From contig JAACJG010000001.1 of NCBI GenBank assembly GCA_009917695.1, positions 62,001 to 126,000 of the forward strand: DNA of 64,000 bases, written 5' to 3'. Positions 1-64,000 of this stretch are shown here, in pieces. The notes below the pieces were generated by a model, which saw only the letters and a list, made by a program, of their open reading frames with translations, was not told the origin of the DNA and did no database searches. A program made the position numbers and the translations under genes. Source of the stretch: Candidatus Rifleibacterium amylolyticum (GTDB taxonomy: Bacteria; Muiribacteriota; Ozemobacteria; Ozemobacterales; Ozemobacteraceae). How positions within the stretch are numbered: position 1 is the stretch's first letter; each line of letters begins with the position of its first letter.

Positions 1-1308
1 AGAAAGGGTCCAGTTGCGAGCCTGCTCGATGCGTACACGCACATAACTGCCTATTAACGAATTATCTCCCGGAAAATTGACCGACCTGCCACTGCGGGTT
101 TTGCCGACGAGATCGGTTTGGTCGCGCGCGGCGTTTGCCTCAACCAGCACTTCATATTCTCTGCCGATGAGCTTTTGGCTTTCTTCAAGACTGATGCGGT
201 TCTGCACTTCGATAAGCCTTGCCAGTCGGTCTTTTTTCTCTTCTTCGCTGAGCTGGTCAGCCATTTCAGCCGCTTTAGTGCCGGGTCGTGGCGAATAATA
301 ATACATGAAAGCCGACTCGTAGCGCACTTTTTCAACAAGCTCAAGCGTGTCGGCAAAGTCGCTTTCGCTCTCGCCTGGAAAGCCGCAGATGATATCGGTG
401 CTCAAACAGGCTTCGCTGATATGCTCGCGCACGGCATCAACCAGAGTCAGATATTTTTCGCGGCTGTAGCCCCTTTTCATAAGCTCGAGAATGTGATTCG
501 AGCCTGACTGCACCGGCAGATGATACTGCTCACAGACCTTGCTTAATGCGGCAATACGTTTAATGGCTGCAAGCGAGAAGTCACGCGGATGCGAGGTCAT
601 GAAGCGCACCCATCTGATGCCGTCGATGTCTTCTATCATTTCAAGCAGTTGCGTAAAGCCTTCTTCCAGGCCTATGTCACGACCATATGCATTCACGTTC
701 TGACCAAGCAACGTTATTTCAGTGACGCCGCGGGCGGCCAGTTCGCTGATGTAGGTTTTCAGTTCTGCCATTGGCCGACTGATCTCAGGCCCGCGGACAT
801 ACGGAACTATGCAGTAGGAACAGAAATTTGTGCAGCCTCTGATGATATTGACCATGGCTGAAAAAGGCCGGTTCAATATGATACCATCGGCAGAGTCACC
901 ATCAAAAGCCCCGCGATCGACAAAGCTGCCAAGAGTTCGACCATTGGCCGCTCTTTGCAGCAGCAGAGGCAGCTCTTCTATGTCGTTTGGGCCAAAAACG
1001 AGATCGACCAGCGGCAGCGCCTCAAGCATTTCTGCCTGCATATTCTGGGCCATACAGCCGGCAACGCCGATTATCAGATTCGCGTTACGCCTCTTGTGAT
1101 TTATCAGCGACTGGATTCTGCCGATCAGTCGCTGTTCAGCATGCTGTCTTACACAGCAGGTGTTGAACAGAATGAGATCGGCATCTTCTTCTGATTCTGT
1201 TTCTGTATAGCCAATTTTTGTCAGCAGGCCGCGTAACCGTTGAGAATCGGCCTGATTCATCTGACAGCCAAAGGTGGTGAGCATGAATTTTGGGTGTGAT
1301 TTCGTCAT
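1..1308 (-). CDS. miaB: tRNA-2-methylthio-N6-dimethylallyladenosine synthase MiaB (3' end outside window)
   Basis: MiaB is a radical SAM methylthiotransferase that adds a methylthio group to i6A37 of tRNAs reading UNN codons. The 436 codons seen carry the N-terminal UPF0004 domain with cluster cysteines C15, C51 and C85, then the radical SAM motif CTNFCSYC (C159, C163, C166). The C-terminal TRAM domain runs off the window at base 1; the family is usually about 440-460 residues, so little is missing. The start at 1308 gives MTKSHPKFML directly before the first cysteine motif. No clear Shine-Dalgarno sequence precedes it. It lies 52 bases downstream of the SpoIID gene on the same strand and is probably co-transcribed with it. 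Function is secure from the three-cysteine plus CxxxCxxC pattern. Confidence 0.95.
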   Translation of the reverse strand, partial: MTKSHPKFMLTTFGCQMNQADSQRLRGLLTKIGYTETESEEDADLILFNTCCVRQHAEQRLIGRIQSLINHKRRNANLIIGVAGCMAQNMQAEMLEALPLVDLVFGPNDIEELPLLLQRAANGRTLGSFVDRGAFDGDSADGIILNRPFSAMVNIIRGCTNFCSYCIVPYVRGPEISRPMAELKTYISELAARGVTEITLLGQNVNAYGRDIGLEEGFTQLLEMIEDIDGIRWVRFMTSHPRDFSLAAIKRIAALSKVCEQYHLPVQSGSNHILELMKRGYSREKYLTLVDAVREHISEACLSTDIICGFPGESESDFADTLELVEKVRYESAFMYYYSPRPGTKAAEMADQLSEEEKKDRLARLIEVQNRISLEESQKLIGREYEVLVEANAARDQTDLVGKTRSGRSVNFPGDNSLIGSYVRVRIEQARNWTLS

Positions 1309-1360
1309 AATACCGCAATTCTACCACAATCCCACTTTCATTCATATACTCCACCGCTAA

Positions 1361-2920
1361 TCAATAGAGCTTTTTCAGTTTTGCGCCTGGGAAATAATGC
1401 AGTAGAATTTTATCAAAACTGTTTCCGGCCCTTGCCATGCTCTGGGCGCCGGTCTGGCACATGCCGACACCGTGTCCCCAGCCGGCTCCGATAAAGCTGG
1501 CGCCGATTATATAGCCTTCCTTGTCGCGCTTCCATTCGACGATAAAATTAGAGCTGCGCAGCATGCCAAAAAGCTTTCGTATTGCAAGTTCTCGCAAAAC
1601 CGTCTTTTCTCCGTTGCTGCCTTTCAATCTTATGCTGATGATTCGGCCGCTTATTTCTCTGATAAACTCATCAATGCTGTTGATTCTGCCTATTCCTGCA
1701 GTTTCTTCAACTTTCTTCCAGTCTGCTTCGCTCAGAGTTTTCTCCCATCTGAATTTGTCGGCTCCTTCTACGCCAGTCATGGAGCACCAGGCTTCGGCCG
1801 GGTTGCGAATGAATGCTTCAGCCTGTTTGTGGTCGGTTAAGTCCATTTTTACCGGAATCTTCAAATCACAGACGCCCTGAAGATGCTTGTCTGGATTCGA
1901 CACCCATATCTGGTGGTTGGCTGAGCTGTGGCCGCCACAGTTCGCAGAATAGACCGCATCAAGAATGCCGCCTTCATGATTTTCGAGAATCAGACCGCGG
2001 GTATTCTTTATGCTCTCGGCGATCTTTTTGTCGACAGCCTGCAGCCCTTTGTATACCTGACAGTGCTGCTCAGAGCAGAAATCATAGCCTTCGTTGAAGT
2101 GCCGTGTGCCGCGTTTAGACAGCATTTCGCCGCGTGCAGCAACTGCCTGTGCCTGAAGCGCTGAGTCGGGTGCCTTTGAAGATATCTCAGAAGGAACTAT
2201 GCCAACGATCAGTTTTTCGAGATCGGTCTGTTCGACGCAATCAAGCGCGTTTTCGAACCCCCAGCCAACGAGCAGTTTTCCTGAAAAATGGCGGTCTTCA
2301 TAGCCATGCCAGCTGAAGCCCCTGGCAAATTCAGCTTTTTTTAGCGTTGTTGTATGGGTTGGCATCAACTCAATGGTATCTCTGCCCTCGTAAATCTTCT
2401 TTTTTCCCTGATAAATTGCCAGGCTGCCCGCGGCCGGTTTGATGTTCTCGAAGAATACCCAGCTGGAGATTGCCTCTGCCGCCAGCTTATCCTGCTGTTC
2501 TTTGGCTTTTTCCTCATCGTCGAATATGCCCACGCCGACAAAAACGATGCGGTTGTCGGGATAGCCCGATGAAGGTTCCTGCCCTGCGATAAATCTGTGT
2601 GTCTTGAACTGTTTGAAGCGGCCTTCTACTTCCGCAAGCATCTCTGGCTTGTTTATCGCGGCTGAACCAACCATCAGATGATATTTACGCACTGCCGGGG
2701 CTGTCATGCGCCCTTCTATACGGTAGGTTTTGTCACTTTTCAAAGAGCCTTTGCGGTTTCCACTCAGCCATTGTCCGCCTTTGGGCATGACAATGTCGAG
2801 GGTTTTTGCGTATTGCGCCACTCTTATGCGCACAGTTGGCGGATTTGCCGCGTCTACGCCACAGCAGACAAGTAAAAGCGAAATCATTGCCAGCAGAGCT
2901 GAATAAAATAATCTATTCAT
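1361..2920 (-). CDS. SpoIID/LytB-domain protein with SPOR-like region
   Basis: This is a 519-residue exported protein. The N-terminus is a signal peptide (MNRLFYSALLAMISLLLVCC). A SPOR-like stretch (about residues 75-160) is followed by the SpoIID/LytB domain (about 230-515) with the family's QAQAVAARGE and ANCGGHSS segments. SpoIID proteins are lytic transglycosylases that cut denuded glycan strands, and SPOR domains bind the same strands, so a role in septal or peripheral peptidoglycan turnover is inferred. I chose the start at 2920 because GGGAGA sits eight bases upstream; a longer reading to 2965 has no such site. The start overlaps the end of murQ by 8 bases, which suggests coupled translation. 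No sporulation genes are seen nearby, so sporulation itself is not implied. Confidence 0.88.
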   Translation of the reverse strand: MNRLFYSALLAMISLLLVCCGVDAANPPTVRIRVAQYAKTLDIVMPKGGQWLSGNRKGSLKSDKTYRIEGRMTAPAVRKYHLMVGSAAINKPEMLAEVEGRFKQFKTHRFIAGQEPSSGYPDNRIVFVGVGIFDDEEKAKEQQDKLAAEAISSWVFFENIKPAAGSLAIYQGKKKIYEGRDTIELMPTHTTTLKKAEFARGFSWHGYEDRHFSGKLLVGWGFENALDCVEQTDLEKLIVGIVPSEISSKAPDSALQAQAVAARGEMLSKRGTRHFNEGYDFCSEQHCQVYKGLQAVDKKIAESIKNTRGLILENHEGGILDAVYSANCGGHSSANHQIWVSNPDKHLQGVCDLKIPVKMDLTDHKQAEAFIRNPAEAWCSMTGVEGADKFRWEKTLSEADWKKVEETAGIGRINSIDEFIREISGRIISIRLKGSNGEKTVLRELAIRKLFGMLRSSNFIVEWKRDKEGYIIGASFIGAGWGHGVGMCQTGAQSMARAGNSFDKILLHYFPGAKLKKLY

Positions 2921-3827
2921 GATCAGTTTCTCCCAGGGCTTTATAGAGAAAGCCGCCAGACTCAACCAGTTTTTGTCTGGCCGTTTCTGCCGGCAGGTCT
3001 CGGCGGGCCATTACGATAGCCAGTTTGACGTCTCCTTCTGCCTCCTGCAGTTTGGCTTCGGCAATGTAGTTTGGCACTCTCGCTCCCTCCATGACTATTC
3101 TTATCGCACGTTTCTGCAGCTTCTTATTGGTCGCCATGAGATCTACCATCAGATTTTCGAAAACTTTTCCCATTCTGATCATACTGATGCTCGAAATCAT
3201 GTTCAGAACAAGCTTGCATGCTGTGCCGCTTTTCAGGCGGGTTGAGCCGGTAATAACCTCGGGCCCCACGGCTGGATTTATCAATACATCGGTTTTGGGA
3301 AGCTCGCCATAAGGGTTGCAGGTCAGCAGAATCGTTGATGACCCAAGTGATCTGGCATGATCAAGTGCACCACAGACATAAGGCGTCGTGCCAGAGGCTG
3401 TTATACCTAAAAGAACATCGTTTTTGCTGAATTTTATCGCTTCAAGATCCTGGCGCCCTGCATCTACATTGTCTTCAGCCCCTTCAACAGCGCTGGTCAC
3501 CGCTTTTTCTCCGCCAGCGATAAGAGCCGTTACCATTTCTGGGCTGACTCCGAAAGTAGGCGGACATTCTGAAGCGTCAAGAACGCCAAGCCGACCCGAT
3601 GTTCCGGCGCCGGCGTAAATCAGGCGGCCTCCTTTTCGAAAACCGGCCAATACAAGTTCTATGGCTTGAGCAATATTTTCAGAACAGGCTTCTACCGCCT
3701 TGAATACTGCTCTGTCTTCCTCGATGAAGATCTTGACCGCTTCTCGCGTAGAAACGCGATCAATATACATTGTGCGCGGATTTCGCGTCTCGGTCAGCGC
3801 CTGTCGTTCGCTATCGCCGTTAGTCAT
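2913..3827 (-). CDS. murQ: N-acetylmuramic acid 6-phosphate etherase
   Basis: MurQ cleaves the lactyl ether of MurNAc-6-phosphate to give GlcNAc-6-phosphate and D-lactate in cytoplasmic peptidoglycan recycling. The 304-residue protein has the normal family length. It shows the SIS-fold sugar-phosphate motifs AGAGTSGRLGVLDASECPPTF (split here: AGAGTSGRLG then DASECPPTF) and LGITASGTTPYV, and the conserved LKSGTA-KLVLNM region. AGGAGG lies seven bases before the ATG. It leads a probable operon murQ-spoIID-miaB. I see no MurNAc phosphotransferase component or anhydro-MurNAc kinase in the window, so the source of its substrate is unknown here. Confidence 0.95.
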   Translation of the reverse strand: MTNGDSERQALTETRNPRTMYIDRVSTREAVKIFIEEDRAVFKAVEACSENIAQAIELVLAGFRKGGRLIYAGAGTSGRLGVLDASECPPTFGVSPEMVTALIAGGEKAVTSAVEGAEDNVDAGRQDLEAIKFSKNDVLLGITASGTTPYVCGALDHARSLGSSTILLTCNPYGELPKTDVLINPAVGPEVITGSTRLKSGTACKLVLNMISSISMIRMGKVFENLMVDLMATNKKLQKRAIRIVMEGARVPNYIAEAKLQEAEGDVKLAIVMARRDLPAETARQKLVESGGFLYKALGETDHE

Positions 3828-3962
3828 CTGCTGCCTCCTGAATTAAATTGGCATTGCCCATCATTTTTTCTTCATCATCGCTGTGAACACGGTGCACTAT
3901 GTGATTTGACGCTCCAGAATATTACTGCTGCAAGAAAATAATCATTAGTTGGACTTTCTCTC

Positions 3963-3991
3963 TTGCACAGTTAGAAGCTTTGGTTTAGAAT
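3963..3991 (+). promoter_or_regulatory. sigma-70-type promoter of the TPR gene at 4090
   Basis: TTGCAC at 3963-3968 and TAGAAT at 3986-3991 are separated by 17 bases. Transcription would begin near 3998, giving a leader of about 90 bases. The rest of the murQ/TPR spacer (3828-3962) shows nothing else I recognise. Confidence 0.65.
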
Positions 3992-4089
3992 AGCCTGAGA
4001 TTTTGTACCATAAAGCCCCTCTTCCTGTCATAAAAATTCAGCATAATTTTATCCCTGCCGGGAAATCTAAATATCCAGCGAGATAACAA

Positions 4090-4929
4090 ATGGAAAAAAC
4101 ATTGGAGAAACTGACCGAATCGATCAAGGCTGATCCGCAGAATCCTGAGAATTACAAGGAGCTTGGTAACCTTTATTTTCGCAACAGTGAGTTCGAACAG
4201 GCTATAGAACAATATCTGACCGCTCTGAAAATAGATCCGACTTTTTACAAAGCTCTTTATAATCTTGGTAACACCTATTACAAAATGGAGCAGTTCGAAA
4301 AAGCGGTGCATTACTGGCATGAAGCCATCAAGGTTAAACCTGATTTCGATCATGCCTATTTCAATCTTGGCTATCATTACTATCAGAAAGAATTCATGCG
4401 CGAGGCTATCAGGGCTCTCAGCGAAGCCGCCAGAATCAATCCTGATGCTGCTGATACGCATCACTATCTTGGTCTGTCGTATCAGGCAACCAACCAGCTT
4501 CAGGATGCCATCGCCGAATTCCGCAAGGCAATCGACTTGAAGCCTAAAGAGCCCGATTATCACTACAATCTTGCTAATGCCAGCTACGACAGCGGCGATT
4601 ATGCTGTAGCAGCATCTGAGTGGGCTATCACTCTGAGTTTACGCGAAAATGATTCAAAGGCGCGAAATAACTATTGTGACGCTCTTCTGCAGCTGGGAAA
4701 ATACGATGAAGGTCTCTGCGAGATCGAAAAAGTGCTTTCTTCTGAACCCGATTATCCGCCGGCATTATGCACAAAAGGCGAATTGCTAGAAAAAGTTGGG
4801 CGGGTTGAAGAAGCGAAAGGTCTGTTTGCGAGAGTTCTTGAACTTACCCGCGACAAAGATGCCTGGCAGCCCCTGCATAAATATGTTGTCGATCGCACTG
4901 CCGCTTCTGAAGGCAGCGCCGTTCCGTGA
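4090..4929 (+). CDS. tetratricopeptide repeat protein
   Basis: A 279-residue protein built almost wholly of TPR units (about seven, from residue 10 to 260). Each has the helix-turn-helix signature of small/large residues such as NYKELGNLYF, ALYNLGNTYYKM and HHYLGLSYQ. There is no signal peptide, so a cytoplasmic scaffold or adaptor is likely; the partner cannot be told from sequence. It is transcribed alone from a good promoter at 3963-3991 and ends at a shared hairpin terminator. The ribosome-binding site is weak (GCGAGA). No enzyme domain is present. Confidence 0.85.
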   Translation: MEKTLEKLTESIKADPQNPENYKELGNLYFRNSEFEQAIEQYLTALKIDPTFYKALYNLGNTYYKMEQFEKAVHYWHEAIKVKPDFDHAYFNLGYHYYQKEFMREAIRALSEAARINPDAADTHHYLGLSYQATNQLQDAIAEFRKAIDLKPKEPDYHYNLANASYDSGDYAVAASEWAITLSLRENDSKARNNYCDALLQLGKYDEGLCEIEKVLSSEPDYPPALCTKGELLEKVGRVEEAKGLFARVLELTRDKDAWQPLHKYVVDRTAASEGSAVP

Positions 4930-4968
4930 TTTGAACTTGAGCTGACGAATCACAGCTCGTCATAATAA

Positions 4969-5010
4969 AACAGAACCGCCGTATTCTCTCAAGAATACGG
5001 CGGTTCTGTT
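4969..5010. terminator. bidirectional terminator between converging units
   Basis: A perfect 19-base-pair stem (4969-4987 with 4992-5010) closes a four-base loop. T-rich sequence follows on both strands (TTATCATTAT on plus, TTTTATTATG on minus). It can end both the TPR gene from the left and the four-gene cassette from the right. Confidence 0.85.
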
Positions 5011-5014
5011 ATCA

Positions 5015-5164
5015 TTATGCCGCTTTTTTGCCGGTCTTTCGGTTCTGAACCTTGAATCCGGCAGGATTCACCAGGTAGTCATACAATATTTCTTCGGCTT
5101 TATAGTTTCCGCTGTCCTGTCCATCGATCAGGACGCTGCCGTTCGTGAAAATTTCAATGAGCAT
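5015..5164 (-). CDS. 49-residue protein at the end of the propeller/TPR cassette
   Basis: A short open frame not resembling a family I know. It begins MLIEIFTNGSVLIDGQDSGN and ends in a basic tail (NRKTGKKAA). An AAGGAG Shine-Dalgarno sequence lies five bases before the ATG, and the frame stops just before a strong terminator. It is 45 bases downstream of the TPR gene and therefore looks like the last gene of that transcription unit. It has no signal peptide or membrane segment, and the start of the sequence resembles a beta-hairpin. Function unknown. The ribosome-binding site and placement make it likely to be translated. Confidence 0.65.
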   Translation of the reverse strand: MLIEIFTNGSVLIDGQDSGNYKAEEILYDYLVNPAGFKVQNRKTGKKAA

Positions 5165-5209
5165 GCGTTCTCCTTTCGTCTTCTGTAATATTTGTTTGCG
5201 CTTGATTCA

Positions 5210-6847
5210 CTATTCCTGATCTGCCTGCTGCTCCTCCTGGTAATAATTTTGTCCTTCTTTCTGCATGCGAAGAACCTCAAGCCTGGCATTTAGCTGGCGT
5301 CGCACCAGTTCATTCTGGTCGGGTTCTTCAAGTCGTTTTAAGATGGCTTCTTCAGCTTCTTTTGCTCGTCCGCTTAGGTTAAGACTGTCAACCCACAACA
5401 GAAAGGCTCTCAAGATTTCTGGCTTCTCTGCCAGAAGCGACTCGAGAATCTTCGCAGATATTTCGGGGTTATTTGCCAGATGTAACTCTGCCAGTTTGAT
5501 ATGCAGATTGTGATCGTCCGGGCGCTGATTTCGTGCACTTTCGAGAAGGTTGGCAGCTACTCCGACGGCATCATTGACAATGAATTCATCAACGCTCTCC
5601 AGCAGAAGAGATGTCAGTTTGTCGTCAAAATTTATGCGGGCGGCTTCTGGTGCTATCAGCTTTACCTGCGGCTGGTTGTCAATAATCACGGCAACTCTCA
5701 ACATGTTCAACAAAAGTTCAGGGTTAATGGTAACCAGGTGCCCGGGTTTGAGACGCGCAATAATTTCGTCAGCCATCTCAGTGATATCTTTGCCGCCTTC
5801 ATCAGTTCCGGAGGGTATGGCCTTAAGTCGTGAAAAAGCCTTTAGCCAGACATTGATCCAGGCGTCGTAAAGGCGAAGTTCATTCGGATAGACAGAAAGC
5901 AGCTGTCGGGTTGCTGTAAAAGCCTTTTTCTCCTGCGCGGTCTCGCTGAGAATTCTCACATATATCAGGTTGTCGTCGAGTGAGTCTATGGGTCTGCTGT
6001 TAACCATCTGCAGCGCTTTTTCATATTGCTTCTGATCGATGAGAAAGCTGATAAGTTCGCGTTCCAGGCTGTTAACGTCAGCGCCCGGCACCTTCATTTC
6101 ACGTCTGATGAATTCTTCGAACTTATCTGCCAGGCGCAGTTTGAGTATGAGGTCTTTGATTCGCTTTCTAACCGGTGTGGTGACGATTCTTCGGCTGCTG
6201 ATCGAGAGGAATTTTTCCAGCGCAGTTTCCGGCTCTGTTTCGTAGGAGAACCAGGCATCGACAAATGCGCTTAGTTCAGCTGATAACGACTTGTCGGCTG
6301 ATTTTTTATTAAACATGGCAGCATAGTGCTCAGCCTTGGTCTGACGGTTCAGCATGGTGGCAGAATATGCAGCAGTGAAGAGTATCTCTTCGTTGTCGGG
6401 CATCTCGCTTATGGCTTCTTCGCAGAGTTTCAATGCCTGTTCGTAAGATTCGCCGGTTATATATATTTCGAGAGACTCTTTGAACTTTTTCCGGTATCGT
6501 GCCATGCGCATGTCGCCGAGGTAGCGTCTCGCCCTTGAACCGAACTCCGAGTTGTTTTCGACTCTTTTGAAGAACTTTTCGGCATTTTCGAAGTTGCCCG
6601 CTTCGTATGAATATAAGCCAGCGTGAAAAAGGGCTCCGGTATGGCCAGGATTCAGCTTCAACACGCGTTGAATGTCTTCTTTGGCCTCACTGATGCGTCC
6701 CTTTTCGGCGGCAATTTCAACTTTGCGATAGATTCTTGTCTCGATGCTCTCATTGCTTGCAGCAGTTTTGAAATCGCTCAGCGATAATCCTGCCAGGCAG
6801 ACAGCTGCGGTCAGAAAGCCAGATTTTAGAAGGCGACGTTTATTCAT
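5210..6847 (-). CDS. exported TPR-repeat protein
   Basis: A 545-residue protein starting MNKRRLLKSGFLTAAVCLAG, an apparent signal peptide. TPR-like helical pairs follow through most of the length, for example ALFHAGLYSYEAGNFENAEKFF near residue 70 and DDHNLHIKLAELHLANN near 450. The end is Gln/Glu-rich. I take the start at 6847, where ATGAATAA overlaps the stop of the upstream TPR gene by 8 bases; a longer frame to 7054 would run through that gene's coding region and lacks the signal peptide at its start. Translational coupling is likely because the Shine-Dalgarno sequence is poor. It is probably a periplasmic scaffold working with the neighbouring TPR and propeller proteins (inference from the operon). 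Confidence 0.82.
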   Translation of the reverse strand: MNKRRLLKSGFLTAAVCLAGLSLSDFKTAASNESIETRIYRKVEIAAEKGRISEAKEDIQRVLKLNPGHTGALFHAGLYSYEAGNFENAEKFFKRVENNSEFGSRARRYLGDMRMARYRKKFKESLEIYITGESYEQALKLCEEAISEMPDNEEILFTAAYSATMLNRQTKAEHYAAMFNKKSADKSLSAELSAFVDAWFSYETEPETALEKFLSISSRRIVTTPVRKRIKDLILKLRLADKFEEFIRREMKVPGADVNSLERELISFLIDQKQYEKALQMVNSRPIDSLDDNLIYVRILSETAQEKKAFTATRQLLSVYPNELRLYDAWINVWLKAFSRLKAIPSGTDEGGKDITEMADEIIARLKPGHLVTINPELLLNMLRVAVIIDNQPQVKLIAPEAARINFDDKLTSLLLESVDEFIVNDAVGVAANLLESARNQRPDDHNLHIKLAELHLANNPEISAKILESLLAEKPEILRAFLLWVDSLNLSGRAKEAEEAILKRLEEPDQNELVRRQLNARLEVLRMQKEGQNYYQEEQQADQE

Positions 6848-7451
6848 GGCTGCTGTCTCTGAAAACGGTAGAAATACTGCGTGGTCGCATGTCCTGAGCA
6901 AAAAGTGCCGAAAGTTCGGTTCTGGCTTTTCTGGCCAGTGCCGAGCGGTTATCGACAAGCAGTATGTGCTCAAGTTGAAGTCTGGCTTCGCTGAATCTGT
7001 CGTTTCTTCTGTGCAACAGCGCCAGATTGAATCTTGCTGGCAGATGGTCGGCAAGCTCTATTGCTGCTGTGTATTCTTTTATTGCGAGGGCATCCCAGTC
7101 TGTGCTGTCGCCGGGTAGTCCTTCCAGTCCACGTTTTTCATAGGTCCATGCCAGCAGAAATCTTGCTTCTTCAGCCGCGGGTTGCAGTTTGACCGCTTTT
7201 CTGAAGGCCCAGATTGCCTGTTCATACTCACGTCGAGCCAGATAGTTGCGACCGTCTCTTATCCAGCCACGATACTCGCGGCCTGAATTATTGAGCATCG
7301 AGTAGAAGTTGGCTTCACTCTTTCGCCCGGTCATCGGTGCAACCGGGCTGTGCATCAGCCTGTCGATTCCGTTGCTGGCCATGTAAGCTTTGGGCCATGC
7401 GAAGAAGGCGACAAACAAAAGAATTGTTATTAGAAGAAATCTGTTATTCAT
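6840..7451 (-). CDS. small exported TPR protein
   Basis: A 203-residue protein with a signal peptide (MNNRFLLITILLFVAFFAWP) and two or three TPR units, about residues 60-165 (ARREYEQAIWAFRKAVKLQP, then PARFNLALLHRRN). It sits between the beta-propeller gene (61-base gap) and the larger TPR gene (8-base overlap). The three exported proteins are thus very likely co-expressed. TPR units mediate protein contacts; no catalytic motif is visible and the partner is not known. Confidence 0.82.
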   Translation of the reverse strand: MNNRFLLITILLFVAFFAWPKAYMASNGIDRLMHSPVAPMTGRKSEANFYSMLNNSGREYRGWIRDGRNYLARREYEQAIWAFRKAVKLQPAAEEARFLLAWTYEKRGLEGLPGDSTDWDALAIKEYTAAIELADHLPARFNLALLHRRNDRFSEARLQLEHILLVDNRSALARKARTELSALFAQDMRPRSISTVFRDSSHE

Positions 7452-7512
7452 TGTCAGGATTCTCTTTAATAAGAGTCGGCAGAATCCTGAACTTTATGAA
7501 TTGAAAAATTAT

Positions 7513-9885
7513 TTACTCTGGCAGATAGTATACACCGTCGGGCATGGCCATAAAAATGACGAAGTCTGATTGAGCAATAGATTTGACCGGCTTGGGAGTG
7601 TAGTATCTTTCCCAGAATCCGTCCTGATAAAGTGCATAGCCACCGCCCTCAGAATCGCTGAAGGCGATTCTGTAGGTTTCGGGGTTCATCTGGTCGAGAC
7701 AGAGGTCGGTTATTTTGAAGCCGGGGCCGGTAGCTGCTGATTCTATAAGTCTGTAGTGTTGCCCGTCAAACTCGCTGGTTCCTTCACTGCCATTGATAAG
7801 AATCCTGCCACTTGGCAACCTGAAAAGATTCAGCACCGCTCCAATTTTGCCGGTGCCCTTTTCAGAGAGCAGTTTGAAGCTTTCACCATCGAATATTTTC
7901 TGAAGCCCATTTTCCATGCCTATCAACAAATAGTGTTCGGTGTTGAGTAGTGCTGTGACTTTGGCAGATTCATCCTTTTCAAAATTCTGCAGTGACTGGC
8001 TGGCGTTGCCAAAGTCAAAGCTGCGCATGTAGCCGCCATCGAGATTGTGCAGTTTGACCTGTTGGTATCTCTCTTTGTCGCCGGCTTTCAGTATGTCGAG
8101 TATAGTTTCTGGCGTAGTGCCCACCAGACCGGTGCCATCATAAATGAAAACCTGTTCATAAACCTTTTCTGAAGATGCAAATGCGATGAAAATCCGGTTG
8201 CTGCTGTCTATGCAGATTCGGGTCGCTGTGCGGCCTGAAATGCGCGGTTGCGGTTTGCGAAAACCTATAGGCTGCCAGGTTTTGCCATTCCACGTCATAA
8301 CTCCTTTGTCGCCGGTGACCCAGAGATTGCCATCGCGGTCAAGGGCAAAATCTGTCACCTGCTGGTGAAAGCCTTTGACATTTTCAGCGGTGAAATGCCC
8401 GAGATCCTTCAACGGGCTGATCTGATAGATGTGCATGCCCTGTTCTTTCGTGCCAATGTAGAGAATATCTGAGATGACGCGAATTCGAGTTGGTTCACAT
8501 GGCAAGAGCTGTGTAAGCTGGCCTTTGCCACTCATCTTGCGGCGGGTATAGCGCATTATTCCACCGGTTTCGGTGCCGAACCAGGCCTCGCCGTCTTCCT
8601 TTACCGCTATGGCGGTAATGTTGTCGCACGGCAGCTTTGAGTTTTCTCGTGTCAGATGATAACGTTCGCCATTTTCAGAATACAACACCAGGCCGCTGTT
8701 CTGAGTGCCCACCCACAACCCTCTTATCAGCGGGGATTTTATAATGCCGCTGACAAAGCCTCCGGGAGCGGCATATAGGCTGGTCTGTCCGGTAGTATTA
8801 AGTTGCTCTACCGTGTTGGTCATTCTCGTCTGAAACGCAAAAAATTGCTCGTACATCGCGTTTACGGCTTCTTGTGGTGCCTGCGTTCTGCCGGCATAGC
8901 GTTGGGTGTAGTCGGCATATTCCTGTTGCAGACGGTTGTATTCTTCGCGCAGCTCTGCAAAAGCATCGTTGTTTTCTACCAGTTCTGTAGTGCCGGCTTT
9001 GACTTTGGCCTGTGAACTTCTGTTATCTGATTTCAGGTCAGGCGGGAAAGCACTGAATGCAGCACGGGTGCACCAGATGCCAGGCAGCAGGTTCTCATAT
9101 TTCGTCATGTCTTCAGTCATGAATAGACCGTTTGCCGATGCGATGAAGAGGCGCTTCTCGGCAGTGGTAAAATCGTTTACCCAGCCGATAGTGCTCTCAT
9201 TTTGAGGAATTTCTGTCAGGGTTTTGCCGTTGATCTGGTAAAGGCCGCCATGGCAGCCGGTAAACTTGCCAAGTTCACAGTCGATGACTGAGGCAAAACC
9301 GGTTGGACTCAAATAGGTCGGTATGCTGAACGGCGCAAAAGTGTCTGACCGAAGTTCCCCAACCGAATGATCGCAGGCGACCAGACAAACTTCATTCTGG
9401 TCGCGCATCTTGCTTATGGCCAGTACATTGAGATTCCCGGACTGTTTATCGCCAATAGCAGATGCTTTAACTTTGTTGTTCTCGACAAAGCACTTGAAAA
9501 TGCCATTGCTGGTGCCGGCCAGAAAGCTGTTATCATTGATTCTGATCAGGCTGTTCACGGTAACTTCTGGAAATCTGAACGTGGTTTCTCCTGATTTCTG
9601 CCAGGTTTCGCCATCGAAAACCATCAATCCTTCTTCTTGAGTGCCGGCAATTACCAGTTCTTCGCCCAGGCCTGAAGTGTGAATGAGCAGTGATCTTATT
9701 TTATTGCATGGCAGCCCGTTCAGGCTGTTGTAAACCGCAAAATATCCGGACTGAATGCGTGAGGGCGGAACCTCGAGAGTCGGAAAATGCTGAGGTCCCG
9801 GTTCGGGGTCGCAGGCCCTGGCTATCGGGTTGGCCTGAAAAGTGGCGGCCAGTATCAGTATTGTCAGTATCAGGTTTTTATACAT
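7513..9885 (-). CDS. exported beta-propeller protein (two-component-regulator-propeller type)
   Basis: A 790-residue protein with a signal peptide ending around residue 24 (ANPIARA). Repeated short segments follow of the kind seen in regulator propellers: GLMVFDGETWQKSG, GLWVGTQNSGLVLY, AWFGTETGGIMRY, NLWVTGDKGVMTWNGKTW. A charged coiled-coil-like insertion (about residues 305-350, ELREEYNRLQQEYADY) interrupts the propeller. Unlike the sensor kinases in which such propellers are common, it has no transmembrane segment or kinase after it. It leads the cassette with two TPR proteins and a 49-residue protein. The role is unknown; an extracytoplasmic binding scaffold is an inference. AGGA lies upstream of the ATG. 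Confidence 0.82.
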   Translation of the reverse strand: MYKNLILTILILAATFQANPIARACDPEPGPQHFPTLEVPPSRIQSGYFAVYNSLNGLPCNKIRSLLIHTSGLGEELVIAGTQEEGLMVFDGETWQKSGETTFRFPEVTVNSLIRINDNSFLAGTSNGIFKCFVENNKVKASAIGDKQSGNLNVLAISKMRDQNEVCLVACDHSVGELRSDTFAPFSIPTYLSPTGFASVIDCELGKFTGCHGGLYQINGKTLTEIPQNESTIGWVNDFTTAEKRLFIASANGLFMTEDMTKYENLLPGIWCTRAAFSAFPPDLKSDNRSSQAKVKAGTTELVENNDAFAELREEYNRLQQEYADYTQRYAGRTQAPQEAVNAMYEQFFAFQTRMTNTVEQLNTTGQTSLYAAPGGFVSGIIKSPLIRGLWVGTQNSGLVLYSENGERYHLTRENSKLPCDNITAIAVKEDGEAWFGTETGGIMRYTRRKMSGKGQLTQLLPCEPTRIRVISDILYIGTKEQGMHIYQISPLKDLGHFTAENVKGFHQQVTDFALDRDGNLWVTGDKGVMTWNGKTWQPIGFRKPQPRISGRTATRICIDSSNRIFIAFASSEKVYEQVFIYDGTGLVGTTPETILDILKAGDKERYQQVKLHNLDGGYMRSFDFGNASQSLQNFEKDESAKVTALLNTEHYLLIGMENGLQKIFDGESFKLLSEKGTGKIGAVLNLFRLPSGRILINGSEGTSEFDGQHYRLIESAATGPGFKITDLCLDQMNPETYRIAFSDSEGGGYALYQDGFWERYYTPKPVKSIAQSDFVIFMAMPDGVYYLPE

Positions 9886-10020
9886 AAGTTCTATCCTGCT
9901 TGTTTTTGCTGAGTAAATGCTGATTCAGTCATGGATATATCAGCCATGGCATAGAATTTCGGCCCTGAATTAGTGTCTAACTCAATTTTAACTGATTTTT
10001 CTGCGCCCCGGAAATCCTGC

Positions 10021-10053
10021 AAATAAAAAAGCTGCCGGGTTTTACCGGCAGCT
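10021..10053 (-). terminator. terminator of the CarD-like gene
   Basis: Read on the minus strand, AGCTGCCGG, a six-base loop and CCGGCAGCT are followed by TTTTTTATTT. This is a standard intrinsic terminator placed just after the stop codon at 10075. Confidence 0.88.
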
Positions 10054-10074
10054 CTGATAAATCAGGTAATCGGG

Positions 10075-10584
10075 TTAGAAGATCATGTCTTCCATGGCTT
10101 CGTCGAGCATTGCCCCAGCTTCGGAGTCGACTACATCCTTGGAGAACACTATTTCTGAGATCAGCAGCTGTCGTGCGGTCTCGAAAAGCGCCTTGTCTTT
10201 TGTGCCAAGAGGTTTAACCATGCTGCGGCGGCAGAGAAGGCGATAGACTCTGGCAACCTGCACGAGGTCACCGCTCTGAATCTTTTCGAGATAATCGCGA
10301 TAGCGCTGATGAAAGCTTTTGCTTTCTTCTTCTTCTTCTTCAGAGAAGCTTTCGCTGAGAGAATTGAAGATTTCATCAATGCTGTTGTTGTTGTTGATTG
10401 TGCGCAGACCAACCTTTTCGGCCATCTCTATCGGTACCATTACCGACCCGAGGTCGCTGTAAGGAAAATCTATCACATAGTAGCTCAAAAGCCTGCCTCT
10501 CACCTGCCTTTTGTCAATCTGCTTAAGAATACCGGCCCCGTGAATCGGGTGTACGATGGGAGAACCGACTTCAAAACTATTCAT
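10075..10584 (-). CDS. CarD/CdnL-family transcription regulator
   Basis: A 169-residue cytoplasmic protein with a CarD_CdnL_TRCF RNA-polymerase-interacting domain at the N-terminus (FEVGSPIVHPIHGAGIL, then YYVIDFPYSDLGSVMVPIE). A helical C-terminal domain follows (RYRDYLEKIQSGDLVQVARVYRLLC). Family members bind the RNA polymerase beta subunit and stabilise open promoter complexes, often at rRNA promoters. A run of Glu (EEEEEE near residue 80) links the domains. The ATG at 10584 has AGGAG seven bases upstream; a TTG one codon earlier is less likely. It lies downstream of rplY but a terminator separates them. Confidence 0.9.
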   Translation of the reverse strand: MNSFEVGSPIVHPIHGAGILKQIDKRQVRGRLLSYYVIDFPYSDLGSVMVPIEMAEKVGLRTINNNNSIDEIFNSLSESFSEEEEEESKSFHQRYRDYLEKIQSGDLVQVARVYRLLCRRSMVKPLGTKDKALFETARQLLISEIVFSKDVVDSEAGAMLDEAMEDMIF

Positions 10585-10637
10585 CAAACGACTCCTGAAA
10601 TTTAATCTTATATATGGTCAAATATCGGCGAAACATT

Positions 10638-10680
10638 AAAAAGGCCAAAGTAATCCATTTTTGTGCGGATTAAATTGGCC
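10638..10680 (-). terminator. terminator of rplY
   Basis: On the minus strand, GGCCAATTTAATCC pairs with GGATTACTTTGGCC except for two central positions, and TTTTTAATG follows. It ends transcription 34 bases after the L25 gene. Confidence 0.78.
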
Positions 10681-10713
10681 TGAGAAGCTATAACTTGTCT
10701 GATTTTACCAAAA

Positions 10714-11361
10714 TTACTTAGCCTTTTTAGCGGCCGGAGCAGCAGCAGGCGCAGCGGCAGGAGCAGCAGCGTCAGCAGTTGCGGTGGCAGCAGCACCCTC
10801 AGCAGCTTCATCTTTGATCTGTGAAACCTGGCAGAGTGCGATTTTAGGACTTGTAACGATTTTGAAATCACCAGCTTTGATGTCTGATACGTGCAGAGAT
10901 TCACCAGCATCGAGATCGTCGATGTTGAGTTTGATTACATCAGGAATCTTGCTGGGCAGACATTCAATTCTGACCTGCTTGCACATGCTGGTGAAAACAC
11001 CGCCGGACTTTTTGCCGATCGGGCTGCCGACAAATTCAAGATCGACGTCGACTCTGATCGGGTGTTTCATATCAACAGCCTGCAGGTCGAGGTGAACGTA
11101 TTCGTGGCTGATCGGGTGCTTCTGATGATCTCTGACGATAACGGTCTTGGACTCGTTGTTAGAGAGCTTCAGGGTGATCAGTGAGTTGCGGTTTACCTTG
11201 CGCAGCAACTTGTCGATCTGGGTTTTGCTGATAGCACAATGCAGGGGAGTTACATCCTTACCATAAACAACGGTAGGTATAAGTTCTTTTGCTCTGAGCT
11301 TCTTAGCGTCTTCTTTGCCAACTTTGTTTCTTACTTCAGCGTTGAGAATCAACTCTGCCAT
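10714..11361 (-). CDS. rplY: 50S ribosomal protein L25 (CTC/TL5 form)
   Basis: A 215-residue 5S-rRNA-binding protein of the long CTC/TL5 type. The N-terminal L25 domain (about 1-90, with RNKVGKEDAKKLRAKELIPTVVYGK split at this point) is followed by the TL5 C-terminal beta domain (about 98-185). The tail is Ala/Pro-rich and basic (AAPAAAPAAAPAAKKAK), longer than in many homologues and repetitive in sequence. AAGGAGG lies six bases before the ATG. A nearly ideal promoter (11394-11422) and a terminator show it is a single-gene unit. In many bacteria rplY sits next to pth or prs; neither is seen here. Confidence 0.95.
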   Translation of the reverse strand: MAELILNAEVRNKVGKEDAKKLRAKELIPTVVYGKDVTPLHCAISKTQIDKLLRKVNRNSLITLKLSNNESKTVIVRDHQKHPISHEYVHLDLQAVDMKHPIRVDVDLEFVGSPIGKKSGGVFTSMCKQVRIECLPSKIPDVIKLNIDDLDAGESLHVSDIKAGDFKIVTSPKIALCQVSQIKDEAAEGAAATATADAAAPAAAPAAAPAAKKAK

Positions 11362-11393
11362 AGAAACCTCCTTAGTGTGAATTGATAGATCCG

Positions 11394-11422
11394 ATTATAC
11401 CATCAAATGCCCTTTGGGTCAA
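11394..11422 (-). promoter_or_regulatory. promoter of rplY
   Basis: TTGACC (11422-11417), a 17-base spacer and TATAAT (11399-11394) on the minus strand. The start of transcription would be near 11387 and the leader about 25 bases. Confidence 0.85.
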
Positions 11423-11504
11423 ATTTAGCGGAGTTCCGCAGCCAGCTGGTGTCTTGCCCGTGCTTTGTTTTTTTATTGCCAGAGGGGTATCATGTTGGGT
11501 ATAT

Positions 11505-12422
11505 ATGAATGCAGTTTTTTTGAGGGAATTTGCCGCCGCATTACAGCTGAGCCGCGAGAAGGGAGTCGGTGCGGCCGCTTTTCGTCGCCTGCTCGACCTT
11601 TGTGGCATGCCGTCGCTGGCATTGGAGCACTGGCTTGCCTCTGCAGGTCACAATAAGCCCATGAGCCGGCAAAGTCGGCAAAAATCGGCGACTGCCGCCA
11701 TGATCGAAATCGCAGTTGAAAAAGTTGCCAGTGGTGAAATGCAGGGCTGTTATTATTCACAGTCAGGATATCCTTCGCAACTTAATGACCTTGGTGAACC
11801 GCCGCCGGTTTTGTTCAGCAGCAGCGCTATCAGGCCGGCAAAATTCGCAGCTGTGGTTGGTGCCAGAAAACTCTCGATAGAAGCTGTTCAGCCTGCATGT
11901 GAGATGGTAAGGCAGCTGGTTGCCGAAGGCTATGCTATTGTCAGCGGTGGCGCCGAAGGCGCCGATGCCATTGCACTAAAGCAGTCTCTTGATCTTGGCG
12001 CTTATACGGCAGCTGTTTTTGCCACCGGCCTCGATGTGATATATCCAGCCGCAAATATCGGTTTGTTTGAGACAATAAAACATTCAGGCGTGCTGCTCTC
12101 AGAAATGATGCCCGGAGCCAGACCGCAGCGCAGCTTTTTTCCGGCAAGAAACCGCATAATAGCAGCACTGGCCGATGTTGTTGCGGTTATCCAGGCCGGC
12201 GAAAACAGCGGCTCGCTTATCTCCGCTGCCTGGGCCTCAAGGCTTGGTAGACGTCTTCTGGTATTGCCGCCTCCGAACGATGCTGACCCTGCCTGGGCTG
12301 GAAACCGTCGTCTTATCGAGGCCGGTGCCGGTGTGTTTCACGCGGGCGGGAAGGCGTTTTCAGTTGCCGAGCCGGTCAAGGACTTTTTTGCGGCTGGCGA
12401 GCAGCTTTTTACGGGCTTCTGA
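11505..12422 (+). CDS. dprA: DNA-processing protein DprA/Smf
   Basis: DprA binds incoming single-stranded DNA and loads RecA during natural transformation. The 305-residue protein has an N-terminal helical (SAM-like) region and then the extended Rossmann fold with FAAVVGARKLS, VSGGAEGADAIA and FFPARNRIIAALAD. These are the DprA signature segments. The frame is open upstream to 11382, but that part covers the rplY promoter, and the residues before the ATG at 11505 do not look like DprA. The usual C-terminal winged-helix domain is short or absent. The last 63 bases overlap the converging SH3 gene. Confidence 0.88.
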   Translation: MNAVFLREFAAALQLSREKGVGAAAFRRLLDLCGMPSLALEHWLASAGHNKPMSRQSRQKSATAAMIEIAVEKVASGEMQGCYYSQSGYPSQLNDLGEPPPVLFSSSAIRPAKFAAVVGARKLSIEAVQPACEMVRQLVAEGYAIVSGGAEGADAIALKQSLDLGAYTAAVFATGLDVIYPAANIGLFETIKHSGVLLSEMMPGARPQRSFFPARNRIIAALADVVAVIQAGENSGSLISAAWASRLGRRLLVLPPPNDADPAWAGNRRLIEAGAGVFHAGGKAFSVAEPVKDFFAAGEQLFTGF

Positions 12423-13331
12423 TTCAGGCGTCAGCTTAGCCAGATCTTCGAACCAGGCAAGCTTTGTCTTGAGCTGCGACTTTTCTTCAGCAGTCTCATA
12501 GTAGGAGAGGTTTTCGGCAGCATGATCGAGTATGCCGGTTGCCATATCAAGAGCTTCTGCAACATGAGCCCCTTCCGGAAAGCTTTCGACGTAACGTCCG
12601 TATGAATTTTCGAAAAAATAGATCATCATGTCGGGATCGCCTTCACTCTCACCGGGTAAGGGTTGCTTCGCCGCCTGCCAGGCTATATCTTCTGCAGCTT
12701 CGACAATGTCAGAATATTTTTCGGCAAGCTCCCAGTACGCATCTGATTTGACAAAATACTGGCCGGCTGGCTCATGGTAGTAGCATAGATTCTGATGGTT
12801 TTTGACAGCAGGATGTTTGCTGTCGCTACCTTTGCCTTCCATCGACAGTACATCATAGATTCGACTTAGCATGCGCAGAAAAGCCGTTTCCAGATGTGCT
12901 TTTTCGAGAGAATGCGAGGCCATTTCCCTTGTTTTATCTGCAAAATCAAGTGTCTGCATGAGGTCTTCGACAGATTTTTTTTCAGCCTTAATCTGAGCGT
13001 CTATAATCTGAATTGCTGTCGAAATTCTGTCGTCGTTACTCGTGCTCAGCGTGAGTCCACCAAAAACCCAGCCTTCCTGTTGTTCGCCGGTTATTACCTT
13101 AAACCAGCGCGAAGTTTTCCCCAACAGTGTTTCAGCTTTGTCTGATTCGGCAACTACTTTGCACCAGGTACCAATCGGCAGTGTTGCTACGGCTTTGCCT
13201 GAGGTCGTCGCGGCATCGCGCATGCGCACGTTGGTGGCAGCTATATATACATATTCTGGCGCGGCGTTCAGCATTGCAGCTGAAAGCACCAGAATAAAAA
13301 CAAGCATTTGGCTTATCAGGAGCTTTCTCAT
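12360..13331 (-). CDS. exported SH3-domain protein
   Basis: A 323-residue protein with a signal peptide (MRKLLISQMLVFILVLSAAM). A bacterial SH3 domain follows at about residues 26-100 (VYIAATNVRMRDAATTSGKAV then GTWCKVV and SRWFKVITGEQQEGWVFGG). The rest is a helical region with no recognised family. Bacterial SH3 domains commonly bind peptidoglycan or peptides. GAGGGAC precedes the start. The gene begins just after the terminator of the FKBP gene, so it has its own promoter or depends on read-through. Its 3' end overlaps dprA by 63 bases tail to tail. Confidence 0.8.
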   Translation of the reverse strand: MRKLLISQMLVFILVLSAAMLNAAPEYVYIAATNVRMRDAATTSGKAVATLPIGTWCKVVAESDKAETLLGKTSRWFKVITGEQQEGWVFGGLTLSTSNDDRISTAIQIIDAQIKAEKKSVEDLMQTLDFADKTREMASHSLEKAHLETAFLRMLSRIYDVLSMEGKGSDSKHPAVKNHQNLCYYHEPAGQYFVKSDAYWELAEKYSDIVEAAEDIAWQAAKQPLPGESEGDPDMMIYFFENSYGRYVESFPEGAHVAEALDMATGILDHAAENLSYYETAEEKSQLKTKLAWFEDLAKLTPESEARKKLLASRKKVLDRLGN

Positions 13332-13345
13332 AAGATGTCCCTCGC

Positions 13346-13377
13346 AAAAAAAAAATACCCGGGCATTTCTGCCCGGG
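13346..13377 (-). terminator. terminator of the FKBP gene
   Basis: Minus-strand CCCGGGC, a six-base loop and GCCCGGG are followed within two bases by ten T residues. It lies just after the stop at 13385. Confidence 0.9.
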
Positions 13378-13384
13378 AATGTTC

Positions 13385-13876
13385 TCAGTGACCGCAGCCA
13401 GAGCAGCTTGAGCAGCTCGAGCCACAGGATGACGGCATTTCTGATGCGTCTTTGATATCCATGAGTTCAAGTTCGAAATGCAGCGTTTTGCCGGCAAGCG
13501 GATGGTTCATGTCGAGCGTTACTGATTCTGTATCGAACTTCACGACGGTAGCGATGACTCTTTCGCCATTCTCCATCTGCAATGCGAGCTGCTGATCGAG
13601 AACCGGTTCGAATTCGTCGCCAAAGTTTTCGCGCTGGGTGGTGATGACACGGTCATCTGAATAATCGCCGTAGCCCTGGGCTGGTGCAAGAACGATGGTC
13701 TTTTTATCGCCAACGTTCATGCCGATTACTGCTGTCTCAAATCCTTCTATGATATCGCCGTCGCCAACGATAAAATAAAGTGGGCTACCGTTGACGCTGG
13801 AGTCAAAGACTTCTCCGGAGTCGAATTTGCCTGTGTAATGGACAAAAACCAGGTCGCCTTTTTTTACTGCTGCCAT
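13385..13876 (-). CDS. FKBP-type peptidyl-prolyl isomerase, SlyD-like
   Basis: A 163-residue cytoplasmic peptidyl-prolyl cis-trans isomerase and chaperone. The FKBP core (YTGKFDSGEVFDSS, FIVGDGDIIEGFETAVIGM) is interrupted by the insert-in-flap domain typical of SlyD (about residues 75-125, ending LDMNHPLAGKTLHFELELMDI, split at 20). The end is Cys/Ser-rich with a final GCGH, like the metal-binding tails of SlyD, which deliver nickel for hydrogenase and urease maturation. HydE lies 3 kb away, but it serves a nickel-free enzyme, so no link is claimed. AAAAGGAG precedes the ATG. Confidence 0.9.
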   Translation of the reverse strand: MAAVKKGDLVFVHYTGKFDSGEVFDSSVNGSPLYFIVGDGDIIEGFETAVIGMNVGDKKTIVLAPAQGYGDYSDDRVITTQRENFGDEFEPVLDQQLALQMENGERVIATVVKFDTESVTLDMNHPLAGKTLHFELELMDIKDASEMPSSCGSSCSSCSGCGH

Positions 13877-13913
13877 ATAATGGGCTCCTTTTAGCCTGGT
13901 TGGCTGGAAAATT

Positions 13914-13967
13914 GTACAGAATCTCTGTACGTTTTTTCAGGCTATTATTTTTTGCCGTTCAAGTCAA
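13914..13967 (-). promoter_or_regulatory. promoter and leader dyad of the FKBP gene
   Basis: TTGACT (13967-13962) and TAGCCT (13944-13939) are 17 bases apart on the minus strand. Immediately downstream, GTACAGA (13914-13920) and TCTGTAC (13924-13930) form a 7-3-7 dyad that would sit at the very 5' end of the transcript. It could be an operator or an RNA hairpin. The -10 box is only a moderate match. Confidence 0.45.
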
Positions 13968-13989
13968 CACCGCTCTGCGATAAATCTTG

Positions 13990-15393
13990 TCAGGCCTTAA
14001 GTTTATGCCGCTGTATCCACTTCCAGACAGCGGTGCGGCTGACGCCGAGAATTCTTGCGACCTCGGCCTTATTCCAGAGGTTTTCTTCAAGCAGTTCGCT
14101 GAGCCTGGCAGAGTCACGGAGCAGACGTTTGCTTTCGATGCTTGTTCTGACTGGCCTGTTAGCTGTGGGAGCCGTTGTTGGCATGGGCGCCGACATTGTT
14201 TCGGCGCTGATCTCGGCAGGCAGATGATCGCGTTCAATAATTCTGGCCTGGCATACGACAAATGCATACTCTATCGCATTTTCCAGTTCGCGGACATTAC
14301 CTGGCCAGGGGTAGGCCATCATCAGATTTAAAGCCCCGCGTTCGATGCCGCTGATAAGTCTGCCGGTTCGCGCGCTGAAACGATTGATGAAGTGCTGAGA
14401 CAAAAGGGGTATGTCTTCTGGGCGTTCGCGAAGCGCCGGCAATGAAATTGGAAAAACCCGCAGTCTGTAATAGAGATCTTCGCGGAATTTCCCTTCTTTT
14501 ACTTCTTTCGCCAGATCTTTGTTAGTGGCCGCTATGATTCTTACATCAACCTTAATCAGGCTTTCGCCACCTACTCTTTGCAGCTCGCCATTCTGAAGAA
14601 CGCGAAGCAGCTTTACCTGCATTGCCGGTGTGATGTCGGCAATCTCATCAAGAAAGATTGTACCTTTATCTGCTGCTTCAAATCTGCCAATACGTCTTTT
14701 TATCGCTCCGGTAAAAGCTCCCTTTTCATGTCCGAAAAGCTCTGATTCAAGAAGCGACTCAGGCAGCGCGCCACAGTTAACCTTGATGAATGGTCCATCT
14801 TTTCGGTTGCTGAGTTGCTGAATGGCGTTGGCAAAAAGTTCTTTGCCGGTGCCGCTTTCGCCAAGAATCATGACCGAGGCATCGCTTTCGGCGGCCAGAG
14901 GAATCAGTCGAAAAATTCTCTGCATTAGCGGGCTTTTGCCGGTGATGCCGGCAAAATTGTCTTCGGATTGGAGTCTCGAAGCCATTTCAGCGATTTCTTC
15001 ACGCAGGCTGAATACCGGGCGAAAATCGGTGATGGTCTGGAGTATGCCAAAGGTTTTGCCTTGTTCGCTGCGCATGACTCTGGCATTTACCATTACCGGT
15101 ATTTTTTCGCCGTTTTTTGCGATTATTCTGCATTCACAGCCGTTAACGCAGCTCTCTCCGGTGTTCCGACTTTTGAACAGTGCGAAGATTTTTTCTGCTC
15201 CCATGCATTCTGCCGATCGCAGCCACTCAGTTGTGCGGTTCAATGCTTCTTCTGCTGTATAGCCAGTTATATCGGTCATGGCCTGGTTCCAGACTCTTAT
15301 TCTGCCCTCTGTATCGACGAGAATTACTCCTTCTGCCATAGTGTCCAGAAGCAATGCTGCGCTGACATCCTTTAGAAAATCCCGGGTTTTCAT
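13990..15393 (-). CDS. PAS-domain sigma-54-dependent activator
   Basis: A 467-residue enhancer-binding protein. A PAS sensor domain (about 15-125) holds cysteines C63, C82, C86 and C88, the last three in SCVNGCECRI. The AAA+ domain follows with Walker A GESGTGKE (178-185), the sigma-54 contact loop GAFTGA (225-230) and Walker B GTIFLDE (244-250). A Fis-type HTH is at the end (WNKAEVARILGVSRTAVWKWI). The intact GAFTGA means it should activate sigma-54 RNA polymerase. The start at 15393 has GGAG five bases upstream; a longer frame to 15450 lacks such a site. It is divergent from a DUF2892 gene that carries a -24/-12 promoter, its likely target. Confidence 0.92.
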   Translation of the reverse strand: MKTRDFLKDVSAALLLDTMAEGVILVDTEGRIRVWNQAMTDITGYTAEEALNRTTEWLRSAECMGAEKIFALFKSRNTGESCVNGCECRIIAKNGEKIPVMVNARVMRSEQGKTFGILQTITDFRPVFSLREEIAEMASRLQSEDNFAGITGKSPLMQRIFRLIPLAAESDASVMILGESGTGKELFANAIQQLSNRKDGPFIKVNCGALPESLLESELFGHEKGAFTGAIKRRIGRFEAADKGTIFLDEIADITPAMQVKLLRVLQNGELQRVGGESLIKVDVRIIAATNKDLAKEVKEGKFREDLYYRLRVFPISLPALRERPEDIPLLSQHFINRFSARTGRLISGIERGALNLMMAYPWPGNVRELENAIEYAFVVCQARIIERDHLPAEISAETMSAPMPTTAPTANRPVRTSIESKRLLRDSARLSELLEENLWNKAEVARILGVSRTAVWKWIQRHKLKA

Positions 15394-15417
15394 ATAGACT
15401 CCATCAGATGACTTTAA

Positions 15418-15429
15418 AGTAACGTTACT
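15418..15429. promoter_or_regulatory. candidate operator/enhancer palindrome AGTAACGTTACT
   Basis: A perfect 12-base palindrome 25 bases upstream of the activator start codon and about 140 bases upstream of the -24 element of the divergent promoter, a normal place for an enhancer site. Related GTAAC half-sites occur at 15457-15461 and 15556-15560. Binding by the neighbouring Fis-type HTH is an inference. Confidence 0.45.
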
Positions 15430-15560
15430 GCTTTGTGTAATAAAGCGCAACTATACGTAACTTTATGCGCAAACTTTTTGAACAGGTGTTCTCGGTTCAT
15501 GGTCTGGTAAGCCGCTGTAAGCCTGAGTTTGCATTCCTGAAAGAGATGTTAACAGTAACC

Positions 15561-15576
15561 TGGCACGCAGTATGCA
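15561..15576 (+). promoter_or_regulatory. sigma-54 (-24/-12) promoter of the DUF2892 gene
   Basis: TGGCACG, four bases, then ATGCA: the GG at 15562-15563 and GC at 15574-15575 are exactly ten bases apart, as sigma-54 requires. Only the first T of the TTGC element differs (A). The transcript would begin near 15587, about 25 bases before the start codon at 15612. Confidence 0.78.
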
Positions 15577-15611
15577 ATGTATAGAGTCAAATTATGACAA
15601 TGGAGATGACT

Positions 15612-15815
15612 ATGACAATTGAAAATGCCATAAGAGTATTGGCGGGCACCATGATACTGCTTAGCCTGGGGTTAACCTGGTTTGTGCATCAGGCCTGGGT
15701 CTGTTTAACTGTGTTCGTTGCTTTAAATCTTATTCAGTCCGCATTTACCGGTCTCTGCCCGGCCGTGTATTTTCTCAAGCGTCTCGGTTTAAAGGAAGGC
15801 TGCTCAAACGCCTGA
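15612..15815 (+). CDS. small DUF2892 (YgaP-like) membrane protein
   Basis: A 67-residue inner-membrane protein with two hydrophobic helices (residues about 8-22 and 26-45) and the family's C-terminal cysteines (TGLCPAVYFLKRLG, then GCSNA). DUF2892 modules occur alone or fused to rhodaneses such as YgaP, so a role in sulfur or thiol handling is plausible but unproven. GGAG lies six bases before the ATG at 15612; three earlier in-frame ATGs back to 15594 lack spacing that fits. A sigma-54 promoter is directly upstream. It converges on the msrBA gene with a 24-base gap. Confidence 0.85.
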   Translation: MTIENAIRVLAGTMILLSLGLTWFVHQAWVCLTVFVALNLIQSAFTGLCPAVYFLKRLGLKEGCSNA

Positions 15816-15839
15816 AAATGTGACTGCTCAATACTCCTG

Positions 15840-16757
15840 TTAGAATATCTTTTTTCTGATGTGGCAATACGGGGCTTTGCCGGTTTTTTCGTAATAGTTC
15901 TGGTGATAAGCTTCAGCTGGCCAGAACCTGGCAGCTGGCTTTATCTCAGTTGCAACCTCGTAACCCATTCCACGAAGCTGCTCGATAATTTTCCGGGTAG
16001 CTTCGCGCTGCTCATCATCCGCGACGAAAATTGCCGATTTGTATTGTTCGCCGATATCAGGCCCCTGACCATCGGTCTGAGTAAAGTCGTGAATCTCGAA
16101 GAATAGTCTGGCCAGGTCTGCGAATGATGTCTGAGAAGGATCGAATACAACCTCAACAGCTTCAAGATGGCCGGTCATGCCAGAACATACGCTTTTGTAG
16201 TCGGGATTTTCTGTTCGCCCGCCAGTATATCCTGATTTTACGCTTATCACGCCGGGCGCCTTTTTCATCAGGTGCTCTACACCCCAGAAGCAGCCGCCCG
16301 CAAAGATTGCAGTCGAGGTCTCTTTACCGGCAGCAGGAATAAAATCAAGCGAAACTGAATTTACGCAATGTCTGGTGTTTTTGGCAGTGAATCCCTCACC
16401 GGTGAATACATGGCCGAGGTGGCCACCACAGGCTGTGCAGACAATCTCGACTCGTTGTCCATCCGGATCAGGCTTGCGTGTTACGGCGCCCTTTATCTCG
16501 TCGTCAAACGAAGGCCAGCCACATCCTGACTCGAATTTGTCAGTTGAACGGTAAAGTTCGGCCCCACAGCGGCGACATGTATAGGTGCCCGCTTCTTTGT
16601 GGCTTAAAAAACGACCGGTAAAAGGGCGTTCTGTACCACGATGCACTATCACTCTTTCTTCTTCAGGTGTCAGTTGATTAAATTTCATAGCACTCCCTAA
16701 ATCTGTCAGAACTATTATTGCGAGAATCGAGAACACAAATACGATGTGTCTTTTCAT
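15840..16757 (-). CDS. exported bifunctional methionine sulfoxide reductase, MsrB-MsrA order
   Basis: A 305-residue fusion that reduces both stereoisomers of methionine sulfoxide. A signal peptide (MKRHIVFVFSILAIIVLTDL) puts it in the periplasm. The MsrB domain comes first: zinc cysteines C61, C64, C107, C110 and catalytic C131 in RHCVNSVSLDF. MsrA follows, with catalytic C156 in GGCFWGVEH and the DQTQxxGQGPDxGxQY-like stretch (TQTDGQGPDIGEQY). GGAGG lies eight bases before the ATG at 16757; a longer frame to 16799 has none. The B-then-A order is the reverse of the common MsrAB arrangement. Its reductant could be a DsbD-like partner, which is not in the window. Confidence 0.93.
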   Translation of the reverse strand: MKRHIVFVFSILAIIVLTDLGSAMKFNQLTPEEERVIVHRGTERPFTGRFLSHKEAGTYTCRRCGAELYRSTDKFESGCGWPSFDDEIKGAVTRKPDPDGQRVEIVCTACGGHLGHVFTGEGFTAKNTRHCVNSVSLDFIPAAGKETSTAIFAGGCFWGVEHLMKKAPGVISVKSGYTGGRTENPDYKSVCSGMTGHLEAVEVVFDPSQTSFADLARLFFEIHDFTQTDGQGPDIGEQYKSAIFVADDEQREATRKIIEQLRGMGYEVATEIKPAARFWPAEAYHQNYYEKTGKAPYCHIRKKIF

Positions 16758-16905
16758 GGTCAGGTTCCTCCATAGATAGGTCCGCATCAGAACTGCCATG
16801 AACGATGCTGTGCAAGAGCTCGTTCAAAAAAGAAAACTGACTGAAGGTCGAAGCATTATCTGGAGAATTGTTCAATGAGCTCTTATGTAACCGCGCCTGA
16901 CGCTG

Positions 16906-18012
16906 CTATTTAATGATCTGGGTCGTTTTTTGTCTGGCGGCGAAGTGCGGAGAATCGCCCCATTCTTTGAATCCTGGCGTTTCACCTATTCTTTCAATAC
17001 GTCGGCTCAGACAATTGCGGCACATGGAAGCATTTTCATCGATACATGGTTTGTTCTCATAAAGCTGGTAGCTCGCACGGTATTCAGTGTCTGTTGTGTT
17101 CGGCATGATAACATTGGCGCCAGCCAGCAGACCCTGTTCTCTTCCATCACCTGCCAGAGCCTGAAGTGCTGTGGTCGCCGCGATGTTTATGTCGCGCATC
17201 ATTATCCGGGCAAGCGCAATCATCTTAAGGCCGAGACTGAGCAGGCGCTCGCGTGGAATTTCCCATTCTTTTCTATATTGTGCGAGTGGCGTGCTGGAAT
17301 GGAAAAGATATGGACCCATGCCGATCATATCGATGTCCTGGCGCTTGAAAAACATCAGGTCGCCAGCAAGATCGGCGTTGGTCTGCATCGGCAGGCCTAT
17401 CATTACCCCGGTGCCAACTTGATATCCGGTTCGACGCAGCAGATCGAGGCATTCGATTCTGCGTGAATAAGAGTGATCATCCGGGTGAAGTTTTTTGTAA
17501 AGTTCAGGATTGCTGGTTTCGATGCGCAGCAGATAACGATGCGCTCCGGCGTTAAACCAGCGCCTGTAGGTTTCTTCGCTCTGTTCGCCCAGGCAAAGGG
17601 TGATGCCGAGTTCATTATTGGTCTTCTGCTTGATTTCAATGAGAACACGCTCAATCATGTCTACGAATTCAGGGTCGCTGCGCTCGCCAGATTGAAGAAC
17701 GGCGCTGCCATATCCAGCGTTCCATGACCAGACGGCTGAATCGATGATATTTTGTTCGGGGAGAGTAAATCTCTGAACTTCTTTGTTGCTGCGTCTGATG
17801 CCGCAGTAATAACAGTCTTTGCTACAAATGTTGCTGAATTCAACCAGCCCGCGAAACCAGGCAGTGCGCCCGACATGCTGCAACTTGACCTGGTATGCGC
17901 ATTCATAGAGACGTTTCAGGTCTTCCGGGTCGTCCAGTTCGAGCAGGGTGATAATTTCTTCGGTGGTCAAATCGCCGGTTAATTCGGACTTTTTCAATAT
18001 CTGATCGAGCAT
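16906..18012 (-). CDS. hydE: [FeFe]-hydrogenase H-cluster maturation radical SAM protein HydE
   Basis: A 368-residue radical SAM enzyme of the BioB/HydE/PylB group; HydE acts on the iron-cysteine-CO-CN synthon made by HydG when the H-cluster is built. The SAM cluster motif is CSKDCYYC (C63, C67, C70). The protein shows HydE-type LQSGERSD, RIETSNPELY and GVMIGLPMQT segments, and near the end a CRNC pair that could hold a second cluster. I prefer the ATG at 18012, six bases after GAGG, over 18024. No hydF, hydG or hydrogenase gene is in the window, so it is isolated here. PylB or another relative is the main alternative. Confidence 0.85.
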   Translation of the reverse strand: MLDQILKKSELTGDLTTEEIITLLELDDPEDLKRLYECAYQVKLQHVGRTAWFRGLVEFSNICSKDCYYCGIRRSNKEVQRFTLPEQNIIDSAVWSWNAGYGSAVLQSGERSDPEFVDMIERVLIEIKQKTNNELGITLCLGEQSEETYRRWFNAGAHRYLLRIETSNPELYKKLHPDDHSYSRRIECLDLLRRTGYQVGTGVMIGLPMQTNADLAGDLMFFKRQDIDMIGMGPYLFHSSTPLAQYRKEWEIPRERLLSLGLKMIALARIMMRDINIAATTALQALAGDGREQGLLAGANVIMPNTTDTEYRASYQLYENKPCIDENASMCRNCLSRRIERIGETPGFKEWGDSPHFAARQKTTQIIK

Positions 18013-18104
18013 CTTTTGCCTCATCGATAAAATAGATACCGCTTCAGTATCATTAAAAGGATACTCTTTTTGTGGCAGAAGTCAATCAGTTAGAGGAGAT
18101 TGAA

Positions 18105-21100
18105 TCAATGCTGTTGTTGCACAGACAGCGACCTGGATACTGCATTGATCTGATCTACCAGATCTCTGATTTTGAAGGGCTTTTGTAAAAAACCATCAAA
18201 TTTTGTATCGCCAAACTTCTGCCTCGTCTCATCTTGAGAATAACCGCTCGAAATGATAATCGGAATCGTTGAATTGATTGCTTTCATCTGTCTGAAAGCT
18301 TCTTCGCCGTTCAGGCCGGGCATCACCATGTCAAGAATAACCAGAGCAATTTCCTGATTATGCTGGCGGAAGATTTCTACGGCAGATTTGCCATCCTTTG
18401 CGCACAAAAGATCAACATTATAGGGTTCAAGCATCATCTCTGTAATGTTAAGAATGGTTTCTTCATCATCGGCCATGAGAAGTTTACCATTCAGAGAGAG
18501 TTCAACATCGTTTTCGATATTGATGTTTTCTGCTACTGCCTGGGCATTGGCTATTGGCAGGAATATGCGAAAGCAAGATCCTTCTGCGGGTTTGCTGGCG
18601 ACGTGTATGGCGCCATGATGCGATTTTATAATGCCCATGGTCGTCGAAAGTCCCAGTCCTCGGCCGGTAAACTTGGTTGTAAAAAAGGGATCGAATATTT
18701 TTTTCAGCATTTCTGGAGCAATTCCGCTGCCAGTGTCAGTTACTTCGAACACCGCAAAGATATCGCTGTCTGAGTCAAGATTTGACATAATCGCTGTTTT
18801 GATAAATTCATTCTGTCTATCTGTAAAGCCTGTGTTTATGCAGATTTTTCCTTCTCTGTCGCCAATGGCCTCTGATGCGTTGAGTATTATATTCAGAACA
18901 ATCTGCCGAAGTTGTGCCTGGTCTGCCATTACCACAACATTCTCGCAAAGGCCATAAGTTACGGTTATTTTTTTCGAGACAGCGACTGAAAGCAGTGAAG
19001 CCATTTCTTTTACCAGGTTCGACAGATCTACCGGTGTCATCCGGACAACGTTTTTGCCGGTAAAGTCGAGCATCTGCCGGGTGAGCTCTGCTGCTCTTTT
19101 TGCAGCTGTATGAATAATACTGACGTTGTCATGCAGTTTTCCATGGTCAGGTAGTTCTGTCAGCGTGAGTTCTGTATACCCCATTATTGACATCAGAATA
19201 TTATTGAAGTCGTGGGCTATTCCGCCAGCGAGAGTTCCGAGACTTTCGAATTTCTGTGCCGCTTGTATCTGCTCTGATAATCTGGCTTTCTCTTCCGCTA
19301 TTTTAGCAGCCTCAGTGGTGTCTGAAAAGATAAGTATGTGTCTTGACTCAACTTCTGTGGCAACACAGAGGAATATTTTTTTCTCGCCGTTTTTGCTGAT
19401 AGATAGCTCTCCAGAATCGATCTGTCTTTCGCTCTGTTTCGCGTGGCTTCTTGCCAGAAAAGCGTTTACAGGGAATCCCGTGGTTCCGAATGGCGTAAAC
19501 TCCATGAGCAAAGTCTTTAAGTCCATGTCTGGTTCTATCGTTAACCCTGTGCTTCTGGTGAATTCTGAGTTGGCAAACTCAATTTTGCCGAATTTATTCG
19601 CGAGAAGTATCGAAAATGGCGAGTTGTTTACCAGTGCGGCGAAGCTTTTTTCTGCCTGATCGGCAATCAATCTGGTTTTTTGCAGCTGAATCATATTTGC
19701 CTTCAGTTCCTCATTTGCAGTCTGCAATTGCAGATTTTTCTCCTTATCAAGTTTCTGGGCTTCGATTATTCTGTTCATGGCTGCTGAAAAGTTTTCCAGA
19801 AGAGTTCTGATCTCGAAGACAGAGCTTTCTGGAGCAGGGTAAGTGCTATTGCAGAATCCTGTTTTTGCTATTTCGCTCGTATAATCGGATATCTGTCTGA
19901 GAGGAACTGAAAAATACTTTCTCACAAAGCCTGATGTAATAACCATGAACAAAGTGAGCAGCGCGATATTGAAAAACTGGGTGAATGAGAGGTCAAACAA
20001 AGTGTCTACATATTCGGTCATAGGTTCTTCAATTATCATATTCCACTGCGATGGAGTTGAAAGGGCGTGGTCGAGCAGGATGGTGGAATTTCTGAAGCGG
20101 TTCGAAGAAATCAGATTTTCAGAGGGCGGTATTATCGTAAGTTTGCCGTTAAGCACCGTTATTGCCCGATTGAGAGGGCTTTCGTAGACTTTGCCGATAT
20201 TGGCATGATTTCTGTCGTAAACGATTCTGTTCTGACGATCAATAAGCTTTATGCCGATTCTTTCATCAACAAGTTGAAGCAGAGCGTTTTCAATAGATAG
20301 TGGATCAAGTGCCCCTGCAGCTATCACTGAAAGTTTGCCGTTTTGAAATACTGGTTCGGCAATTATGATTACCGAATCAGAAGCGCCATTTTCAGACGGG
20401 CAAATGCCTGATACGAGAGGCTTGCCGGTGTCGGCAACCATTTTGTTATATGCCTTTAGAACTATGCTCTGCGCCTCGCATTCCTCTTTGTTTTCGCAAT
20501 GGGTGGGGCAACATGCAAGCTTGTTGCCCTGACTGTCGATGATATGAAAGTATTTGAGTCCCCCCAGATTACTGCATAATGCGTCGATAGGCCGAGTTAT
20601 GTCGGTTGAGTCACTACTGGTGCCTGCGTAGCTGGCAATCAATTTTATTACTTTGACATGATTGTCATGCCAGTTTTCTACCTGAAGCGCCAGTGATTTT
20701 TTGATCTCTTCATGGCGGTCATTTATTCTTGTGTAGACGGAGCTCGATATTATTCTGCTGTCGAGCAGAGTGAAGATCAGCAGAGGTATTACCGTAACAA
20801 TTATAAAGACATTTATTGCGGCTTCTGATGCTCCTATAGCCATTTCTTCGTCAGTCTCGCCGGCAGCTCGGGGTTTCAGAATAAAAATAGCAGCTGTTGC
20901 TACCGCGGCGTTGAAAACTCCATTGATCATGTATTTAAGAAGAAACAGGCGCATTGCTGCCGGAAAAAACATTCCGCTCAGATGCATGTTGAAATAGATC
21001 AATGGCGGCAGCAGAAAAAACCAGGTTATTGTTGCACACATCAGCATGTGCAATCGGGTTTTTCGCAACAGCAAGGCGATTATTATGGCTTCGACGGTGT

Positions 21101-21332
21101 ACATTATTATGCCCAGCGAGTGGTTCCAGAGATGAACGGTGGGCAGAGCAATGAGGGCAGCTGCAAATATACTCAGAGCCGGCGGCAGCATGTATATGCC
21201 AACCAGCGCAAAGATGCCGCCAAAAATGAAGTCTACCCTGAAATGAAGGGTAAACGGCATGAAGTTGGTGAGGATGCCTGCTGCAACCAGCAAGGCAAAC
21301 ACCAGTAATTGTCTGAAGCGGGTATCTTTCAA
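18105..21332 (-). CDS. hybrid sensor histidine kinase with N-terminal receiver-linked membrane sensor
   Basis: A 1075-residue hybrid kinase. Five or six membrane helices fill residues 8-155 and another lies at 172-190. A Cache-like extracytoplasmic domain (195-440) follows, then a membrane helix (453-470), HAMP and coiled coil (470-560), PAS (565-675), and HisKA with H707 in GGIAHDFNN. The HATPase has DTGSGI and GRGLGLS. A C-terminal receiver has acidic ADDEE and phospho-acceptor Asp in LVILDMVMPG. The Cache domain carries a tight cysteine group (C274, C275, C279, C285). Translation seems to start at a TTG with a weak GAGAG site. It has its own promoter at 21377-21405. No HTH output is attached, so signal output is probably by phosphorelay. 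Confidence 0.9.
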   Translation of the reverse strand: MKDTRFRQLLVFALLVAAGILTNFMPFTLHFRVDFIFGGIFALVGIYMLPPALSIFAAALIALPTVHLWNHSLGIIMYTVEAIIIALLLRKTRLHMLMCATITWFFLLPPLIYFNMHLSGMFFPAAMRLFLLKYMINGVFNAAVATAAIFILKPRAAGETDEEMAIGASEAAINVFIIVTVIPLLIFTLLDSRIISSSVYTRINDRHEEIKKSLALQVENWHDNHVKVIKLIASYAGTSSDSTDITRPIDALCSNLGGLKYFHIIDSQGNKLACCPTHCENKEECEAQSIVLKAYNKMVADTGKPLVSGICPSENGASDSVIIIAEPVFQNGKLSVIAAGALDPLSIENALLQLVDERIGIKLIDRQNRIVYDRNHANIGKVYESPLNRAITVLNGKLTIIPPSENLISSNRFRNSTILLDHALSTPSQWNMIIEEPMTEYVDTLFDLSFTQFFNIALLTLFMVITSGFVRKYFSVPLRQISDYTSEIAKTGFCNSTYPAPESSVFEIRTLLENFSAAMNRIIEAQKLDKEKNLQLQTANEELKANMIQLQKTRLIADQAEKSFAALVNNSPFSILLANKFGKIEFANSEFTRSTGLTIEPDMDLKTLLMEFTPFGTTGFPVNAFLARSHAKQSERQIDSGELSISKNGEKKIFLCVATEVESRHILIFSDTTEAAKIAEEKARLSEQIQAAQKFESLGTLAGGIAHDFNNILMSIMGYTELTLTELPDHGKLHDNVSIIHTAAKRAAELTRQMLDFTGKNVVRMTPVDLSNLVKEMASLLSVAVSKKITVTYGLCENVVVMADQAQLRQIVLNIILNASEAIGDREGKICINTGFTDRQNEFIKTAIMSNLDSDSDIFAVFEVTDTGSGIAPEMLKKIFDPFFTTKFTGRGLGLSTTMGIIKSHHGAIHVASKPAEGSCFRIFLPIANAQAVAENINIENDVELSLNGKLLMADDEETILNITEMMLEPYNVDLLCAKDGKSAVEIFRQHNQEIALVILDMVMPGLNGEEAFRQMKAINSTIPIIISSGYSQDETRQKFGDTKFDGFLQKPFKIRDLVDQINAVSRSLSVQQQH

Positions 21333-21376
21333 AAGTTTGATCTCTCTGATACAGGAATGTTGTGTGTCTAGAGTCT

Positions 21377-21405
21377 ATTATCCTTCGGCTATCGTCTTAA
21401 GTCAA
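21377..21405 (-). promoter_or_regulatory. promoter of the hybrid kinase gene
   Basis: TTGACT (21405-21400) and GATAAT (21382-21377) with a 17-base spacer on the minus strand; the transcript would start near 21370, about 38 bases before the TTG start. Confidence 0.8.
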
Positions 21406-21424
21406 GCCAGAAGGCATTGTAACA

Positions 21425-21458
21425 AAAAACCCGGCTGTCAGAATACAGCCGGGTTTTT
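21425..21458. terminator. terminator after the exported PLD gene
   Basis: AAAAACCCGGCTGT (21425-21438) pairs perfectly with ACAGCCGGGTTTTT (21445-21458) around a six-base loop. It follows the PLD stop codon and separates that gene from the hybrid kinase. Confidence 0.88.
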
Positions 21459-21468
21459 GGAGCTTAAG

Positions 21469-22968
21469 CTAGATTAAGGGTTTGAGCCAATTCAACTTTT
21501 GCAGCATGTTCAATCTGTCGATGACTTTTTTGTCTGAGTGCGATTCAGGGCCGAAGACGGTTGTTATCGAGCCGTCGCGTTCAACTTTGATCTTGTATTC
21601 ATGCGAGAATTTTATATCAGCCATAATGCGCAGAGCGACCTGAGTTGCGAAAGAATTGGACTTGATGGCAGCGATTACTTCTGAGTTAATCTGCTCGCTG
21701 ACGTAGTCCATGTTGTAGGTGCCGATAACTGCTATTTTGCGGTCGAAGACGAATACTTTTGAGTGCAGTTTGGTGTTAAGTTTGTAGCCGAAGATTCTGA
21801 CGTTGGGCATGTCTTTGAGAATGCCGCGCCAGTCACCGATGAACATTGCCTGGGTAAGCAAACTGTCTGAGCTCATCGGGCTGTTGGTGTGAATGATTAT
21901 ACTGACGCCACGGTCGTTGGCTCTTTTCAGTGCGGCTCTCGCCTCTTCGGTGAGAACAACGTATGGGTTTTGTATGATAATTTCGCGTGTACAGGCGTCC
22001 ATAAGAGCAACCAGGTTTTTGGTAATATCGTTGCGTGGCCCGGTAATTGAGTGTTTGTCGAGTATTCTCGTCGGATACTGGCGCTCACCCTGGAAAAGCT
22101 TGTAAGAAGCATAGTGCTGCATGCTTTTGTATGTGCTGAGTTCTTTATTATAGCCTTCAAGCAGCTCATTAGTTTTTTTGGAAACATTGGGAACGGGAGT
22201 CTTGAAAAGCCCGCTGCCGGTTATGAAACGACGCATGGTGGTATAGGCGAGATCAAGGTGTTTTGCCATTTCGTCGGCATTCCCAAACAGATCCTTGTAT
22301 ATCTTGAAGTTGCCGCCGAGGTTGAATTCTTCTTCGAAAGCGAGTCGGGCCTGATTGGCAACTTTTTTGCTCTGAATCAAAACATCAGTGTCACGATATA
22401 CAGTTTCGAGGTCTTTGGGATCGACGAAATAGTTTTTGGAAATGTTTCTGCCACCAGTAATCAGGTATTCGTTATCGACAAGAATGATTTTGTCATGATT
22501 TGATGCGGTGATTTTGCGGACATCATCGAAAAGAGCGAGCAGGCGCTTATGTACCGGGTTAAAGACCTTTATCTGAACATTTTTGAATTTGAGCAGCTCC
22601 TGAAGCACATCCTGACCGATAAGCTTGCGGGTGAGACCCTTGGTGCCGCGGGCGTCTACCATCAGGCGGATATTAACGCCTTCCCGCGCTTTCTTGTGAA
22701 GCATGCCAAGCATGCTCATGCCAAAAATATCCTGCTCGACGATAAAATAGGTAACATCGATCGATTTTTTTGCATTATCGAGAATGTGCCAGCGGGCAAA
22801 CCATGAATTTACATTGTCTGGCAGAAAGCAGACTCTTGCCTGCGGGTCGGAAGCATTGGTTTTGATGCTGTCGAAAACCTTTTCGACATCAGCATGAGCA
22901 ACTGCAGCAATTCCAGCAAAAGCAAGAACGGCTACCAGCAGCAGAACAATACGTGAAGATCGTTGCAT
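21469..22968 (-). CDS. exported phospholipase D-family protein
   Basis: A 499-residue protein with a signal peptide (MQRSSRIVLLLVAVLAFAGI) and two PLD catalytic motifs: HDKIILVD followed by GGRN, and LHSKVFVFD followed by GTYN. The two HxKx4D motifs form one active site in family members such as cardiolipin synthase and periplasmic PLD proteins. The substrate could be a phospholipid or a nucleic acid; the arrangement resembles secreted cardiolipin-synthase-like PLDs. GAGGTG precedes the ATG, and it has its own promoter and terminator. A second, more distant exported PLD protein is encoded at 33380-34978. Confidence 0.88.
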   Translation of the reverse strand: MQRSSRIVLLLVAVLAFAGIAAVAHADVEKVFDSIKTNASDPQARVCFLPDNVNSWFARWHILDNAKKSIDVTYFIVEQDIFGMSMLGMLHKKAREGVNIRLMVDARGTKGLTRKLIGQDVLQELLKFKNVQIKVFNPVHKRLLALFDDVRKITASNHDKIILVDNEYLITGGRNISKNYFVDPKDLETVYRDTDVLIQSKKVANQARLAFEEEFNLGGNFKIYKDLFGNADEMAKHLDLAYTTMRRFITGSGLFKTPVPNVSKKTNELLEGYNKELSTYKSMQHYASYKLFQGERQYPTRILDKHSITGPRNDITKNLVALMDACTREIIIQNPYVVLTEEARAALKRANDRGVSIIIHTNSPMSSDSLLTQAMFIGDWRGILKDMPNVRIFGYKLNTKLHSKVFVFDRKIAVIGTYNMDYVSEQINSEVIAAIKSNSFATQVALRIMADIKFSHEYKIKVERDGSITTVFGPESHSDKKVIDRLNMLQKLNWLKPLI

Positions 22969-22999
22969 ACTACACCTCGCACTCAGTATTTATAAGATC

Positions 23000-23027
23000 A
23001 TTATACTACTCTACGTTCAATTAGCAA
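23000..23027 (-). promoter_or_regulatory. promoter of the first PLD gene
   Basis: TTGCTA (23027-23022), 16 bases, TATAAT (23005-23000) on the minus strand, about 30 bases upstream of the start codon. Confidence 0.68.
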
Positions 23028-23071
23028 CAAACCAGTTCTACTATTTCATTGGCCCGGAAATCTTGCATCGA

Positions 23072-24376
23072 TCAGGGCTTGATCTTGTTGCCCATGGCGA
23101 CACGCAGTTGGCCTTTGAGTTTGTCGATACGATCCTGCAGTTCTTCTGAGTCAGGATTGAACTTCGGCACATCGAGAAATTGCGCGTAAAGCTGAAACTG
23201 TTGCAGTTGCTGGCCTTCGAGCATGGCCGACTGGTCGCTGTCAAGGCGCGAAATATCGTCAATTGCGGTTGAGGCGCAATCAAGTATCATCTGTTCTTCA
23301 AGTTTGGCCTTGAGCTTGCGAACTTGCTGAATGCTTTCGAAAAAATCTGCTATGGCTGGAACTTCCTGTAGCAGTTCCTCGCCGGAAAGCGGGAATGGAG
23401 GCAACTGCTGGTGCCAGAAAAAGCGCATGATGAATGGCAGCTCGAACGGGACGCTGTGAAAGCCGCCGGTGTATGGTTCTGCCATTGGCCCATAAGGTGA
23501 AAGCAGGAATTCTGCAAGGACGTCCTGACGTCGTTGATTGTTGTTTGCCTGCTCGCCGGCAGAATCAGCTTCAATGTGCTCTTTTAGCCTCTGGTTGAGC
23601 TGTTCCAGCCTTATCAGCCAGCGATAACGAAGAATCAATGCCTCGGCCTCGCGAATCTTGTTGCCGATTGCTATGGCTTTGTCTTGAAAACTTGTATTCA
23701 TTGCTACTATGGCATAAACATTGTTACGCCATATAATTGCCGCTGTTTCGAGCGACAGATTGGCGTAAACCTTGATGCGGCCGGTAAGCGTAGCTGTTGC
23801 GTTGGTAAAGTTGTCGACTGCTTTCTGGCGGTCGGTTTCAGTGCGCGTCCAGTCAGTTTCGTAATATGAATTTATAACCATTTGCAGGCTCTGCAGCATC
23901 TGCATGAGCTGGTCTTCAATCTTGAAGTGAACAGAGTATGGAGCCATGCCGACTTTCAGTTGAAGGCGGCGCACCAGAAATGAGACGACGACTGCCCTGG
24001 TAAAGTTTATTGCATCGAAGCCGGCGTAGACCATTCCGGCCCAGAACAGCATGAAGCTGAGCGGAAATGCGATCTGCATCAGCAGCATGCTGCCGCCGGC
24101 AAATATGCTCAAGAGTGACAGAAGAAAAAGCCAGCTCTGATCGGGAGCTGACAGATAGCTGTTAAGTTCGTTGACAACGTTTTTGGCCAGGCTTTTGTCG
24201 GGTTTAACCGACTCACACATGTAATGAAACTTGCCAGGCACGGTCGGGGCGCTTTCAAGATACTGCTTTTCCAGGCCGGTGAGTTCGCCGTAGTTGGGCC
24301 TGGCGATGCCGCACAACGGGCAGACCTGGGTTTTTGACGACAATGCCGCGTGGCACTGACGGCAGGTATTGGTCAT
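23072..24376 (-). CDS. zinc-ribbon membrane protein of unknown function
   Basis: A 434-residue protein starting with a zinc ribbon (CRQC at 5-8 and CPLC at 16-19 of MTNTCRQCHAALSSKTQVCP). Two membrane helices follow (about 72-115, FLLSLLSIFAGGSMLLMQIA and PLSFMLFWAGMVYA). A long, mostly helical cytoplasmic region then runs to the end, with a Gln-rich coiled-coil-like tail (EGQQLQQFQLYAQFL). I do not recognise the family. Start choice is uncertain: 24376 begins at the ribbon, while an in-frame ATG at 24409 has GGAA too close; the frame is open to 24655 but overlaps the divergent gene. It stands alone with no close same-strand neighbour upstream. Confidence 0.7.
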   Translation of the reverse strand: MTNTCRQCHAALSSKTQVCPLCGIARPNYGELTGLEKQYLESAPTVPGKFHYMCESVKPDKSLAKNVVNELNSYLSAPDQSWLFLLSLLSIFAGGSMLLMQIAFPLSFMLFWAGMVYAGFDAINFTRAVVVSFLVRRLQLKVGMAPYSVHFKIEDQLMQMLQSLQMVINSYYETDWTRTETDRQKAVDNFTNATATLTGRIKVYANLSLETAAIIWRNNVYAIVAMNTSFQDKAIAIGNKIREAEALILRYRWLIRLEQLNQRLKEHIEADSAGEQANNNQRRQDVLAEFLLSPYGPMAEPYTGGFHSVPFELPFIMRFFWHQQLPPFPLSGEELLQEVPAIADFFESIQQVRKLKAKLEEQMILDCASTAIDDISRLDSDQSAMLEGQQLQQFQLYAQFLDVPKFNPDSEELQDRIDKLKGQLRVAMGNKIKP

Positions 24377-24517
24377 CAGATAGTTTTTTCCGGTCGAAAT
24401 CTGTTTCATTTTTCCAAGTCTACAACAGGCATGTGGCAAACTCAACGCAAAAACTGCTTGAAAAAAATGTGCTTCAGGATACATGCTATTGATAGTGTAC
24501 GAGAAAAGAGGGCGCTT

Positions 24518-25891
24518 ATGAAAAAAATACTGACATGCTGCCTGCTGCTGCTGGCTTCGACCTGTTTTTCGGCTATCCCGAGCCCGCACATTTATGAATG
24601 GGGAAAGCTGACTGTACCAGAGAATTACAGCTACGCTCCCAGCCAGAAGCTTCAAATCTACTGGGAAAAACTCAAATCGAATTCATCTTCGCCAGAAGCC
24701 ATTGTCATGATCAATGGCGGTCCCGGTATGCCGCATGACGGCTTTCATCGCGATACTGGTGAGGGCACTTACGGCAAAGACTGGTTTTATGCATTGCGAA
24801 CTGATTTTGACGTTTACTATTTTGATCAACGTGGCACCGGGGAATCGTCTACGCTGAGTTACGATATTCTCGAGCGCCGCAATATCAGACTGTATGGAAC
24901 CGAAAACATCTGCCGCGATATCGAAGAGTTGCGAAAGAACGTTATCAGGAAAGATAAAATTGCCGTTCTGGGAGAATCTTATGGCGGCATGGTGGCGTTG
25001 ACCTACGCAATTATGTATCCAGACAGGGTTTCAAAACTGATCATTCACGATTCGTCGCCGAGCAACGAATACTTTACCCACATGCACAAGAATTTTTCTG
25101 AAATGCTCGCGGTGCTGGATTCGGATCTTCCGGGCGTGAGGCAGAACATGCTCACCACCATACAGAAGTTTGACAACAATGAAGTCACTAACGCTTATAA
25201 CATTGCCGTCACTGGACGTGATTTTCTCTCGCTGATTCTCAACTATACCTATTCATTTCGTGGTCAGATAATAATTGCCTACATGGTGCAGGATATTGCC
25301 ACTCAGGGCAGATCCGACATTCTCGACGCACTGCTCGGGTCAATTATTGGCAGAGAAGACAGTCCGGCCTTTATGGCGTTACCGCCGACCATACTGCTGG
25401 TGCAGTCTCATGAAATGCTTGATGAAAAGGCGATTGCCGGGGTTGCCGCTGGCGCTGACTATCAGCCCTGGAATTACGACTGGCTTGAAAACAATGTGCT
25501 GCAGGCCCGTCGCGAATTCAGAGATTATGTGCGCCTGTCAGAGTTCAATGGCTTCAACGTTATCTCCCGGTTGGGGCAGATCAAGGCTCCGACCCTTGTT
25601 CTGGTCGGCAAAACAGATTTTATCTGCCCGCCTTCTTACGCTCAGACTATCAAAAATGGAATTGGCAGTCACTGCCGCCTCCTTACTATCGAAAACTCGG
25701 CGCACAGTGGCTTTATTGAGCAGAACGAATACGTCGTCGGGAAAATACGCAATTTTCTGATCGGGCACTGGCCTGGCTACGACTACCGGGAAAAGAGCCT
25801 GATTGATTTCAGCAGCAGAAACATCACTGCCGAAGAACTTCAGCAGCTATGGCTCGAGGGAGCTCGTCGTCTGGCTGTTGGCGGGTTTTAG
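24518..25891 (+). CDS. exported alpha/beta hydrolase, proline-iminopeptidase type
   Basis: A 457-residue protein with a signal peptide (MKKILTCCLLLLASTCFSAI). It has an oxyanion segment NGGPGMPHDG, the DQRGTGESS loop and nucleophile elbow GESYGG, all hallmarks of the prolyl-aminopeptidase/TAP-like branch of the alpha/beta hydrolases. Later elements are a probable catalytic Asp in VGKTDFICPP and His in AHSGFIE. It likely cleaves peptides or amides outside the cytoplasm; substrate unknown. GAGGG lies before the ATG at 24518; the frame is open further upstream but without a signal peptide. Its stop overlaps that of dcd by four bases. Confidence 0.87.
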   Translation: MKKILTCCLLLLASTCFSAIPSPHIYEWGKLTVPENYSYAPSQKLQIYWEKLKSNSSSPEAIVMINGGPGMPHDGFHRDTGEGTYGKDWFYALRTDFDVYYFDQRGTGESSTLSYDILERRNIRLYGTENICRDIEELRKNVIRKDKIAVLGESYGGMVALTYAIMYPDRVSKLIIHDSSPSNEYFTHMHKNFSEMLAVLDSDLPGVRQNMLTTIQKFDNNEVTNAYNIAVTGRDFLSLILNYTYSFRGQIIIAYMVQDIATQGRSDILDALLGSIIGREDSPAFMALPPTILLVQSHEMLDEKAIAGVAAGADYQPWNYDWLENNVLQARREFRDYVRLSEFNGFNVISRLGQIKAPTLVLVGKTDFICPPSYAQTIKNGIGSHCRLLTIENSAHSGFIEQNEYVVGKIRNFLIGHWPGYDYREKSLIDFSSRNITAEELQQLWLEGARRLAVGGF

Positions 25892-26421
25892 CCGAGCCAG
25901 AAGTTCTCAGGCGTCTGGCCGGCAAATACGCCGTGGTATTGCCCTGGGCTTTCGCAGCGCTGAAAGATGAACTGGCAGATCGGCGTCCCGGGAATCAACT
26001 GAAGCGGTATCGGACCGAAATTTGATATTTCGAGAACCTGATGGTTACAGATGCCTGGTTGCATGAATGAAGCCGAAATATGAACCAGCAGACCAACGCG
26101 GGCGAAGCGGCTGCGTCCTTCCAGCCAACCAGAAAGTCCGTTGCCGAGTATGACCTTTTCGCTGGTGATACCAAGCACGGTCTGACCGGGTTTCACCGTC
26201 AGGGTGTCGCCGTTATGCACCAGAATGCCTTTGGTAGCAGCCTTGAAGTCCATGTCGTCGGTCATGCGCAGGTCGTTGGGCAGATGCACGAATACGCGAA
26301 ATGCGTTGGACAGGTGAAGGTCTATGCTGGCGGGGCCGAGCATCTTTTCGTCGAAGGGTTCAATCTTGATATTGCCCTTTTTCATTTCTGCAAGAATGGC
26401 TTCTTTGCCGAGAATGGTCAT
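25888..26421 (-). CDS. dcd: dCTP deaminase
   Basis: A 177-residue enzyme of the dCTP deaminase/dUTPase family that converts dCTP to dUTP for dTTP synthesis. It shows GPASIDLHLS, the EGRSRFARVGLLVH segment (usually EGRSSLAR) and VLEISNFG, which holds the glutamate that acts in deamination. The length is typical. GGAGGAACGG precedes the ATG. It is the last gene of the long minus-strand run and ends convergent with, and overlapping by four bases, the alpha/beta hydrolase. A bifunctional DCD-DUT activity cannot be excluded. Confidence 0.88.
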   Translation of the reverse strand: MTILGKEAILAEMKKGNIKIEPFDEKMLGPASIDLHLSNAFRVFVHLPNDLRMTDDMDFKAATKGILVHNGDTLTVKPGQTVLGITSEKVILGNGLSGWLEGRSRFARVGLLVHISASFMQPGICNHQVLEISNFGPIPLQLIPGTPICQFIFQRCESPGQYHGVFAGQTPENFWLG

Positions 26422-26466
26422 CCGTTCCTCCGGAGGGTTACAAATTGGACGCTAATTATACAGCGC

Positions 26467-28215
26467 TTATTTCTTTTTGCCAAGAAAAGCTGCGGCAAGT
26501 TTGGCTGCTATTTCGCCACCCGGGATCACCAGGCCGAGAGCATCGGCACCGATATCGAAAAGATTGGCTTCATTGAGAGTTTCGAAGCTGCCAGGACTGG
26601 TGTGATGGCCTTCTGAAAGGCGACCGGTTACAGCGTCAATCTCAAAACTGACTTTTTTGTCATGGCCGAGCCATTCGAATTCGAATGCATATACAGGCCT
26701 GAAATAAAGGTTCAATTTGGCAATGTCGAGTCCCTGTGCAATTATCTCACTGGCTTTCAGCGGTTTCATGAATTCAAAAATGATATCTCTGACCAGTATC
26801 GAGGCTCTTATTGCTGGCGGCACCAGTTTGAAACCATCTTTTTCAGGGTTGTCTACTGAGAGCGGGGAGGCCGTGCCCGATTTGCTGAGTTCATTGAAAT
26901 CAGCCTGCTTTCCGGTATTTGCATCTACATATCTCTTTATCGGCTGTCTGGTCTGGCAGCGTTCTTCTACGGTCAGATCAACGCGCTTTTTGGCCGGCTT
27001 GATCAGCTGGTCGCCGATTTTAATTTCGCAGACCTGCTCTTCGAGATCGAGTGAAAGGGGCCTGGTTCTTGTGTAGTCAAGGCTGGCTTCGCATTCGATC
27101 AGCCAGAAAGGCTGAAGCTGTTGTTCGCAGAAAATGAGTCTGATTTCTTCGGGTTTTGGTCGGTAAATCAGGCGCGAGAAGAAGCCGATACCGCTTTTTT
27201 TGTTCTCTTCTGCGATTTGCTTGGCCTGTTCGGCGTTGAGTTTTGGTTGATAAGCGTATATTCCGGTCTCGCCGGTTGTCAGTCGGCAGGCGCCCTGTTC
27301 GGCGTCTTCCTGCCCATTGACAGGAAAAAATCTTGTCTTGCATTGTTCGCGCAGCAGTTCAATTATCGATCCGGCCACTCTGGCGCGCAATTCGGCGTGC
27401 GCATTGAACACTTCGTGATCGAACAGGCTCAGAATTCGTTTGAGCGCAAGGCTCGCCACAGTTTTTGCCGCTTCATCACGCACTTTGCGGTTGCGCAGAA
27501 GCGGCAGCGCCAGATCGAGAAATTCGCGATCAGGCAGATGTCTGATCGCGTAACAGGCTGCTTTGACCGACTCGATCTGATCGGGCCGGTTAAGCATGTC
27601 GGCAAGCGCTTTGCGAGCCGTTTCCGGGTTAACTCTTGCAATCGCTTCAGCAGCCACTGAACGCACTCTTGGCGAGGCGTGGCTGAGCATGCGGGAAAAC
27701 AATGACACGTTGTCGGGGTCGTTGAGTGATTCGATGCCTTCGATCGTATTGCTTACTATGCGGTCGTCGCCATAAGCCAGAAATGATTTGAGCAGTGAAA
27801 GCTGTTCGGGGTCAGGGTAAAATTTCGGCAGATTCTTTACCAGCCAGGAAATATGATTGGGTTCAAAACAGCGTTCGAGATAGTCTTCCAGAGCAAGCTT
27901 AAGCTCTCTGGTCTGTAGTTTTGCACACCACTCGAGATCACGCAGAGTGACCTGGCTTTCGTTGCCCTTTTGCAGCTTTTTGAGAAGCAGCTGCTTGAGA
28001 GCTTTCTGTTCGCGTCTGCCCACTGCCTGTGAAATGATCGATGAGGCAACGTCTGATACGTGCTTTTGCCCATGTTCGGCCAGGTAGATCAGTCGATTCA
28101 TCGCTTCGTCTGTCAAAAGATGATCGTCGCAGGCGGCAAAATACGCCAGACCGGCAAGCTGGCGGTCGGTGTCGGCCGAGTCGAGGCAGATCAGATTTAC
28201 ACTGTAGTCATCCAT
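26467..28215 (-). CDS. HEAT-repeat protein of unknown function
   Basis: A 582-residue protein with no signal peptide. The N-terminal half (about 1-290) is a series of HEAT/PBS-lyase-like helical pairs such as SPRVRSVAAEAIARVNPETA and NRKVRDEAAKTVASLALKR. The C-terminal half (about 300-560) is a different, probably mixed alpha/beta region with YRPKPEEIRLIFCEQQLQPF and KKVSFEIDAVTGRLSEG, the latter slightly PepSY-like. HEAT arrays bind other proteins. It starts 15 bases after the TerB-like gene, so the two are probably made together. I do not recognise the C-terminal domain. Confidence 0.75.
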   Translation of the reverse strand: MDDYSVNLICLDSADTDRQLAGLAYFAACDDHLLTDEAMNRLIYLAEHGQKHVSDVASSIISQAVGRREQKALKQLLLKKLQKGNESQVTLRDLEWCAKLQTRELKLALEDYLERCFEPNHISWLVKNLPKFYPDPEQLSLLKSFLAYGDDRIVSNTIEGIESLNDPDNVSLFSRMLSHASPRVRSVAAEAIARVNPETARKALADMLNRPDQIESVKAACYAIRHLPDREFLDLALPLLRNRKVRDEAAKTVASLALKRILSLFDHEVFNAHAELRARVAGSIIELLREQCKTRFFPVNGQEDAEQGACRLTTGETGIYAYQPKLNAEQAKQIAEENKKSGIGFFSRLIYRPKPEEIRLIFCEQQLQPFWLIECEASLDYTRTRPLSLDLEEQVCEIKIGDQLIKPAKKRVDLTVEERCQTRQPIKRYVDANTGKQADFNELSKSGTASPLSVDNPEKDGFKLVPPAIRASILVRDIIFEFMKPLKASEIIAQGLDIAKLNLYFRPVYAFEFEWLGHDKKVSFEIDAVTGRLSEGHHTSPGSFETLNEANLFDIGADALGLVIPGGEIAAKLAAAFLGKKK

Positions 28216-28230
28216 CCAGGTATGCTTTTC

Positions 28231-28941
28231 TTAGAATTTTACCGTAACTCCGAGGCGGGCAGCCATTTCTTTGATGTTGTCAAGCTGGTCGCCGTCAGGA
28301 GTGCCATCTTCGCTGAATTTACAGGTAATGTCGTAATAGTCGTCGATAATTTTCTGATGCAGATCTTTTACGTTTTTGTCGTCGAGTTCGAGTTCTTTGC
28401 GTATTTTTGCCAGAGTTTCGTGTTCTTCGTCGGTGATGACTTCGTCTTCGACAACGTTATCGAGAAGAGTCCAGTAGACGAGGTTGCGGGCATCCGACAC
28501 TTCGTCGCTGGTGGCTTCTATACAGCCGGTCAGTGCCTGAAAAACAGTTTTTTCATCATCGTCGATATGAAAGTCATCGCGGGTTATCATGAAATATACT
28601 TCGGCGAGAAAACGCGTAACGAAGCAGTAGTCTTCTCCCCATTCCGACAGATCCCACAGGGAATCACCTTCGACAATGGCTACCCAGCATTCGCTGGCAT
28701 TCTTTTTTATATGAATGGTGCGGTCGTCAATGCGGCAGAATGGCGCAAAATCTTCGCCAGCCAGTTCCCCGGGCTGAAGCTCGTCGCCTAAGCCGGCTGT
28801 GAGCCTGCGCTTTGCCGGTTTGGAACCGCCCATGCTCCCGATCATGCGCCCCCAGAAACCTGCTTTTTCAGCGGCTTTTCGCCCGGTTTCGACGTATTTT
28901 TGTGCGTAGTCACTTAAAAGCATGACTCGTGATTCAAGCAT
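28231..28941 (-). CDS. TerB-like helical protein
   Basis: A 236-residue cytoplasmic protein. The C-terminal half (about 120-230) has acidic helices of TerB/DjlA-N type (DDFHIDDDEKTVFQALTGCI, VVEDEVITDEEHETLAKIRK). The N-terminal part is basic and Gly-rich. TerB-like domains are linked to tellurite resistance and membrane-stress complexes, with unknown biochemistry. AGGAG lies eight bases before the ATG. It is directly upstream of the HEAT protein and downstream of the YibE/F-like membrane protein. The assignment rests on helix pattern and acidic motifs only. Confidence 0.6.
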   Translation of the reverse strand: MLESRVMLLSDYAQKYVETGRKAAEKAGFWGRMIGSMGGSKPAKRRLTAGLGDELQPGELAGEDFAPFCRIDDRTIHIKKNASECWVAIVEGDSLWDLSEWGEDYCFVTRFLAEVYFMITRDDFHIDDDEKTVFQALTGCIEATSDEVSDARNLVYWTLLDNVVEDEVITDEEHETLAKIRKELELDDKNVKDLHQKIIDDYYDITCKFSEDGTPDGDQLDNIKEMAARLGVTVKF

Positions 28942-28989
28942 CTGTAATCTCCTGCTTCGTTTCGTTCAGACTAACATAGTAAAAAGCAT

Positions 28990-30135
28990 TTATTCAATAT
29001 TGGCGGCTTCAGCTGCTTTATCAGCCGAGGCAACGCCTGGGTTTTTCGTATAAATGTATGCAGCGACAATTGCCGTAACCGGTATTGCCAGCACCATGCC
29101 GAACAGACCGGCGAGCGATCGCACGATTTCGGCGCAGATGAATTCCATATTCATGATCTTTATCAGCGGAAAATCTTCTTTCTGCAAGGCGAAGAGCAGT
29201 ATAAGCGTCAGAGATGCACCTGTGTAGGCCAGAATCAGCGTGTTAACCATGCTGCCTATAATATCTCTGCCAATATTCATGCCGCTTTCAAATAATCTGA
29301 TGCGATCGTATCCCGGGTTTGCCCGTGAGATTTCGAGCAGGGAAGAGGCTATCGAGATCGAAACATCCATTACTGCGCCAAGTGCGCCGATGATGATGCC
29401 GCTTACCAGCAGGCCGCGCAGATCGAGCTCGGCGTTGAGCAGCTGTAAATAAGTGCTTTCGTGGCCAGTGTAACCGGTCAACTTGAGCAGAATGGCGGCC
29501 AGCCAGCCGAACAGTCCAGCCAGCACAACGCCGCTGAAAGTGCCTATGATAGCGACCAGACCTTTGCGAGTTCTGCCAGCAATGATCAGGAGATTGACTA
29601 TCGCAATGACCAAAGCTGCCACTATTGTAAGAGGAATCGGTGCCCAGCCGCTCAGGAGCATTCTGGCCATGAGCCCGAATATTATGATCAGAGTGAAAAA
29701 CAGGGCGAGCATCGCCTTAACCCCGTTTTTGCCGGCGACTCCAGCGATAAGCAACAGCAGCAGAGCAGAAATGAACAGCAGTCTGCCGGCTTTATAATGT
29801 TCGTCAATTCCGGTTATCAGCTGGCCTTCCTGCTCTTCGGCAACAGCCAGCACTGTCTGCCCAACTTCGAGGTCAAGATTGTAGATCGATCCTGGCGCCT
29901 CAAAGTGCTCGGTACTCATTACCTTGCCAGCGTAAGGGCCTGCTGTAAATTCAATATCGACTCCGTACACCTTTTCTTCTGTGTCTGGGTCTATAGATGG
30001 TTGTTGTACTATGCTTTTGATAACGGCTGTAGCATACATGCCGCTGCTGGTTTGACCAAATACGTAAAACAGCATTGCCAGCATCAGTATGAGGCCACCA
30101 GCGATAAAGGCCAGGCTCTTTTTTGTGTCTTTCAT
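28990..30135 (-). CDS. YibE/F-like multi-pass membrane protein
   Basis: A 381-residue protein with one N-terminal membrane helix, a soluble beta-rich domain (about residues 35-120, MYATAVIKSIVQQPSIDPDT...VYGVDIEFTAGPYAG), then about eight membrane helices. The features GALGAVMDVSISIASSLLEI and MGxxxNTLILAYTGASLTLI are characteristic of the YibE/F family. The function of the family is not established; a transporter or membrane-anchored scaffold is possible. The ATG at 30135 has AGAGGT at a good distance, and it begins 16 bases after the nuclease gene stops. Confidence 0.85.
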   Translation of the reverse strand: MKDTKKSLAFIAGGLILMLAMLFYVFGQTSSGMYATAVIKSIVQQPSIDPDTEEKVYGVDIEFTAGPYAGKVMSTEHFEAPGSIYNLDLEVGQTVLAVAEEQEGQLITGIDEHYKAGRLLFISALLLLLIAGVAGKNGVKAMLALFFTLIIIFGLMARMLLSGWAPIPLTIVAALVIAIVNLLIIAGRTRKGLVAIIGTFSGVVLAGLFGWLAAILLKLTGYTGHESTYLQLLNAELDLRGLLVSGIIIGALGAVMDVSISIASSLLEISRANPGYDRIRLFESGMNIGRDIIGSMVNTLILAYTGASLTLILLFALQKEDFPLIKIMNMEFICAEIVRSLAGLFGMVLAIPVTAIVAAYIYTKNPGVASADKAAEAANIE

Positions 30136-30151
30136 CTTTGCTACCTCTCGG

Positions 30152-31033
30152 TTACCAGAGTCTAGATGCTGTTGAAGATTCCAGTTTTTCTTCAAGCTGG
30201 TCTGACATGGGCCAGAAAAAATCGAGTTTAGTCAGTTTTTCGATTTCATCAATGCTGGTCAGAAAATGTTCCAGGGGCTCTTTGCCGGTAACTGTCTGTG
30301 GAATCAGAAACGCCAGGGCTTTGATGCCTTCCTGTTCTTCATCTATAACAATTTTAAAAAAGGCGTCAGGAACTTCAATGTTATTGCCTATCGTCTTGAT
30401 ATGCTCATCAAACACCGGTCCAGTAATCACCCAGATGCTGCCACGGTTGTTGGCACAGTCTTCTTCGAATTTTTCAAGGCGTTGCCATACACGCCGGTTC
30501 AGTTCTGGCGTCTGGGGTACAATATTGCTCATCTTGAAGGTCTCAAGCTGAGCTTCTCTGCCAAATCTGGTCGCTATGGCTGAATTCGGCGCGAGATGTC
30601 CGCGATCATAGCCACTTTTTGCGTATTCTTTGGGGTCGACTCGTGACAGGGTGCGATGGTCGATGCTGAAGCCCTTTGGACGACTCAATCTGTGCTCAAA
30701 GTCCTTTGCGTCAAGACGATAAGCGACCCAGAGAGGGTTGCGTCTATCGTCGCAGTAACCAGCATAAAATCCGATATTCTGTAACAGCATCAGCTTTGTC
30801 TGGCTGGCTGTTCTGGGCTCTCCGCCATAGATCTGGTTGTTGCGCAGGCGTGTCTGCTCGGCCAGGGCCGGCTCGATCGGAATGAAGCTTGGCGCGATGA
30901 CCACCGGTGGTCTGGTGGTTCTGCTCTGCTGCCAGTAGTAAATGGCGATACCGATAAATGTCAGTATCAATATAATTGCAATCAGGTGCGTTGGCTGCAA
31001 TGCGCCACGTTTCCTGTGGAAAAATGTTGGCAT
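30152..31033 (-). CDS. DNA/RNA non-specific endonuclease (NUC1 type), membrane-anchored
   Basis: A 293-residue beta-beta-alpha metal nuclease. One N-terminal helix (about 14-35, HLIAIILILTFIGIAIYYW) anchors or exports it. The catalytic motif is YDRGHLAPNS with the general-base histidine. The metal-binding asparagine lies in SNIVPQTPELNRRVWQRLE, as in endonuclease G and Serratia nuclease. It should degrade DNA and RNA outside the cytoplasm. I do not see a dedicated inhibitor next to it. The ATG at 31033 follows CGGAG; a TTG six codons earlier is less likely. It lies between the glyoxalase (14-base gap) and YibE/F (16-base gap). Confidence 0.92.
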   Translation of the reverse strand: MPTFFHRKRGALQPTHLIAIILILTFIGIAIYYWQQSRTTRPPVVIAPSFIPIEPALAEQTRLRNNQIYGGEPRTASQTKLMLLQNIGFYAGYCDDRRNPLWVAYRLDAKDFEHRLSRPKGFSIDHRTLSRVDPKEYAKSGYDRGHLAPNSAIATRFGREAQLETFKMSNIVPQTPELNRRVWQRLEKFEEDCANNRGSIWVITGPVFDEHIKTIGNNIEVPDAFFKIVIDEEQEGIKALAFLIPQTVTGKEPLEHFLTSIDEIEKLTKLDFFWPMSDQLEEKLESSTASRLW

Positions 31034-31047
31034 GATACTCCGTTTCG

Positions 31048-31428
31048 TCAACGCATCTTTTTCTCTGGCACAACTTCGAGCCAGTAATTATCGGGGTCAG
31101 CAATAAAATATATACCCATTGCCGGATTTTCGTAACAGATACAGCCCATTTCCTTGTGCAGGGCGTGAGCTGCTGCATAATCATCGGTGGTAAAGGCAAG
31201 ATGAAATTCGTTGTCGCCAAGATTATAGGGCTCTTTGCGGTCGCGCAACCAGGTCAGCTCAAGACTGTGACCGCCAGTGCCATCGCCCAGATATACCAGT
31301 ATAAAGCTGCCGTCTTCAGCTGTCTTTCTGCGCACTTCGCTGAGGCCTAACGCTTTTTTATAAAACTCCATACTCTTCTCGAGATTGAGAACGTTGATGT
31401 TGTTGTGATTGAATTTGAAGGCTGGCAT
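31048..31428 (-). CDS. glyoxalase I-family (VOC) protein
   Basis: A 126-residue vicinal-oxygen-chelate protein resembling lactoylglutathione lyase GloA, which isomerises the methylglyoxal-glutathione hemithioacetal. It has NHNNINVLNLEKSMEFYKKA near the start, LELTWLRDR, NEFHLAFTTDD and the final FIADPDNYWLEVV, supplying the expected His/Glu metal ligands. The length is typical. A good AAGGAG precedes the ATG. It follows transketolase by nine bases. Whether the thiol cofactor is glutathione or another is unknown. Confidence 0.88.
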   Translation of the reverse strand: MPAFKFNHNNINVLNLEKSMEFYKKALGLSEVRRKTAEDGSFILVYLGDGTGGHSLELTWLRDRKEPYNLGDNEFHLAFTTDDYAAAHALHKEMGCICYENPAMGIYFIADPDNYWLEVVPEKKMR

Positions 31429-31437
31429 AAGGGCTCC

Positions 31438-33360
31438 TTATTTATGATGACTGCAGCTGGCAACTTTTCTTACAACGGCGCATACCGTCTCGGCGTCGAG
31501 TTGATGATGCTTAAGCATCTGCTCTAAACTCAGCGATGATTGCGTGTAGTCGCGTATGCCGATCGAAACTGGTGATATTTTGCCAATTGAGCTGATGAAG
31601 CTGCTCAGGCCGGTTTCGCGGCGGTGGTCTTCGAGCACGAATACTCGTTTGGCTGCTCCAAGCAGGTCTTTGAGCTGTTTTTTTTCGTCAGAAAAATGTA
31701 CGACGGCGGCAAGATCGAGAGGAATTCCTTCTTCTGCCAGGATTTCAGAGGCCGAGCAGGCAACTTCGAGCATGTGTGGCCCGCTGGTAAAAAGAAGGTT
31801 CTCGGCGATTATCTCTGAACCGCTGGTAAATATTATCGGCTCATCAGCTACGAAAGGATCGGCATAAAAGCTGTCGCCGGGAGTTCGGTGCAGGCGGATA
31901 TAGGCCGGGCGGCAGCAGCCGTTCTCTCTGATCTCGCTTTTCATGCGCTCGATAATATGGCAGAGGATTTCTCTGGTATTATCCGCGTCGATCGGTTCGT
32001 ATATTTCGATGTTGCCGAGTGAACGCATAAGGCCGATGTCATTCAGGGCCTGATGACTTTTGCCGTCAGTAAAGTAATCGATGCCGGCATAATGCCCGGC
32101 AAATATAACCGGAACCTTTTCAGTGATACAGGCAAAAATCTGGTCAAGGCTTCTTTTGTAGAACGAGGCGTAGGTGTTGACTACGGCAATGCACCCGGTC
32201 AGGCCTAGTCCGGCTGCAATCGAGCACATATCCTGTTCACTTATTCCGATTTCGAGATAACGTTCGCCAAAGGCTTTGGCAATCTCTGTCAGCCGGCAGG
32301 ATTTTTCGAGGTCAGCATCAAGAACGTATACTTCTTTGTCGTAGCTGGCCAGTTCCAGCAGGGCCTGCGCAAAAGCTGCTCCAGTTGATACCCTGACATT
32401 CTCTGCCGGGCAGTCATCTGCGGGCAAGATCGACTCTGCTGGCTGCGTTCGAATATGCTCTTTCCAAGCGTTTGTTATCGCTGGCAGATCGATTTGTTTA
32501 AGAAGCTCTTCAACAATCAGCGAATACTCGGTTTCGTCCGGGATTTTGCCATGCCAGACGCCTTGGCGCCGCTGCGTGTCATTCGGCATTGCCGTTGTAG
32601 AACTGCCACTGCCCTTTATCGTGTGCGCAATGATTATGCCTGGCTCGTCGCTGTCGAGAAGCTTTTTGACTGCCTGATTAATTTCTCCGATATTGTGGCC
32701 GTTTATCTCAAGAACCTGCAGGCCGATGCCTTTGAATACTGTCGCCCAGTCATCGGCGTCCTTGATTTCTGCAGTTTGACTGTCAGATTGCAGAAAGTTG
32801 CGATCGATAATCGGGATGCAACCCCATGGTTTAAGCTTTTTTAGTGTGAGCAGCGACTCAAAGACCTGCCCTTCCTGGAGTTCGCCGTCACCGATAATTG
32901 CGAATACAGGAAAGCGCCGATCAGCCGCCTGGTTGCTTATGGCAGTTCCAATCGCTTTTGAAAGCCCCTGTCCGAGTGAACCACTGTCAGAATCAACACC
33001 GGGAACCGTGCGGTCACAATGTGCCGGCAGGCCGCCAAATTGTTTGTAAGTGCGCAGTTTTTCCGGCTTAAAGCAGCCAAGGCCGGCGAGAACAGCGTAT
33101 TGCGCCATTACGGCATGTCCCTTGGAAAGGTGAAGAGAGGCTCTTTGCGTTAGTGGACTTGTCGGATCAACAATATAGCGATGATAAATGCAGGTCAGCA
33201 GTTCCATGCTCGAGAAGCTGGCGCCGAGCCAGCCGTGGCGGGCACTCATCAGGCCGGCAAGGCAGTTGATTCTATATGCGTGTGCCAGTTTTTGCAGGTC
33301 GAGGTCTGATTCGGTCGAGAGTTGCTTGATTAGCGACTGATCTATGATGAATGGTTGCAT
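31438..33360 (-). CDS. transketolase
   Basis: A 640-residue thiamine-diphosphate enzyme moving two-carbon units in the pentose phosphate pathway. The N-terminal domain has LSKGHAVMAQYAVLA, GSLGQGLSKAIG and the ThDP motif GDGELQEGQ...DRN. The central domain has EIGISEQDMCSIAAGLG, with the cofactor-activating glutamate. The C-terminal domain is present, so this is the fused rather than split form. The length is slightly below the classical 660-690 residues. It sits between an exported PLD gene and glyoxalase with gaps of 19 and 9 bases. The Shine-Dalgarno sequence is weak, so it may rely on coupling. Confidence 0.92.
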   Translation of the reverse strand: MQPFIIDQSLIKQLSTESDLDLQKLAHAYRINCLAGLMSARHGWLGASFSSMELLTCIYHRYIVDPTSPLTQRASLHLSKGHAVMAQYAVLAGLGCFKPEKLRTYKQFGGLPAHCDRTVPGVDSDSGSLGQGLSKAIGTAISNQAADRRFPVFAIIGDGELQEGQVFESLLTLKKLKPWGCIPIIDRNFLQSDSQTAEIKDADDWATVFKGIGLQVLEINGHNIGEINQAVKKLLDSDEPGIIIAHTIKGSGSSTTAMPNDTQRRQGVWHGKIPDETEYSLIVEELLKQIDLPAITNAWKEHIRTQPAESILPADDCPAENVRVSTGAAFAQALLELASYDKEVYVLDADLEKSCRLTEIAKAFGERYLEIGISEQDMCSIAAGLGLTGCIAVVNTYASFYKRSLDQIFACITEKVPVIFAGHYAGIDYFTDGKSHQALNDIGLMRSLGNIEIYEPIDADNTREILCHIIERMKSEIRENGCCRPAYIRLHRTPGDSFYADPFVADEPIIFTSGSEIIAENLLFTSGPHMLEVACSASEILAEEGIPLDLAAVVHFSDEKKQLKDLLGAAKRVFVLEDHRRETGLSSFISSIGKISPVSIGIRDYTQSSLSLEQMLKHHQLDAETVCAVVRKVASCSHHK

Positions 33361-33379
33361 ATTTTGATAAGCGGCTGGT

Positions 33380-34978
33380 TCAGTCAGCCTGAGAGTAGCC
33401 TGCGATGCCGTCTTTGTTCCATTTTACGATGAACTGGTCGGCTTCGAGAGCGCGAATGCCGCGCCGGACATTTTTTTCGCTCAATCCGGAGTCGGCGACG
33501 ATCTGGTCGAAGGTTTTGAATGCTTCACGGTCAAGTGTCGCAAGAACTTTGTGGTTCTCTTCTTTTTCGAGGGTTCTGAGCAGTTTGTGGTGCAGGGCTT
33601 TGCCTTCTGCCAGAGTAACTGTCTGCGGCAGGCCTTTACGTGGTCTGGCGATTCTGGCCGGCATGCGCGAGCTCCAGAGGGTTTCGAATTCGGCTTTGAA
33701 GCTGTCTATGACCTTCTGGTGGTCTTTGTAGAAGGCATTGAAGAACATGACATTCTCGAAATTCAAAAATTCGGCTGAATTCGACCAGTTATAGCTGCCT
33801 ATAGCCATTTCCTTGCCGTTGACGGTGACGTTCTTGTGATGCAGAAACAGACTGAGAAAGCTGAGCAGAATAGGTTTTTTCTCTTCTGTGCTGAATCCAT
33901 AAGCATTGCGGCGGAAGCGGTAACGCACCTGAATGTTATTTATGCCCAGCTCGGCAGCCTTTTGTTCAACCCAGGGCCCCAGTTTGCTTTGCAGCGGGTC
34001 AGCATCGTCGAGTTGTGCGTGGTCGAGCAGCAGGCGAAAACGCGCGCCCGGATTGCGTTCAGCCGAGCGTAAAATTGCTTCGGCAAGCTCGAGCCGGGTC
34101 AGGCTGAACATTGCAAGATCAAGACTGCCCGAGGCTTCAACCCGGTGTATCAGGTTGATAAGTTCACTGTCGATTCGCGTCAGCTGAAATTCATCGACTG
34201 GCTCAGAATTGAACACTATCTTGACATACCCCGGGACATGGCTGGTTTCAAGATACTTCTCCGGCAGCCATCTGCCGTAGACGATCTCGGAATATTCGTT
34301 CCAGAGGCGGGCGAACTCTTCGGCGAACTGCCTGGCTACGGCAGGTTGTTCATCGAAGAATACGCGGTTTTCTGCATAAATTTTATCTGAGGTGACCGAA
34401 ATGTTGGCGCTGCCATTGAAGCTGCTGTGTGGAACAGGATTGTCAGGTCGATAAAAGATGCCGAATTTTTCGTGCATGGTGCCATATATGGTTTTGCCGT
34501 CTTCGAGCGTATGTTCGCGGCCATTGCGCTTCATCGCTTCAGCTGTTACAGCAGCCAGTTGAAAATCCAGTGTCTTGCCTTGTTCTTCGGCTGTTTTAGC
34601 GACTTTCTCGATGGCCCTGGCGATGCGCTCACGGCTGCTTGCCGACCATTCAGAAACCCCGCAAAGAAGAAGCTTGCAGCTGAGCTGTTTATCGACAGCA
34701 GCCTGCAACCAGAAATCAAGCGTCTGGTAATCGCTCATCGAATACATGGCAATTTTAACCGTGCTGCCTGGTTCAAGGCGGTCGATGCGGTGCATCAACG
34801 AATTAGCCAGAGTCGCCGGCTTTCTGCTGCCATCACTGAAGAGCAGAGTGCGTGCATTGTTTGCACGACTGAAGCCACCCTCGGGACCATAAAAAATCTC
34901 GACGGATTCGGCGCTTACACCGCCCGCTGCCGCAAGAACCAGAAAGCAAACCAGTACCGATGCGAAAAATCTTTTCAT
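33380..34978 (-). CDS. exported PLD-family protein with C-terminal winged-helix-like region
   Basis: A 532-residue protein with a signal peptide (MKRFFASVLVCFLVLAAAGG) and two PLD half-sites: MHEKFGIF with FNGSANIS, and LHHKNVTVNG with GSYNWSNS. In the second the usual aspartate after HxK is replaced or shifted. The last 80 residues look like a winged helix (IVADSGLSEKNVRRGIRALE, FIVKWNKDGIAGY), unusual for an exported enzyme. It may act as a phospholipase or nuclease. GGAG precedes the ATG at 34978; the open frame to 35092 overlaps glgX. It has an internal promoter (35010-35038). Confidence 0.85.
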   Translation of the reverse strand: MKRFFASVLVCFLVLAAAGGVSAESVEIFYGPEGGFSRANNARTLLFSDGSRKPATLANSLMHRIDRLEPGSTVKIAMYSMSDYQTLDFWLQAAVDKQLSCKLLLCGVSEWSASSRERIARAIEKVAKTAEEQGKTLDFQLAAVTAEAMKRNGREHTLEDGKTIYGTMHEKFGIFYRPDNPVPHSSFNGSANISVTSDKIYAENRVFFDEQPAVARQFAEEFARLWNEYSEIVYGRWLPEKYLETSHVPGYVKIVFNSEPVDEFQLTRIDSELINLIHRVEASGSLDLAMFSLTRLELAEAILRSAERNPGARFRLLLDHAQLDDADPLQSKLGPWVEQKAAELGINNIQVRYRFRRNAYGFSTEEKKPILLSFLSLFLHHKNVTVNGKEMAIGSYNWSNSAEFLNFENVMFFNAFYKDHQKVIDSFKAEFETLWSSRMPARIARPRKGLPQTVTLAEGKALHHKLLRTLEKEENHKVLATLDREAFKTFDQIVADSGLSEKNVRRGIRALEADQFIVKWNKDGIAGYSQAD

Positions 34979-35009
34979 CTGCCTGCTCCAATGATTGTTT
35001 TCCGCGTCA

Positions 35010-35038
35010 TTGTAGCCGAAAAACACAATATAGGCAAA
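35010..35038 (-). promoter_or_regulatory. internal promoter before the second PLD gene
   Basis: TTGCCT (35038-35033), 17 bases, TACAAT (35015-35010) on the minus strand, in the 71-base gap between glgX and the PLD gene. It could drive the PLD-to-dcd genes separately from the MBL-glgX promoter. Confidence 0.7.
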
Positions 35039-35049
35039 TCCTCTTCTCA

Positions 35050-37179
35050 TCAATATGGTGGTGGGGCTGGGGGGGTGACCTTCTGGCAGCATCTGAAAAG
35101 CTTGAGCGAGCGGGCGCGCATCTGGGTGCGACTGCTCGAATGTACTGTTTCTTTTTTGCCGGGATTGGCAGTGTCAATGAGCAATTCCCAGTGGGCCTCG
35201 AAGCGCGGCAGATAAAAATCAGCATCGCGGGCAGAGGCGTTGAGCATCAGCAGAAAATTATTGTCGTGAAGAGGTATCCCGTTTTCATCGACATCATCGA
35301 TGCCGGTGCCCGACAGAAACATGGTTAACCCACGAGTGTTGGGACTGGTCCAGTCTTCGTCATCCATTTCTCCGCCATCTGGCCTGAACCAGATGATGTC
35401 TCTGACGTTGCTGCCACGTATCTGCCGGCCCTGAAAAAACTTGGTGCGATGCAGTGCCGGATGTTCGCGGCGAATGGCGATAACCTTGCTCGTAAATTCC
35501 AGCATCTGCCGGCACTCTTCGCTGAGATTCCAGTTCAGCCAGCTGATCTCGTTGTCCTGACAATAGGCATTGTTGTTGCCCTGCTGCGTGCGACCAATCT
35601 CGTCGCCTCCGCAAAGCATCGGAGTTCCCTGTGAGAACAACAGCGTGGCGATGAAATTGCGCATCTGCTGCTGTCGAAGCTTTTTGATATAGGGGTTGGT
35701 TGTTTCACCTTCGTGACCATAGTTGTAGGACCGGTTGTCATTATGCCCGTCACGGTTGTCTTCGAGGTTGTTATGGTTATGCTTGTCGTTGTAAGAAACC
35801 ATGTCTTTGAGTGTGAATCCGTCGTGTGCAGTGATAAAGTTAATGCTCATGTACGGCCTGCGTCCGTCGTTTTCATAAAGGTCGCTGCTGCCAGTCAAAC
35901 GGTAGCCGACTTCGCCGGCGTAACCACCATCACCTTTCCAGAACGAGCGCATTACATCACGGTATTTGGCGTTCCATTCTGCCCATAGCACCGGGAAGTT
36001 GCCAACCTGATAACCGCCCTCGCCGACATCCCATGGTTCTGCTATCAGCTTGACCTGGCTGATGACGGGGTCCTGATGGATAATGGTAAAGAAACTGGAA
36101 AGCTGGTTCCAGTAGTGCATTTCGCGGGCAAGGGTCGAGCACAGGTCAAACCGGAAACCGTCGATATGCATTTCGGTGACCCAGTAACGCAGTGAGTCCA
36201 TTATCAACTGTAAAGTCTGGGGATGAACGACGTTTATTGTGTTACCTGTGCCGGTGTAATCCTTATAATAACGCGGGTTGTCCTTGACCAGGCGATAATA
36301 GGTGGGGTTGTCGATGCCCTTGAAGCTCATGGTCGGGCCGTTGTGATTGCCTTCGCAGGTGTGGTTGTAGACAACGTCAATAATGACTTCGAGGCCGGCC
36401 TGGTGGAGTTTTTTGACCATCTGTTTGAATTCGCGCACTGGCCCACCCGGACTCTTGTCTGAGCTGTAGCGAATTTCGGGCGCAAAAAATGACAGAGTGC
36501 TGTATCCCCAGTAGTTTTTCAATTTTTTTTCATACAGGAAAGGGTCGTCGATGTGTTGATGAACCGGCAACAATTCGATGGTGGTTATGCCGAGGCGCTG
36601 CAGATATTTGATTATCGGTTCAGATGCCATGCCGGCATAGGTACCGCGCAAATCTGGCGGAACCTCGGGATGCAGCATGCTCATTCCTTTTACATGCGCT
36701 TCGTAGATAATCGAGCGATGGAATGGGTGGCGTGGTGGTCGATCGTTTTCCCAGTCGAAGGCGGGGTCTATGACTATGCCCAGAGGTGTTCCAGACGCAT
36801 AGTCAAGACTTACTTCAAGATCTTTTTGCGGGCTGTGCAGATTATAGGCGAACAGGCCTTTTTCGTGGTTTTCGACTCCACTTAGTGCTTTGGCGTAAGG
36901 ATCGAGTAAAAGCACTCGAGGATTGAAGCGCAGTCCGAGTTCTGGACGATATTGTCCATGAACGCGATAGCCGTAATGCTGGTCTGGTCTTATACCCTCT
37001 ATATAGATGTGCCAGACAAAGGCGGTGCGGTGCCTCATCGATAGGCGAGTTTCGTTGAAATCCTGATCGAACAGGCAAAGTTCTACGCCCTCAGCATTTT
37101 CCGAATACAGGGCGAAGTTGACTCCGCTACCATCCCAGGTTGATCCTAGAGGATAGGGATTTCCAGGTTTAACGTGCAT
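35050..37179 (-). CDS. glgX: glycogen debranching enzyme GlgX/isoamylase type
   Basis: A 709-residue GH13 debranching enzyme that hydrolyses alpha-1,6 links in glycogen or limit dextrin. An N-terminal CBM48 (about 1-110, [20 protein letters not shown]) precedes the barrel, which shows DVVYNHT, the nucleophile in DGFRFDLCS, the acid/base in IAEPWD and the stabiliser in TAHDGFTL. The end is unusually Pro-rich (TPPAPPPY). GGAG precedes the ATG. It begins four bases after the MBL hydrolase gene ends. No other glycogen gene is in the window; a role in storage or alpha-glucan use is inferred. Confidence 0.95.
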
Positions 37180-37182
37180 TGA

Positions 37183-38028
37183 CTACTCCAGTTCTATCTG
37201 CATACCTTCGTAAACTGCAAAAACTTCCAGTCTGGATGAGCGTGCTGCGGCTTTTTTCTGTAGTTCATCGACGATCTTGTCTATTTCGGCATCTGTACGG
37301 TCAGGGTCGTGATGAAACAGCCCGAGTTTTTTTACATTGGCTTCTATGGCGAGATTGAGTGCCTCGTCAAAGGTAGAATGCCCCCATGTTTTTGTTTTGA
37401 CAATGTCTTCATCAGTGTATTGGGCATCATGAAAAAGCAGGTCGGCATCGCGCGAAAACTCTATGTAGTCCTGGGGCAGGAGCCCACCGGGATGCTGATA
37501 GCCGAGCTCGTTGTCGGTTAAAAAAACGAAACGACGGTTGTCTTCGCTAAATTTAAAGCCGTAACCACCGTTGGGGTGGCTGAGATTGATCGCTTCTACT
37601 TTAAGGTGGACACATCGTTCACAACCTGGCCCCTTGCAGTCGAAATTGAATTTCGCCTTGAGCTGATCGAAATTTACCGGAAAATACGGAGCTTCAAGCT
37701 GTCGTGCCAGAGACTGAGCCATATAATTACGTGCTGACTGTATGCCACATACGTTGATTTTATACTTGCTGAAATACGCTGGAATGAAAAACGGAAACCC
37801 CATCAGATGATCCCAGTGTGAGTGGGTAAGAATCAGGCATAGCTCATGCGAATCATCACTCTGCATAAGTTTTTTGCCGAGTAAACGCAGGCCTGACCCG
37901 GCATCTACGATCGTCGGGAAGCCCTCTTTGTTTCGGATTTCAAGACAGGTCGTGTTGCCACCATATTTGAGAGTGTGATAACCAGGTGTCGGCAAGGTTC
38001 CACGGCAGCCCCAGACGGTGATTTTCAT
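37183..38028 (-). CDS. MBL-fold metallohydrolase
   Basis: A 281-residue cytoplasmic metallo-beta-lactamase-fold protein. It has the metal motif THSHWDH near residue 70, VDAGSGLR ahead of it, FLTDNE and the late GHSTFDEAL and FHHDPDRTD segments. This pattern matches the branch annotated as cyclic-nucleotide phosphodiesterase or RNase Z-like hydrolase, often found with response-regulator genes. A CxGPGCERC insertion (about residues 130-138) adds cysteines uncommon in the family. AGGAAGG precedes the ATG. A strong promoter at 38088-38116 makes it the first gene of the long run ending at dcd. Confidence 0.85.
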   Translation of the reverse strand: MKITVWGCRGTLPTPGYHTLKYGGNTTCLEIRNKEGFPTIVDAGSGLRLLGKKLMQSDDSHELCLILTHSHWDHLMGFPFFIPAYFSKYKINVCGIQSARNYMAQSLARQLEAPYFPVNFDQLKAKFNFDCKGPGCERCVHLKVEAINLSHPNGGYGFKFSEDNRRFVFLTDNELGYQHPGGLLPQDYIEFSRDADLLFHDAQYTDEDIVKTKTWGHSTFDEALNLAIEANVKKLGLFHHDPDRTDAEIDKIVDELQKKAAARSSRLEVFAVYEGMQIELE

Positions 38029-38087
38029 AATCCTTCCTCACGCATGCAATATTGGACGCCAGCCTTTATGTGTGACTGTTCAGCGAC

Positions 38088-38116
38088 AGTATAAGCCAGC
38101 CTGATAATTTTGCCAA
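38088..38116 (-). promoter_or_regulatory. promoter of the MBL-glgX run
   Basis: TTGGCA (38116-38111), 17 bases, TATACT (38093-38088) on the minus strand, about 55 bases before the MBL start codon. Confidence 0.8.
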
Positions 38117-38131
38117 TATTTTTGCGGCAGC

Positions 38132-38410
38132 TCAAGAACGGCTTAGTATTTCGATGAGATGGTAGCCGAACTGGGTCTGAACCGGGCCATAGACTTCGCC
38201 GACGTTGCCCGAGAATACAACTTTGTCGAATTCTTTTACCATCATTCCGGGCTGGAATTCGCCGAGGTCGCCACCTTTTTTACCAGAGGGGCATTTTGAG
38301 TGCATTTCTGCGACCATGCCGAAGTCTTCACCTTTATTGATGCGCTCAAGCAGGTCGAGGCATTCTTTTTTTGTCGATACGAGAATGTGTCTTGCGCGTG
38401 CAGTAGTCAT
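38132..38410 (-). CDS. parvulin-type peptidyl-prolyl isomerase (PpiC)
   Basis: A 92-residue single-domain parvulin, the size of PpiC, which speeds proline isomerisation in the cytoplasm. It has the family pattern [43 protein letters not shown]. There is no signal peptide. AAAGGA lies before the ATG at 38410; the frame is open to 38443 but that part overlaps the methyltransferase gene. It is the third gene of a unit esterase-methyltransferase-ppiC. Confidence 0.93.
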
Positions 38411-38430
38411 TATTTGTCCTTTCGGTTCGT

Positions 38431-39207
38431 TTACTTCTGGCATATTGCCATGATATTTTCACTTGTTGTTTCGTCGAATTCGCAGCCGGCAGCTGCGAAA
38501 AAACTGATTTCCTTGAAGCCGGCAGCTTTGAGCATGGCATGCAGTTCGTCGCTGTCATAAAGCTGCATCTGCCAGTCGTCGATGATTTCCTGTGGCGCGT
38601 GAACTCCGTCCTGCCAGCGGGTAATCGATTCTATCCGCAGCTGCTGTTCAGATCTGAGTAAAGTGCATTTGCGCGAGTGCTGCACCAGTAGACCATCTAT
38701 GATTGCTTCGCGCCGCATTCGACGGTACTGCGCCAGGCCTTTGCCCTGCATTGACCTGAAGTTAAGTATGTCGGTCACGAATATTCCATCTGGATTCAGG
38801 TGCTTTATTGCGTTCTCAAAAAACGCACGGCATTCGTCCTGGGTCAAATGCCCGATGGCATTGAAAATGCAGATGGCGGCATCGTGATTTCCGAGATCGG
38901 CACTGCGCATGTCGGCTTCAATGAATTTGATTTTTAGACCCTTTGCCTTTTTGCGGGCAATTTTGAGCATTTCGGGGTTAAGGTCGGCAGCGGTAACCCG
39001 GTAGCCGGCGTGCGCCAGACCGACGGCCTGAGCGCCAGTGCCACAGGCGAAATCGACCACGCTCTCGACATTGTTGATGTCGAAAAGCTCGTCAAGAAAG
39101 AGGTTCAGCTCTTCTGACTCTTCATGCCCGGCCAGTTCGAAATAATCGTAGAATCTGGCGTAAGCAGCGTAGTCAGGCTGTCTGAGGCGGCCACTAACGG
39201 CTGGCAT
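38431..39207 (-). CDS. class I SAM-dependent methyltransferase
   Basis: A 258-residue protein with a Rossmann methyltransferase core: motif [38 protein letters not shown] and [10 protein letters not shown]. The last third ([11 protein letters not shown]...[22 protein letters not shown]) resembles small-molecule methyltransferases. The substrate is unknown. The ATG at 39207 shares its A with the stop of the esterase gene (TGATG), which decides the start and implies coupled translation. A longer frame to 39252 would overlap the esterase. Confidence 0.87.
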
Positions 39208-39935
39208 CAGAGTACGTGCGGCAGGAAATAGGGCAGCATCACTTTCCACCATGGCCAGTCATGGTTGACATCGTGTCCCCAGAGGTCGACCCAGGCAGGA
39301 ATCTGCTTCTGTTCGAAAATCTGCTTCATGCGCTTAGCGTCTTCGGGATATTCCCAGGCGCCCTGGCCTGAGCAGATGATGATTTTTGCCTGGCGGATCT
39401 GGTCGATGAACCAGCCATCATTGAGGTTGGGCAGGTAGTCCATGGGCGAATTGAAATACACGTTCTGGTCGTAATAGTCGCCGACGACTTCTTTGAGCGA
39501 ATAAATGCCGGCAAGTGCGATGCAGGCATCGAATACATCTGGATGTCGCAGCAGAAAGTTAACAGAGTGATAGGCGCCAAGGCTGTTGCCGGTAAGTGCG
39601 ATCCTGATGTTGCTCTGACAGTGATTGCGGATAAAGGGTGCGACTTCGTTGACTATGTAGCTGTCGTAGGCTTCGTGGCGCCAGACGTTGTCGCCGATAT
39701 GCCCGTCACGGCGCAGAATCGACTGGTTGTCGAGACTGTCGACGCAGAAAATCTTGACGCGGCCGGCGTCGATATGGTCGCGGATGGTGTCGAGCATGCC
39801 GAAATCTTCGAATTCATGAAAGCTGCCGCCGGCGCACGGAAATACGAGCAGCGGTTTGCCATAATGACCAAAAACCCGCAACTGCATGTCGTGGCCGACA
39901 CTGGGGCTGTACCAGCGGTGATATTCGTTGTGCAT
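39207..39935 (-). CDS. esterase-family alpha/beta hydrolase
   Basis: A 242-residue protein of the putative-esterase (esterase D/antigen 85-like) family. It has LVFPCAGGSFHEFED, the nucleophile elbow TGNSLGAYHSVNF, and a late DLWGHDVNHDWPWWKVMLPYF region with the likely catalytic histidine. There is no signal peptide. The substrate is unknown; the fold also includes carbohydrate esterases and S-formylglutathione hydrolases. GAGGAG precedes the ATG, and a textbook promoter lies upstream. Confidence 0.87.
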   Translation of the reverse strand: MHNEYHRWYSPSVGHDMQLRVFGHYGKPLLVFPCAGGSFHEFEDFGMLDTIRDHIDAGRVKIFCVDSLDNQSILRRDGHIGDNVWRHEAYDSYIVNEVAPFIRNHCQSNIRIALTGNSLGAYHSVNFLLRHPDVFDACIALAGIYSLKEVVGDYYDQNVYFNSPMDYLPNLNDGWFIDQIRQAKIIICSGQGAWEYPEDAKRMKQIFEQKQIPAWVDLWGHDVNHDWPWWKVMLPYFLPHVL

Positions 39936-39981
39936 CTGTAACTCCTCAGGTGTGTGTTATGTCGGCAGCGCCGCACCAAGG

Positions 39982-40010
39982 ATTATAACAGATTTTGGTC
40001 ATATTGCCAA
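39982..40010 (-). promoter_or_regulatory. promoter of the esterase-methyltransferase-ppiC unit
   Basis: TTGGCA (40010-40005), 17 bases, TATAAT (39987-39982) on the minus strand. Confidence 0.85.
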
Positions 40011-40026
40011 AAGCAGTTTTGCTGGT

Positions 40027-40055
40027 TTGCATGGATCTGGTGGCTGGAGTATAAT
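40027..40055 (+). promoter_or_regulatory. promoter of the small exported protein gene
   Basis: TTGCAT (40027-40032), 17 bases, TATAAT (40050-40055) on the plus strand, about 22 bases between the start of transcription and the ATG. It is back to back with the promoter at 39982-40010. Confidence 0.75.
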
Positions 40056-40083
40056 CTGAACATCGATGATGCAGGAGGGAAGC

Positions 40084-40590
40084 ATGCTGATAAGATTTTT
40101 GATTTTGCTCGCAGTTATGATGGTCGCGCCGGCTTTTGCCAGTCAGGAACTTTATGTTCCGCCACGCTCACTCGAAATATCAATGAATTATGATGGCATG
40201 AAGGGTGACAGCCATGTATTTTCGGTCGAAATAAAATCTTTGCTTGGCTCGCTGCAGAATATCAGCTTGTCCTATGAAGCTTCCGAAGGCGTTCTCTGTG
40301 ACTCGTCGCCGGCTGATCTTGAGTCGCTGGGTGAAGGAGAAACCAGAAAATACGCTTTCAGCTGCAAGCTTACGAAGAAACTTCTCGAAGATCCGAATAC
40401 CTGGGTCAGGTTTCGCGTCGAGTATCTGCCAGATTACGCAGCGATTAAAAGCCTTATCGCCAGCGACCAGAAAACATATCCCGACGAAAATCTGCGCAAT
40501 CAGCTGCTCGAAATTATCGACCAGAACATCGACGCCGGCGCCCGCGCCACCGACGCCGTCAGACACTTCTTCAAAAAAACCGAAGAGTAG
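40084..40590 (+). CDS. small exported protein of unknown function
   Basis: A 168-residue protein with a signal peptide (MLIRFLILLAVMMVAPAFAS). The predicted middle is beta-rich (SLEISMNYDGMKGDSHVFSV, LSYEASEGVLCDSSPADLES), with two cysteines that could form a disulfide. A helical C-terminus (NQLLEIIDQNIDAGARATDA) follows. I do not recognise a family. AGGAGGG lies before the ATG at 40084; an ATG at 40066 is too close to the promoter. It is a single-gene unit. Confidence 0.78.
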   Translation: MLIRFLILLAVMMVAPAFASQELYVPPRSLEISMNYDGMKGDSHVFSVEIKSLLGSLQNISLSYEASEGVLCDSSPADLESLGEGETRKYAFSCKLTKKLLEDPNTWVRFRVEYLPDYAAIKSLIASDQKTYPDENLRNQLLEIIDQNIDAGARATDAVRHFFKKTEE

Positions 40591-40592
40591 CC

Positions 40593-40759
40593 TTTTGTCA
40601 CATTCGCATACAGACTAAAAACTGTCATTGCGAGGAGCTTAGCGACGAAGCAATCCTTCTGACAGTGAGATTGCTTCCTGCTTCGGCTATGCCTCGCAGT
40701 CGCAATGACCGATAACACCAGGCTCACAGTTAACAAAGCAGTAGTTTTTTGTCACATTC
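40593..40759. repeat. palindromic ATTGCGAGG repeat between 13-base direct repeats
   Basis: TTTTGTCACATTC occurs at 40593-40605 and again at 40747-40759. Between them, 40624-40710 forms an imperfect inverted repeat beginning TCATTGCGAGGAGC and ending CGCAGTCGCAATGA, with GAAGCAATC/GATTGCTTC inner arms. The core resembles a dispersed palindrome I know from many bacterial genomes. The whole spacer between the two converging genes is this element. Confidence 0.7.
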
Positions 40760-40768
40760 AACACCAGA

Positions 40769-41443
40769 TTACATCAGCGCGGTGAACTGGTCGCGAAATT
40801 TGCCGGCGCCGCCGTTGGCCGGGTGTCTGACTTTGTAAAATTCGATCTTTAGTTTTTCCAGCTGCAGGGCTGATTTTTCGCCAACTGCCACTATCTTTTC
40901 CGGTTCCATGAGATCGATCAGACGCTGCAAACATTGCAGGCCGGCTTCGAATTCGCGGTCGACCGGTGTGCGGTTGCTGAGCATGCCTTTGCCGGCGTTA
41001 TATGGGTGCCAGGGCAGGGCGTTCCAGATCGCGAAAGTGTATGGATCGATGCCGGCGCTCAAAAGATGCCTCCACACTATGGTCGCGGTTGGCTCTGAAA
41101 AGCCGTCTTTGCGCACCTCTTCACGACTGGTTCGCATCGGGCCGATAGTCGTAAAAATATGCTCGGGCTCGATGCCCTTGTTGCTGAGATGCCCAAGCAG
41201 CATGCGTTCTGAAGTCATGGCGATACCTGAAAAATGACCGCCCTGATAACCGAGCGCTTCACCGACAAGCAAATAGCGGCAGCGGCCAAGGCGTTCCTGC
41301 AGGTAGAATTTAAGATGGTTGCGCCGAATTTCTGGTGAGTTCGAATAGTCGTCGTGCTGTTCGTCACGCTGCCACCAGGGATTGAAAATATTACCTTCGG
41401 GCGCATTGCGCAGTGATTCGATAAAACTGTCGACGTCTTTCAT
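40769..41443 (-). CDS. uracil-DNA glycosylase superfamily protein
   Basis: A 224-residue protein with a UDG-fold pattern: LLVGEALGYQGGHFSGIAMTSE in the place of motif A, AIWNALPWHP in the middle and VRHPANGGAGKF in the place of the HPS motif. These differ from family 4 (GEAPG) and family 1 (GQDPYH), so its base specificity is uncertain. It would excise a damaged base in the cytoplasm. The start codon overlaps the stop of the upstream ABC gene by four bases (ATGA), so it is co-translated with an exporter, an odd pairing. Confidence 0.78.
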   Translation of the reverse strand: MKDVDSFIESLRNAPEGNIFNPWWQRDEQHDDYSNSPEIRRNHLKFYLQERLGRCRYLLVGEALGYQGGHFSGIAMTSERMLLGHLSNKGIEPEHIFTTIGPMRTSREEVRKDGFSEPTATIVWRHLLSAGIDPYTFAIWNALPWHPYNAGKGMLSNRTPVDREFEAGLQCLQRLIDLMEPEKIVAVGEKSALQLEKLKIEFYKVRHPANGGAGKFRDQFTALM

Positions 41444-43218
41444 TCTTTGTCTCCTTCGGCGAACTGTAGTTCGTAAAGCTTCTGGTAGTGCCCTTTTTGC
41501 TTGAGCAGTTCTTCATGGCTGCCCTGCTCGACGAGGCGGCCGTTGTGCAGCACCAGAATGCGGCTGCAATTACGTATTGTCGAAAGTCGATGCGCGATGA
41601 TCAGGCTGGTGCGGCTGCTGGTAAGCTGCTGAACCGAGCGCTGGATGATGCTTTCTGTCTCTGAATCGACCGAAGAGGTAGCTTCGTCGAGAATCAGTAT
41701 CTCAGGGTCGGTTGCCAGTGCGCGCGAAAAAGCGATGAGCTGACGCTGGCCGGCAGAGATGTTGCTGCCCCGCTCAAAAATCTGAGTTTCGATTCCTTGT
41801 GGCAGCTTGTCGATCAGGATTTCCATCTGCAGCTCTAAAATGATGCTGTCAAGTTTGTTCTTGTCAAAACTGCCTTCTGCCAGAAAAATATTGTCGAGGA
41901 TGGTGCCTGAGAAAATATTGACATCCTGCTGGATCAGTCCAATGCGGCGACGCAGTGACGATCGCGAGAATTCGCGCAGATCGACGCCGTCGATCAGTAT
42001 CTGGCCATCCTGATAGTCATAAAATCGCTTTAACAAGGCTGCCAGTGTTGTTTTTCCGGCTCCGGTATGGCCGACGACTGCAATTCTTTCGCCTTTTTTA
42101 ATGGTAAAGCTGAGGTCTTTGAGCACCTGTTTGTCGCTGTTATAAGAAAAATTGAGATTGCGGAACTCGATTTCATTGTTCAGGCCGGTGAATTCGCGAC
42201 CACTTTCGAGATCTGGTTCCGGCGCTTCGTCAAGCAGGCCAAATACCCGCTCAGCCGAAGCCATGGCGCTTTGAAAAACCGAAATCTGCTCGCTGATCTG
42301 TCGAACCGGGTCGAAAAAAGCCTGGGTGTAGGCGATAAAGGTAATGAGCAGCCCTATGCTGATTTCGCCGGTGCTCACCAGCCAGCCGCCATAAGTCGTT
42401 ACAATGGCGAGAGTGATGGCACTGAAAATAGTTACAACCGGCGAAAAGAACGAGTTATAAAAGACCGAGGTCAGCTCAGCTTCGCGCAGGCTGGTGTTCA
42501 TCTCGTCGAATTTGGCTTCGCGCGCGGCTTCCTGACTGAAAACGTGAATTACGCTCATTCCTGATACGTTCTCGGCCAGCGAAGCATTGAGCATTGCCAG
42601 CCTTGCCCGCGCATGCCTGAACGTGTCGCGCATTTTCCCTTTCAGTATCCAGACAACGTAGTAAAGTAGCGGTGAAGCCAGTAGAGCGGCAAGGCCGAGC
42701 TTCCAGTGCAGGGTCAGCATCATCAGGCCGATGCCGATGAGCACGCAGATATCGCCGCTGACATTGATCAGCGCAGCCGAAAACAGCTCGGCCATGGTCG
42801 CTACATCGTTAGTTATACGGGTAACCAGTCGACCTACCGGGGTGCGGTCGAAAAAGCTGATTGGCAGCTTTTGAATATGCGAAAACAGATGGGTTCGCAG
42901 CTCATGCAGTATCTGCTGACCAGTGTACTGCAGCAGCCAGTTGCGCGCTGCCAGTATCACAAAGAACGAAGCATGCCCGACGGCATAGAGCATAACGTAA
43001 TGCCAGAGCAGTTCGAAATTGCGTATCTTTATGCCAAGATCGACGGCACGGCCAAGCAGCAGCGGCAGTGAAATCTGCACAGCAGTGCCGGCGAGCACCA
43101 GCAGCACCGACAAAAGAAAATGCGGGCGCCAGTTGCGCAGGTAGGGCAGCATGCGCCTTACCAGACCGGTATCCCACATCGGGGCCTTGATGTCGTCTTC
43201 GTTAAAATAGTCTTCCAT
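41440..43218 (-). CDS. ABC exporter subunit (half-transporter with non-standard signature)
   Basis: A 592-residue half-transporter: six membrane helices (about 25-320) and an ATPase domain (345-585). Walker A is VGHTGAGKTTL and Walker B ILILDEATSSVD with the catalytic Glu kept. The signature reads NISAGQRQL instead of LSGGQ. Together with the partner at 43218-45020 it forms a heterodimeric exporter of lipid or drug type (MsbA/LmrCD/TM287-288 group). Its ATG overlaps the partner's stop by one base (TGATG). The substrate cannot be told. Confidence 0.93.
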   Translation of the reverse strand: MEDYFNEDDIKAPMWDTGLVRRMLPYLRNWRPHFLLSVLLVLAGTAVQISLPLLLGRAVDLGIKIRNFELLWHYVMLYAVGHASFFVILAARNWLLQYTGQQILHELRTHLFSHIQKLPISFFDRTPVGRLVTRITNDVATMAELFSAALINVSGDICVLIGIGLMMLTLHWKLGLAALLASPLLYYVVWILKGKMRDTFRHARARLAMLNASLAENVSGMSVIHVFSQEAAREAKFDEMNTSLREAELTSVFYNSFFSPVVTIFSAITLAIVTTYGGWLVSTGEISIGLLITFIAYTQAFFDPVRQISEQISVFQSAMASAERVFGLLDEAPEPDLESGREFTGLNNEIEFRNLNFSYNSDKQVLKDLSFTIKKGERIAVVGHTGAGKTTLAALLKRFYDYQDGQILIDGVDLREFSRSSLRRRIGLIQQDVNIFSGTILDNIFLAEGSFDKNKLDSIILELQMEILIDKLPQGIETQIFERGSNISAGQRQLIAFSRALATDPEILILDEATSSVDSETESIIQRSVQQLTSSRTSLIIAHRLSTIRNCSRILVLHNGRLVEQGSHEELLKQKGHYQKLYELQFAEGDKE

Positions 43219-45020
43219 CAGCTGCCTTCTTCGAGTTGTGCCTTGATGCGCTGGCGCTCCCAGGCCCTGGCATAGCGGCCGCCGCGCTGTAGCAGTTCCT
43301 CGTGACTGCCGGCTTCGACCACCTCGCCGCTGTCGAGATAAAGTATCAGGTCAGCGTTCTGCAGACTGACCATGCGATGTGAAACGATGATACAGGTCTG
43401 TTTGCGCACCTGTTTTTGCAGAGAGCTCAGTATGCGCTGCTCGGTTTCAGTGTCGACGGCGCTTGTGCAGTCGTCGAGCACCAGGATCGGCCGCTCTGCC
43501 GCCAGTGCGCGCGCCAGCGACACTCTCTGTTTCTGGCCGCCGGAAAGGTTGACGCCGCGCTCACCGAGCATGGTTTCGAGCCGGCCAGGGAATTCTTTGA
43601 TATCGTCGGCGAGACCGGCGCGCTGCGCATAGGCTTCGGCAGCTTCTTCGCGGGTTTTATCGGAACAGGCGAACAGCACGTTTTCTCGTATCGTTTCTGA
43701 AAACAGAAAGGTTTCCTGCGGCACGTAAGAGAAGAGCTGGCGCAGTTCATTCAGATCGATGTCGCGCGAATCTCTGCCACCGATCATGATATGGCCGCTG
43801 TCTGGAGCGAACATTTTCATGAGCAGGCGTAGCAGTGTGCTTTTTCCGCAGCCGACCGGGCCGGTGATTCCTAGCGTCCTGCCTTCTGGCAGTTTGAAAG
43901 AAATGTTTCTGAGAGCTGGCTGTGTAGCATCGGGGTAAGTGAAGCAGAGATTGTCGAGCTCGATGTCGTAACCGACTGGCGCTTCGCCTTTGTCTGAGCT
44001 TTCTCGATCCTGCGTTGTTTGACCGCTGTCGATAGGGCTGCGTGCAACCGGTTCGCGCAGAATCTGCAGGCAGCGTTCCATCGAGGCCATGCTGCGCTGA
44101 TACAGGTTGATTATCCAGCCCACTGCCATCATCGGCCAGCTCAGTTTGAGCATGTAAGCTTCGAAAGCCATGAACGAGCCGAGAGTAATCGTGCCGGCGA
44201 TGACCATGTTGCCCCCGAAATAGAGCAGGACTACCATGCCGGCTGCGATTACCAGATCGAGTGCCGGGTGAAAAAACGCCTCGACATTGGCGAGTCTGAT
44301 TTTATCTCGGACGAAAGCGCGACCACAACTGCTGAAACGGCTTATTTCGCTGTCTTCAGTGTGAAATCCCTTGATCACGCGTATGCCAGACAGGTTTTCT
44401 TCCGCCTTCGAAGATAGATCTGAAAGCCGCGCCTGTACATCGCGCGAACGGTTGTGAATCGCGTTTTTGACCAGCACTACCATGACCGGCATCATCAGAA
44501 AGGGCAACAGGGTTATCAGCGTCAGCTTTGGCGAGAGCCAGATCATTATGAACGGAATGGTCATGAAGTAGAATGAGGCATCGAGTGCGACAAGAATGCC
44601 GATTCCGAGCATGAAGCGGATTTCCTGAATATCGTTGGTCAGGCGCGACATGATATCTCCGGTACGGGTTCGGCTGAAATAGTGAAACGGCAGTTTAAGC
44701 AGATGTGAGAACAGTGCCTTTCTCAGGTCGTAGACTGATTTATGTGAGGTACCGAGAAAAAACTGACGCCAGAAAAACCTGAAAGTTGCCTGAACAGCCG
44801 CAGTAAGCAGCAAAGCAAGGCCGCAATAAGCGACGGTACGCATCTCGTTGCCGTGTTCGATCGCGTCGATGGCCGTTTTGATTATAATCGGCGGCATGAT
44901 GTCGGCGATATCGACGATGATCAAAGAAGTTAAGCCGTAGAGCAGATGCCGGCGATACGGCCGTAGCAGTTCCAGCGTGTATTTCTGTGCTGTGATGGGG
45001 TTCTGCGCCTGTTGATTCAT
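43218..45020 (-). CDS. ABC exporter subunit (half-transporter with degenerate Walker B)
   Basis: A 600-residue half-transporter with six membrane helices and an ATPase domain. Walker A is GPVGCGKSTLL, the signature is the standard NLSGGQKQR, but Walker B is LVLDDCTSAVD, with Asp for the catalytic Glu. Combined with the SAGQ signature in its partner, this predicts one degenerate and one active ATP site, as known for heterodimeric exporters. I prefer the ATG at 45020 to a TTG at 45056, because the TTG lies inside the -35 box of a TTGACA promoter. That promoter would give an almost leaderless message. Confidence 0.92.
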   Translation of the reverse strand: MNQQAQNPITAQKYTLELLRPYRRHLLYGLTSLIIVDIADIMPPIIIKTAIDAIEHGNEMRTVAYCGLALLLTAAVQATFRFFWRQFFLGTSHKSVYDLRKALFSHLLKLPFHYFSRTRTGDIMSRLTNDIQEIRFMLGIGILVALDASFYFMTIPFIMIWLSPKLTLITLLPFLMMPVMVVLVKNAIHNRSRDVQARLSDLSSKAEENLSGIRVIKGFHTEDSEISRFSSCGRAFVRDKIRLANVEAFFHPALDLVIAAGMVVLLYFGGNMVIAGTITLGSFMAFEAYMLKLSWPMMAVGWIINLYQRSMASMERCLQILREPVARSPIDSGQTTQDRESSDKGEAPVGYDIELDNLCFTYPDATQPALRNISFKLPEGRTLGITGPVGCGKSTLLRLLMKMFAPDSGHIMIGGRDSRDIDLNELRQLFSYVPQETFLFSETIRENVLFACSDKTREEAAEAYAQRAGLADDIKEFPGRLETMLGERGVNLSGGQKQRVSLARALAAERPILVLDDCTSAVDTETEQRILSSLQKQVRKQTCIIVSHRMVSLQNADLILYLDSGEVVEAGSHEELLQRGGRYARAWERQRIKAQLEEGS

Positions 45021-45027
45021 ATCCGCA

Positions 45028-45056
45028 AGGCTAAACCCCGCCGTTGCGATTGTCAA
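45028..45056 (-). promoter_or_regulatory. promoter of the ABC exporter operon
   Basis: TTGACA (45056-45051), 17 bases, TAGCCT (45033-45028) on the minus strand. The -10 box ends eight bases before the ATG at 45020, so the leader would be only one to three bases long. Confidence 0.6.
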
Positions 45057-45092
45057 TCACTAACTGCGCGGGCTTTTTCACAACAGGTGAGG

Positions 45093-46703
45093 TCATGCTT
45101 TGGGCTCTTCGCGCAGCATCCGGCGCAGCACTTTGCCGACAGCCGACTTGGGAAGACTGTCGCGAAATTCGATGTCGCGCGGAACTTTGTAATTCGCCAT
45201 GTTTTTGCGACAGAAGTCGATGAGGTCATTGCGGTCGATGGCTTCACCTTCGGCCGGAACAACGAATGCACGTGGGGTCTCACCGCGTGTCGGGTGTTTG
45301 ATGCCGACAACGACAGCTTCTTTGATCTTAGGGTAGCGGAAAAGCACTTCTTCGACTTCGCGCGGATATATGTTGTAGCCGCCGCTGATGATAAGATCTT
45401 TCTTGCGGTCGGTTACGTAAAAATAGCCTTCATTGTCGCAGTAGCCGATGTCGCCGGTGTAGAGCCAGCCGTCGCGCAGAACCGTGTCAGTCTGGCCGGG
45501 CTGCAGATAATACCCTTTCATTACCTGCGGGCCTTTGATCGCGATTTCACCATGTTCGCCGGCCGGCATTTCGCGGGTGCCGTATTCGACATCGACGATC
45601 TTCGCTTCGGTAGAAGGCAGCGGCAGGCCGATCGAACCTGGTTTGCGGTTTCCAAAAATAGGATTGAAATGGGTGACTGGGGAAGTCTCGCTCAGGCCGT
45701 AACCTTCGACGATCTTTGCGCCGGTTTTTTGTTCGAAGAGTTCCATCTGACTTACGACCAACGGTGCAGAGCCTGAGATGATGAGCTTGAGCGATGACAG
45801 GTCATAGCTGTCGATGTCTTTCTGGCTGAGGCAGGCGTTGAAAATAGACGGCGCCGAGGCCATGCAGGTGATTTGTTCGGCTTCGATCATGCTCAGCAGT
45901 GCCTTTGGCGTAAAGCGGGGCAGCGGAATCATGGTGCCGCCCAGCGCGACCGGTAGAATTACGGTGACAGTGAGTCCATAAATATGGAAGTAAGGTAGAA
46001 CTCCGACGAATTTTTCCTGGCCGGGCTGAAGAACGTGGAACATTCTTTCGCTCTGAAGAACATTGGCGGCGAGGTTGGCGTGGGTGAGCATGCAGCCTTT
46101 GGAAACGCCGGTAGTGCCGCCGGTGTATTGCAACAGGGCGAGGTCTTCGCCTGGTGTGATGTTTTTGCAGACGTAACCGGAATTTTCGTGGAGAAGTGAC
46201 GACCAGCTGAATACACGCCGGTTGTCGATTATTTTTGCTGCTGATTCTTCGTTTTCGCAGATGACAAAAGCTTTTTCCAGACGGGTGTTGGCAAATACCG
46301 GTGCGACCTTGGCCCAGAGCTGCTCGTTGGTTATTACGAAGCGCGCGCCAGAATCGTTGAACTGGTGAACGAGCTCCGTTTCCATGTAGAGTGGGTTGGT
46401 CATGACCCCGACTGCGCCGGCAGTAATAGTGCTCCAGAATGCGAGAATGGTTTCGCTGCAATTGGGCAGAAATACTGCGATGCGCTCCTGCTTTTCGATG
46501 CCGTGAATTCTGAGATTGCCGGCTATGATGCTGGTGATTCTGGCGAATTCGCGGTATTTCATGCTGATCTTGCCGTCATGAATGGCTGTGTGTTCGGGGT
46601 AGTTCTGCGCGGCTGCCTCGATGAAGCTGGTCAGCGCTGGCAATTCGCGGTTGATTTCAGGCGGAACTACCTGGTCGTAACTTTTCAGCCATACTTTTTC
46701 CAT
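45093..46703 (-). CDS. long-chain acyl-CoA synthetase-like AMP-forming ligase
   Basis: A 536-residue adenylate-forming ligase of the FadD type, activating a carboxylate to acyl-AMP and then acyl-CoA. It shows the ATP motif YTGGTTGVSKG, VEGYGLSETSPV, GDIGYCDNEGYFYVTDRKKD with the adenine- and ribose-binding Tyr/Asp, and the catalytic lysine in PKSAVGKVLRR. Length and motifs suggest medium or long-chain fatty acids. GCAGGAGA precedes the ATG at 46703; a longer frame to 46775 lacks a site. It lies 36 bases upstream of the ABC promoter and is likely a separate unit. Confidence 0.92.
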   Translation of the reverse strand: MEKVWLKSYDQVVPPEINRELPALTSFIEAAAQNYPEHTAIHDGKISMKYREFARITSIIAGNLRIHGIEKQERIAVFLPNCSETILAFWSTITAGAVGVMTNPLYMETELVHQFNDSGARFVITNEQLWAKVAPVFANTRLEKAFVICENEESAAKIIDNRRVFSWSSLLHENSGYVCKNITPGEDLALLQYTGGTTGVSKGCMLTHANLAANVLQSERMFHVLQPGQEKFVGVLPYFHIYGLTVTVILPVALGGTMIPLPRFTPKALLSMIEAEQITCMASAPSIFNACLSQKDIDSYDLSSLKLIISGSAPLVVSQMELFEQKTGAKIVEGYGLSETSPVTHFNPIFGNRKPGSIGLPLPSTEAKIVDVEYGTREMPAGEHGEIAIKGPQVMKGYYLQPGQTDTVLRDGWLYTGDIGYCDNEGYFYVTDRKKDLIISGGYNIYPREVEEVLFRYPKIKEAVVVGIKHPTRGETPRAFVVPAEGEAIDRNDLIDFCRKNMANYKVPRDIEFRDSLPKSAVGKVLRRMLREEPKA

Positions 46704-46860
46704 TTGCTGTCTCCTGCAATGATGTGCCATAGTTTTATCACAAAATAGGCCACCCCGGTAGACGTCTCCCAGCAAAATTTCTCATCAGCAGCAATTTCCG
46801 GTAAGCTGTAAGCCAGCATCGATAGCGGCTCTGATGTTGGTGTCTCGCTGTTTTACGTGT

Positions 46861-46896
46861 CATCCTGCGCGGAGCGAGCGCAGTCGCAGGATCCAG
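46861..46896. repeat. CATCCTGCG palindromic repeat
   Basis: ATCCTGCG at the left and CGCAGGAT at the right enclose GGAGCGAGCGCAGT. It resembles a short palindrome that is dispersed in many bacterial genomes. Function unknown; it could act as a terminator for nothing visible on either side. Confidence 0.5.
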
Positions 46897-46984
46897 AAAA
46901 GCTCCGACAATCTGTATTCTGCGACTTTGCCCGCTTCATTTAAGCTTCGGCGTGGCTCGCGCCGAATGGCAATTTGAATTTTGT

Positions 46985-47150
46985 GAATCGTGCGCGTAAT
47001 CGTAATCGTGCTCGTAATCGATTTGCGCTGTCGTTTTTTCGACGCAGGCCACGGATGGCCAATTGTCGAGGCGCCTGTGGATACAGCGCGCATCGACTCA
47101 CGATTACCGCTTTGCTGATTACGAGCACCGCTTCGCTGAGCACGAGTAAA
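46985..47150. repeat. inverted pair of GTGCTCGTAATCG repeats
   Basis: The left copy holds CGTAATCGTAATCGTGCTCG followed by TAATCG. The right copy, on the other strand, holds GTGCTC, AGCGAAGCG, GTGCTCGTAATC, AGCAAAGCG and GTAATCG. The same GTGCTCGTAATCGTAATCG word recurs at 61436-61454. The units look modular, built of GTGCTC and GTAATC hexamers with nine-base insertions. Confidence 0.6.
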
Positions 47151-47277
47151 ACATCTGAGGTTAGACCTGTCGTTAACTTAGTGCCATTCTGGACAGGTTA
47201 TGATAAAATACTGGCGTAGTATAAAATATCACGTATATTTTTTACATGATTTTAACCACAGGGTGGAAATAGAATAT

Positions 47278-48993
47278 ATGACAACCGCTTTTACACGACG
47301 ATTCGCAGCTTTATGCCTGCTTTTTTCAGTGATTCTGTATGCCGGATGCGGCGGTGGTGGTGGTGGTGGCGGTGGCAACCCGGTTGCGCCGGGTACCGAT
47401 TATGTGCCGACATCTGAACTGGCTCCGAACACGCTGGCTTCTTTGGCGGCCCCGGCAGCTGTTTATCAGCATGACTCCGAAGCAGCCAATGTTTCGATAA
47501 AGCTGCCGATCGAGCAGGGAACAGCGGTCAATTACGCTCTCGTGGTTGTCAACTCATCAGACGTTTCACAATCTATCAAGCTGCGCCCGGAATCTTATGT
47601 TTTGTCGGGCTCTATGCTCGCACAGGCGGAAGCTGAAGCGCTCAAGGCTTCACATGTTGCTGTTGCTCCGGTCGATTCGCTGGGCGAAGCACGTGTCAGG
47701 CAGGCGCAGTTCGAAGAAATCATGCGCAAAGACTTTGTCAATAGCATCAGGAATGCTGGAGGCTCATCGGCGATTCGCCAGAGCAGATCACTGCGTTTAA
47801 GCGACCATTCGTCTGAGCAGGTAGGCGATACAGTCAATCTCAATATTATTGTCGATTATGACTGGTGGGGCACACACACTTACGACTCGCGCCGTTGCAA
47901 GCTGGTGCGCATGACCGATCACTGCAAAATTTTTGTCGATCAGGATTCTTACGAGGGTTTGAGCGCAGTTATCGGGACATATGCCATTACCGAAGACGAC
48001 CTGAATCATATCGTCACTGAATTCGAGACCTACATTTATCCTTTGATGAACGATAATTACGGCGAGGTCTACGATATTGACGGCGATGGCCGTCTCTCTA
48101 TCGTGTTTTCGCCGGTGTATCCCAAAGTCGGATTTGCCGGGCTTTTCAATACTCTGCACATGAACCCGATCAATCCCGCCAACAGCAATCAGCGTGATAT
48201 GATCGGTATCTGGACTCCGCACTCGCTTAGCAACAGTAGTTCTACCGGCGAGAAATGGCGCATGGACTCGCGCGAGACGATAGCCCACGAAATGCAGCAT
48301 GCAATAAATTTTTCTTACAAGATTTATCCGGGTGGTAAATTCAAATACCCTGATGATAGTAATTTCACCAAGAATGAAGACTCATATCTCGAAACATACT
48401 GGCTTGACGAAAGCCTGTCGGTTGGTTCCGAGGCCCGCTACCGGCTAAAAAGAATAGATGCAGGTCTACAAACGTCGATTTATGAAGCCCGATTTGATTC
48501 CTGGGCCAAGAGCGCACCGCATTCTTATGGCCTTACCGAATGGTCAAGCGTGCTCGCACATTATGGTCAGAAGGGATTGTTCAACTATTATCTGTATGAA
48601 CAGTATGGCGGCGAAAAAATCAAAGTCATGGTTCAGAGTCAGACTACTGGCGTCAACAATATCGAGGCTGTTTACGGCAAAAGCATGAAGGAACTGGCAA
48701 AGGGATTTTCTCTGGCGATCATCAACGAAAGCCTTCGCCGTGAAAAGCTGACCAGCGTTGCAACTATTGACAAAACTTACAAATTTGCAAAGGCAGTGAA
48801 TATTGACCTTGCCGAGCAGGTTGTAACTCTTGGTTACACGCCAATCAGTCTATCTGTGCCGAAAATGGGTACGGCCTACTACCTGCTCAAACAGCCGGCT
48901 TCTTTCGCTGGCGGTGAAGAGTTTCAGTTCAGAGTCGAATCAACCCAGGGTGAACCGGTCGAAATCATGCTGATGCGTCTGCCCAACCCGTAG
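47278..48993 (+). CDS. exported/lipoprotein gluzincin metalloprotease (M30-like)
   Basis: A 571-residue protein with a signal peptide ending in LYAGC; C24 followed by nine glycines suggests a lipoprotein with a flexible linker. The zinc site is H337-E338-x-x-H341 in AHEMQHAINF, with E378 in WLDESLS as likely third ligand. This pattern resembles the hyicolysin (M30) group. A DYDWWGTHTYD segment and a calcium-loop-like DIDGDGRLS precede it. It probably digests protein at the cell surface. The start at 47278 is chosen for the signal peptide; the ribosome-binding site is weak. Its stop codon abuts the first palindrome of the transposase module. Confidence 0.83.
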   Translation: MTTAFTRRFAALCLLFSVILYAGCGGGGGGGGGNPVAPGTDYVPTSELAPNTLASLAAPAAVYQHDSEAANVSIKLPIEQGTAVNYALVVVNSSDVSQSIKLRPESYVLSGSMLAQAEAEALKASHVAVAPVDSLGEARVRQAQFEEIMRKDFVNSIRNAGGSSAIRQSRSLRLSDHSSEQVGDTVNLNIIVDYDWWGTHTYDSRRCKLVRMTDHCKIFVDQDSYEGLSAVIGTYAITEDDLNHIVTEFETYIYPLMNDNYGEVYDIDGDGRLSIVFSPVYPKVGFAGLFNTLHMNPINPANSNQRDMIGIWTPHSLSNSSSTGEKWRMDSRETIAHEMQHAINFSYKIYPGGKFKYPDDSNFTKNEDSYLETYWLDESLSVGSEARYRLKRIDAGLQTSIYEARFDSWAKSAPHSYGLTEWSSVLAHYGQKGLFNYYLYEQYGGEKIKVMVQSQTTGVNNIEAVYGKSMKELAKGFSLAIINESLRREKLTSVATIDKTYKFAKAVNIDLAEQVVTLGYTPISLSVPKMGTAYYLLKQPASFAGGEEFQFRVESTQGEPVEIMLMRLPNP

Positions 48994-49046
48994 GAAACGG
49001 TCGCGTAGTAGGGAACGGTCGCGACCGTTCCCTACGCGACCGTTCC
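48993..49046. repeat. left REP-like palindrome of the transposase module
   Basis: A long hairpin with two tandem copies of GGAACGGTCGCGTAG per arm. The left arm differs from the right by one extra A and a three-base GTA insert. The inner part (GGGAACGGTCG with its complement) is a perfect palindrome. It begins on the last base of the metalloprotease stop codon. Confidence 0.85.
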
Positions 49047-49081
49047 AATTGAACGATTCAAATGGCAAAAATCTTATTGCG

Positions 49082-49576
49082 ATGAATCTTCGTGAACGAA
49101 AATTATTACGTTTGGCTGGATACGATTATGCAGCACCTGGCGCGTATTTTATAACGATCTGCGTCCATGGCCGCAACAATGAATTTGGCATAGTTGCCGG
49201 CGAAATGATGGAATTAAATGAATACGGTTCGATCATCGAACAGCAATGGAAATGGTTGTTTGACCAATACGATTATTTGCAGATCGACGAATATTGCGTC
49301 ATGCCCAACCATTTCCACGGCATAATATGGATTATTGCACCTGTTGGGGAACGCGATGTAAAAATCAAACCAATTCCAGAATTTATTGGTGCATTTAAAA
49401 CAACGTCGTCAAAATTGATTCATCGCGCCGGCAACGAACAATTCAAATGGCAAAAATCCTATTATGATGTGATCATTCGTGACAATGAATCGTTGCAGCG
49501 GATTAGAGAATATATCAGGGATAATCCGAAACATTGGGCCATGGATGATTATTTTAACAAACATTTCAAACGATAA
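49082..49576 (+). CDS. REP-associated tyrosine transposase (Y1_Tnp, IS200-like)
   Basis: A 164-residue single-domain HUH enzyme. The N-terminus LLRLAGYDYAAPGAYFITIC is typical of RAYTs. The HUH motif is H77-F-H79 in MPNHFHGIIWI and the catalytic tyrosine is Y127 or Y128 in WQKSYYDVIIRD, followed by REYIRDNPKHW. All key residues are present. The loop between the HUH and Tyr regions is short for the family. The ATG at 49082 starts where homology begins; a TTG at 49049 opens the frame earlier but that part repeats a piece of the gene's own 3' half. No good ribosome-binding site is seen. Confidence 0.88.
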   Translation: MNLRERKLLRLAGYDYAAPGAYFITICVHGRNNEFGIVAGEMMELNEYGSIIEQQWKWLFDQYDYLQIDEYCVMPNHFHGIIWIIAPVGERDVKIKPIPEFIGAFKTTSSKLIHRAGNEQFKWQKSYYDVIIRDNESLQRIREYIRDNPKHWAMDDYFNKHFKR

Positions 49577-49591
49577 TCGTATAACGGTTGC

Positions 49592-49627
49592 ACCGGTAGG
49601 GAACGGTCGCGACCGTTCCTTACCGGT
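49592..49627. repeat. right REP-like palindrome of the transposase module
   Basis: ACCGGTAGGGAACGGTCG pairs with CGACCGTTCCTTACCGGT with one mismatch in 18. The TAA stop of the S9 peptidase gene (minus strand) lies at 49620-49622 within its right arm. Confidence 0.85.
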
Positions 49628-52058
49628 TGCGGCCGCGGTGCTTGACGTGTGTGTCGAACCAGTCGAACATCTCGACGAGTGTATGCAGAATCGATTCGCG
49701 CGCTTCGTAGCTGTGCCCTTCGAAAGGCAGAACGACAAGGCGGACGGTGCCGCCGTGGCCCTTGATTGCGCCGAACATGCGCTGGCTCTGTATCGGGAAG
49801 GTTCCCGGGTTCGGGTCGTCAGCGCCATGCAGCAGCAAAATAGGTTCTTTAATTTTATCTGCATGAGTGAACGCTGACATGTGGGTGTAGATGTCGCGGG
49901 CCTCCCAGAAGGTGCGGCGCTCACCCTGAAATCCGAATGGTGTCAATGTTCGATTGTAGGCTCCACTGCGTGCAATGCCTGCAGCGAACAGGTCTGTGTG
50001 GGCAAGCAGATTGGCTACCATGAAGGCCCCATAAGAGTGTCCGGCTATGCCGATGCGGTCGCGGTCCGCCACGCCCAGTTCGACAAGCTTGTCTACTGCG
50101 GCTTTGGCACCGGCGCTGATCTGTTCGACAAAATTATCGTTGGCGGTCAGCGGGTCGCCGACGACTGGAATTGTTGCATTATCGAGTACGACATAACCGC
50201 GCAGCAGAAAGAACAGTATCGATGTACCGCTGATCCTGGCATAGCGATTGGTTGCCGCCCGCACCTGACCAGCCGTGCTGATGTCGGTGTATTCGCGCGG
50301 ATAAGCCCAGACAATGGCCGGGTAGCGCCGGCCAGGTTTGTAATTTAACGGATAGTAGAGAGTTCCCGACAATGGCACGCCGTCGTCGCGTTCGTATTTG
50401 ATCAGCTCTTTTTTGACGTTCGCAAGCTCTGGCGCTGGTGGTTCAAATGCGGTCAGCGCAACTGGCTCACCGGCGCTGTAGTCGCTGATATTTCTGACGA
50501 AGTAATTTGCTGGAGTTTCGACGTCTTCGCGGCTGGTAACAATGGTTTTGAGCTCATTGTCGGCAAAATCGACGAAACTCTCGAAAACTTCGCTGCCCGA
50601 AACTATTATGTCATGCTTCTCACCGGTGAACAGGTTGTAACGGCGCAGAAACGGGCGAAACCCCTCGGGCGTCGCGCCTCTGCCGTCAAGATAGACCCAG
50701 TTGTCGTCTTCAAGAATCGCCAGCGATTCACCGGCGCTGTTGATGCGGTAAACCAGTGTTCCTTCGTCGTTATACTGATCCGAATAATTGCGCGAAAACA
50801 CAACCCGACTCTCTGAAGCAGTATTGGTGCGGCTCATGTCGATGATTCGCGACTTGATCCATTTGGTGTCGCGGTCGTAGTCCCAGATCATCGCCATATC
50901 TTTTTTGTTGAACTGATCTAGCCCTGAATAGCGCATGGGCAGGCGTATAATCTCGCGCGGTTTCCCTTGGAAAGGCGCGTCGTAAGCTTTGAGAACATCG
51001 CGGAATTCAGCGCTGCGATTCGGGTCGCCACCGTCGAGAGCTTCGACCCAGCACAGGGTGGCAGGCTGCATTCGCTGCCAGAACGGAGAACGCATGCCGG
51101 TAATGACTCCTTCGATTGGAATCTCTTCGCCGGCCGGTTGCTGCGCCAGAGTTTTCAGGTGGCGGCCGTTGATGTCCCAGAGTTCGTAGCGGTGCGCAAA
51201 GCGGCCAACGGTAACGGTGCGCGAGAAAGGCTTTTCGATTATTTTTGCCAGTGCGTATTTGCCGTCAGGAGAACTGCTGACACTGCTGATAAGAGCTGGC
51301 GGCCCGAATTTAGCGCCTCTCCCGGTGGCAACATTGTAGCTGTAAACCTGAGATGTGGCGTAATATTCAAACAACTTCTCGTCGTGGTCAGTCTGAATCA
51401 GATCCTGAAACGTGCGTACCTGCGAGACGCGCCCGCTGGTCTCCTGAATTTCAGGGGTTTCCGGCAGCAGCGGCGCTTCCGGGGGCACGCCGCGTTTTTC
51501 GGGCCAGAGTGGAACATAGAGGGTTCGGCTGTCACGACTCCACCAGAACGGACTCAGCAGCACCGAATTGAGTCGAGGCGGCGACAGGCGTTTGCCGGTT
51601 CCCTTGAATGGATCAAAAAGCCAGACTTCAGAGCCGTCTTTTTGATAGAGCGCGGCAGCAAATAGCTTGCCATCGGGTGACCAGGTCGGATGCCCGAATT
51701 TTTTGCCTTCGGGCAGCTTTATTGGCGTGGTTTTGCCGGTTGCGAGATCGAGCAGTTGAATCGACTGCACGTAATAACTGCGTTTGGGAATATTGTAGCG
51801 CGTGAGAATGCGCATGCCGGCAAGTCTGGCCTGTGGTTCTGCGAGATCTTCGAGGCTGAGCTGGGTGGTCGATTCGACCAGCAGCGCGGTTTTACCCTGA
51901 GGGTTGATGGTGAGCTGCGGCGGGTTCGGTTTATCGACGATTTTTACAATCTGTTTGTCAGGAACGCGGTAACCTTGTCTGGCCATAATATGATTCACTG
52001 CCGGGAGAGAAAACACCAACAGACATATCAGCAGCCTGGTCAGTTCGTTTTTTCCCAT
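49620..52058 (-). CDS. exported S9 prolyl oligopeptidase-family peptidase
   Basis: An 812-residue periplasmic peptidase with a signal peptide (MGKNELTRLLICLLVFSLPA). A beta-propeller region (about 60-540, with TWSPDGKLFAAALYQ and SSVSSSPDGKYALAK) gates the C-terminal alpha/beta hydrolase. Its triad is Ser in IAGHSYGAFMVA, Asp in LLHGADDPNPGT and His in FEGHSYEAR. The layout is that of S9C/glutamyl-endopeptidase-like enzymes. It would trim peptides from protein digestion. AAAGG precedes the ATG. The stop codon is inside the right REP palindrome, and the C-terminus ends in a basic KHRGRNR. Confidence 0.92.
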   Translation of the reverse strand: MGKNELTRLLICLLVFSLPAVNHIMARQGYRVPDKQIVKIVDKPNPPQLTINPQGKTALLVESTTQLSLEDLAEPQARLAGMRILTRYNIPKRSYYVQSIQLLDLATGKTTPIKLPEGKKFGHPTWSPDGKLFAAALYQKDGSEVWLFDPFKGTGKRLSPPRLNSVLLSPFWWSRDSRTLYVPLWPEKRGVPPEAPLLPETPEIQETSGRVSQVRTFQDLIQTDHDEKLFEYYATSQVYSYNVATGRGAKFGPPALISSVSSSPDGKYALAKIIEKPFSRTVTVGRFAHRYELWDINGRHLKTLAQQPAGEEIPIEGVITGMRSPFWQRMQPATLCWVEALDGGDPNRSAEFRDVLKAYDAPFQGKPREIIRLPMRYSGLDQFNKKDMAMIWDYDRDTKWIKSRIIDMSRTNTASESRVVFSRNYSDQYNDEGTLVYRINSAGESLAILEDDNWVYLDGRGATPEGFRPFLRRYNLFTGEKHDIIVSGSEVFESFVDFADNELKTIVTSREDVETPANYFVRNISDYSAGEPVALTAFEPPAPELANVKKELIKYERDDGVPLSGTLYYPLNYKPGRRYPAIVWAYPREYTDISTAGQVRAATNRYARISGTSILFFLLRGYVVLDNATIPVVGDPLTANDNFVEQISAGAKAAVDKLVELGVADRDRIGIAGHSYGAFMVANLLAHTDLFAAGIARSGAYNRTLTPFGFQGERRTFWEARDIYTHMSAFTHADKIKEPILLLHGADDPNPGTFPIQSQRMFGAIKGHGGTVRLVVLPFEGHSYEARESILHTLVEMFDWFDTHVKHRGRNR

Positions 52059-52130
52059 AAATGCAACCTTTCAATTTTTTTATCATACTAATTGAAACTG
52101 CTTTGAATAACAACCGCATCGCCGGCAAAT

Positions 52131-52160
52131 AAAAAAGCCGGGGCGCTGAGCCCCGGCTTT
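52131..52160 (-). terminator. terminator of the C39-like protease gene
   Basis: Minus-strand AAAGCCGGGG, a seven-base loop and CCCCGGCTTT, then TTTATTTG. It lies 20 bases after the stop codon at 52181. Confidence 0.87.
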
Positions 52161-52180
52161 GTTCAAGCTTTTACGTTTTA

Positions 52181-53449
52181 TCAGCGGGCGAATACGTAAC
52201 CGAGTTTCTTGGTGAAGTTGCCGGCTGCACAGGCAACGCTTGAGAGAAGATTACCACCTGCCTGCGCGACCCAGCCGGTCGCTTTTACCAGGCTGCCAGC
52301 TACTACGGCAGTGCCGCCGAGCAGGGTGTTGCCAAAACCGCCGCCATTGAGTTTGCTTTTGCCCCAGTCGACGATTTTGTCGCCGCCGGCCTTGAAGCCT
52401 TTGCCGGTAACGCCGAGAACGGTTCCGGGAATGCCAAGGGTGCATTTTACGATGCCGCCGGCGAACTGCATCGGAGCGATGCGTTTGAAACCGGTAACTA
52501 CATCGTTGATTCCGCTGGCCATGGTGTCTTCCATGGCAGTGTTGAAGTTAAAATTGAATGCCGCCGGGGACTGAGCCGCTTCTCGGGGACCATTGATGTC
52601 GATAAGAAGATTCTTGTAGCCGAGCAGGCTGTTGGGAAGTTTGTTGCCTACCGGGTCTTCCCAGGCTGTTTTGAATTTTTCGATGCTCATGGTGTAGCCA
52701 CTGCTAGTTCCCCAGTATGAATCACGCATTTTCACGCCGGTCACATTGCCGCTGCTGTCGGTGGTGTAACCGTAGATGGTGACCCAGTGCGGCGTGCCGC
52801 TGCCAGAATTTACCAGTGCTATAACCGGTTTGCCGGCATCGATTTTGTTGGTAATGTCGGTGATCGAGGCGTTGTGACGCTGTACAGCATCGACGCCATT
52901 CATGTTGAGGTATTCGACGATGGTTGGCGGAGCAGTAAAAATTCCGGCCGGGTTGGTGTTTTTATAGGCAGTCTGCGGGTCGTGCGGAATTCCCAGGCCA
53001 TGGAAAGCTGAGGTCATGGCAAACTGGCCGCAGTAGTTGTCGCCATCGATGCTGATCTGCTGATTGTCGAAGCCGGGCAGTTCTTTGCTGGACTCAGCGG
53101 TGGGAGCCGAGGCTTCGCCGCTGCCGGTTGCAAATACCTTGCCGAGGGTTTCCTTGACCTTGTCGGCTGCTTCTTTAACCTTGTCTTTGGTTGACTGTGA
53201 GATTTCAAACTGCTTTCGCACCTCTTCGTAATTGCGTTTGGCAGCTTCGACTTCGTTGGCTAGATCTTTTTTGGCGCCGGTGACAGTGTTGTTGAGCGAA
53301 TCGACATACTGTTTGTACAGGCGCTCGTATTTCATGCGTGCTTCTTCGAGTTCACGCTGCAGTTTTTCGGCGCTGAGCACTGAAGTGAGCATGCACAGCA
53401 GAACGACGCACGCAAGCGCTAACCCTGTCTGTTTGAACGTTCTATTCAT
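52181..53449 (-). CDS. exported C39-like cysteine protease with coiled coil and hydrophobic tail
   Basis: A 422-residue protein. A signal peptide (MNRTFKQTGLALACVVLLCM) is followed by a coiled coil (residues 27-105, LQRELEEARMKYERLYKQYV). A C39-like papain-fold domain (125-285) has C140 in DNYCGQFAM, H221 in TPHWVTIYGY and D243 in RDSYWG, a complete triad. The last 110 residues are Gly-rich and hydrophobic (GTVLGVTGKGFKAGGDKI, GGNLLSSVACAAGNF) and could enter a membrane. C39 proteins cleave double-Gly leaders, but this one lacks the ABC fusion. It may be a secreted effector or autolysin. GGAGG precedes the ATG. Confidence 0.8.
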   Translation of the reverse strand: MNRTFKQTGLALACVVLLCMLTSVLSAEKLQRELEEARMKYERLYKQYVDSLNNTVTGAKKDLANEVEAAKRNYEEVRKQFEISQSTKDKVKEAADKVKETLGKVFATGSGEASAPTAESSKELPGFDNQQISIDGDNYCGQFAMTSAFHGLGIPHDPQTAYKNTNPAGIFTAPPTIVEYLNMNGVDAVQRHNASITDITNKIDAGKPVIALVNSGSGTPHWVTIYGYTTDSSGNVTGVKMRDSYWGTSSGYTMSIEKFKTAWEDPVGNKLPNSLLGYKNLLIDINGPREAAQSPAAFNFNFNTAMEDTMASGINDVVTGFKRIAPMQFAGGIVKCTLGIPGTVLGVTGKGFKAGGDKIVDWGKSKLNGGGFGNTLLGGTAVVAGSLVKATGWVAQAGGNLLSSVACAAGNFTKKLGYVFAR

Positions 53450-53683
53450 AGCGACCTCCATTCAATGGCCGTAATCTTCAAGTTTGCCTTTAATTATAAG
53501 AACAGACACCACAACCGTCAATGTACCGACGCATAAATATGATGTTTTAGACAAAAGCAACGGTCGCTCTGCGCGAGTTCGCTCAGGACTCTGCGCAGCT
53601 CTGGCGAAGCAGGGGGGCAGGTGCATGATGACAAAAATCAATGCCTCGCTATTGTTCTGTCAGGTTTTGCCAGGGATTGCTGA
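53450..53683. other. promoter-bearing spacer
   Basis: It holds the promoter of the C39-like gene (53493-53521) and a stretch with imperfect CTGCGCGAG/CTGCGCAG repeats (53570-53612). No gene is supported: a plus-strand open frame here has no family features. Confidence 0.5.
53493..53521 (-). promoter_or_regulatory. promoter of the C39-like protease gene
   Basis: TTGACG (53521-53516), 17 bases, TATAAT (53498-53493) on the minus strand, about 37 bases from transcript start to the ATG. Confidence 0.85.
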
Positions 53684-54916
53684 TTACAAGGCTGCTGTCA
53701 GTTTGAGAAGGCGTGAGGCGAGTGTGTTGAATGCATCAGAATCGACGGCCTTCTGGGAGTTTACGATCGTGCATGAAAGAGTGTAGAAGGGTGATTCTGG
53801 CGTTTTTTGCAGGAGCCAGGTGTAGTTGAGCACGCCGGGTTCGCTGCCGCCTTTGAAGCCGGCGATGTGCCAGTCTTTTTTATCGACCAGCCCGGTCGCC
53901 GGATTGATGCGAATCAGACGGCTATCGCGCAGCGAATAGATCACATTGCACAGTTCGCGGGTGCTGATGAACCATTCGATTTCCTCTACCAGAACAGGTG
54001 AGTCGATATTATAGATTGCAGATATTGAGGCTATCTCGGACGGCTTGATAGCATCCATGGCGTCGAGAACGGCTTTTTTGCCGGCGGCGTCTGCCTTGAG
54101 GTATTTCTCGGCGTCGGCCGGGAAGAAGAATTTGAGCTTGAGAACCTGGCTGGTGTTATAGAGGTCGGCGCAGCTGGCGGGAAAATAGCTGCGCAGCTTA
54201 TCGACACCGATCAGGTGGTAGATGTGGTCTGTGGCGGTGTTGTCGCTGACTGAGATCATCAGTCCGGCGAGGGTTTCGAGCGTGTGCCGACTACCGGCCG
54301 GCCATTCCTGCAAAAGGCCGCTGGAAAATGAGCGCCATTCTTCGCGCAGTTCAATTATATCGCTCCAGCTGCGCTCGCCCCTGTTGATCGAATCTTCAAG
54401 GGCCTTCAACAGATAGAGCTTGAAAGCGGAACCGCAACCGAGCGCTTTGTCAGGATTGAGCACAAATATCTCTTTTGTGGCTTCTTTTGTCGTGTCGTGT
54501 TGCAGCAGGCAAATGCTGATATCGCCCGCAAGTTTTTTAAGTTCGCTTTTTACGGCTTCAAATGTGTCGCTGGTGAATTCTGGAGCTCCGAACCAGAGTG
54601 TTGAAACCTTGTTATCAGCATTTATTTTGATTTTTGAATCGGCTTCGCCCTTTTCGAAAACCAGCCGGTAGCCGCTGTCGGTGCTGCGCGCCTCTTTGTA
54701 TTTGCCAAGGGTATCAATGTATATTTTTCTGATTTCGATAATCTTTTCGGCCGGGATCACACTGAGAAAGTCAGCGGCAAAATATTGTCCGACCTGCTTT
54801 TCATCGCAGGAAAAAATACGGCCGTAGGCTTCCTGCGGCGACAGATCGGCGTTGTCGGCCCAGCCGGGTATAGCTAATGCCAGTGCTACAAAAATTACCA
54901 TCATCAGTCTTTTCAT
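53684..54916 (-). CDS. exported class A beta-lactamase-fold serine hydrolase
   Basis: A 410-residue protein with a signal peptide (MKRLMMVIFVALALAIPGWA), an N-terminal domain (22-130) resembling DUF3887-type regions, and a penicillin-binding-fold domain. The catalytic set is S163-x-x-K166 in GCGSAFKLYLL, S224-D-N226 in ISVSDNTATD, and KGG in FKGGSEPG in place of KTG. The KGG box and the extra N-terminal domain suggest a related hydrolase or esterase rather than a true resistance beta-lactamase. GGGAG precedes the ATG at 54916. It follows mscS by 73 bases. Confidence 0.85.
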   Translation of the reverse strand: MKRLMMVIFVALALAIPGWADNADLSPQEAYGRIFSCDEKQVGQYFAADFLSVIPAEKIIEIRKIYIDTLGKYKEARSTDSGYRLVFEKGEADSKIKINADNKVSTLWFGAPEFTSDTFEAVKSELKKLAGDISICLLQHDTTKEATKEIFVLNPDKALGCGSAFKLYLLKALEDSINRGERSWSDIIELREEWRSFSSGLLQEWPAGSRHTLETLAGLMISVSDNTATDHIYHLIGVDKLRSYFPASCADLYNTSQVLKLKFFFPADAEKYLKADAAGKKAVLDAMDAIKPSEIASISAIYNIDSPVLVEEIEWFISTRELCNVIYSLRDSRLIRINPATGLVDKKDWHIAGFKGGSEPGVLNYTWLLQKTPESPFYTLSCTIVNSQKAVDSDAFNTLASRLLKLTAAL

Positions 54917-54989
54917 GATTCGCTCCCTTGATACATATTGAGGTGTTTCAGAATCCAGGATTCGTGCAAACAGGCTGGCAGCCATAAAG

Positions 54990-55820
54990 TCAAATTGCGC
55001 TCTCACCGGGGTCAACCATTGCCGGCGATCTCATTGCCGCAAACTTGTAGCCGGCTTCGCGAAGAGCTGTCTTTCCGCGTTCTGTGAGGTCTGAAATAAA
55101 GGCGAACTCGTCGTGCCCATCGATCGGGTAGGCTCTGATCCGATACTGTGTCGCCAGCGGAAACTCACGTAGAACCACGCGAACCGGTCGTGAAAACTGC
55201 GTATAGGGACTGGTAAGAGCAACATCGCGCAGGATCTGACGGACAAGCTCAGGATCGTGCTCGGGGTGCAGATAGAAGAGGGCAGAGCACTGCTGCTCAC
55301 GAAAGCCGTCGTTGGCATTGCGTATGCTGCCGTTCCAGATACAGCTGTGAGGAATGGTCACCGCGTCGTCATCAGGTGTGACCAGCTTGAGCGAGCGAAG
55401 GTTGATTGCCTGAACCTCACCATATATACCGTTGATCGTGACCCGATCACCTACTCGATAGGGTTGTTCGTAAACTGCTATGATTCCAGCAATCAGACTC
55501 GACGCAAAATCCTTGAACGCAAAGCCGAGTGCCAGACCGACCGCGCCGAAAAATGCGATAAAATTCTGCATGGTTGGCTTGACAATTGTTGGAACGAGTA
55601 ACAACAGCGTGACACCTGTTATCACCAGCCTGAAAATAGGTATCATCGGCAGCAGATAATAGCTGAATCGCGGCGGCATGAGTCGGGCAAGAGCCGGTAT
55701 AAATCGTTTGACCAGGCTGCTCAGAACCAGGGCCGTCAAGATGAGAAATGCAATATAAATAAACGGAATCTGCTCGAAATCTCTGAAAATCTGCTCGGGA
55801 GTGGTGGTTTCTAGTGTCAT
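54990..55820 (-). CDS. small-conductance mechanosensitive channel (MscS family)
   Basis: A 276-residue channel protein that opens under membrane tension to release solutes in osmotic downshock. Three membrane helices (about 18-38, 52-80, 85-115) end in the pore helix AFFGAVGLALGFAFKDFASSL. The MscS beta domain follows (VGDRVTINGIYGEVQAINLRS, IPHSCIWNGSIRN), then the C-terminal alpha/beta domain. It is close in length to E. coli MscS. It starts two bases after the stop of the pseudo-ATPase gene, so the two are translated together. Confidence 0.93.
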   Translation of the reverse strand: MTLETTTPEQIFRDFEQIPFIYIAFLILTALVLSSLVKRFIPALARLMPPRFSYYLLPMIPIFRLVITGVTLLLLVPTIVKPTMQNFIAFFGAVGLALGFAFKDFASSLIAGIIAVYEQPYRVGDRVTINGIYGEVQAINLRSLKLVTPDDDAVTIPHSCIWNGSIRNANDGFREQQCSALFYLHPEHDPELVRQILRDVALTSPYTQFSRPVRVVLREFPLATQYRIRAYPIDGHDEFAFISDLTERGKTALREAGYKFAAMRSPAMVDPGESAI

Positions 55821-55822
55821 GA

Positions 55823-57091
55823 TTACATCGCATCCTGCAGGTGATCCTGCTCGGCCAGGAAGCGCCTGATCGCCGGGTAACCCTGCCAGCTGGCGCGCCA
55901 GACATCGTTCTCGTTAACGACAATACCGGCTTTATGAAGCCGGTTCAAAAGGCCTATCAGCCGGCTTTTTTCGATGCTGAGCAGGTCGAAAATCGCATCG
56001 GTTTTGAGTCCGTCGTGTTGCAGCAGATATAGCAGCAGAAATGCGCCAGTCTGGCCCGTATCGCCAGGGATAGTCGGCAGTTCGACGTCTTCAAACGCCT
56101 TTACCCAGATGGTTTTTGCCGTCGCAGAGGTTGCCGCATCTTTGTCGGCCACTTCGCGTGCCAGTTCCGCTACGTCTTCATCCGGCGCCAGTCGCAGGCT
56201 GTTACGCCAGATAGACCAGGCGACCAGCGGGATTCCACGAGATTCAACCGCGAGTTTTTTGAGAAAAGCAGACGGGAAGGCGTCAGCAGAGCTGTCGGCC
56301 TTGATGACCGCAGCGTCCAGTCGGCCTTTTCCCGTCATTTCTGGGGGCAGGATGAAACTGCCGTTGTCAGCCTGCCTGAACACGGTCGGGCGATAACTCT
56401 TGCGCGTTTCAAGCGAACAGAAAAGTGATTGAAGATCTTGTGCCGAAAGGCTTTGCAGGTAATAACATTTGTTAAAACTCTCGCGCATGTGCATGGCTGA
56501 ATCGAGGAAGTGCCAGAGCCAGCTGTTGCAACCGATAATGCAGCGCTGACGGCTGTGAAATAGCTTCGAAACGAGCCTTCTAAGATGTTCGAGGCCGTTG
56601 TAGTGCCTTAGAAAAAAGGCTTCAAGTCTTGGAATAATCAAAGGCTTATCGCTTTTTGCCGGCAGCGCATCAAGCCAGCTGAAATTGCGGGTGCGTAAAA
56701 CGCTGTAGTCTGGTGCTGCCAGAACAGTCCATTTATTTTCATCAGCGAGGATCTGCAGCATTTCTCCGAGACCACTGCCGTAAGGCGCTACCAGCACGCG
56801 CGAATATCCTTCAAGCGTTTCGTCTTCAAGCCATGGGAGTAGTGCTTCTTTTATCGCTGTGGTGGCTTCTTTCCAGCAGGGATAGGGTGCCAGCCAGTCT
56901 ATGAGCGACCTCGGGGCGTTCTTGAGCTCGCTTTGAACGGCTTCGATGCCACCTTCGCCGGCATCGTCGCTGACGCCCGAAAACAACTTCTCAAAAAAGG
57001 ACGCCGCTCTCTTGCTGGCTGGTTCGGCAGGTAATTCAAACTTTCCGGGTTTGACAAACTCCCAGAATTTGAGGTCGTTCTCTTCAGACAC
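55823..57091 (-). CDS. AAA-like protein with degenerate P-loop and C-terminal winged helix, paired with MscS
   Basis: A 422-residue cytoplasmic protein. The expected P-loop reads APYGSGLGEM (about 97-106), without the GKS/T lysine. A sensor-like strand RCIIGCNSWLWHF lies near 190. The C-terminus has a winged helix (KTDAIFDLLSIEKSRLIGLL, HKAGIVVNENDVWRASW). It may be an inactive ATPase that senses or regulates the channel. I recall similar proteins beside MscS in other bacteria but cannot verify this here. Start is a GTG with AGGAG about 11 bases upstream. Confidence 0.65.
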   Translation of the reverse strand: MSEENDLKFWEFVKPGKFELPAEPASKRAASFFEKLFSGVSDDAGEGGIEAVQSELKNAPRSLIDWLAPYPCWKEATTAIKEALLPWLEDETLEGYSRVLVAPYGSGLGEMLQILADENKWTVLAAPDYSVLRTRNFSWLDALPAKSDKPLIIPRLEAFFLRHYNGLEHLRRLVSKLFHSRQRCIIGCNSWLWHFLDSAMHMRESFNKCYYLQSLSAQDLQSLFCSLETRKSYRPTVFRQADNGSFILPPEMTGKGRLDAAVIKADSSADAFPSAFLKKLAVESRGIPLVAWSIWRNSLRLAPDEDVAELAREVADKDAATSATAKTIWVKAFEDVELPTIPGDTGQTGAFLLLYLLQHDGLKTDAIFDLLSIEKSRLIGLLNRLHKAGIVVNENDVWRASWQGYPAIRRFLAEQDHLQDAM

Positions 57092-57150
57092 TATCGATCA
57101 TCTCCTGCCAGGTCATTCTGAAAATGATGTTACCACGGCTTCGCAAAAAA

Positions 57151-58119
57151 TCATAATCCTGCTGCTTTTCGCTTGCCAATTCTTCGTATTTGAGGCTGGG
57201 CCGCTTTAGAAGATTTTTTGCCGTTGCTCAGAAATTGTTTGAGCTTGAGAACCGCGAGCTCTTTCGCCTTCGCCTCGACTTCAATGGTGAAGTCGCAGTC
57301 GAGTTGCAGCCAGTTGTCAGGAAAATCTGCGGTATCGATATAATCATGGTGCCGGTGTGGCTGCTTGCCCTGCCAGCCTTCAAGCGGGCTGGACAGATGG
57401 AACATCGGCTCACGCCGCCATGTCTGCAATGCGGCTGCCGTTGCTTCTTCGACGCTGAGATCGTCAGGCAGACAGCGGTGATGATGCACGTCATAGACCA
57501 GTGGAATCGCAAGCTCATGGCACAATGGCAGCAGTTCTGAAGGCGTATAAGTTTTGTCGTCGTTTTCGAGAGTCACCCGCTGTCGCGCTGACGGCGAAAG
57601 GCGTGTGAATGCCTCGGCAAAGCGTTTGAGCGCCGCCGGTTTGTCGCCGTAGCCGCCGCCGGCATGAATGTTTATAACGTCGGCACCAACCCATTCGGCA
57701 ACTTCGTTCTGATACTCAATTTCAGCGAGAGAACTGCTGACGGTTCTGGGGTTCGGTGAATTGAGCACGACGAACTGATCTGGGTGAAAGGATGCGCGCA
57801 AAGCATGCTGGCGCAGCAGCTCGCCGCATTGTCTGAAAGTTGCGATAATACTCTTTCCATCAGGCAGATCCGTAACCTGATAAGCCAGTTGTGGGTGGGT
57901 TTTCAGCGGCAATATCTGACTGTTGATGCGAAAACAGCCGATTCCGGTCTGTGCACAGAACTCGTATGCCTGCTTGAGAGCCTCGGCATTGGCGAGGCAG
58001 AGCCGTGACAGCTTTTGCAGCCGCTCTTTTTCAGACAGTTTGAGCAGGTGCGTGGCGGTTGTAGTCGAAAATTTTATCGGCTGTTCAACGAACAGGCAGC
58101 ATAAACCGAGTCTGATCAT
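57151..58119 (-). CDS. uvsE: UV DNA damage endonuclease UvsE/UvdE
   Basis: A 322-residue TIM-barrel nuclease that nicks DNA 5' to UV photoproducts. Family segments are MIRLGLCC at the start, FRINSQILPL, ASFHPDQFVVLNSP, INIHAGGGYGDK, LENDDKTYTP and VYDVHHHRC; the His, Glu and Asp residues in them bind three metal ions. The tail is basic. The ATG at 58119 has AGGA seven bases upstream; a GTG directly before it is the alternative. It is 59 bases upstream of the pseudo-ATPase gene. It is an alternative to UvrABC for photoproduct repair. Confidence 0.95.
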   Translation of the reverse strand: MIRLGLCCLFVEQPIKFSTTTATHLLKLSEKERLQKLSRLCLANAEALKQAYEFCAQTGIGCFRINSQILPLKTHPQLAYQVTDLPDGKSIIATFRQCGELLRQHALRASFHPDQFVVLNSPNPRTVSSSLAEIEYQNEVAEWVGADVINIHAGGGYGDKPAALKRFAEAFTRLSPSARQRVTLENDDKTYTPSELLPLCHELAIPLVYDVHHHRCLPDDLSVEEATAAALQTWRREPMFHLSSPLEGWQGKQPHRHHDYIDTADFPDNWLQLDCDFTIEVEAKAKELAVLKLKQFLSNGKKSSKAAQPQIRRIGKRKAAGL

Positions 58120-58200
58120 CACTTTTTCCTGCGTTAATATTGCGCTATTGTATCATATCTGATAATTTTTGACGCGATAGATCGGCCGCGCAGAACGGGG

Positions 58201-58229
58201 TTAAATTCTGAGTGGCTTCGGTGTATAAT
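58201..58229 (+). promoter_or_regulatory. promoter of trxB
   Basis: TTAAAT (58201-58206), 17 bases, TATAAT (58224-58229); the -35 box is weak but the -10 box is perfect. The leader is about 32 bases. Confidence 0.65.
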
Positions 58230-58267
58230 CACACAAAATCATACCGAATAACTACAGGAGAATAATC

Positions 58268-59212
58268 ATGGCAAAGAAACTGGTAATCGTCGGTTCCGGG
58301 CCGGCCGGCCTGACAGCAGCAATTTATGCGGCGCGGGCAGATCTACAGCCGGTAGTAGTCGAGGGCTTCATGAAAGGCGGCCAGCCAGGCGGTCAGTTGA
58401 TGACCACTACCGAAGTCGAGAATTTTCCGGGATTTCCTGAAGGTGTTGACGGCCCCGACCTTATCAGCCGCATGCGCAAGCAGGCTGAGCGTTTTGGCGC
58501 TGAATTCATCATGGAAGACCTCGATTCAGTTGATTTTGCCAACCGCCCCTTTACCTTGAGCAATTCGAGTCGCACAATTACAGCTCATGCGGTGATAATC
58601 GCCACCGGCGCCAGTGCGCAGGTGCTCGACATGCCGGGCGTCAAGCAGTTCTGGGGAAAAGGCGTGTCGGCCTGTGCAACCTGTGATGGGGCGTTGCCGA
58701 TTTTTCGTAACCAGGTGATAGGCGTCATTGGCGGCGGTGATTCAGCCATTGAAGAAGCCACGTTTCTGACCAGATTCGCGTCGAAAGTGCTGCTGATTCA
58801 CCGCCGAGATGAATTCAGAGCCAGCAAGGCCATGCAGAAGCGTGCGTTCGACAACCCGAAAATCGAGATAGTTTTTGATTCTGTGCTCGAAGAAGTATAT
58901 GGCAGCCAGTTCATGGAAGGTATCAAACTCAAGAACGTTAAGACTTCACAGATCAGCGACTATGCCTGCAAAGGCTTGTTTATGGCTATTGGCCACACTC
59001 CGAATACCGGCTTTCTCAAAAATGCGCTCGAAGTTGATGCCAAGGGTTATATAAAGGTTAAATCGCCGTCTACTGCGACCTCGATCGAGGGTGTCTTTGC
59101 TGCCGGCGATGTTACTGACCCACATTATCGGCAGGCGATCAGCGCCGCCGGCACCGGCTGCGCTGCGGCACTCGATGCGGAACGCTGGTTGCTGGCCAAC
59201 GATCTCGGCTGA
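58268..59212 (+). CDS. trxB: thioredoxin reductase
   Basis: A 314-residue cytoplasmic flavoenzyme that reduces thioredoxin with NADPH. FAD motif GSGPAG (9-14), redox pair C136-A-T-C139 in SACATCDGA, NAD(P) motif GGGDSA and the closing GVFAAGDVTD are all present. The sequence after the second motif, HRRDEFRASK, has the arginines that favour NADPH. ACAGGAG precedes the ATG. It is a single-gene unit. It is a possible source of reducing power for thiol systems such as methionine sulfoxide reductase. Confidence 0.97.
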   Translation: MAKKLVIVGSGPAGLTAAIYAARADLQPVVVEGFMKGGQPGGQLMTTTEVENFPGFPEGVDGPDLISRMRKQAERFGAEFIMEDLDSVDFANRPFTLSNSSRTITAHAVIIATGASAQVLDMPGVKQFWGKGVSACATCDGALPIFRNQVIGVIGGGDSAIEEATFLTRFASKVLLIHRRDEFRASKAMQKRAFDNPKIEIVFDSVLEEVYGSQFMEGIKLKNVKTSQISDYACKGLFMAIGHTPNTGFLKNALEVDAKGYIKVKSPSTATSIEGVFAAGDVTDPHYRQAISAAGTGCAAALDAERWLLANDLG

Positions 59213-59233
59213 AATAACGGTGTCTTTAAACTC

Positions 59234-59386
59234 TTAACGGGCTCGGGCGGCCAGCAGGCCGCACAGCCCGAGAATCGCGCTGCCGCCAAAAAGCTGCAGC
59301 AAAGGCAGCGCGAAAAACCGGCGCAAAGCCAGAAAAAACGCGAAAATTGCAATTCCGATTGCAGTAAAAGCGAAAAACCAGATCAT
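59234..59386 (-). CDS. 50-residue hydrophobic small protein
   Basis: A short open frame starting MIWFFAFTAIGIAIFAFFLA, with two predicted membrane helices (3-20 and 27-45), an Arg-Arg loop between them and a basic end (ARAR). TAAGGAG lies seven bases before the ATG, partly within the spacer after the upstream gene's stop (15-base gap), so it is likely co-transcribed with the TPR-tailed exported protein. Family not recognised. Coding use looks normal for the window. Confidence 0.6.
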   Translation of the reverse strand: MIWFFAFTAIGIAIFAFFLALRRFFALPLLQLFGGSAILGLCGLLAARAR

Positions 59387-59400
59387 CAGTTCGCTCCTTA

Positions 59401-60411
59401 TTACTTCAGCTTTTTGAGAAACTTTTCTGCCAGTGGCCAGGCCGGCAGGTCGGAAAGTGCCTGTTCAAGATGCTTTATCGCCTGTGCATTTTTTTTGCGA
59501 CTGTTTTCAAGCATGGCAAGGTTGTAATAGAGAAACGGCCTGGTGTAACCGGGTTTCATTGTTGCCAGTCGCCGGGCCAGTTCTTCTGGTCTTTTATTGG
59601 TCACTGCCTGCACGGTCAGCTGGTTGGCTTCTATCAGATCAGCGGTAACCGCTGCCGGCAGCATAAAAGTTTCTCCGTCTGCCTTTTCGATCGCCACAGG
59701 CTCCTTGTTCGTTTCAAAACGTCGGATAAGCATTTTCGCAGCCGATTCTGATCTCGCCAGACTGCCGCTTCTGATCGCAGCGGAATAAGCCTTGAGCCCC
59801 TCAGCGGTAATTCCTTTTCCGAGACCTTCGGGAGGGTACCATAAATAGTATTTGCGGCCATCGACTTCATAGTCGTTTCTAAAAGAGGCTTCAGGCATGG
59901 TGCTGATGGCGATGTCGTCATTCAGCAATACTGGAATGGAAATTCCGATAAACATCGGTTGCGCAATAGTTTTGATCTCTTCTTCGACGATTTTGCGAGT
60001 CAATGGCTCGTTTGTGTGCTGGCTGGCTGCCAGTTTCAAAAGATCTTCGCGATCGGGCATGGCTCTGATATCGAGCTCAAACCAACCGGCAAAACCCGGC
60101 TTAACGTTGACCTTGTGCATGAATAACACCTTCTCGCCCTTTTTCAGCGTCTTGCGTTCGTGTCGGTCAAGAGGTGCGTTGAGTTCAGCCGGAGCATAAA
60201 GTCGGGAAGATATATCGCTCAGGTCAACCTGATCGGCCTTGACCATGACGCTGATGACAAGAATGCCCTCTTCTGGTTTCCATTCCGTCAGAGCAACATT
60301 TCGCGTGTGCCAGTCAGGCAGTCTGACCTGTGGCGTAACTGCCTGTAACTGATGTGAATTCATGAACATGCAACAGATGATCAACAGTAAAGCTGTGCGA
60401 ATGACTGGCAT
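59401..60411 (-). CDS. exported protein with C-terminal TPR unit
   Basis: A 336-residue protein with a signal peptide (MPVIRTALLLIICCMFMNSH). A beta-rich domain (about 30-190, GILVISVMVKADQVDLSDIS, FAGWFELDIRAMPDRE) of unknown family follows, then a helical part, and at the end one TPR unit (RPFLYYNLAMLENSRKKNAQ). Function unknown; it is likely periplasmic. ACAGGAG precedes the ATG. It is followed after 15 bases by a 50-residue membrane protein. Confidence 0.75.
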   Translation of the reverse strand: MPVIRTALLLIICCMFMNSHQLQAVTPQVRLPDWHTRNVALTEWKPEEGILVISVMVKADQVDLSDISSRLYAPAELNAPLDRHERKTLKKGEKVLFMHKVNVKPGFAGWFELDIRAMPDREDLLKLAASQHTNEPLTRKIVEEEIKTIAQPMFIGISIPVLLNDDIAISTMPEASFRNDYEVDGRKYYLWYPPEGLGKGITAEGLKAYSAAIRSGSLARSESAAKMLIRRFETNKEPVAIEKADGETFMLPAAVTADLIEANQLTVQAVTNKRPEELARRLATMKPGYTRPFLYYNLAMLENSRKKNAQAIKHLEQALSDLPAWPLAEKFLKKLK

Positions 60412-60445
60412 GAAAAAGCTCCTGTAAATAATTTCGTTTTAGATT

Positions 60446-61384
60446 TTACTCTCGGCCGCTGTTTTGGGCAACAGCCGATTTTGTTTGTGGTTTGTCGGCA
60501 GATTCAGGCAGAAGAACCATGGTCAGAGCGATAAAGATGAGGGCTGTGCCGGCGGCGCCAGCCCAACCAAGGCTTTCGCCAAACAGAATGTATGACAAAA
60601 CCGCACCAGAAACCGGCTGTAGATAAATGAGAAAGCTGGCCAGTGATACCGGAATCATCTTCAGGGCGCTGTTCCAGAGAGAGTAGGTGACTACCGAATT
60701 GAACGTCGCCAGATAGAACAATACCGCGGCAGTCTGCCAGTTCCAGCTGCCAAAGCCTGTTATCACCGCCTCGATGACAGCGAAGGGCAAAAGCATGAGA
60801 GCGCCAAGAGCAAAGGTGTCGCGACAGATAGTGCGCCAGTGGTATTTCGCGCTCAGGCGCTTGCCGGTAATGCCATACATGGCCCAGGCGAACTGCGGCA
60901 CCAGGGTCAGCAGGCATCCGACCCAGATCTGCCAGGGAAGCAGATCGGTTTTTCCACTGCCGGCATCGCCGCCAAGCAGTGCCAGTCCAACAAGAGCCAT
61001 TGCAATCGAATTGAATTGAACCGCTCGCAGCTTTTCTCCAAGCAGAATTGCCGCCAGTATTACGGTAAACAGTGGCGGGGTTCCTGAGAGCAGCGAAGCA
61101 GCTATTCCTGGCGCCCAGACCAGGCCGAAGTTCATTCCCAGTATCAGTAGAAAGACGCCCCAGAATGCCAGTTTGCCAAAGCATTTGCGATCTTCCGTCG
61201 CGACACCATGCAGAGGCAGACTGCGCTCAGAAATCATAAATATCAGGCCAGCAATCAAAAAGCGCAGAAATCCAAGCTGAACCGGCGGCACATCAGCCAG
61301 TATCAGCTTGGTGAGGGGATAGGCCGCGCCCCAGATGAGGGCGGCCAGTGCCACCCGTAACGACCCCTTAAGCATTGTATTCAT
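60446..61384 (-). CDS. EamA/DMT-family transporter
   Basis: A 312-residue ten-helix membrane protein with two EamA repeats (about 5-140 and 155-295), such as VALAALIWGAAYPLTKLIL and LIYLQPVSGAVLSYILFGES. DMT transporters export amino acids or metabolites; substrate unknown. An ATG at 61393 lies inside a TATAAT box (61397-61392), so I prefer the ATG at 61384, which would be at or near the 5' end of the message. There is no Shine-Dalgarno sequence. Three alternative ATGs (61393, 61384, 61375) make the start uncertain. Confidence 0.9.
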   Translation of the reverse strand: MNTMLKGSLRVALAALIWGAAYPLTKLILADVPPVQLGFLRFLIAGLIFMISERSLPLHGVATEDRKCFGKLAFWGVFLLILGMNFGLVWAPGIAASLLSGTPPLFTVILAAILLGEKLRAVQFNSIAMALVGLALLGGDAGSGKTDLLPWQIWVGCLLTLVPQFAWAMYGITGKRLSAKYHWRTICRDTFALGALMLLPFAVIEAVITGFGSWNWQTAAVLFYLATFNSVVTYSLWNSALKMIPVSLASFLIYLQPVSGAVLSYILFGESLGWAGAAGTALIFIALTMVLLPESADKPQTKSAVAQNSGRE

Positions 61385-61391
61385 CGCCGCC

Positions 61392-61421
61392 ATTATACGG
61401 CTTTCTTATTCCCTATGCCAG
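61392..61421 (-). promoter_or_regulatory. possible promoter of the EamA gene giving a leaderless message
   Basis: TATAAT (61397-61392) with CTGGCA (61421-61416) 18 bases upstream on the minus strand. The transcript would start at about 61385, on the ATG at 61384. Confidence 0.45.
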
Positions 61422-61431
61422 CCCCGATCTC

Positions 61432-61455
61432 ATTCGTGCTCGTAATCGTAATCGG
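61432..61455. repeat. GTGCTCGTAATCG repeat, third copy
   Basis: GTGCTCGTAATCGTAATCGG, matching the repeat words at 46985-47030 and 47088-47150. It lies between the divergent EamA and metalloprotease genes. Confidence 0.55.
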
Positions 61456-61484
61456 CTGTCATTAAAAAAATTGCGCCCGATGGC

Positions 61485-61513
61485 TGGACGTACGGGCGGA
61501 TGATTCATATAAT
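61485..61513 (+). promoter_or_regulatory. promoter of the second metalloprotease gene
   Basis: TGGACG (61485-61490), 17 bases, TATAAT (61508-61513); a second TATAAT lies at 61519-61524. The ATG is about 27 bases from the predicted transcript start. Confidence 0.65.
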
Positions 61514-61546
61514 TAGTCTATAATTAACCCGAATGGCAGGAAATAT

Positions 61547-62929
61547 ATGATAAATTCACTTTCGGCTCGGTCTGGCGCACGACAGTGGCTGATAGCTTTC
61601 GCATTCATATTGCTGGCCACTGTGCCGGTACTGGCAGGCAGCCTGAATCTGGTTTATGAGCAGGTCATAAAAGACTCGTGGGGCAACGAAATCGGTTATC
61701 GCTCCACCCGGCTCAACAGCCCCAATGATCTGCCTGTCGGCTCCGCCTGGCGCAACTACCTGAACCTTAAACTGCCAGACGGCAAGACTGTTTTTGAATA
61801 TGCCCGCGATACGTCCGCCTATCTTGCGCAGCCGCTGAAACTTAAATTGAGCGATCGCAATCAGACCGCCTACACTGAGAAGACTTACAACGGCTACGAT
61901 CTGAATCTGTATAACTACATCAACAGTTTTTCATCAGATTCGAGCAAAACCTTCCTGTTCCTGCACGAATTTGGCCACGTTGCCATGCTCAACGGCTATC
62001 CTTCAAGTTATCGCTTCAGTGGCCTCGATTACGGCGATGACAACAAACATTATCTCGATGAGATTCTTCCTAACGAAAACACTGCCTGGGTCGAAGGCTG
62101 GGCCAACGCCTTTGCCGCTCAGAAAAACGGCGGCATGGTATTCTCGTTCAATCTTAACAGTTCTACTACATTAGCCTTTTTGCAGAGCAACAGTTTTGGA
62201 GAGATGGCACGCAACGAGCTTTTCGTTGCCAAAGTCCTTTATGACAGCTTCGGCGCCATCAGTTCTGGTCGCGACAAAGTGTTCAATGCCATTTCTCGCA
62301 GTGGTCCGCACAGCTCGCTTCGCGATTTCTGCAACAAGTTCGTCTTGCTTTACCCCGACGACAAAGTCGCACTTGCCAGAATTCTCGTTAACAACAGTCA
62401 TGGCAACATTTCTCTGAATGACATTCTCAATTACGTAAATGGCGGTTCGCGCACTGTAAGCCGCGCTCTTTATGACTATCTCGCGCAGGTTGGCCTGGTT
62501 GCGGCCACCAGCGGCACAACCGGCACGCCAACCAATACAAGACCCACGACAACTACGACTAATACCAGCTCAACCTCTTTCTGGGGTAGAATAGCCAGCT
62601 GGTTCTCTGGCTTGTTCGGCCGGGCACAGAGCGCTTTTGCCAACGCGCCGGCACCGTCGGCTTCAGTTGAACCTTCCGTCAGCGTTCCTGCTACGGGCGC
62701 AACGCCGCCAGGAGGAGCCACTGCACCAGAAATTCCCGGTACCCAGACAAACGAATTCGACAGTGTAAACGATCTGGCTCGTGCCCAGGAGCTCTACTAT
62801 CAGGCTTTTGCCGAGTATAACCGTCTTATGGCTGAATCGGGAGGCGACCGCCAGAAGATTCTGAAGGCACAGCAGAGAATGCAGCAGGCCAAAGAACGCG
62901 TCAAACAGCTGCGGCGCCAGATGCGCTGA
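61547..62929 (+). CDS. exported zinc metalloprotease with Pro/Thr linker and coiled-coil tail
   Basis: A 460-residue protein with a signal peptide cleaved near residue 30 (PVLAGS). The zinc site is H140-E141-F-G-H144 in FLHEFGHVAM, with E183 in WVEGWANAF as third ligand. A Thr/Pro-rich linker (about 325-345) leads to a short aromatic helix (FWGRIASWFSGLFG), a second Pro/Ala-rich linker, and a basic coiled coil (RAQELYYQAFAEYNRLMAES) ending RRQMR. The aromatic helix and basic coil suggest contact with membrane or wall. The family is not named with confidence. AGGA precedes the ATG. Confidence 0.8.
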   Translation: MINSLSARSGARQWLIAFAFILLATVPVLAGSLNLVYEQVIKDSWGNEIGYRSTRLNSPNDLPVGSAWRNYLNLKLPDGKTVFEYARDTSAYLAQPLKLKLSDRNQTAYTEKTYNGYDLNLYNYINSFSSDSSKTFLFLHEFGHVAMLNGYPSSYRFSGLDYGDDNKHYLDEILPNENTAWVEGWANAFAAQKNGGMVFSFNLNSSTTLAFLQSNSFGEMARNELFVAKVLYDSFGAISSGRDKVFNAISRSGPHSSLRDFCNKFVLLYPDDKVALARILVNNSHGNISLNDILNYVNGGSRTVSRALYDYLAQVGLVAATSGTTGTPTNTRPTTTTTNTSSTSFWGRIASWFSGLFGRAQSAFANAPAPSASVEPSVSVPATGATPPGGATAPEIPGTQTNEFDSVNDLARAQELYYQAFAEYNRLMAESGGDRQKILKAQQRMQQAKERVKQLRRQMR

Positions 62930-62941
62930 TTTAAGCAGATA

Positions 62942-62972
62942 AAAAAACCGCTCGTTAAGAGCGGTTTTTTTT
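62942..62972. terminator. bidirectional terminator between the metalloprotease gene and lysS
   Basis: AAAAAAACCGCTC, a five-base loop and GAGCGGTTTTTTTT. The A-run on one side and T-run on the other allow it to serve both converging genes. Confidence 0.88.
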
Positions 62973-62984
62973 ATGGCTTTATTT

Positions 62985-64000
62985 TCAGCTTTGTCCGGCC
63001 TCAGCCGCTTTTTCGCCACCTTCCAGCTGGTTTTTGTCTTCCTGCTGCTCGGCAGCTGTTCGCTTGCGCAAGGTCGGGAACAGAATGACGTCGCGGATGG
63101 AGGCCGAGTCAGTCAGCAGCATTACCACGCGGTCGATACCTATGCCAAGACCACCGGCCGGGGGCATGCCGTATCTGAGGGCATTGATGTAGTCGGTATC
63201 CATCTGGTGCGCTTCATCGTCGCCGGCTTCGCGCTGGTGCAGCTGGTCTTCGAAACGCTTGAGCTGCTCTTCAGGGTCGTTCAGCTCAGAAAAGGCGTTG
63301 GCCATTTCGCGGCCATAGATGAAGAGTTCGAAGCGGTCTACCTTGCTCGGGTCGTCCTTGCTGCCTTTGGCCAGCGGCGAGGTTTCTTTCGGGTAACTGT
63401 AGACGAAGGTCGGGTTCATCAGCGTTGCTTCGATCTTTTCTTCGTAGATTTTGACGATGATCTTGGCTGAGCTGTCTGAAGGCTCGATCGGAACATGCAG
63501 CTTGTGAGCCTGAGCCGCCGCGAGGTCGCGCGGGCAGCTGTAGGAAAGTTCATTGCAGCCCGAAACTTCTTTTACCAGGTCGAGCAGCTGAACGCGGCGC
63601 CACGGGCGCTTGAAATCGAGAGTCTGGCCCTGATAAGGAACCTGAAGATCTGGGTAAATCTTTGCTGCCGCATGGCAGATGACTTCTTCGGTAAGCTCCA
63701 TCATGGTTTCCATGTCGCCATAGGCCTGGTAAACTTCCATCATGGTGAATTCAGGATTGTGCTTGATCGAGATGCCTTCGTTGCGGAAATTGCGGTTGAT
63801 CTCGAAAACCCGTTCGAAGCCGCCGACGAGCAGGCGCTTGAGATACAGCTCTGGAGCAATGCGCAGAAACAGCTGCATGTCGAGAGCGTTGTGATGGGTA
63901 ATGAACGGGCGCGCAGCGGCTCCGCCGGCTACCGGGTGCATCATCGGAGTTTCGACTTCGAGAAAACCCTTGCCGGTCATGAATTCGCGTATGCTCTGTA
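62985..64000 (-). CDS. lysS: lysyl-tRNA synthetase, class II (5' end outside window)
   Basis: The C-terminal two-thirds of LysS, which charges tRNA-Lys. Class II motif 1 begins at the window edge ([11 protein letters not shown]), motif 2 is [15 protein letters not shown] with [14 protein letters not shown], and motif 3 is [13 protein letters not shown]. The frame stays open to base 64000 upstream of an internal ATG at 63980 (SIREF precedes it), so the gene and its anticodon-binding domain continue past the window. A 25-residue charged tail ([20 protein letters not shown]) extends beyond the usual end. Confidence 0.96.

Follow-up and report, generated by a model that had tools for sequence, protein, structure and literature searches.

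The closest described systems to the locus analyzed here belong to several kinds of envelope protein. The sensors of hybrid two-component (HTCS) kinases, including BT4663, BT3049, and BT4673, contain two seven-bladed propellers of the Reg_prop type, followed by a Y_Y_Y domain, a second membrane span, a kinase, and a regulator. PorZ (NF052228) is an exported double propeller without a kinase, and has a C-terminal domain. Among TPR proteins, LbcA (PA4667) is an exported adaptor of CtpA in Pseudomonas, and the type IV pilus pilotins of the PilW/PilF/Tgl kind (TIGR02521) are small exported proteins. TPR and propeller modules are combined in a described periplasmic scaffold, where they belong to a single predicted lipoprotein that also carries an OmpA-like domain. 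The locus described here resembles this scaffold in its combination of modules but differs in that they are encoded by separate genes, which are not always together.

Gene layout of the locus

The window, a 64,000-nucleotide stretch of DNA from Candidatus Rifleibacterium amylolyticum, contains at this locus four ORFs on the minus strand, which encode a 790-residue propeller protein (7513..9885), the TPR proteins TPR1 (203 residues; 6840..7451) and TPR2 (545 residues; 5210..6847), and a 49-residue protein (5015..5164). All four were recovered where an initial annotation had placed them, and its intergenic gaps of 61, −8, and 45 nt are correct. The ATG at 6847 is the preferred start of TPR2; the listed ORF, which begins with TTG, reaches 7054. 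Signal peptides were judged by eye on the propeller, TPR1, and TPR2, and the 49-residue protein has none. The three products with signal peptides had also been described as free of enzyme motifs, in agreement with the Pfam results, which comprised Reg_prop and TPR families and no enzyme domain above the cut-off.

The strong terminator annotated at the end of the cassette was identified as a hairpin with a perfect 19-bp stem and a T-rich tail (4969..5010, minus strand). This claim rests on the stem length, because terminator-like sites in the region are no commoner than in shuffles (8 versus 6.6 ± 2.8). Another terminator-like hairpin on the minus strand is located in the gap between the CarD and propeller genes (10028..10055). 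A terminator-like hairpin is present within 120 nt 3′ of the gene for the 49-residue protein in 18 of 22 genomes, a raw count from our own script made without shuffle comparison. Of 18 pairs compared, between three and five for each gene, 10 were saturated; the remaining 8 had a finite dS (0.85–3.04, hence rough) and dN/dS ratios of 0.045–0.102. The low ratios, together with the retention of the 49-residue protein in 22 copies, support the ORFs as coding.

A conserved three-gene core

TPR1, TPR2, and the gene for the 49-residue protein form, in this order, a core that is present in 22 of 24 Ozemobacteraceae genomes. The gene order was checked and found fixed in 21 of these; in G009, the core is split by contig ends, and its TPR2, divided over contigs, was omitted from the TPR2 alignment. 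The two family genomes without the core are only 67–70% complete. The core genes stay together apart from CarD as well: in G014 and G022, the core and CarD are on separate contigs, and no core gene was found around CarD. A scan of the named genomes yielded 21 loci. TPR1 and TPR2 overlap in 19 of the 21 genomes that have both on one contig (the exceptions are G007, +10 nt, and G017, +122 nt), and their translation is probably coupled because the genes overlap. The alignment of the 22 family orthologs of TPR1, which matches TPR families in Pfam as does TPR2, has 32 invariant columns and a conserved loop, EGLPGDxTxW; the TPR folds and matches of both proteins are generic.

In 15 genomes from other families of the phylum, TPR1 and TPR2 yielded generic TPR matches only, and the 49-residue protein yielded no match; its profile gave one weak match, in G036 (E 9e-5), where the context differs, with response-regulator-like and fatty-acid-synthesis-like genes adjoining (judged by eye). 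The neighborhoods of CarD were inspected in 11 other-family genomes: the seven in which a CarD ORF was found had generic TPR matches only, and G037, G036, G033, and G029 were uninformative since the script found no CarD ORF there. In G024, a 160-residue TPR protein adjoins CarD (TPR1 profile, E 1.6e-6), with neither TPR2 nor the small gene. By these sequence searches, the core was not convincingly found beyond the family.

The 49-residue protein is conserved in 22 copies with 10 invariant columns, and its model consists of a β-hairpin plus a helix with a basic tail (pLDDT 80, pTM 0.53). No significant match was obtained in Pfam, NCBIfam, or the PDB; the 22 copies gave a single match to Pfam (E 0.089), and a fold search with the model returned nothing at E 0.001 or better. 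A presumed resemblance to DUF2997 (PF11211) was not supported: the protein and its 21 orthologs have no DUF2997 match in Pfam, and the single PF11211 match in seven genomes searched is a different gene, in G020.

The propeller protein and its distribution

The propeller had been annotated as the type normally fused to sensor kinases, standing alone with a coiled-coil insertion, and this description holds. The protein matched Reg_prop in Pfam (E 9e-10) and, best by sequence, the HTCS sensor structure 4a2l (E 7e-31). The best match of its model by fold was 3v9f (Z 30.0, rmsd 16.6 over 551), with Z values of 27–30 to BT3049, BT4673, and BT4663. The whole model superposes poorly on the HTCS sensors (TM about 0.3, rmsd 16–22), and the single propellers superpose well (about 2.4–3.9 Å). 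The model predicts the two seven-bladed Reg_prop-type propellers of these sensors, from which the protein differs in that (i) the chain stops with the second propeller at residue 790, has no Y_Y_Y, kinase, or regulator domain by Pfam, and lacks a second membrane span; (ii) a coiled coil (residues 308–364; 8794..8964, minus strand) is inserted in the first propeller, which is modeled as residues 44–449 enclosing the insertion, with helices at 308–329 and 338–364 (pLDDT about 60–70); and (iii) the N-terminus is a conserved CxPEPG sequence, represented in the window by CDPEPGPQHF (residues 25–34; 9784..9813, minus strand) after the signal peptide. C[DEN]PEPG is present in all 13 propeller N-termini, and its cysteine is the sole invariant one in an 11-row alignment, from which the incomplete G001 and G013 sequences, the remnant in G012, and a fragment in G017 were omitted. 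The cysteine is preceded by A or S in 12 of 13, and a PROSITE-style lipobox occurs in 3 of 13, the window's own protein not among them. The motif is a possible lipidation site, and the propeller is perhaps lipid-anchored.

Conserved co-occurrence of all four genes, as envisaged in the initial annotation, was observed for the three core genes and not for the propeller, which is patchy. The propeller gene is present in 12 of 24 family genomes; of the 22 core-bearing genomes, five have it next to the core, one has a remnant, six have it on another contig, and in 10 it was not found. Seven of these 10 (G003, G004, G008, G009, G018, G021, and G023) could be read from CarD to TPR1, and no propeller gene was found there; its absence from some of the 10 could be an assembly gap (completeness 64–96%). 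The core tree has two deep clades, and the order CarD–propeller–TPR1 occurs in each, in G007 on one side and in G000, G001, G005, and G019, with the G012 remnant, on the other, so the genes may have been linked for a long time and may share some function. The gap between the propeller and TPR1 is about 60 nt in G000 and G001, and in G007, more than 1 kb lies on each side of the propeller gene. In the core tree, G002 is sister to G001; the G002 propeller lies away from the core and is not simply a moved copy of the one at the locus, because the propellers of G000, G001, and G005 group together to its exclusion. The propeller diverges faster than the core (pN 0.24 versus 0.10–0.16 between G000 and G005). 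No shared partner was found among 14 neighbor proteins at seven propeller loci away from the core, and seven of these proteins have no family; one of the 14, in G006, is a TPR protein, unlike TPR1 and TPR2 in the search.

A promoter-like element of the core

The 61-nt gap between the propeller gene and TPR1 contains the element TTCAT-N14/15-TGCCGA (N14 in the window; 7476..7500, minus strand), 24 nt upstream of the TPR1 start. In 18 of 22 genomes, TGCCGA is located 21–24 nt 5′ of TPR1, whether or not a propeller gene lies upstream; 200 Markov shuffles gave a mean of 0.15 and a largest value of 2. Of 12 regions upstream of propeller genes (the cut-off G001 gene was omitted), one, that of G017, showed TGCCGA in the 60 nt before the start. 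In G019, a terminator-like hairpin is also present between the propeller and TPR1. An inverted repeat (7454–7490; z −3.4), considered as a hairpin that would cover the ribosome-binding site in the RNA, is exact solely around TPR1 of G000, G001, and G002; it would probably not be transcribed whole from the element because its left arm overlaps it.

The same element was found upstream of a PorV/PorQ-family outer-membrane protein gene, as an identical 25-mer in G000, G002, and G005, and upstream of a gene whose product is an exported TPR protein with a C-terminus resembling a barrel (by eye). Exact matches in G000 numbered 37 versus 1 with the pattern reversed, and lay mostly within long open frames in the 30 loci read; three more of the 37 were also read. 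In G002, G005, G012, and G019, 44 of 93 matches were read: 30 directly as loci, and 17 more, three of them duplicates, that are not a fair sample because they were picked as seemingly intergenic. The promoter position of matches was assessed partly by eye. Some candidate genes behind the element in relatives are not exported (L250 and L270), and the flavoprotein-like L215 was dropped as a target since the motif lies within its open frame.

The consensus of sigma-28 (FliA) promoters is TAAA-N15-GCCGATAA. The core element resembles these promoters in the GCCGA box and the 15/16-nt spacing but differs in its −35-like box, which is TTCAT rather than TAAA. A search of 27 genomes detected a FliA/WhiG factor above the cut-off in all but one. 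By its box and spacing, the element may be a FliA target, as a candidate only.

Discussion

We consider it about an even call that the region is a conserved three-gene operon for a periplasmic TPR scaffold or adaptor pair, next to a separate accessory propeller that binds a ligand. A single mRNA would start from the element just 5′ of TPR1, encode TPR1, TPR2, and the 49-residue protein, and stop at the hairpin. TPR1 and TPR2, presumably exported by their signal peptides, would most likely act as a helical-repeat pair in the periplasm that gathers other envelope proteins, and the 49-residue protein probably remains in the cytoplasm. The propeller, presumably exported, is most likely a ligand-binding protein, and analogy suggests a glycan as the ligand. 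Its transcript may continue into the core in G000, and the core would not depend on it. Of the undescribed envelope assembly or sensing complex suggested initially, the envelope unit persists, reduced to three genes, and the fixed four-protein sensing complex does not. An undescribed, family-specific three-gene envelope unit is likely because 22 of 24 genomes have inherited TPR1, TPR2, and the 49-residue protein together and in the same order; among the literature matches listed, no title or abstract opening (supplementary tables lay outside the search) describes this operon.

One obligate envelope assembly or sensing complex of all four proteins is quite unlikely. In its favor, the four genes are closely packed on one strand in G000 with a terminator-like hairpin at either end, and two deep clades have the propeller between CarD and TPR1; the 10 core genomes in which the propeller was not found and the six with it on another contig, the core's own promoter-like element, and the hairpin that separates propeller and core in G019 argue against it. 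With a propeller that comes and goes beside a conserved core, the four genes do not make up a single fixed machine, and its patchiness and the core's element led us to reject a fixed four-gene cassette. That the propeller serves as a periplasmic co-receptor feeding a separate hybrid two-component kinase is distinctly doubtful as well. Its HTCS sensor fold would suit such a role, as would the presence in G000 of a complete HTCS kinase (L198:3797-7891) that includes both Reg_prop and Y_Y_Y, but the co-varying kinase sought after the initial annotation did not emerge: Y_Y_Y, the domain examined, is above the cut-off in three of 24 family genomes (G000, G001, and G015) versus 12 with the propeller gene.

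For the TPR pair, an adaptor of a periplasmic protease or cell-wall enzyme, similar to LbcA/CtpA, is unlikely. TPR2 weakly matches LbcA (7rqf, E 1e-4, profile positions 388–500), and the cell-wall genes MurQ and SpoIID lie near the locus, but the match is one among 33 generic TPR matches, most of them stronger, no scanned neighbor is a protease, and TPR2 has no evident lipobox by eye. A pilotin role for TPR1 in type IV pili, with the core acting in pilus assembly, is very unlikely: the weak TIGR02521 matches in 21 of 22 TPR1 sequences (best 1e-6) and the PilF structure among the PDB matches (2ho1, E 1.7e-5) are set against a score of 22.9 versus a curated cut-off of 154 bits, matches to other TPR models too (PrsT in 22/22, MamA in 16/22), and scanned neighbors that include no pilus gene. 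The least probable of these readings is a type IX-like one with a PorZ-like propeller. The PorZ model detects each of the 11 aligned propellers (best 7e-17), yet the match of the window's own protein is local, with its best stretch at residues 391–447, its score is 52.8 versus an equivalog cut-off of 260 bits, and nothing follows the second propeller in the model where PorZ has its C-terminal domain. The PorV/PorQ-family gene, which shares the element of the core, exceeds its family cut-off (126.7 versus 90 bits), but the PorV, PorQ, and PorV2 equivalog models fall far under theirs; likewise, a barrel-like protein with an SprA-like stretch is present in 21 of 24 genomes, but the match covers about 60–125 of 2319 positions and is above the cut-off in 0 of 24. 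A broader proposal is highly improbable, in which the core would share a regulon with the PorV/PorQ-family outer-membrane barrel and further exported TPR proteins. Together they would serve a system of outer-membrane assembly or surface attachment outside Bacteroidota, to which the stand-alone propeller, in lineages where it is kept, would contribute PorZ-like glycan binding.

The phylum is described as having a wealth of gene families whose function is unknown (PMC10849945). The comparison distinguishes an optional propeller from a conserved, unnamed three-gene envelope unit, and the 49-residue protein of that unit had no family match in these searches. Should the propeller be a relative of glycan sensors that stands alone, it would show how a sensor part is usable without its kinase. 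If the element marks a regulon of exported proteins, it would offer a direct handle on which envelope proteins cooperate in these uncultured bacteria.

Conservation of a three-gene core

The four ORFs on the minus strand of the window, the gaps between them, and the terminal hairpin all matched the initial annotation when the sequence was re-read. They encode the propeller P0001 (7513–9885), a stand-alone exported double β-propeller of the Reg_prop type with 790 residues, followed by TPR1 (6840–7451), TPR2 (5210–6847), and a 49-residue protein (5015–5164). The source genome (G000) comprises 5,391,313 bases in 35 contigs. The genes upstream of the locus encode CarD and ribosomal protein L25; those downstream encode a convergent TPR protein that lacks a signal peptide, MurQ, and a protein with a SpoIID domain.

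TPR1, TPR2, and the 49-residue protein were each searched in 39 genomes (24 of the family and 15 from other families of the phylum). The complete trio was present in 22 of the 24 family genomes, and none of its members was found in G013 (67% complete) or G016 (70% complete); convincing orthologs were found in none of the 15 genomes of other families. The gene order is identical on a single contig in 21 genomes, and the core of G009 is split by contig ends. With start codons picked by script, the TPR1 and TPR2 reading frames overlap in 19 of 21 genomes, and the spacing from TPR2 to the small gene ranges from 21 to 235 nt. A terminator-like hairpin lies 3' of the small gene in 18 of 22 genomes, a count made with no shuffle control. 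G014 and G022 carry the core and CarD on different contigs; therefore, the core is a unit of its own. The dN/dS values were 0.059–0.075 for the small gene and 0.065–0.102 for TPR1 (3 of 5 pairs with finite dS each), 0.045 for TPR2 (1 of 5 pairs), and 0.096 for the propeller (1 of 3 pairs), which are rough because most finite dS values exceed 1.

Most of the 21 named loci with TPR1 bear the title Riflebacteria, Ozemobacter, or Ozemobacteraceae, and 5 carry another name or none. The titles of L162 (Erysipelotrichia) and L167 (Methylomirabilis), which contain TPR1, look wrong, and these loci apparently correspond to contigs of family genomes (G003:C148 and G012:C73). In G036, an 80-residue ORF (L179:1404–1646) starting with MIVEVHRDGRVTIDGEEF is similar to the 49-residue protein (E = 9e-5) and lies in an unrelated neighbourhood. 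In locus L115 (3474–7545), the convergent TPR gene is separated from MurQ by genes for a solute-binding-protein/permease fusion, a permease, and a BadF-type ATPase, perhaps a set for MurNAc uptake. Judged by size, L118, L125, and L130 have the same set; these genes are not at that place in G000, G001, G002, and G005.

Distribution of the propeller

A search of the 24 family genomes with P0001 located the propeller between CarD and TPR1 in G000, G001 (where contig breaks interrupt the locus), G005, G007 (separated from CarD and from TPR1 by more than 1 kb each), and G019. In G012, a remnant in two frames lies beside the core (L125:11030–11578). The propeller is on contigs other than that of the core in G002, G006, G010, G015 (two copies), G017, and G020. 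G013, which yielded no core gene, has one on a short contig; the remaining family genomes had no propeller or only weak generic matches. A broken copy in G017 (C33, L143) is a two-frame fragment near the contig end. Propeller presence required 4 changes on the core tree, with the remnant scored as present.

The slot between CarD and TPR1 contains an opposite-strand 2-hydroxyacid dehydrogenase in G010, the same together with the propeller in G019, this dehydrogenase on the other strand plus a hydrolase-like gene in G008 and G020 (both assigned by eye), and a different opposite-strand ORF in G023. It measures only about 100–460 nt in seven genomes (G002, G003, G004, G009, G017, G018, and G021). 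A terminator-like hairpin separates the propeller from TPR1 in G019, and none was found there in G005.

A promoter-like element upstream of TPR1

The element TTCAT-N14/15-TGCCGA recurs 5' of TPR1, regardless of the presence of an upstream propeller; in the window it occupies positions 7476–7500, inside the 61-nt gap. In 18 of 22 genomes, TGCCGA lies 21–24 nt ahead of the TPR1 start codon, compared with a mean of 0.15 and a maximum of 2 in 200 Markov shuffles of the same upstream regions; it is missing in G006, G007, G010, and G017. When up to one mismatch is allowed, the whole element is present in 12 of 22 genomes (shuffle mean 0.03, maximum 1). A perfect 10-bp inverted repeat (TCAGGATTCT/AGAATCCTGA; 7454–7490) spans the TPR1 −10-like box and the ribosome-binding site, and is exact in G000, G001, and G002 only.

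The pattern has 37 exact matches in G000 and the backwards-read pattern has 1; exact matches alone prove little because most of the 30 that were read lie within long open frames. Two further matches are in promoter position before genes for exported proteins: (i) a PorV/PorQ-family outer-membrane protein (C6, L217:1569–2552; NF033709, 126.7 bits, cut-off 90), whose preceding 25-mer is shared unchanged by G000, G002, and G005 and is not among the matches of G012 and G019; and (ii) an exported TPR protein with a C-terminus that is barrel-like by eye (C13, L227:1538–2848), directly behind TTCAT-N14-TGCCGATAA. In relatives, the products of the genes behind some matches have a hydrophobic stretch at the N-terminus (L264, L268, and L242), and those behind others lack one (e.g., L250 and L270). 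The −10-like box resembles that of sigma-28 promoters. In 26 of the 27 genomes searched, a FliA/WhiG factor, a candidate reader of the element, scored above the cut-off.

Predicted structure of the propeller

The AlphaFold model (11 sequences, pLDDT 80, pTM 0.74) has two propellers (residues ~44–449 and 448–790), with a helical pair inserted within the first. Sensors of hybrid two-component systems (HTCS) head both fold-match lists. The sensor 3v9f aligned over 551 residues with a Z-score of 30.0 and an RMSD of 16.6, and Foldseek gave an E-value of 2e-22 with a TM-score of only ~0.3; that is to say, the single propellers fit, whereas the mutual placing of the two does not. By contrast with the stand-alone propeller, a complete hybrid kinase elsewhere in G000 (C24, L198:3797–7891) comprises Reg_prop, Y_Y_Y, HisKA, HATPase, and receiver domains. 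Only one cysteine is invariant among the 11 aligned propellers, and it lies behind the signal peptide; C[DEN]PEPG is present in 13 of 13 N-termini. The canonical lipobox pattern occurs in only 3 of these 13, the protein of the window not among them.

Novelty and putative functions

Apart from the 49-residue protein, which matched no family, the parts of the locus all belong to known kinds. Among the titles and abstract openings covered, we found no paper that appears to describe the core operon; an account of Riflebacteria includes 26 putative lineage-defining unknown families (PMC10849945). The gene combination, the stand-alone propeller with a coiled coil, and the promoter-like element appear to be new within the literature and database searches made.

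Elsewhere in G000, a barrel-like protein of ~1000 residues (P0006; C3, L197:309–3431), for which no Pfam match was found, has a stretch of ~100 residues matching SprA (TIGR04189). Similar matches, all below the cut-off, occur in 21 of 24 family genomes.

Exported TPR proteins of diderm bacteria, such as BamD, LbcA, PilF, and YbgF, are often scaffolds or adaptors. From the family-wide conservation, the overlapping genes, and the promoter-like element that also precedes a gene for an outer-membrane protein, we infer that TPR1 and TPR2 are a putative pair of periplasmic scaffolds that would serve envelope assembly. The propeller is probably a ligand-binding accessory; BT4663 and PorZ are reported to bind glycans (PMC5121618, PMC8545088), which makes glycans its likeliest ligand.

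What the first reader, a model, noticed from the sequence alone, without database searches (positions are those of the whole stretch)
48993..49627. REP-associated transposase that exactly fills a convergent spacer between two protease genes
A RAYT gene with an intact HFH motif and catalytic Tyr lies between two palindromes sharing GGGAACGGTCGCGACCGTTCC. The left palindrome starts on the last base of one stop codon, and the right one contains the stop codon of the other gene. Either insertion was precise or the palindromes now supply the gene ends and perhaps the terminators. RAYTs are known to act on REPs; the link to this sequence is inferred.
Basis: partly seen in the sequence, partly recalled or inferred. 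Interest (0 to 1): 0.6.

Follow-up and report, generated by a model that had tools for sequence, protein, structure and literature searches.

The report
Transposase-like gene with its palindromic repeats
A small DNA-cutting gene related to transposases sits between two genes with its matching 28-letter palindromes on either side; it is a new example of a known pairing (a "REPtron"), notable because the gene is evolutionarily younger than the spot it occupies in three related species and because the same palindrome recurs in at least 15 bacterial phyla.

Summary
An intact RAYT (TnpA_REP) gene, 49082-49576 (+), lies between two palindromes sharing GGGAACGGTCGCGACCGTTCC (0.02 matches expected by chance). 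The unit is a 28-nt "double-foot" GTAG REP. The gene best fits TnpAY1 subclass 2.4 (Quentin 2018), known for such REPs and for in-frame REPs inside the transposase gene.

This genome has only two copies, both here. Elsewhere it is a dispersed REP (1 to ~40 exact copies per genome, at least 15 phyla) tied to one RAYT clade.

Precise insertion is not supported. Two congeners carry the RAYT in the same slot without flanking REPs; their REP lies in frame inside the gene, where the window keeps only a probable scar. Gene 1's stop is native; the right REP truncated gene 2's tail and supplies its stop.

In-gene REPs of the clade share one frame and keep their codons (93% versus 49% elsewhere), with compensatory changes preserving the palindrome.

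Unexpected: RAYT synonymous divergence (4-fold identity 0.80 and 1.00) is far below that of 21 syntenic genes (0.33-0.65). The RAYT is younger than the species split yet in the same slot: recurrent entry or allelic replacement.

The parts
47200..48993 (+). Gene 1, 597 aa, HEMQH metalloprotease-like motif; native stop TAG 48991-48993
   Evidence: ORF; no Pfam/NCBIfam match; ends ...NP-stop also in G001, G002, G005
48990..49046 (.). Left REP complex: outer split REP (48990-49005 + 49035-49046) with a complete 28-nt REP nested inside (49008-49035)
49008..49035 (.). Perfect 28-nt double-foot REP GTAGGGAACGGTCGCGACCGTTCCCTAC
49051..49084 (+). 88% copy of the RAYT's own 49436-49469 segment, overlying the leader and the ATG
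   Evidence: the leaders of G001/G002 differ
49082..49576 (+). RAYT (TnpA_REP, HuH-Tyr nuclease), 164 aa from ATG; only RAYT found in the genome
49310..49318 (+). HFH of the HuH motif (NHFH)
49343..49357 (+). Linker codons V-G-E-R-D, probable remnant of the in-gene REP (V-G-N-G-R-D-R-S-L in relatives)
   Evidence: inference
49511..49513 (+). Codon of the invariant, presumed catalytic Tyr144
49592..49627 (.). Right REP, 18-bp arms (28-nt core 49596-49623), contains gene 2's stop
49620..52058 (-). Gene 2, S9 prolyl-oligopeptidase family, 812 aa; last residue and stop TAA come from the right REP
   Evidence: tail comparison

Best explanation
This is a REPtron: one RAYT gene with its cognate double-foot GTAG REPs. 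The RAYT is inferred to be an HuH-Tyr nuclease that recognises the REP as a single-stranded hairpin with a GTAG foot, nicks it through Tyr144, and so helps REPs spread (in vitro processing is shown for E. coli TnpA_REP; inferred here). History inferred from congeners: the RAYT occupied this convergent slot with its REP inside the coding sequence; in the window's lineage the in-gene REP eroded and REPs were laid down outside the gene, on the left at gene 1's native GTAG stop (one REP nested in another) and on the right replacing gene 2's tail and supplying its stop. The flanking REPs are REP copies beside the gene, not the ends of a unit that inserted precisely.
For: Family, profile and fold: Y1_Tnp, REP_Tyr_transpos (below its cut-off), 4er8 by profile, ISDra2/IS608/4er8 by fold; HuH, Tyr and Asn invariant. 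REP core confined to one RAYT clade; 13 of 20 palindrome pairs within a locus differ at 3 or fewer of 18 core positions versus 17% between loci. In-gene REP at the same linker and frame in relatives, including G001/G002 in the same slot. Gene 2 tail shared by G001, G002, G005 but lost in the window. The palindrome is a dispersed REP elsewhere. Subclass 2.4 hallmarks match the literature (PMC6006769).
Against: Only two copies in this genome, so no sign of recent REP spread here. 6 of 30 palindrome-bearing genomes had no RAYT detected, three of them with 11-18 copies; these may be incomplete MAGs. The Y motif is YIRDNP, not the exact YIxNNP. The order of events on the left side is not fixed by an outgroup. 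Some tree rows were found through the palindrome itself.
Confidence: 0.8

Rival explanations
1. The RAYT module entered the same convergent slot separately in these species after they diverged (site-specific or hot-spot insertion), with the ends of the neighbours (GTAR at gene 1's stop) as target.
For: RAYT 4-fold identity 0.80 and 1.00 against 0.33-0.65 for 21 syntenic genes; block borders lie close to both neighbours' stops; RAYT G+C 0.40 against 0.49-0.55; G005 has a different gene in the slot.
Against: Independent hits on one slot are improbable without a targeting mechanism; leaders of all three share GGCAAAAATC, which suggests common descent of the junction.
Confidence: 0.3
2. One ancestral insertion in the slot, later overwritten by recombination with incoming RAYT copies (allelic replacement), which makes the gene look younger than its surroundings.
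For: Same slot in three congeners; partly shared leader; same divergence data; synonymous constraint excluded since distant RAYT pairs are saturated at 0.35.
Against: Recombination would usually drag flanking DNA along; the block ends sharply near the stop codons.
Confidence: 0.5
3. A palindrome-RAYT-palindrome unit inserted precisely between the two stop codons.
For: Geometry in the window: both palindromes abut the stops.
Against: Congeners have the RAYT in this slot without the palindromes; the right palindrome replaces gene 2's tail; left and right differ in structure, nested versus single.
Confidence: 0.07
4. The palindromes are transcription terminators or mRNA-end elements of the two neighbours, unrelated to the RAYT.
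For: They abut both 3' ends and fold strongly; 15 of 107 sites elsewhere supply a neighbour's stop.
Against: No T-tract, no Rfam match; the same palindrome occurs inside RAYT genes and tracks one RAYT clade. A side role at transcript ends is not excluded.
Confidence: 0.08

Closest known systems
TnpAY1 subclass 2.4 REPtrons (group 4 of Bertels), Quentin et al. 2018, PMC6006769
   Same: NH[IFV]H, WQ and Y---NP motifs, double-foot REPs, REPs flanking the gene and in frame inside it between HuH and Y in relatives
   Different: The window copy has lost the in-gene REP; Y motif YIRDNP; only two REPs in the genome; gene younger than its slot
E. coli TnpA_REP REPtron (subclass 2.2; structure 4er8; in vitro work PMC8266576)
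   Same: HuH-Tyr fold, GTAG-tagged REP hairpin next to the gene
   Different: E. coli REPs are bulged, single-footed and numerous; here perfect palindromes with GTAG at both feet and two copies
GTAG REPs of Di Nocera et al. 2013, PMC3733652
   Same: REP foot TAG used as stop codon of a flanking gene, REPs close to 3' ends, intragenic REPs
   Different: That paper defines tags at one end; its text held no mention of REPs within RAYT genes by the terms searched
IS200/IS605 insertion sequences (IS608, ISDra2)
   Same: Same nuclease fold
   Different: Single copy, no tnpB, Y---NP motif rather than Y---Q, REPs instead of IS end hairpins

Membership tests
TnpAY1 subclass 2.4 RAYT | HuH motif NH[IFV]H | tested here: met
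   NHFH, both His invariant
TnpAY1 subclass 2.4 RAYT | W motif WQ | tested here: met
   FKWQKS
TnpAY1 subclass 2.4 RAYT | Y motif YIxNNP (class 2: Y---NP) | tested here: inconclusive
   Window YIRDNP fits class 2 Y---NP but not the exact subclass motif; G001/G002 have YIKNNP
TnpAY1 subclass 2.4 RAYT | Double-foot REP flanking the gene | tested here: met
   GTAGGG...CCCTAC at 49008-49035; right copy with one changed base in a foot
TnpAY1 subclass 2.4 RAYT | REP in frame inside the gene (predominant, not universal) | tested here: not met
   Absent in the window, probable scar only; present in orthologs G001, G002
TnpAY1 subclass 2.4 RAYT | Placement within the published subclass tree | not tested
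REPtron (RAYT with dispersed cognate REPs) | Cognate REPs next to the RAYT | tested here: met
REPtron (RAYT with dispersed cognate REPs) | Dispersed copies in the same genome | tested here: not met
   Two copies only, both at the RAYT; dispersed in other genomes
REPtron (RAYT with dispersed cognate REPs) | Enzyme processes its REP | not testable with these tools
   Needs an in vitro assay
IS200/IS605 insertion sequence | Y motif Y---Q and several near-identical copies | tested here: not met
   Y---NP; single RAYT copy in the genome

The most novel reading that the evidence does not exclude
The RAYT module itself is mobile and returns to the same slot: in three congeners it occupies one convergent spacer but is younger than the species split, with borders at the neighbours' stop codons, so it is either re-inserted site-specifically or repeatedly swapped. 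In addition, the in-gene REP is held as DNA (a hairpin inside a coding region, kept by compensatory changes that alter the protein) and acts as the tag that defines which REP family the enzyme serves.
Probability: 0.3. Interest if true: 0.65.

Novelty: new member of a known kind. Interest (0 to 1): 0.4.

Why it matters
RAYTs are described as mostly vertically inherited, domesticated genes (background in PMC6006769). A slot in which the gene is clearly younger than its conserved surroundings gives a concrete place to test whether and how RAYTs move. The clade also shows a stretch of coding sequence kept as a DNA palindrome and found letter for letter in at least 15 phyla, so the RAYT-REP pairing can be tested directly with matched and mismatched pairs.

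Tried and rejected
Precise insertion as a bounded unit: rejected by the congener comparison. Intrinsic terminators: no T-tract, no Rfam family in 47000-52000. Slow synonymous change as the cause of low RAYT divergence: rejected, distant RAYT pairs are saturated. Cross-genus transfer from L016/L017/L018: not usable, the similarity runs along whole contigs and G003 is listed at 9% contamination. Smithella pair L103/L270: RAYT and about 700 bases beyond it are homologous at 73%, consistent with vertical descent there. Plasmid carriage: no match; no PHROG match. Single-sequence PDB search found nothing; the profile found 4er8. A DNA alignment with wrongly chosen G002 coordinates was replaced by the codon view. 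First family scans failed on a wrong frame.

Full report
1. Observation. The 21-mer occurs at two sites, each read on both strands; shuffled sequence gives 0.02 matches. The repeat unit is 28 nt, GTAGGGAACGGTCGCGACCGTTCCCTAC, with GTAG at both feet. The left copy is nested in a second, split copy, and the right copy has arms of 18 bp. As single-stranded DNA the left stretch folds at -26.4 kcal/mol (z -7.8) and the right at -17.8 (z -6.3).

2. The protein. Pfam Y1_Tnp (2.1e-7) and NCBIfam REP_Tyr_transpos (1.2e-14 but below its curated cut-off) match. A seven-sequence profile finds the E. coli TnpA_REP structure 4er8 (7.9e-6). The AlphaFold model (mean pLDDT 83) matches ISDra2, IS608 and 4er8 by Foldseek. 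Both HuH histidines, Tyr144 and Asn148 are invariant in the alignment. The linker where relatives carry the REP (residues about 85-97) is a loop between a strand and a helix. Motifs NHFH, WQ and Y---NP point to TnpAY1 subclass 2.4 (PMC6006769), whose published hallmarks are double-foot REPs and in-frame REPs within the gene.

3. Copies of the palindrome. The 5.39-Mb genome has two copies, both at this RAYT, and one RAYT. Among 40 genomes of the phylum only five carry it (one mismatch allowed): G000, G001, G002, G026, G030, all of which have RAYTs. Thirty of these genomes carry about 1 to 40 exact copies, and 24 of the 30 have a detectable RAYT. Of 107 distinct sites, 79 have the identical 28 nt. 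By length-predicted ORFs, 51 lie between codirectional ORFs, 30 inside ORFs, 15 between convergent and 8 between divergent ORFs; at 15 the foot's TAG is a neighbour's stop codon. That last habit is known for GTAG REPs (PMC3733652).

4. RAYT and REP go together. Many RAYTs found by protein search alone carry a perfect 28-29-nt double-foot palindrome at the same linker, with differing cores. Of 20 palindrome pairs within a locus, 13 differ at 3 or fewer of 18 core positions, against 17% of pairs between loci. On a tree of 43 RAYTs the window's REP core falls in one group of 14 (11 with it), 3 changes against 9.9 in shuffles; caveat: some rows were found through the palindrome. In G002 a second RAYT's contig ends inside GTAGGGGTTCAACAT, the start of the second REP family dispersed in this genus, so there too the in-gene REP appears to equal the dispersed REP.

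5. The in-gene REP is conserved as DNA. In the window's clade all 12 in-gene copies that could be read are in the same frame (VGNGRDRSL or a variant). Where amino acids agree, codons agree in 93% of REP positions against 49% elsewhere; for RAYTs found by protein search only, 27/27 against 52%. L101 and L082 show paired changes that keep the palindrome while altering the protein (AAT...CAT; AGT...TGT). Whether this is selection or recopying from other REPs is not shown.

6. The slot in relatives. G001 and G002 have the RAYT between the same two genes, without flanking REPs and with REPs inside the gene. G005 has another gene there; G012 has only a terminator-like hairpin with a T run. Gene 1 ends in NP-stop in G001, G002 and G005. 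Gene 2's tail (LK...) is present in G001, G002 and G005 and cut off in the window. The window linker V-G-E-R-D reads as a remnant of the REP peptide (inference). So the right REP is derived in the window's lineage, probably the left as well, and insertion as a bounded unit is not supported.

7. The age mismatch. Fourfold-site identity of the RAYT is 33/41 for window-G002 and 24/24 for G001-G002, while the two neighbours pool to 238/520 and 222/399 (Fisher 1.5e-5 and 1.6e-6). Twenty-one syntenic genes over 34 kb lie at 0.33-0.65 against G002. The high-identity block stops close to both neighbours' stop codons. Distant RAYT pairs are saturated (0.35), so slow synonymous change is not the reason. 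RAYT G+C is 0.40 against 0.49-0.55 for the neighbours. The RAYT sequence in this slot is thus younger than the species split. Recurrent entry and allelic replacement both fit; the data do not separate them.

8. Verdict. A new member of a known kind (a double-foot REPtron, subclass 2.4-like) in a partly novel evolutionary setting. Function as a REP-cutting nuclease is inferred from family, fold and pairing, not shown.

Noticed in passing
G000:C4:286110, C5:100862, C7:134502, C16:32283 (loci L289, L290, L292, L294): A second 28-nt double-foot REP family, GTAGGGGTTCAACATGTTGAACCCCTAC, has four exact copies in the window's genome and more in G001, G002 and G005; no cognate RAYT was found in the window's genome.
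   Followed up: partly
L288 (end of G002:C21); L296 (start of G008:C246): RAYT genes break off at contig ends; in L288 the contig stops inside the in-gene REP, so these repeats probably break assemblies and hide RAYTs.
   Followed up: partly
window 49051-49084 and 49436-49469: The RAYT's leader and start codon lie on an 88% copy of its own 3' segment, as if made by template switching; the congeners' leaders differ.
   Followed up: partly
L107 2549-3037: An SR1 bacterium carries a clade member with the same in-gene REP that reads open with TGA as glycine (code 25).
   Followed up: partly
L101 1817-1844 and the 3' REP of L270: The 3' REP's TAG is the RAYT's own stop codon in these loci.
   Followed up: no
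window 52181-53461 (-): The next gene has a DNYCGQFAMTSAF stretch that looks like a C39-type cysteine peptidase domain, so several peptidase-like genes cluster here; judged by eye only.
   Followed up: no
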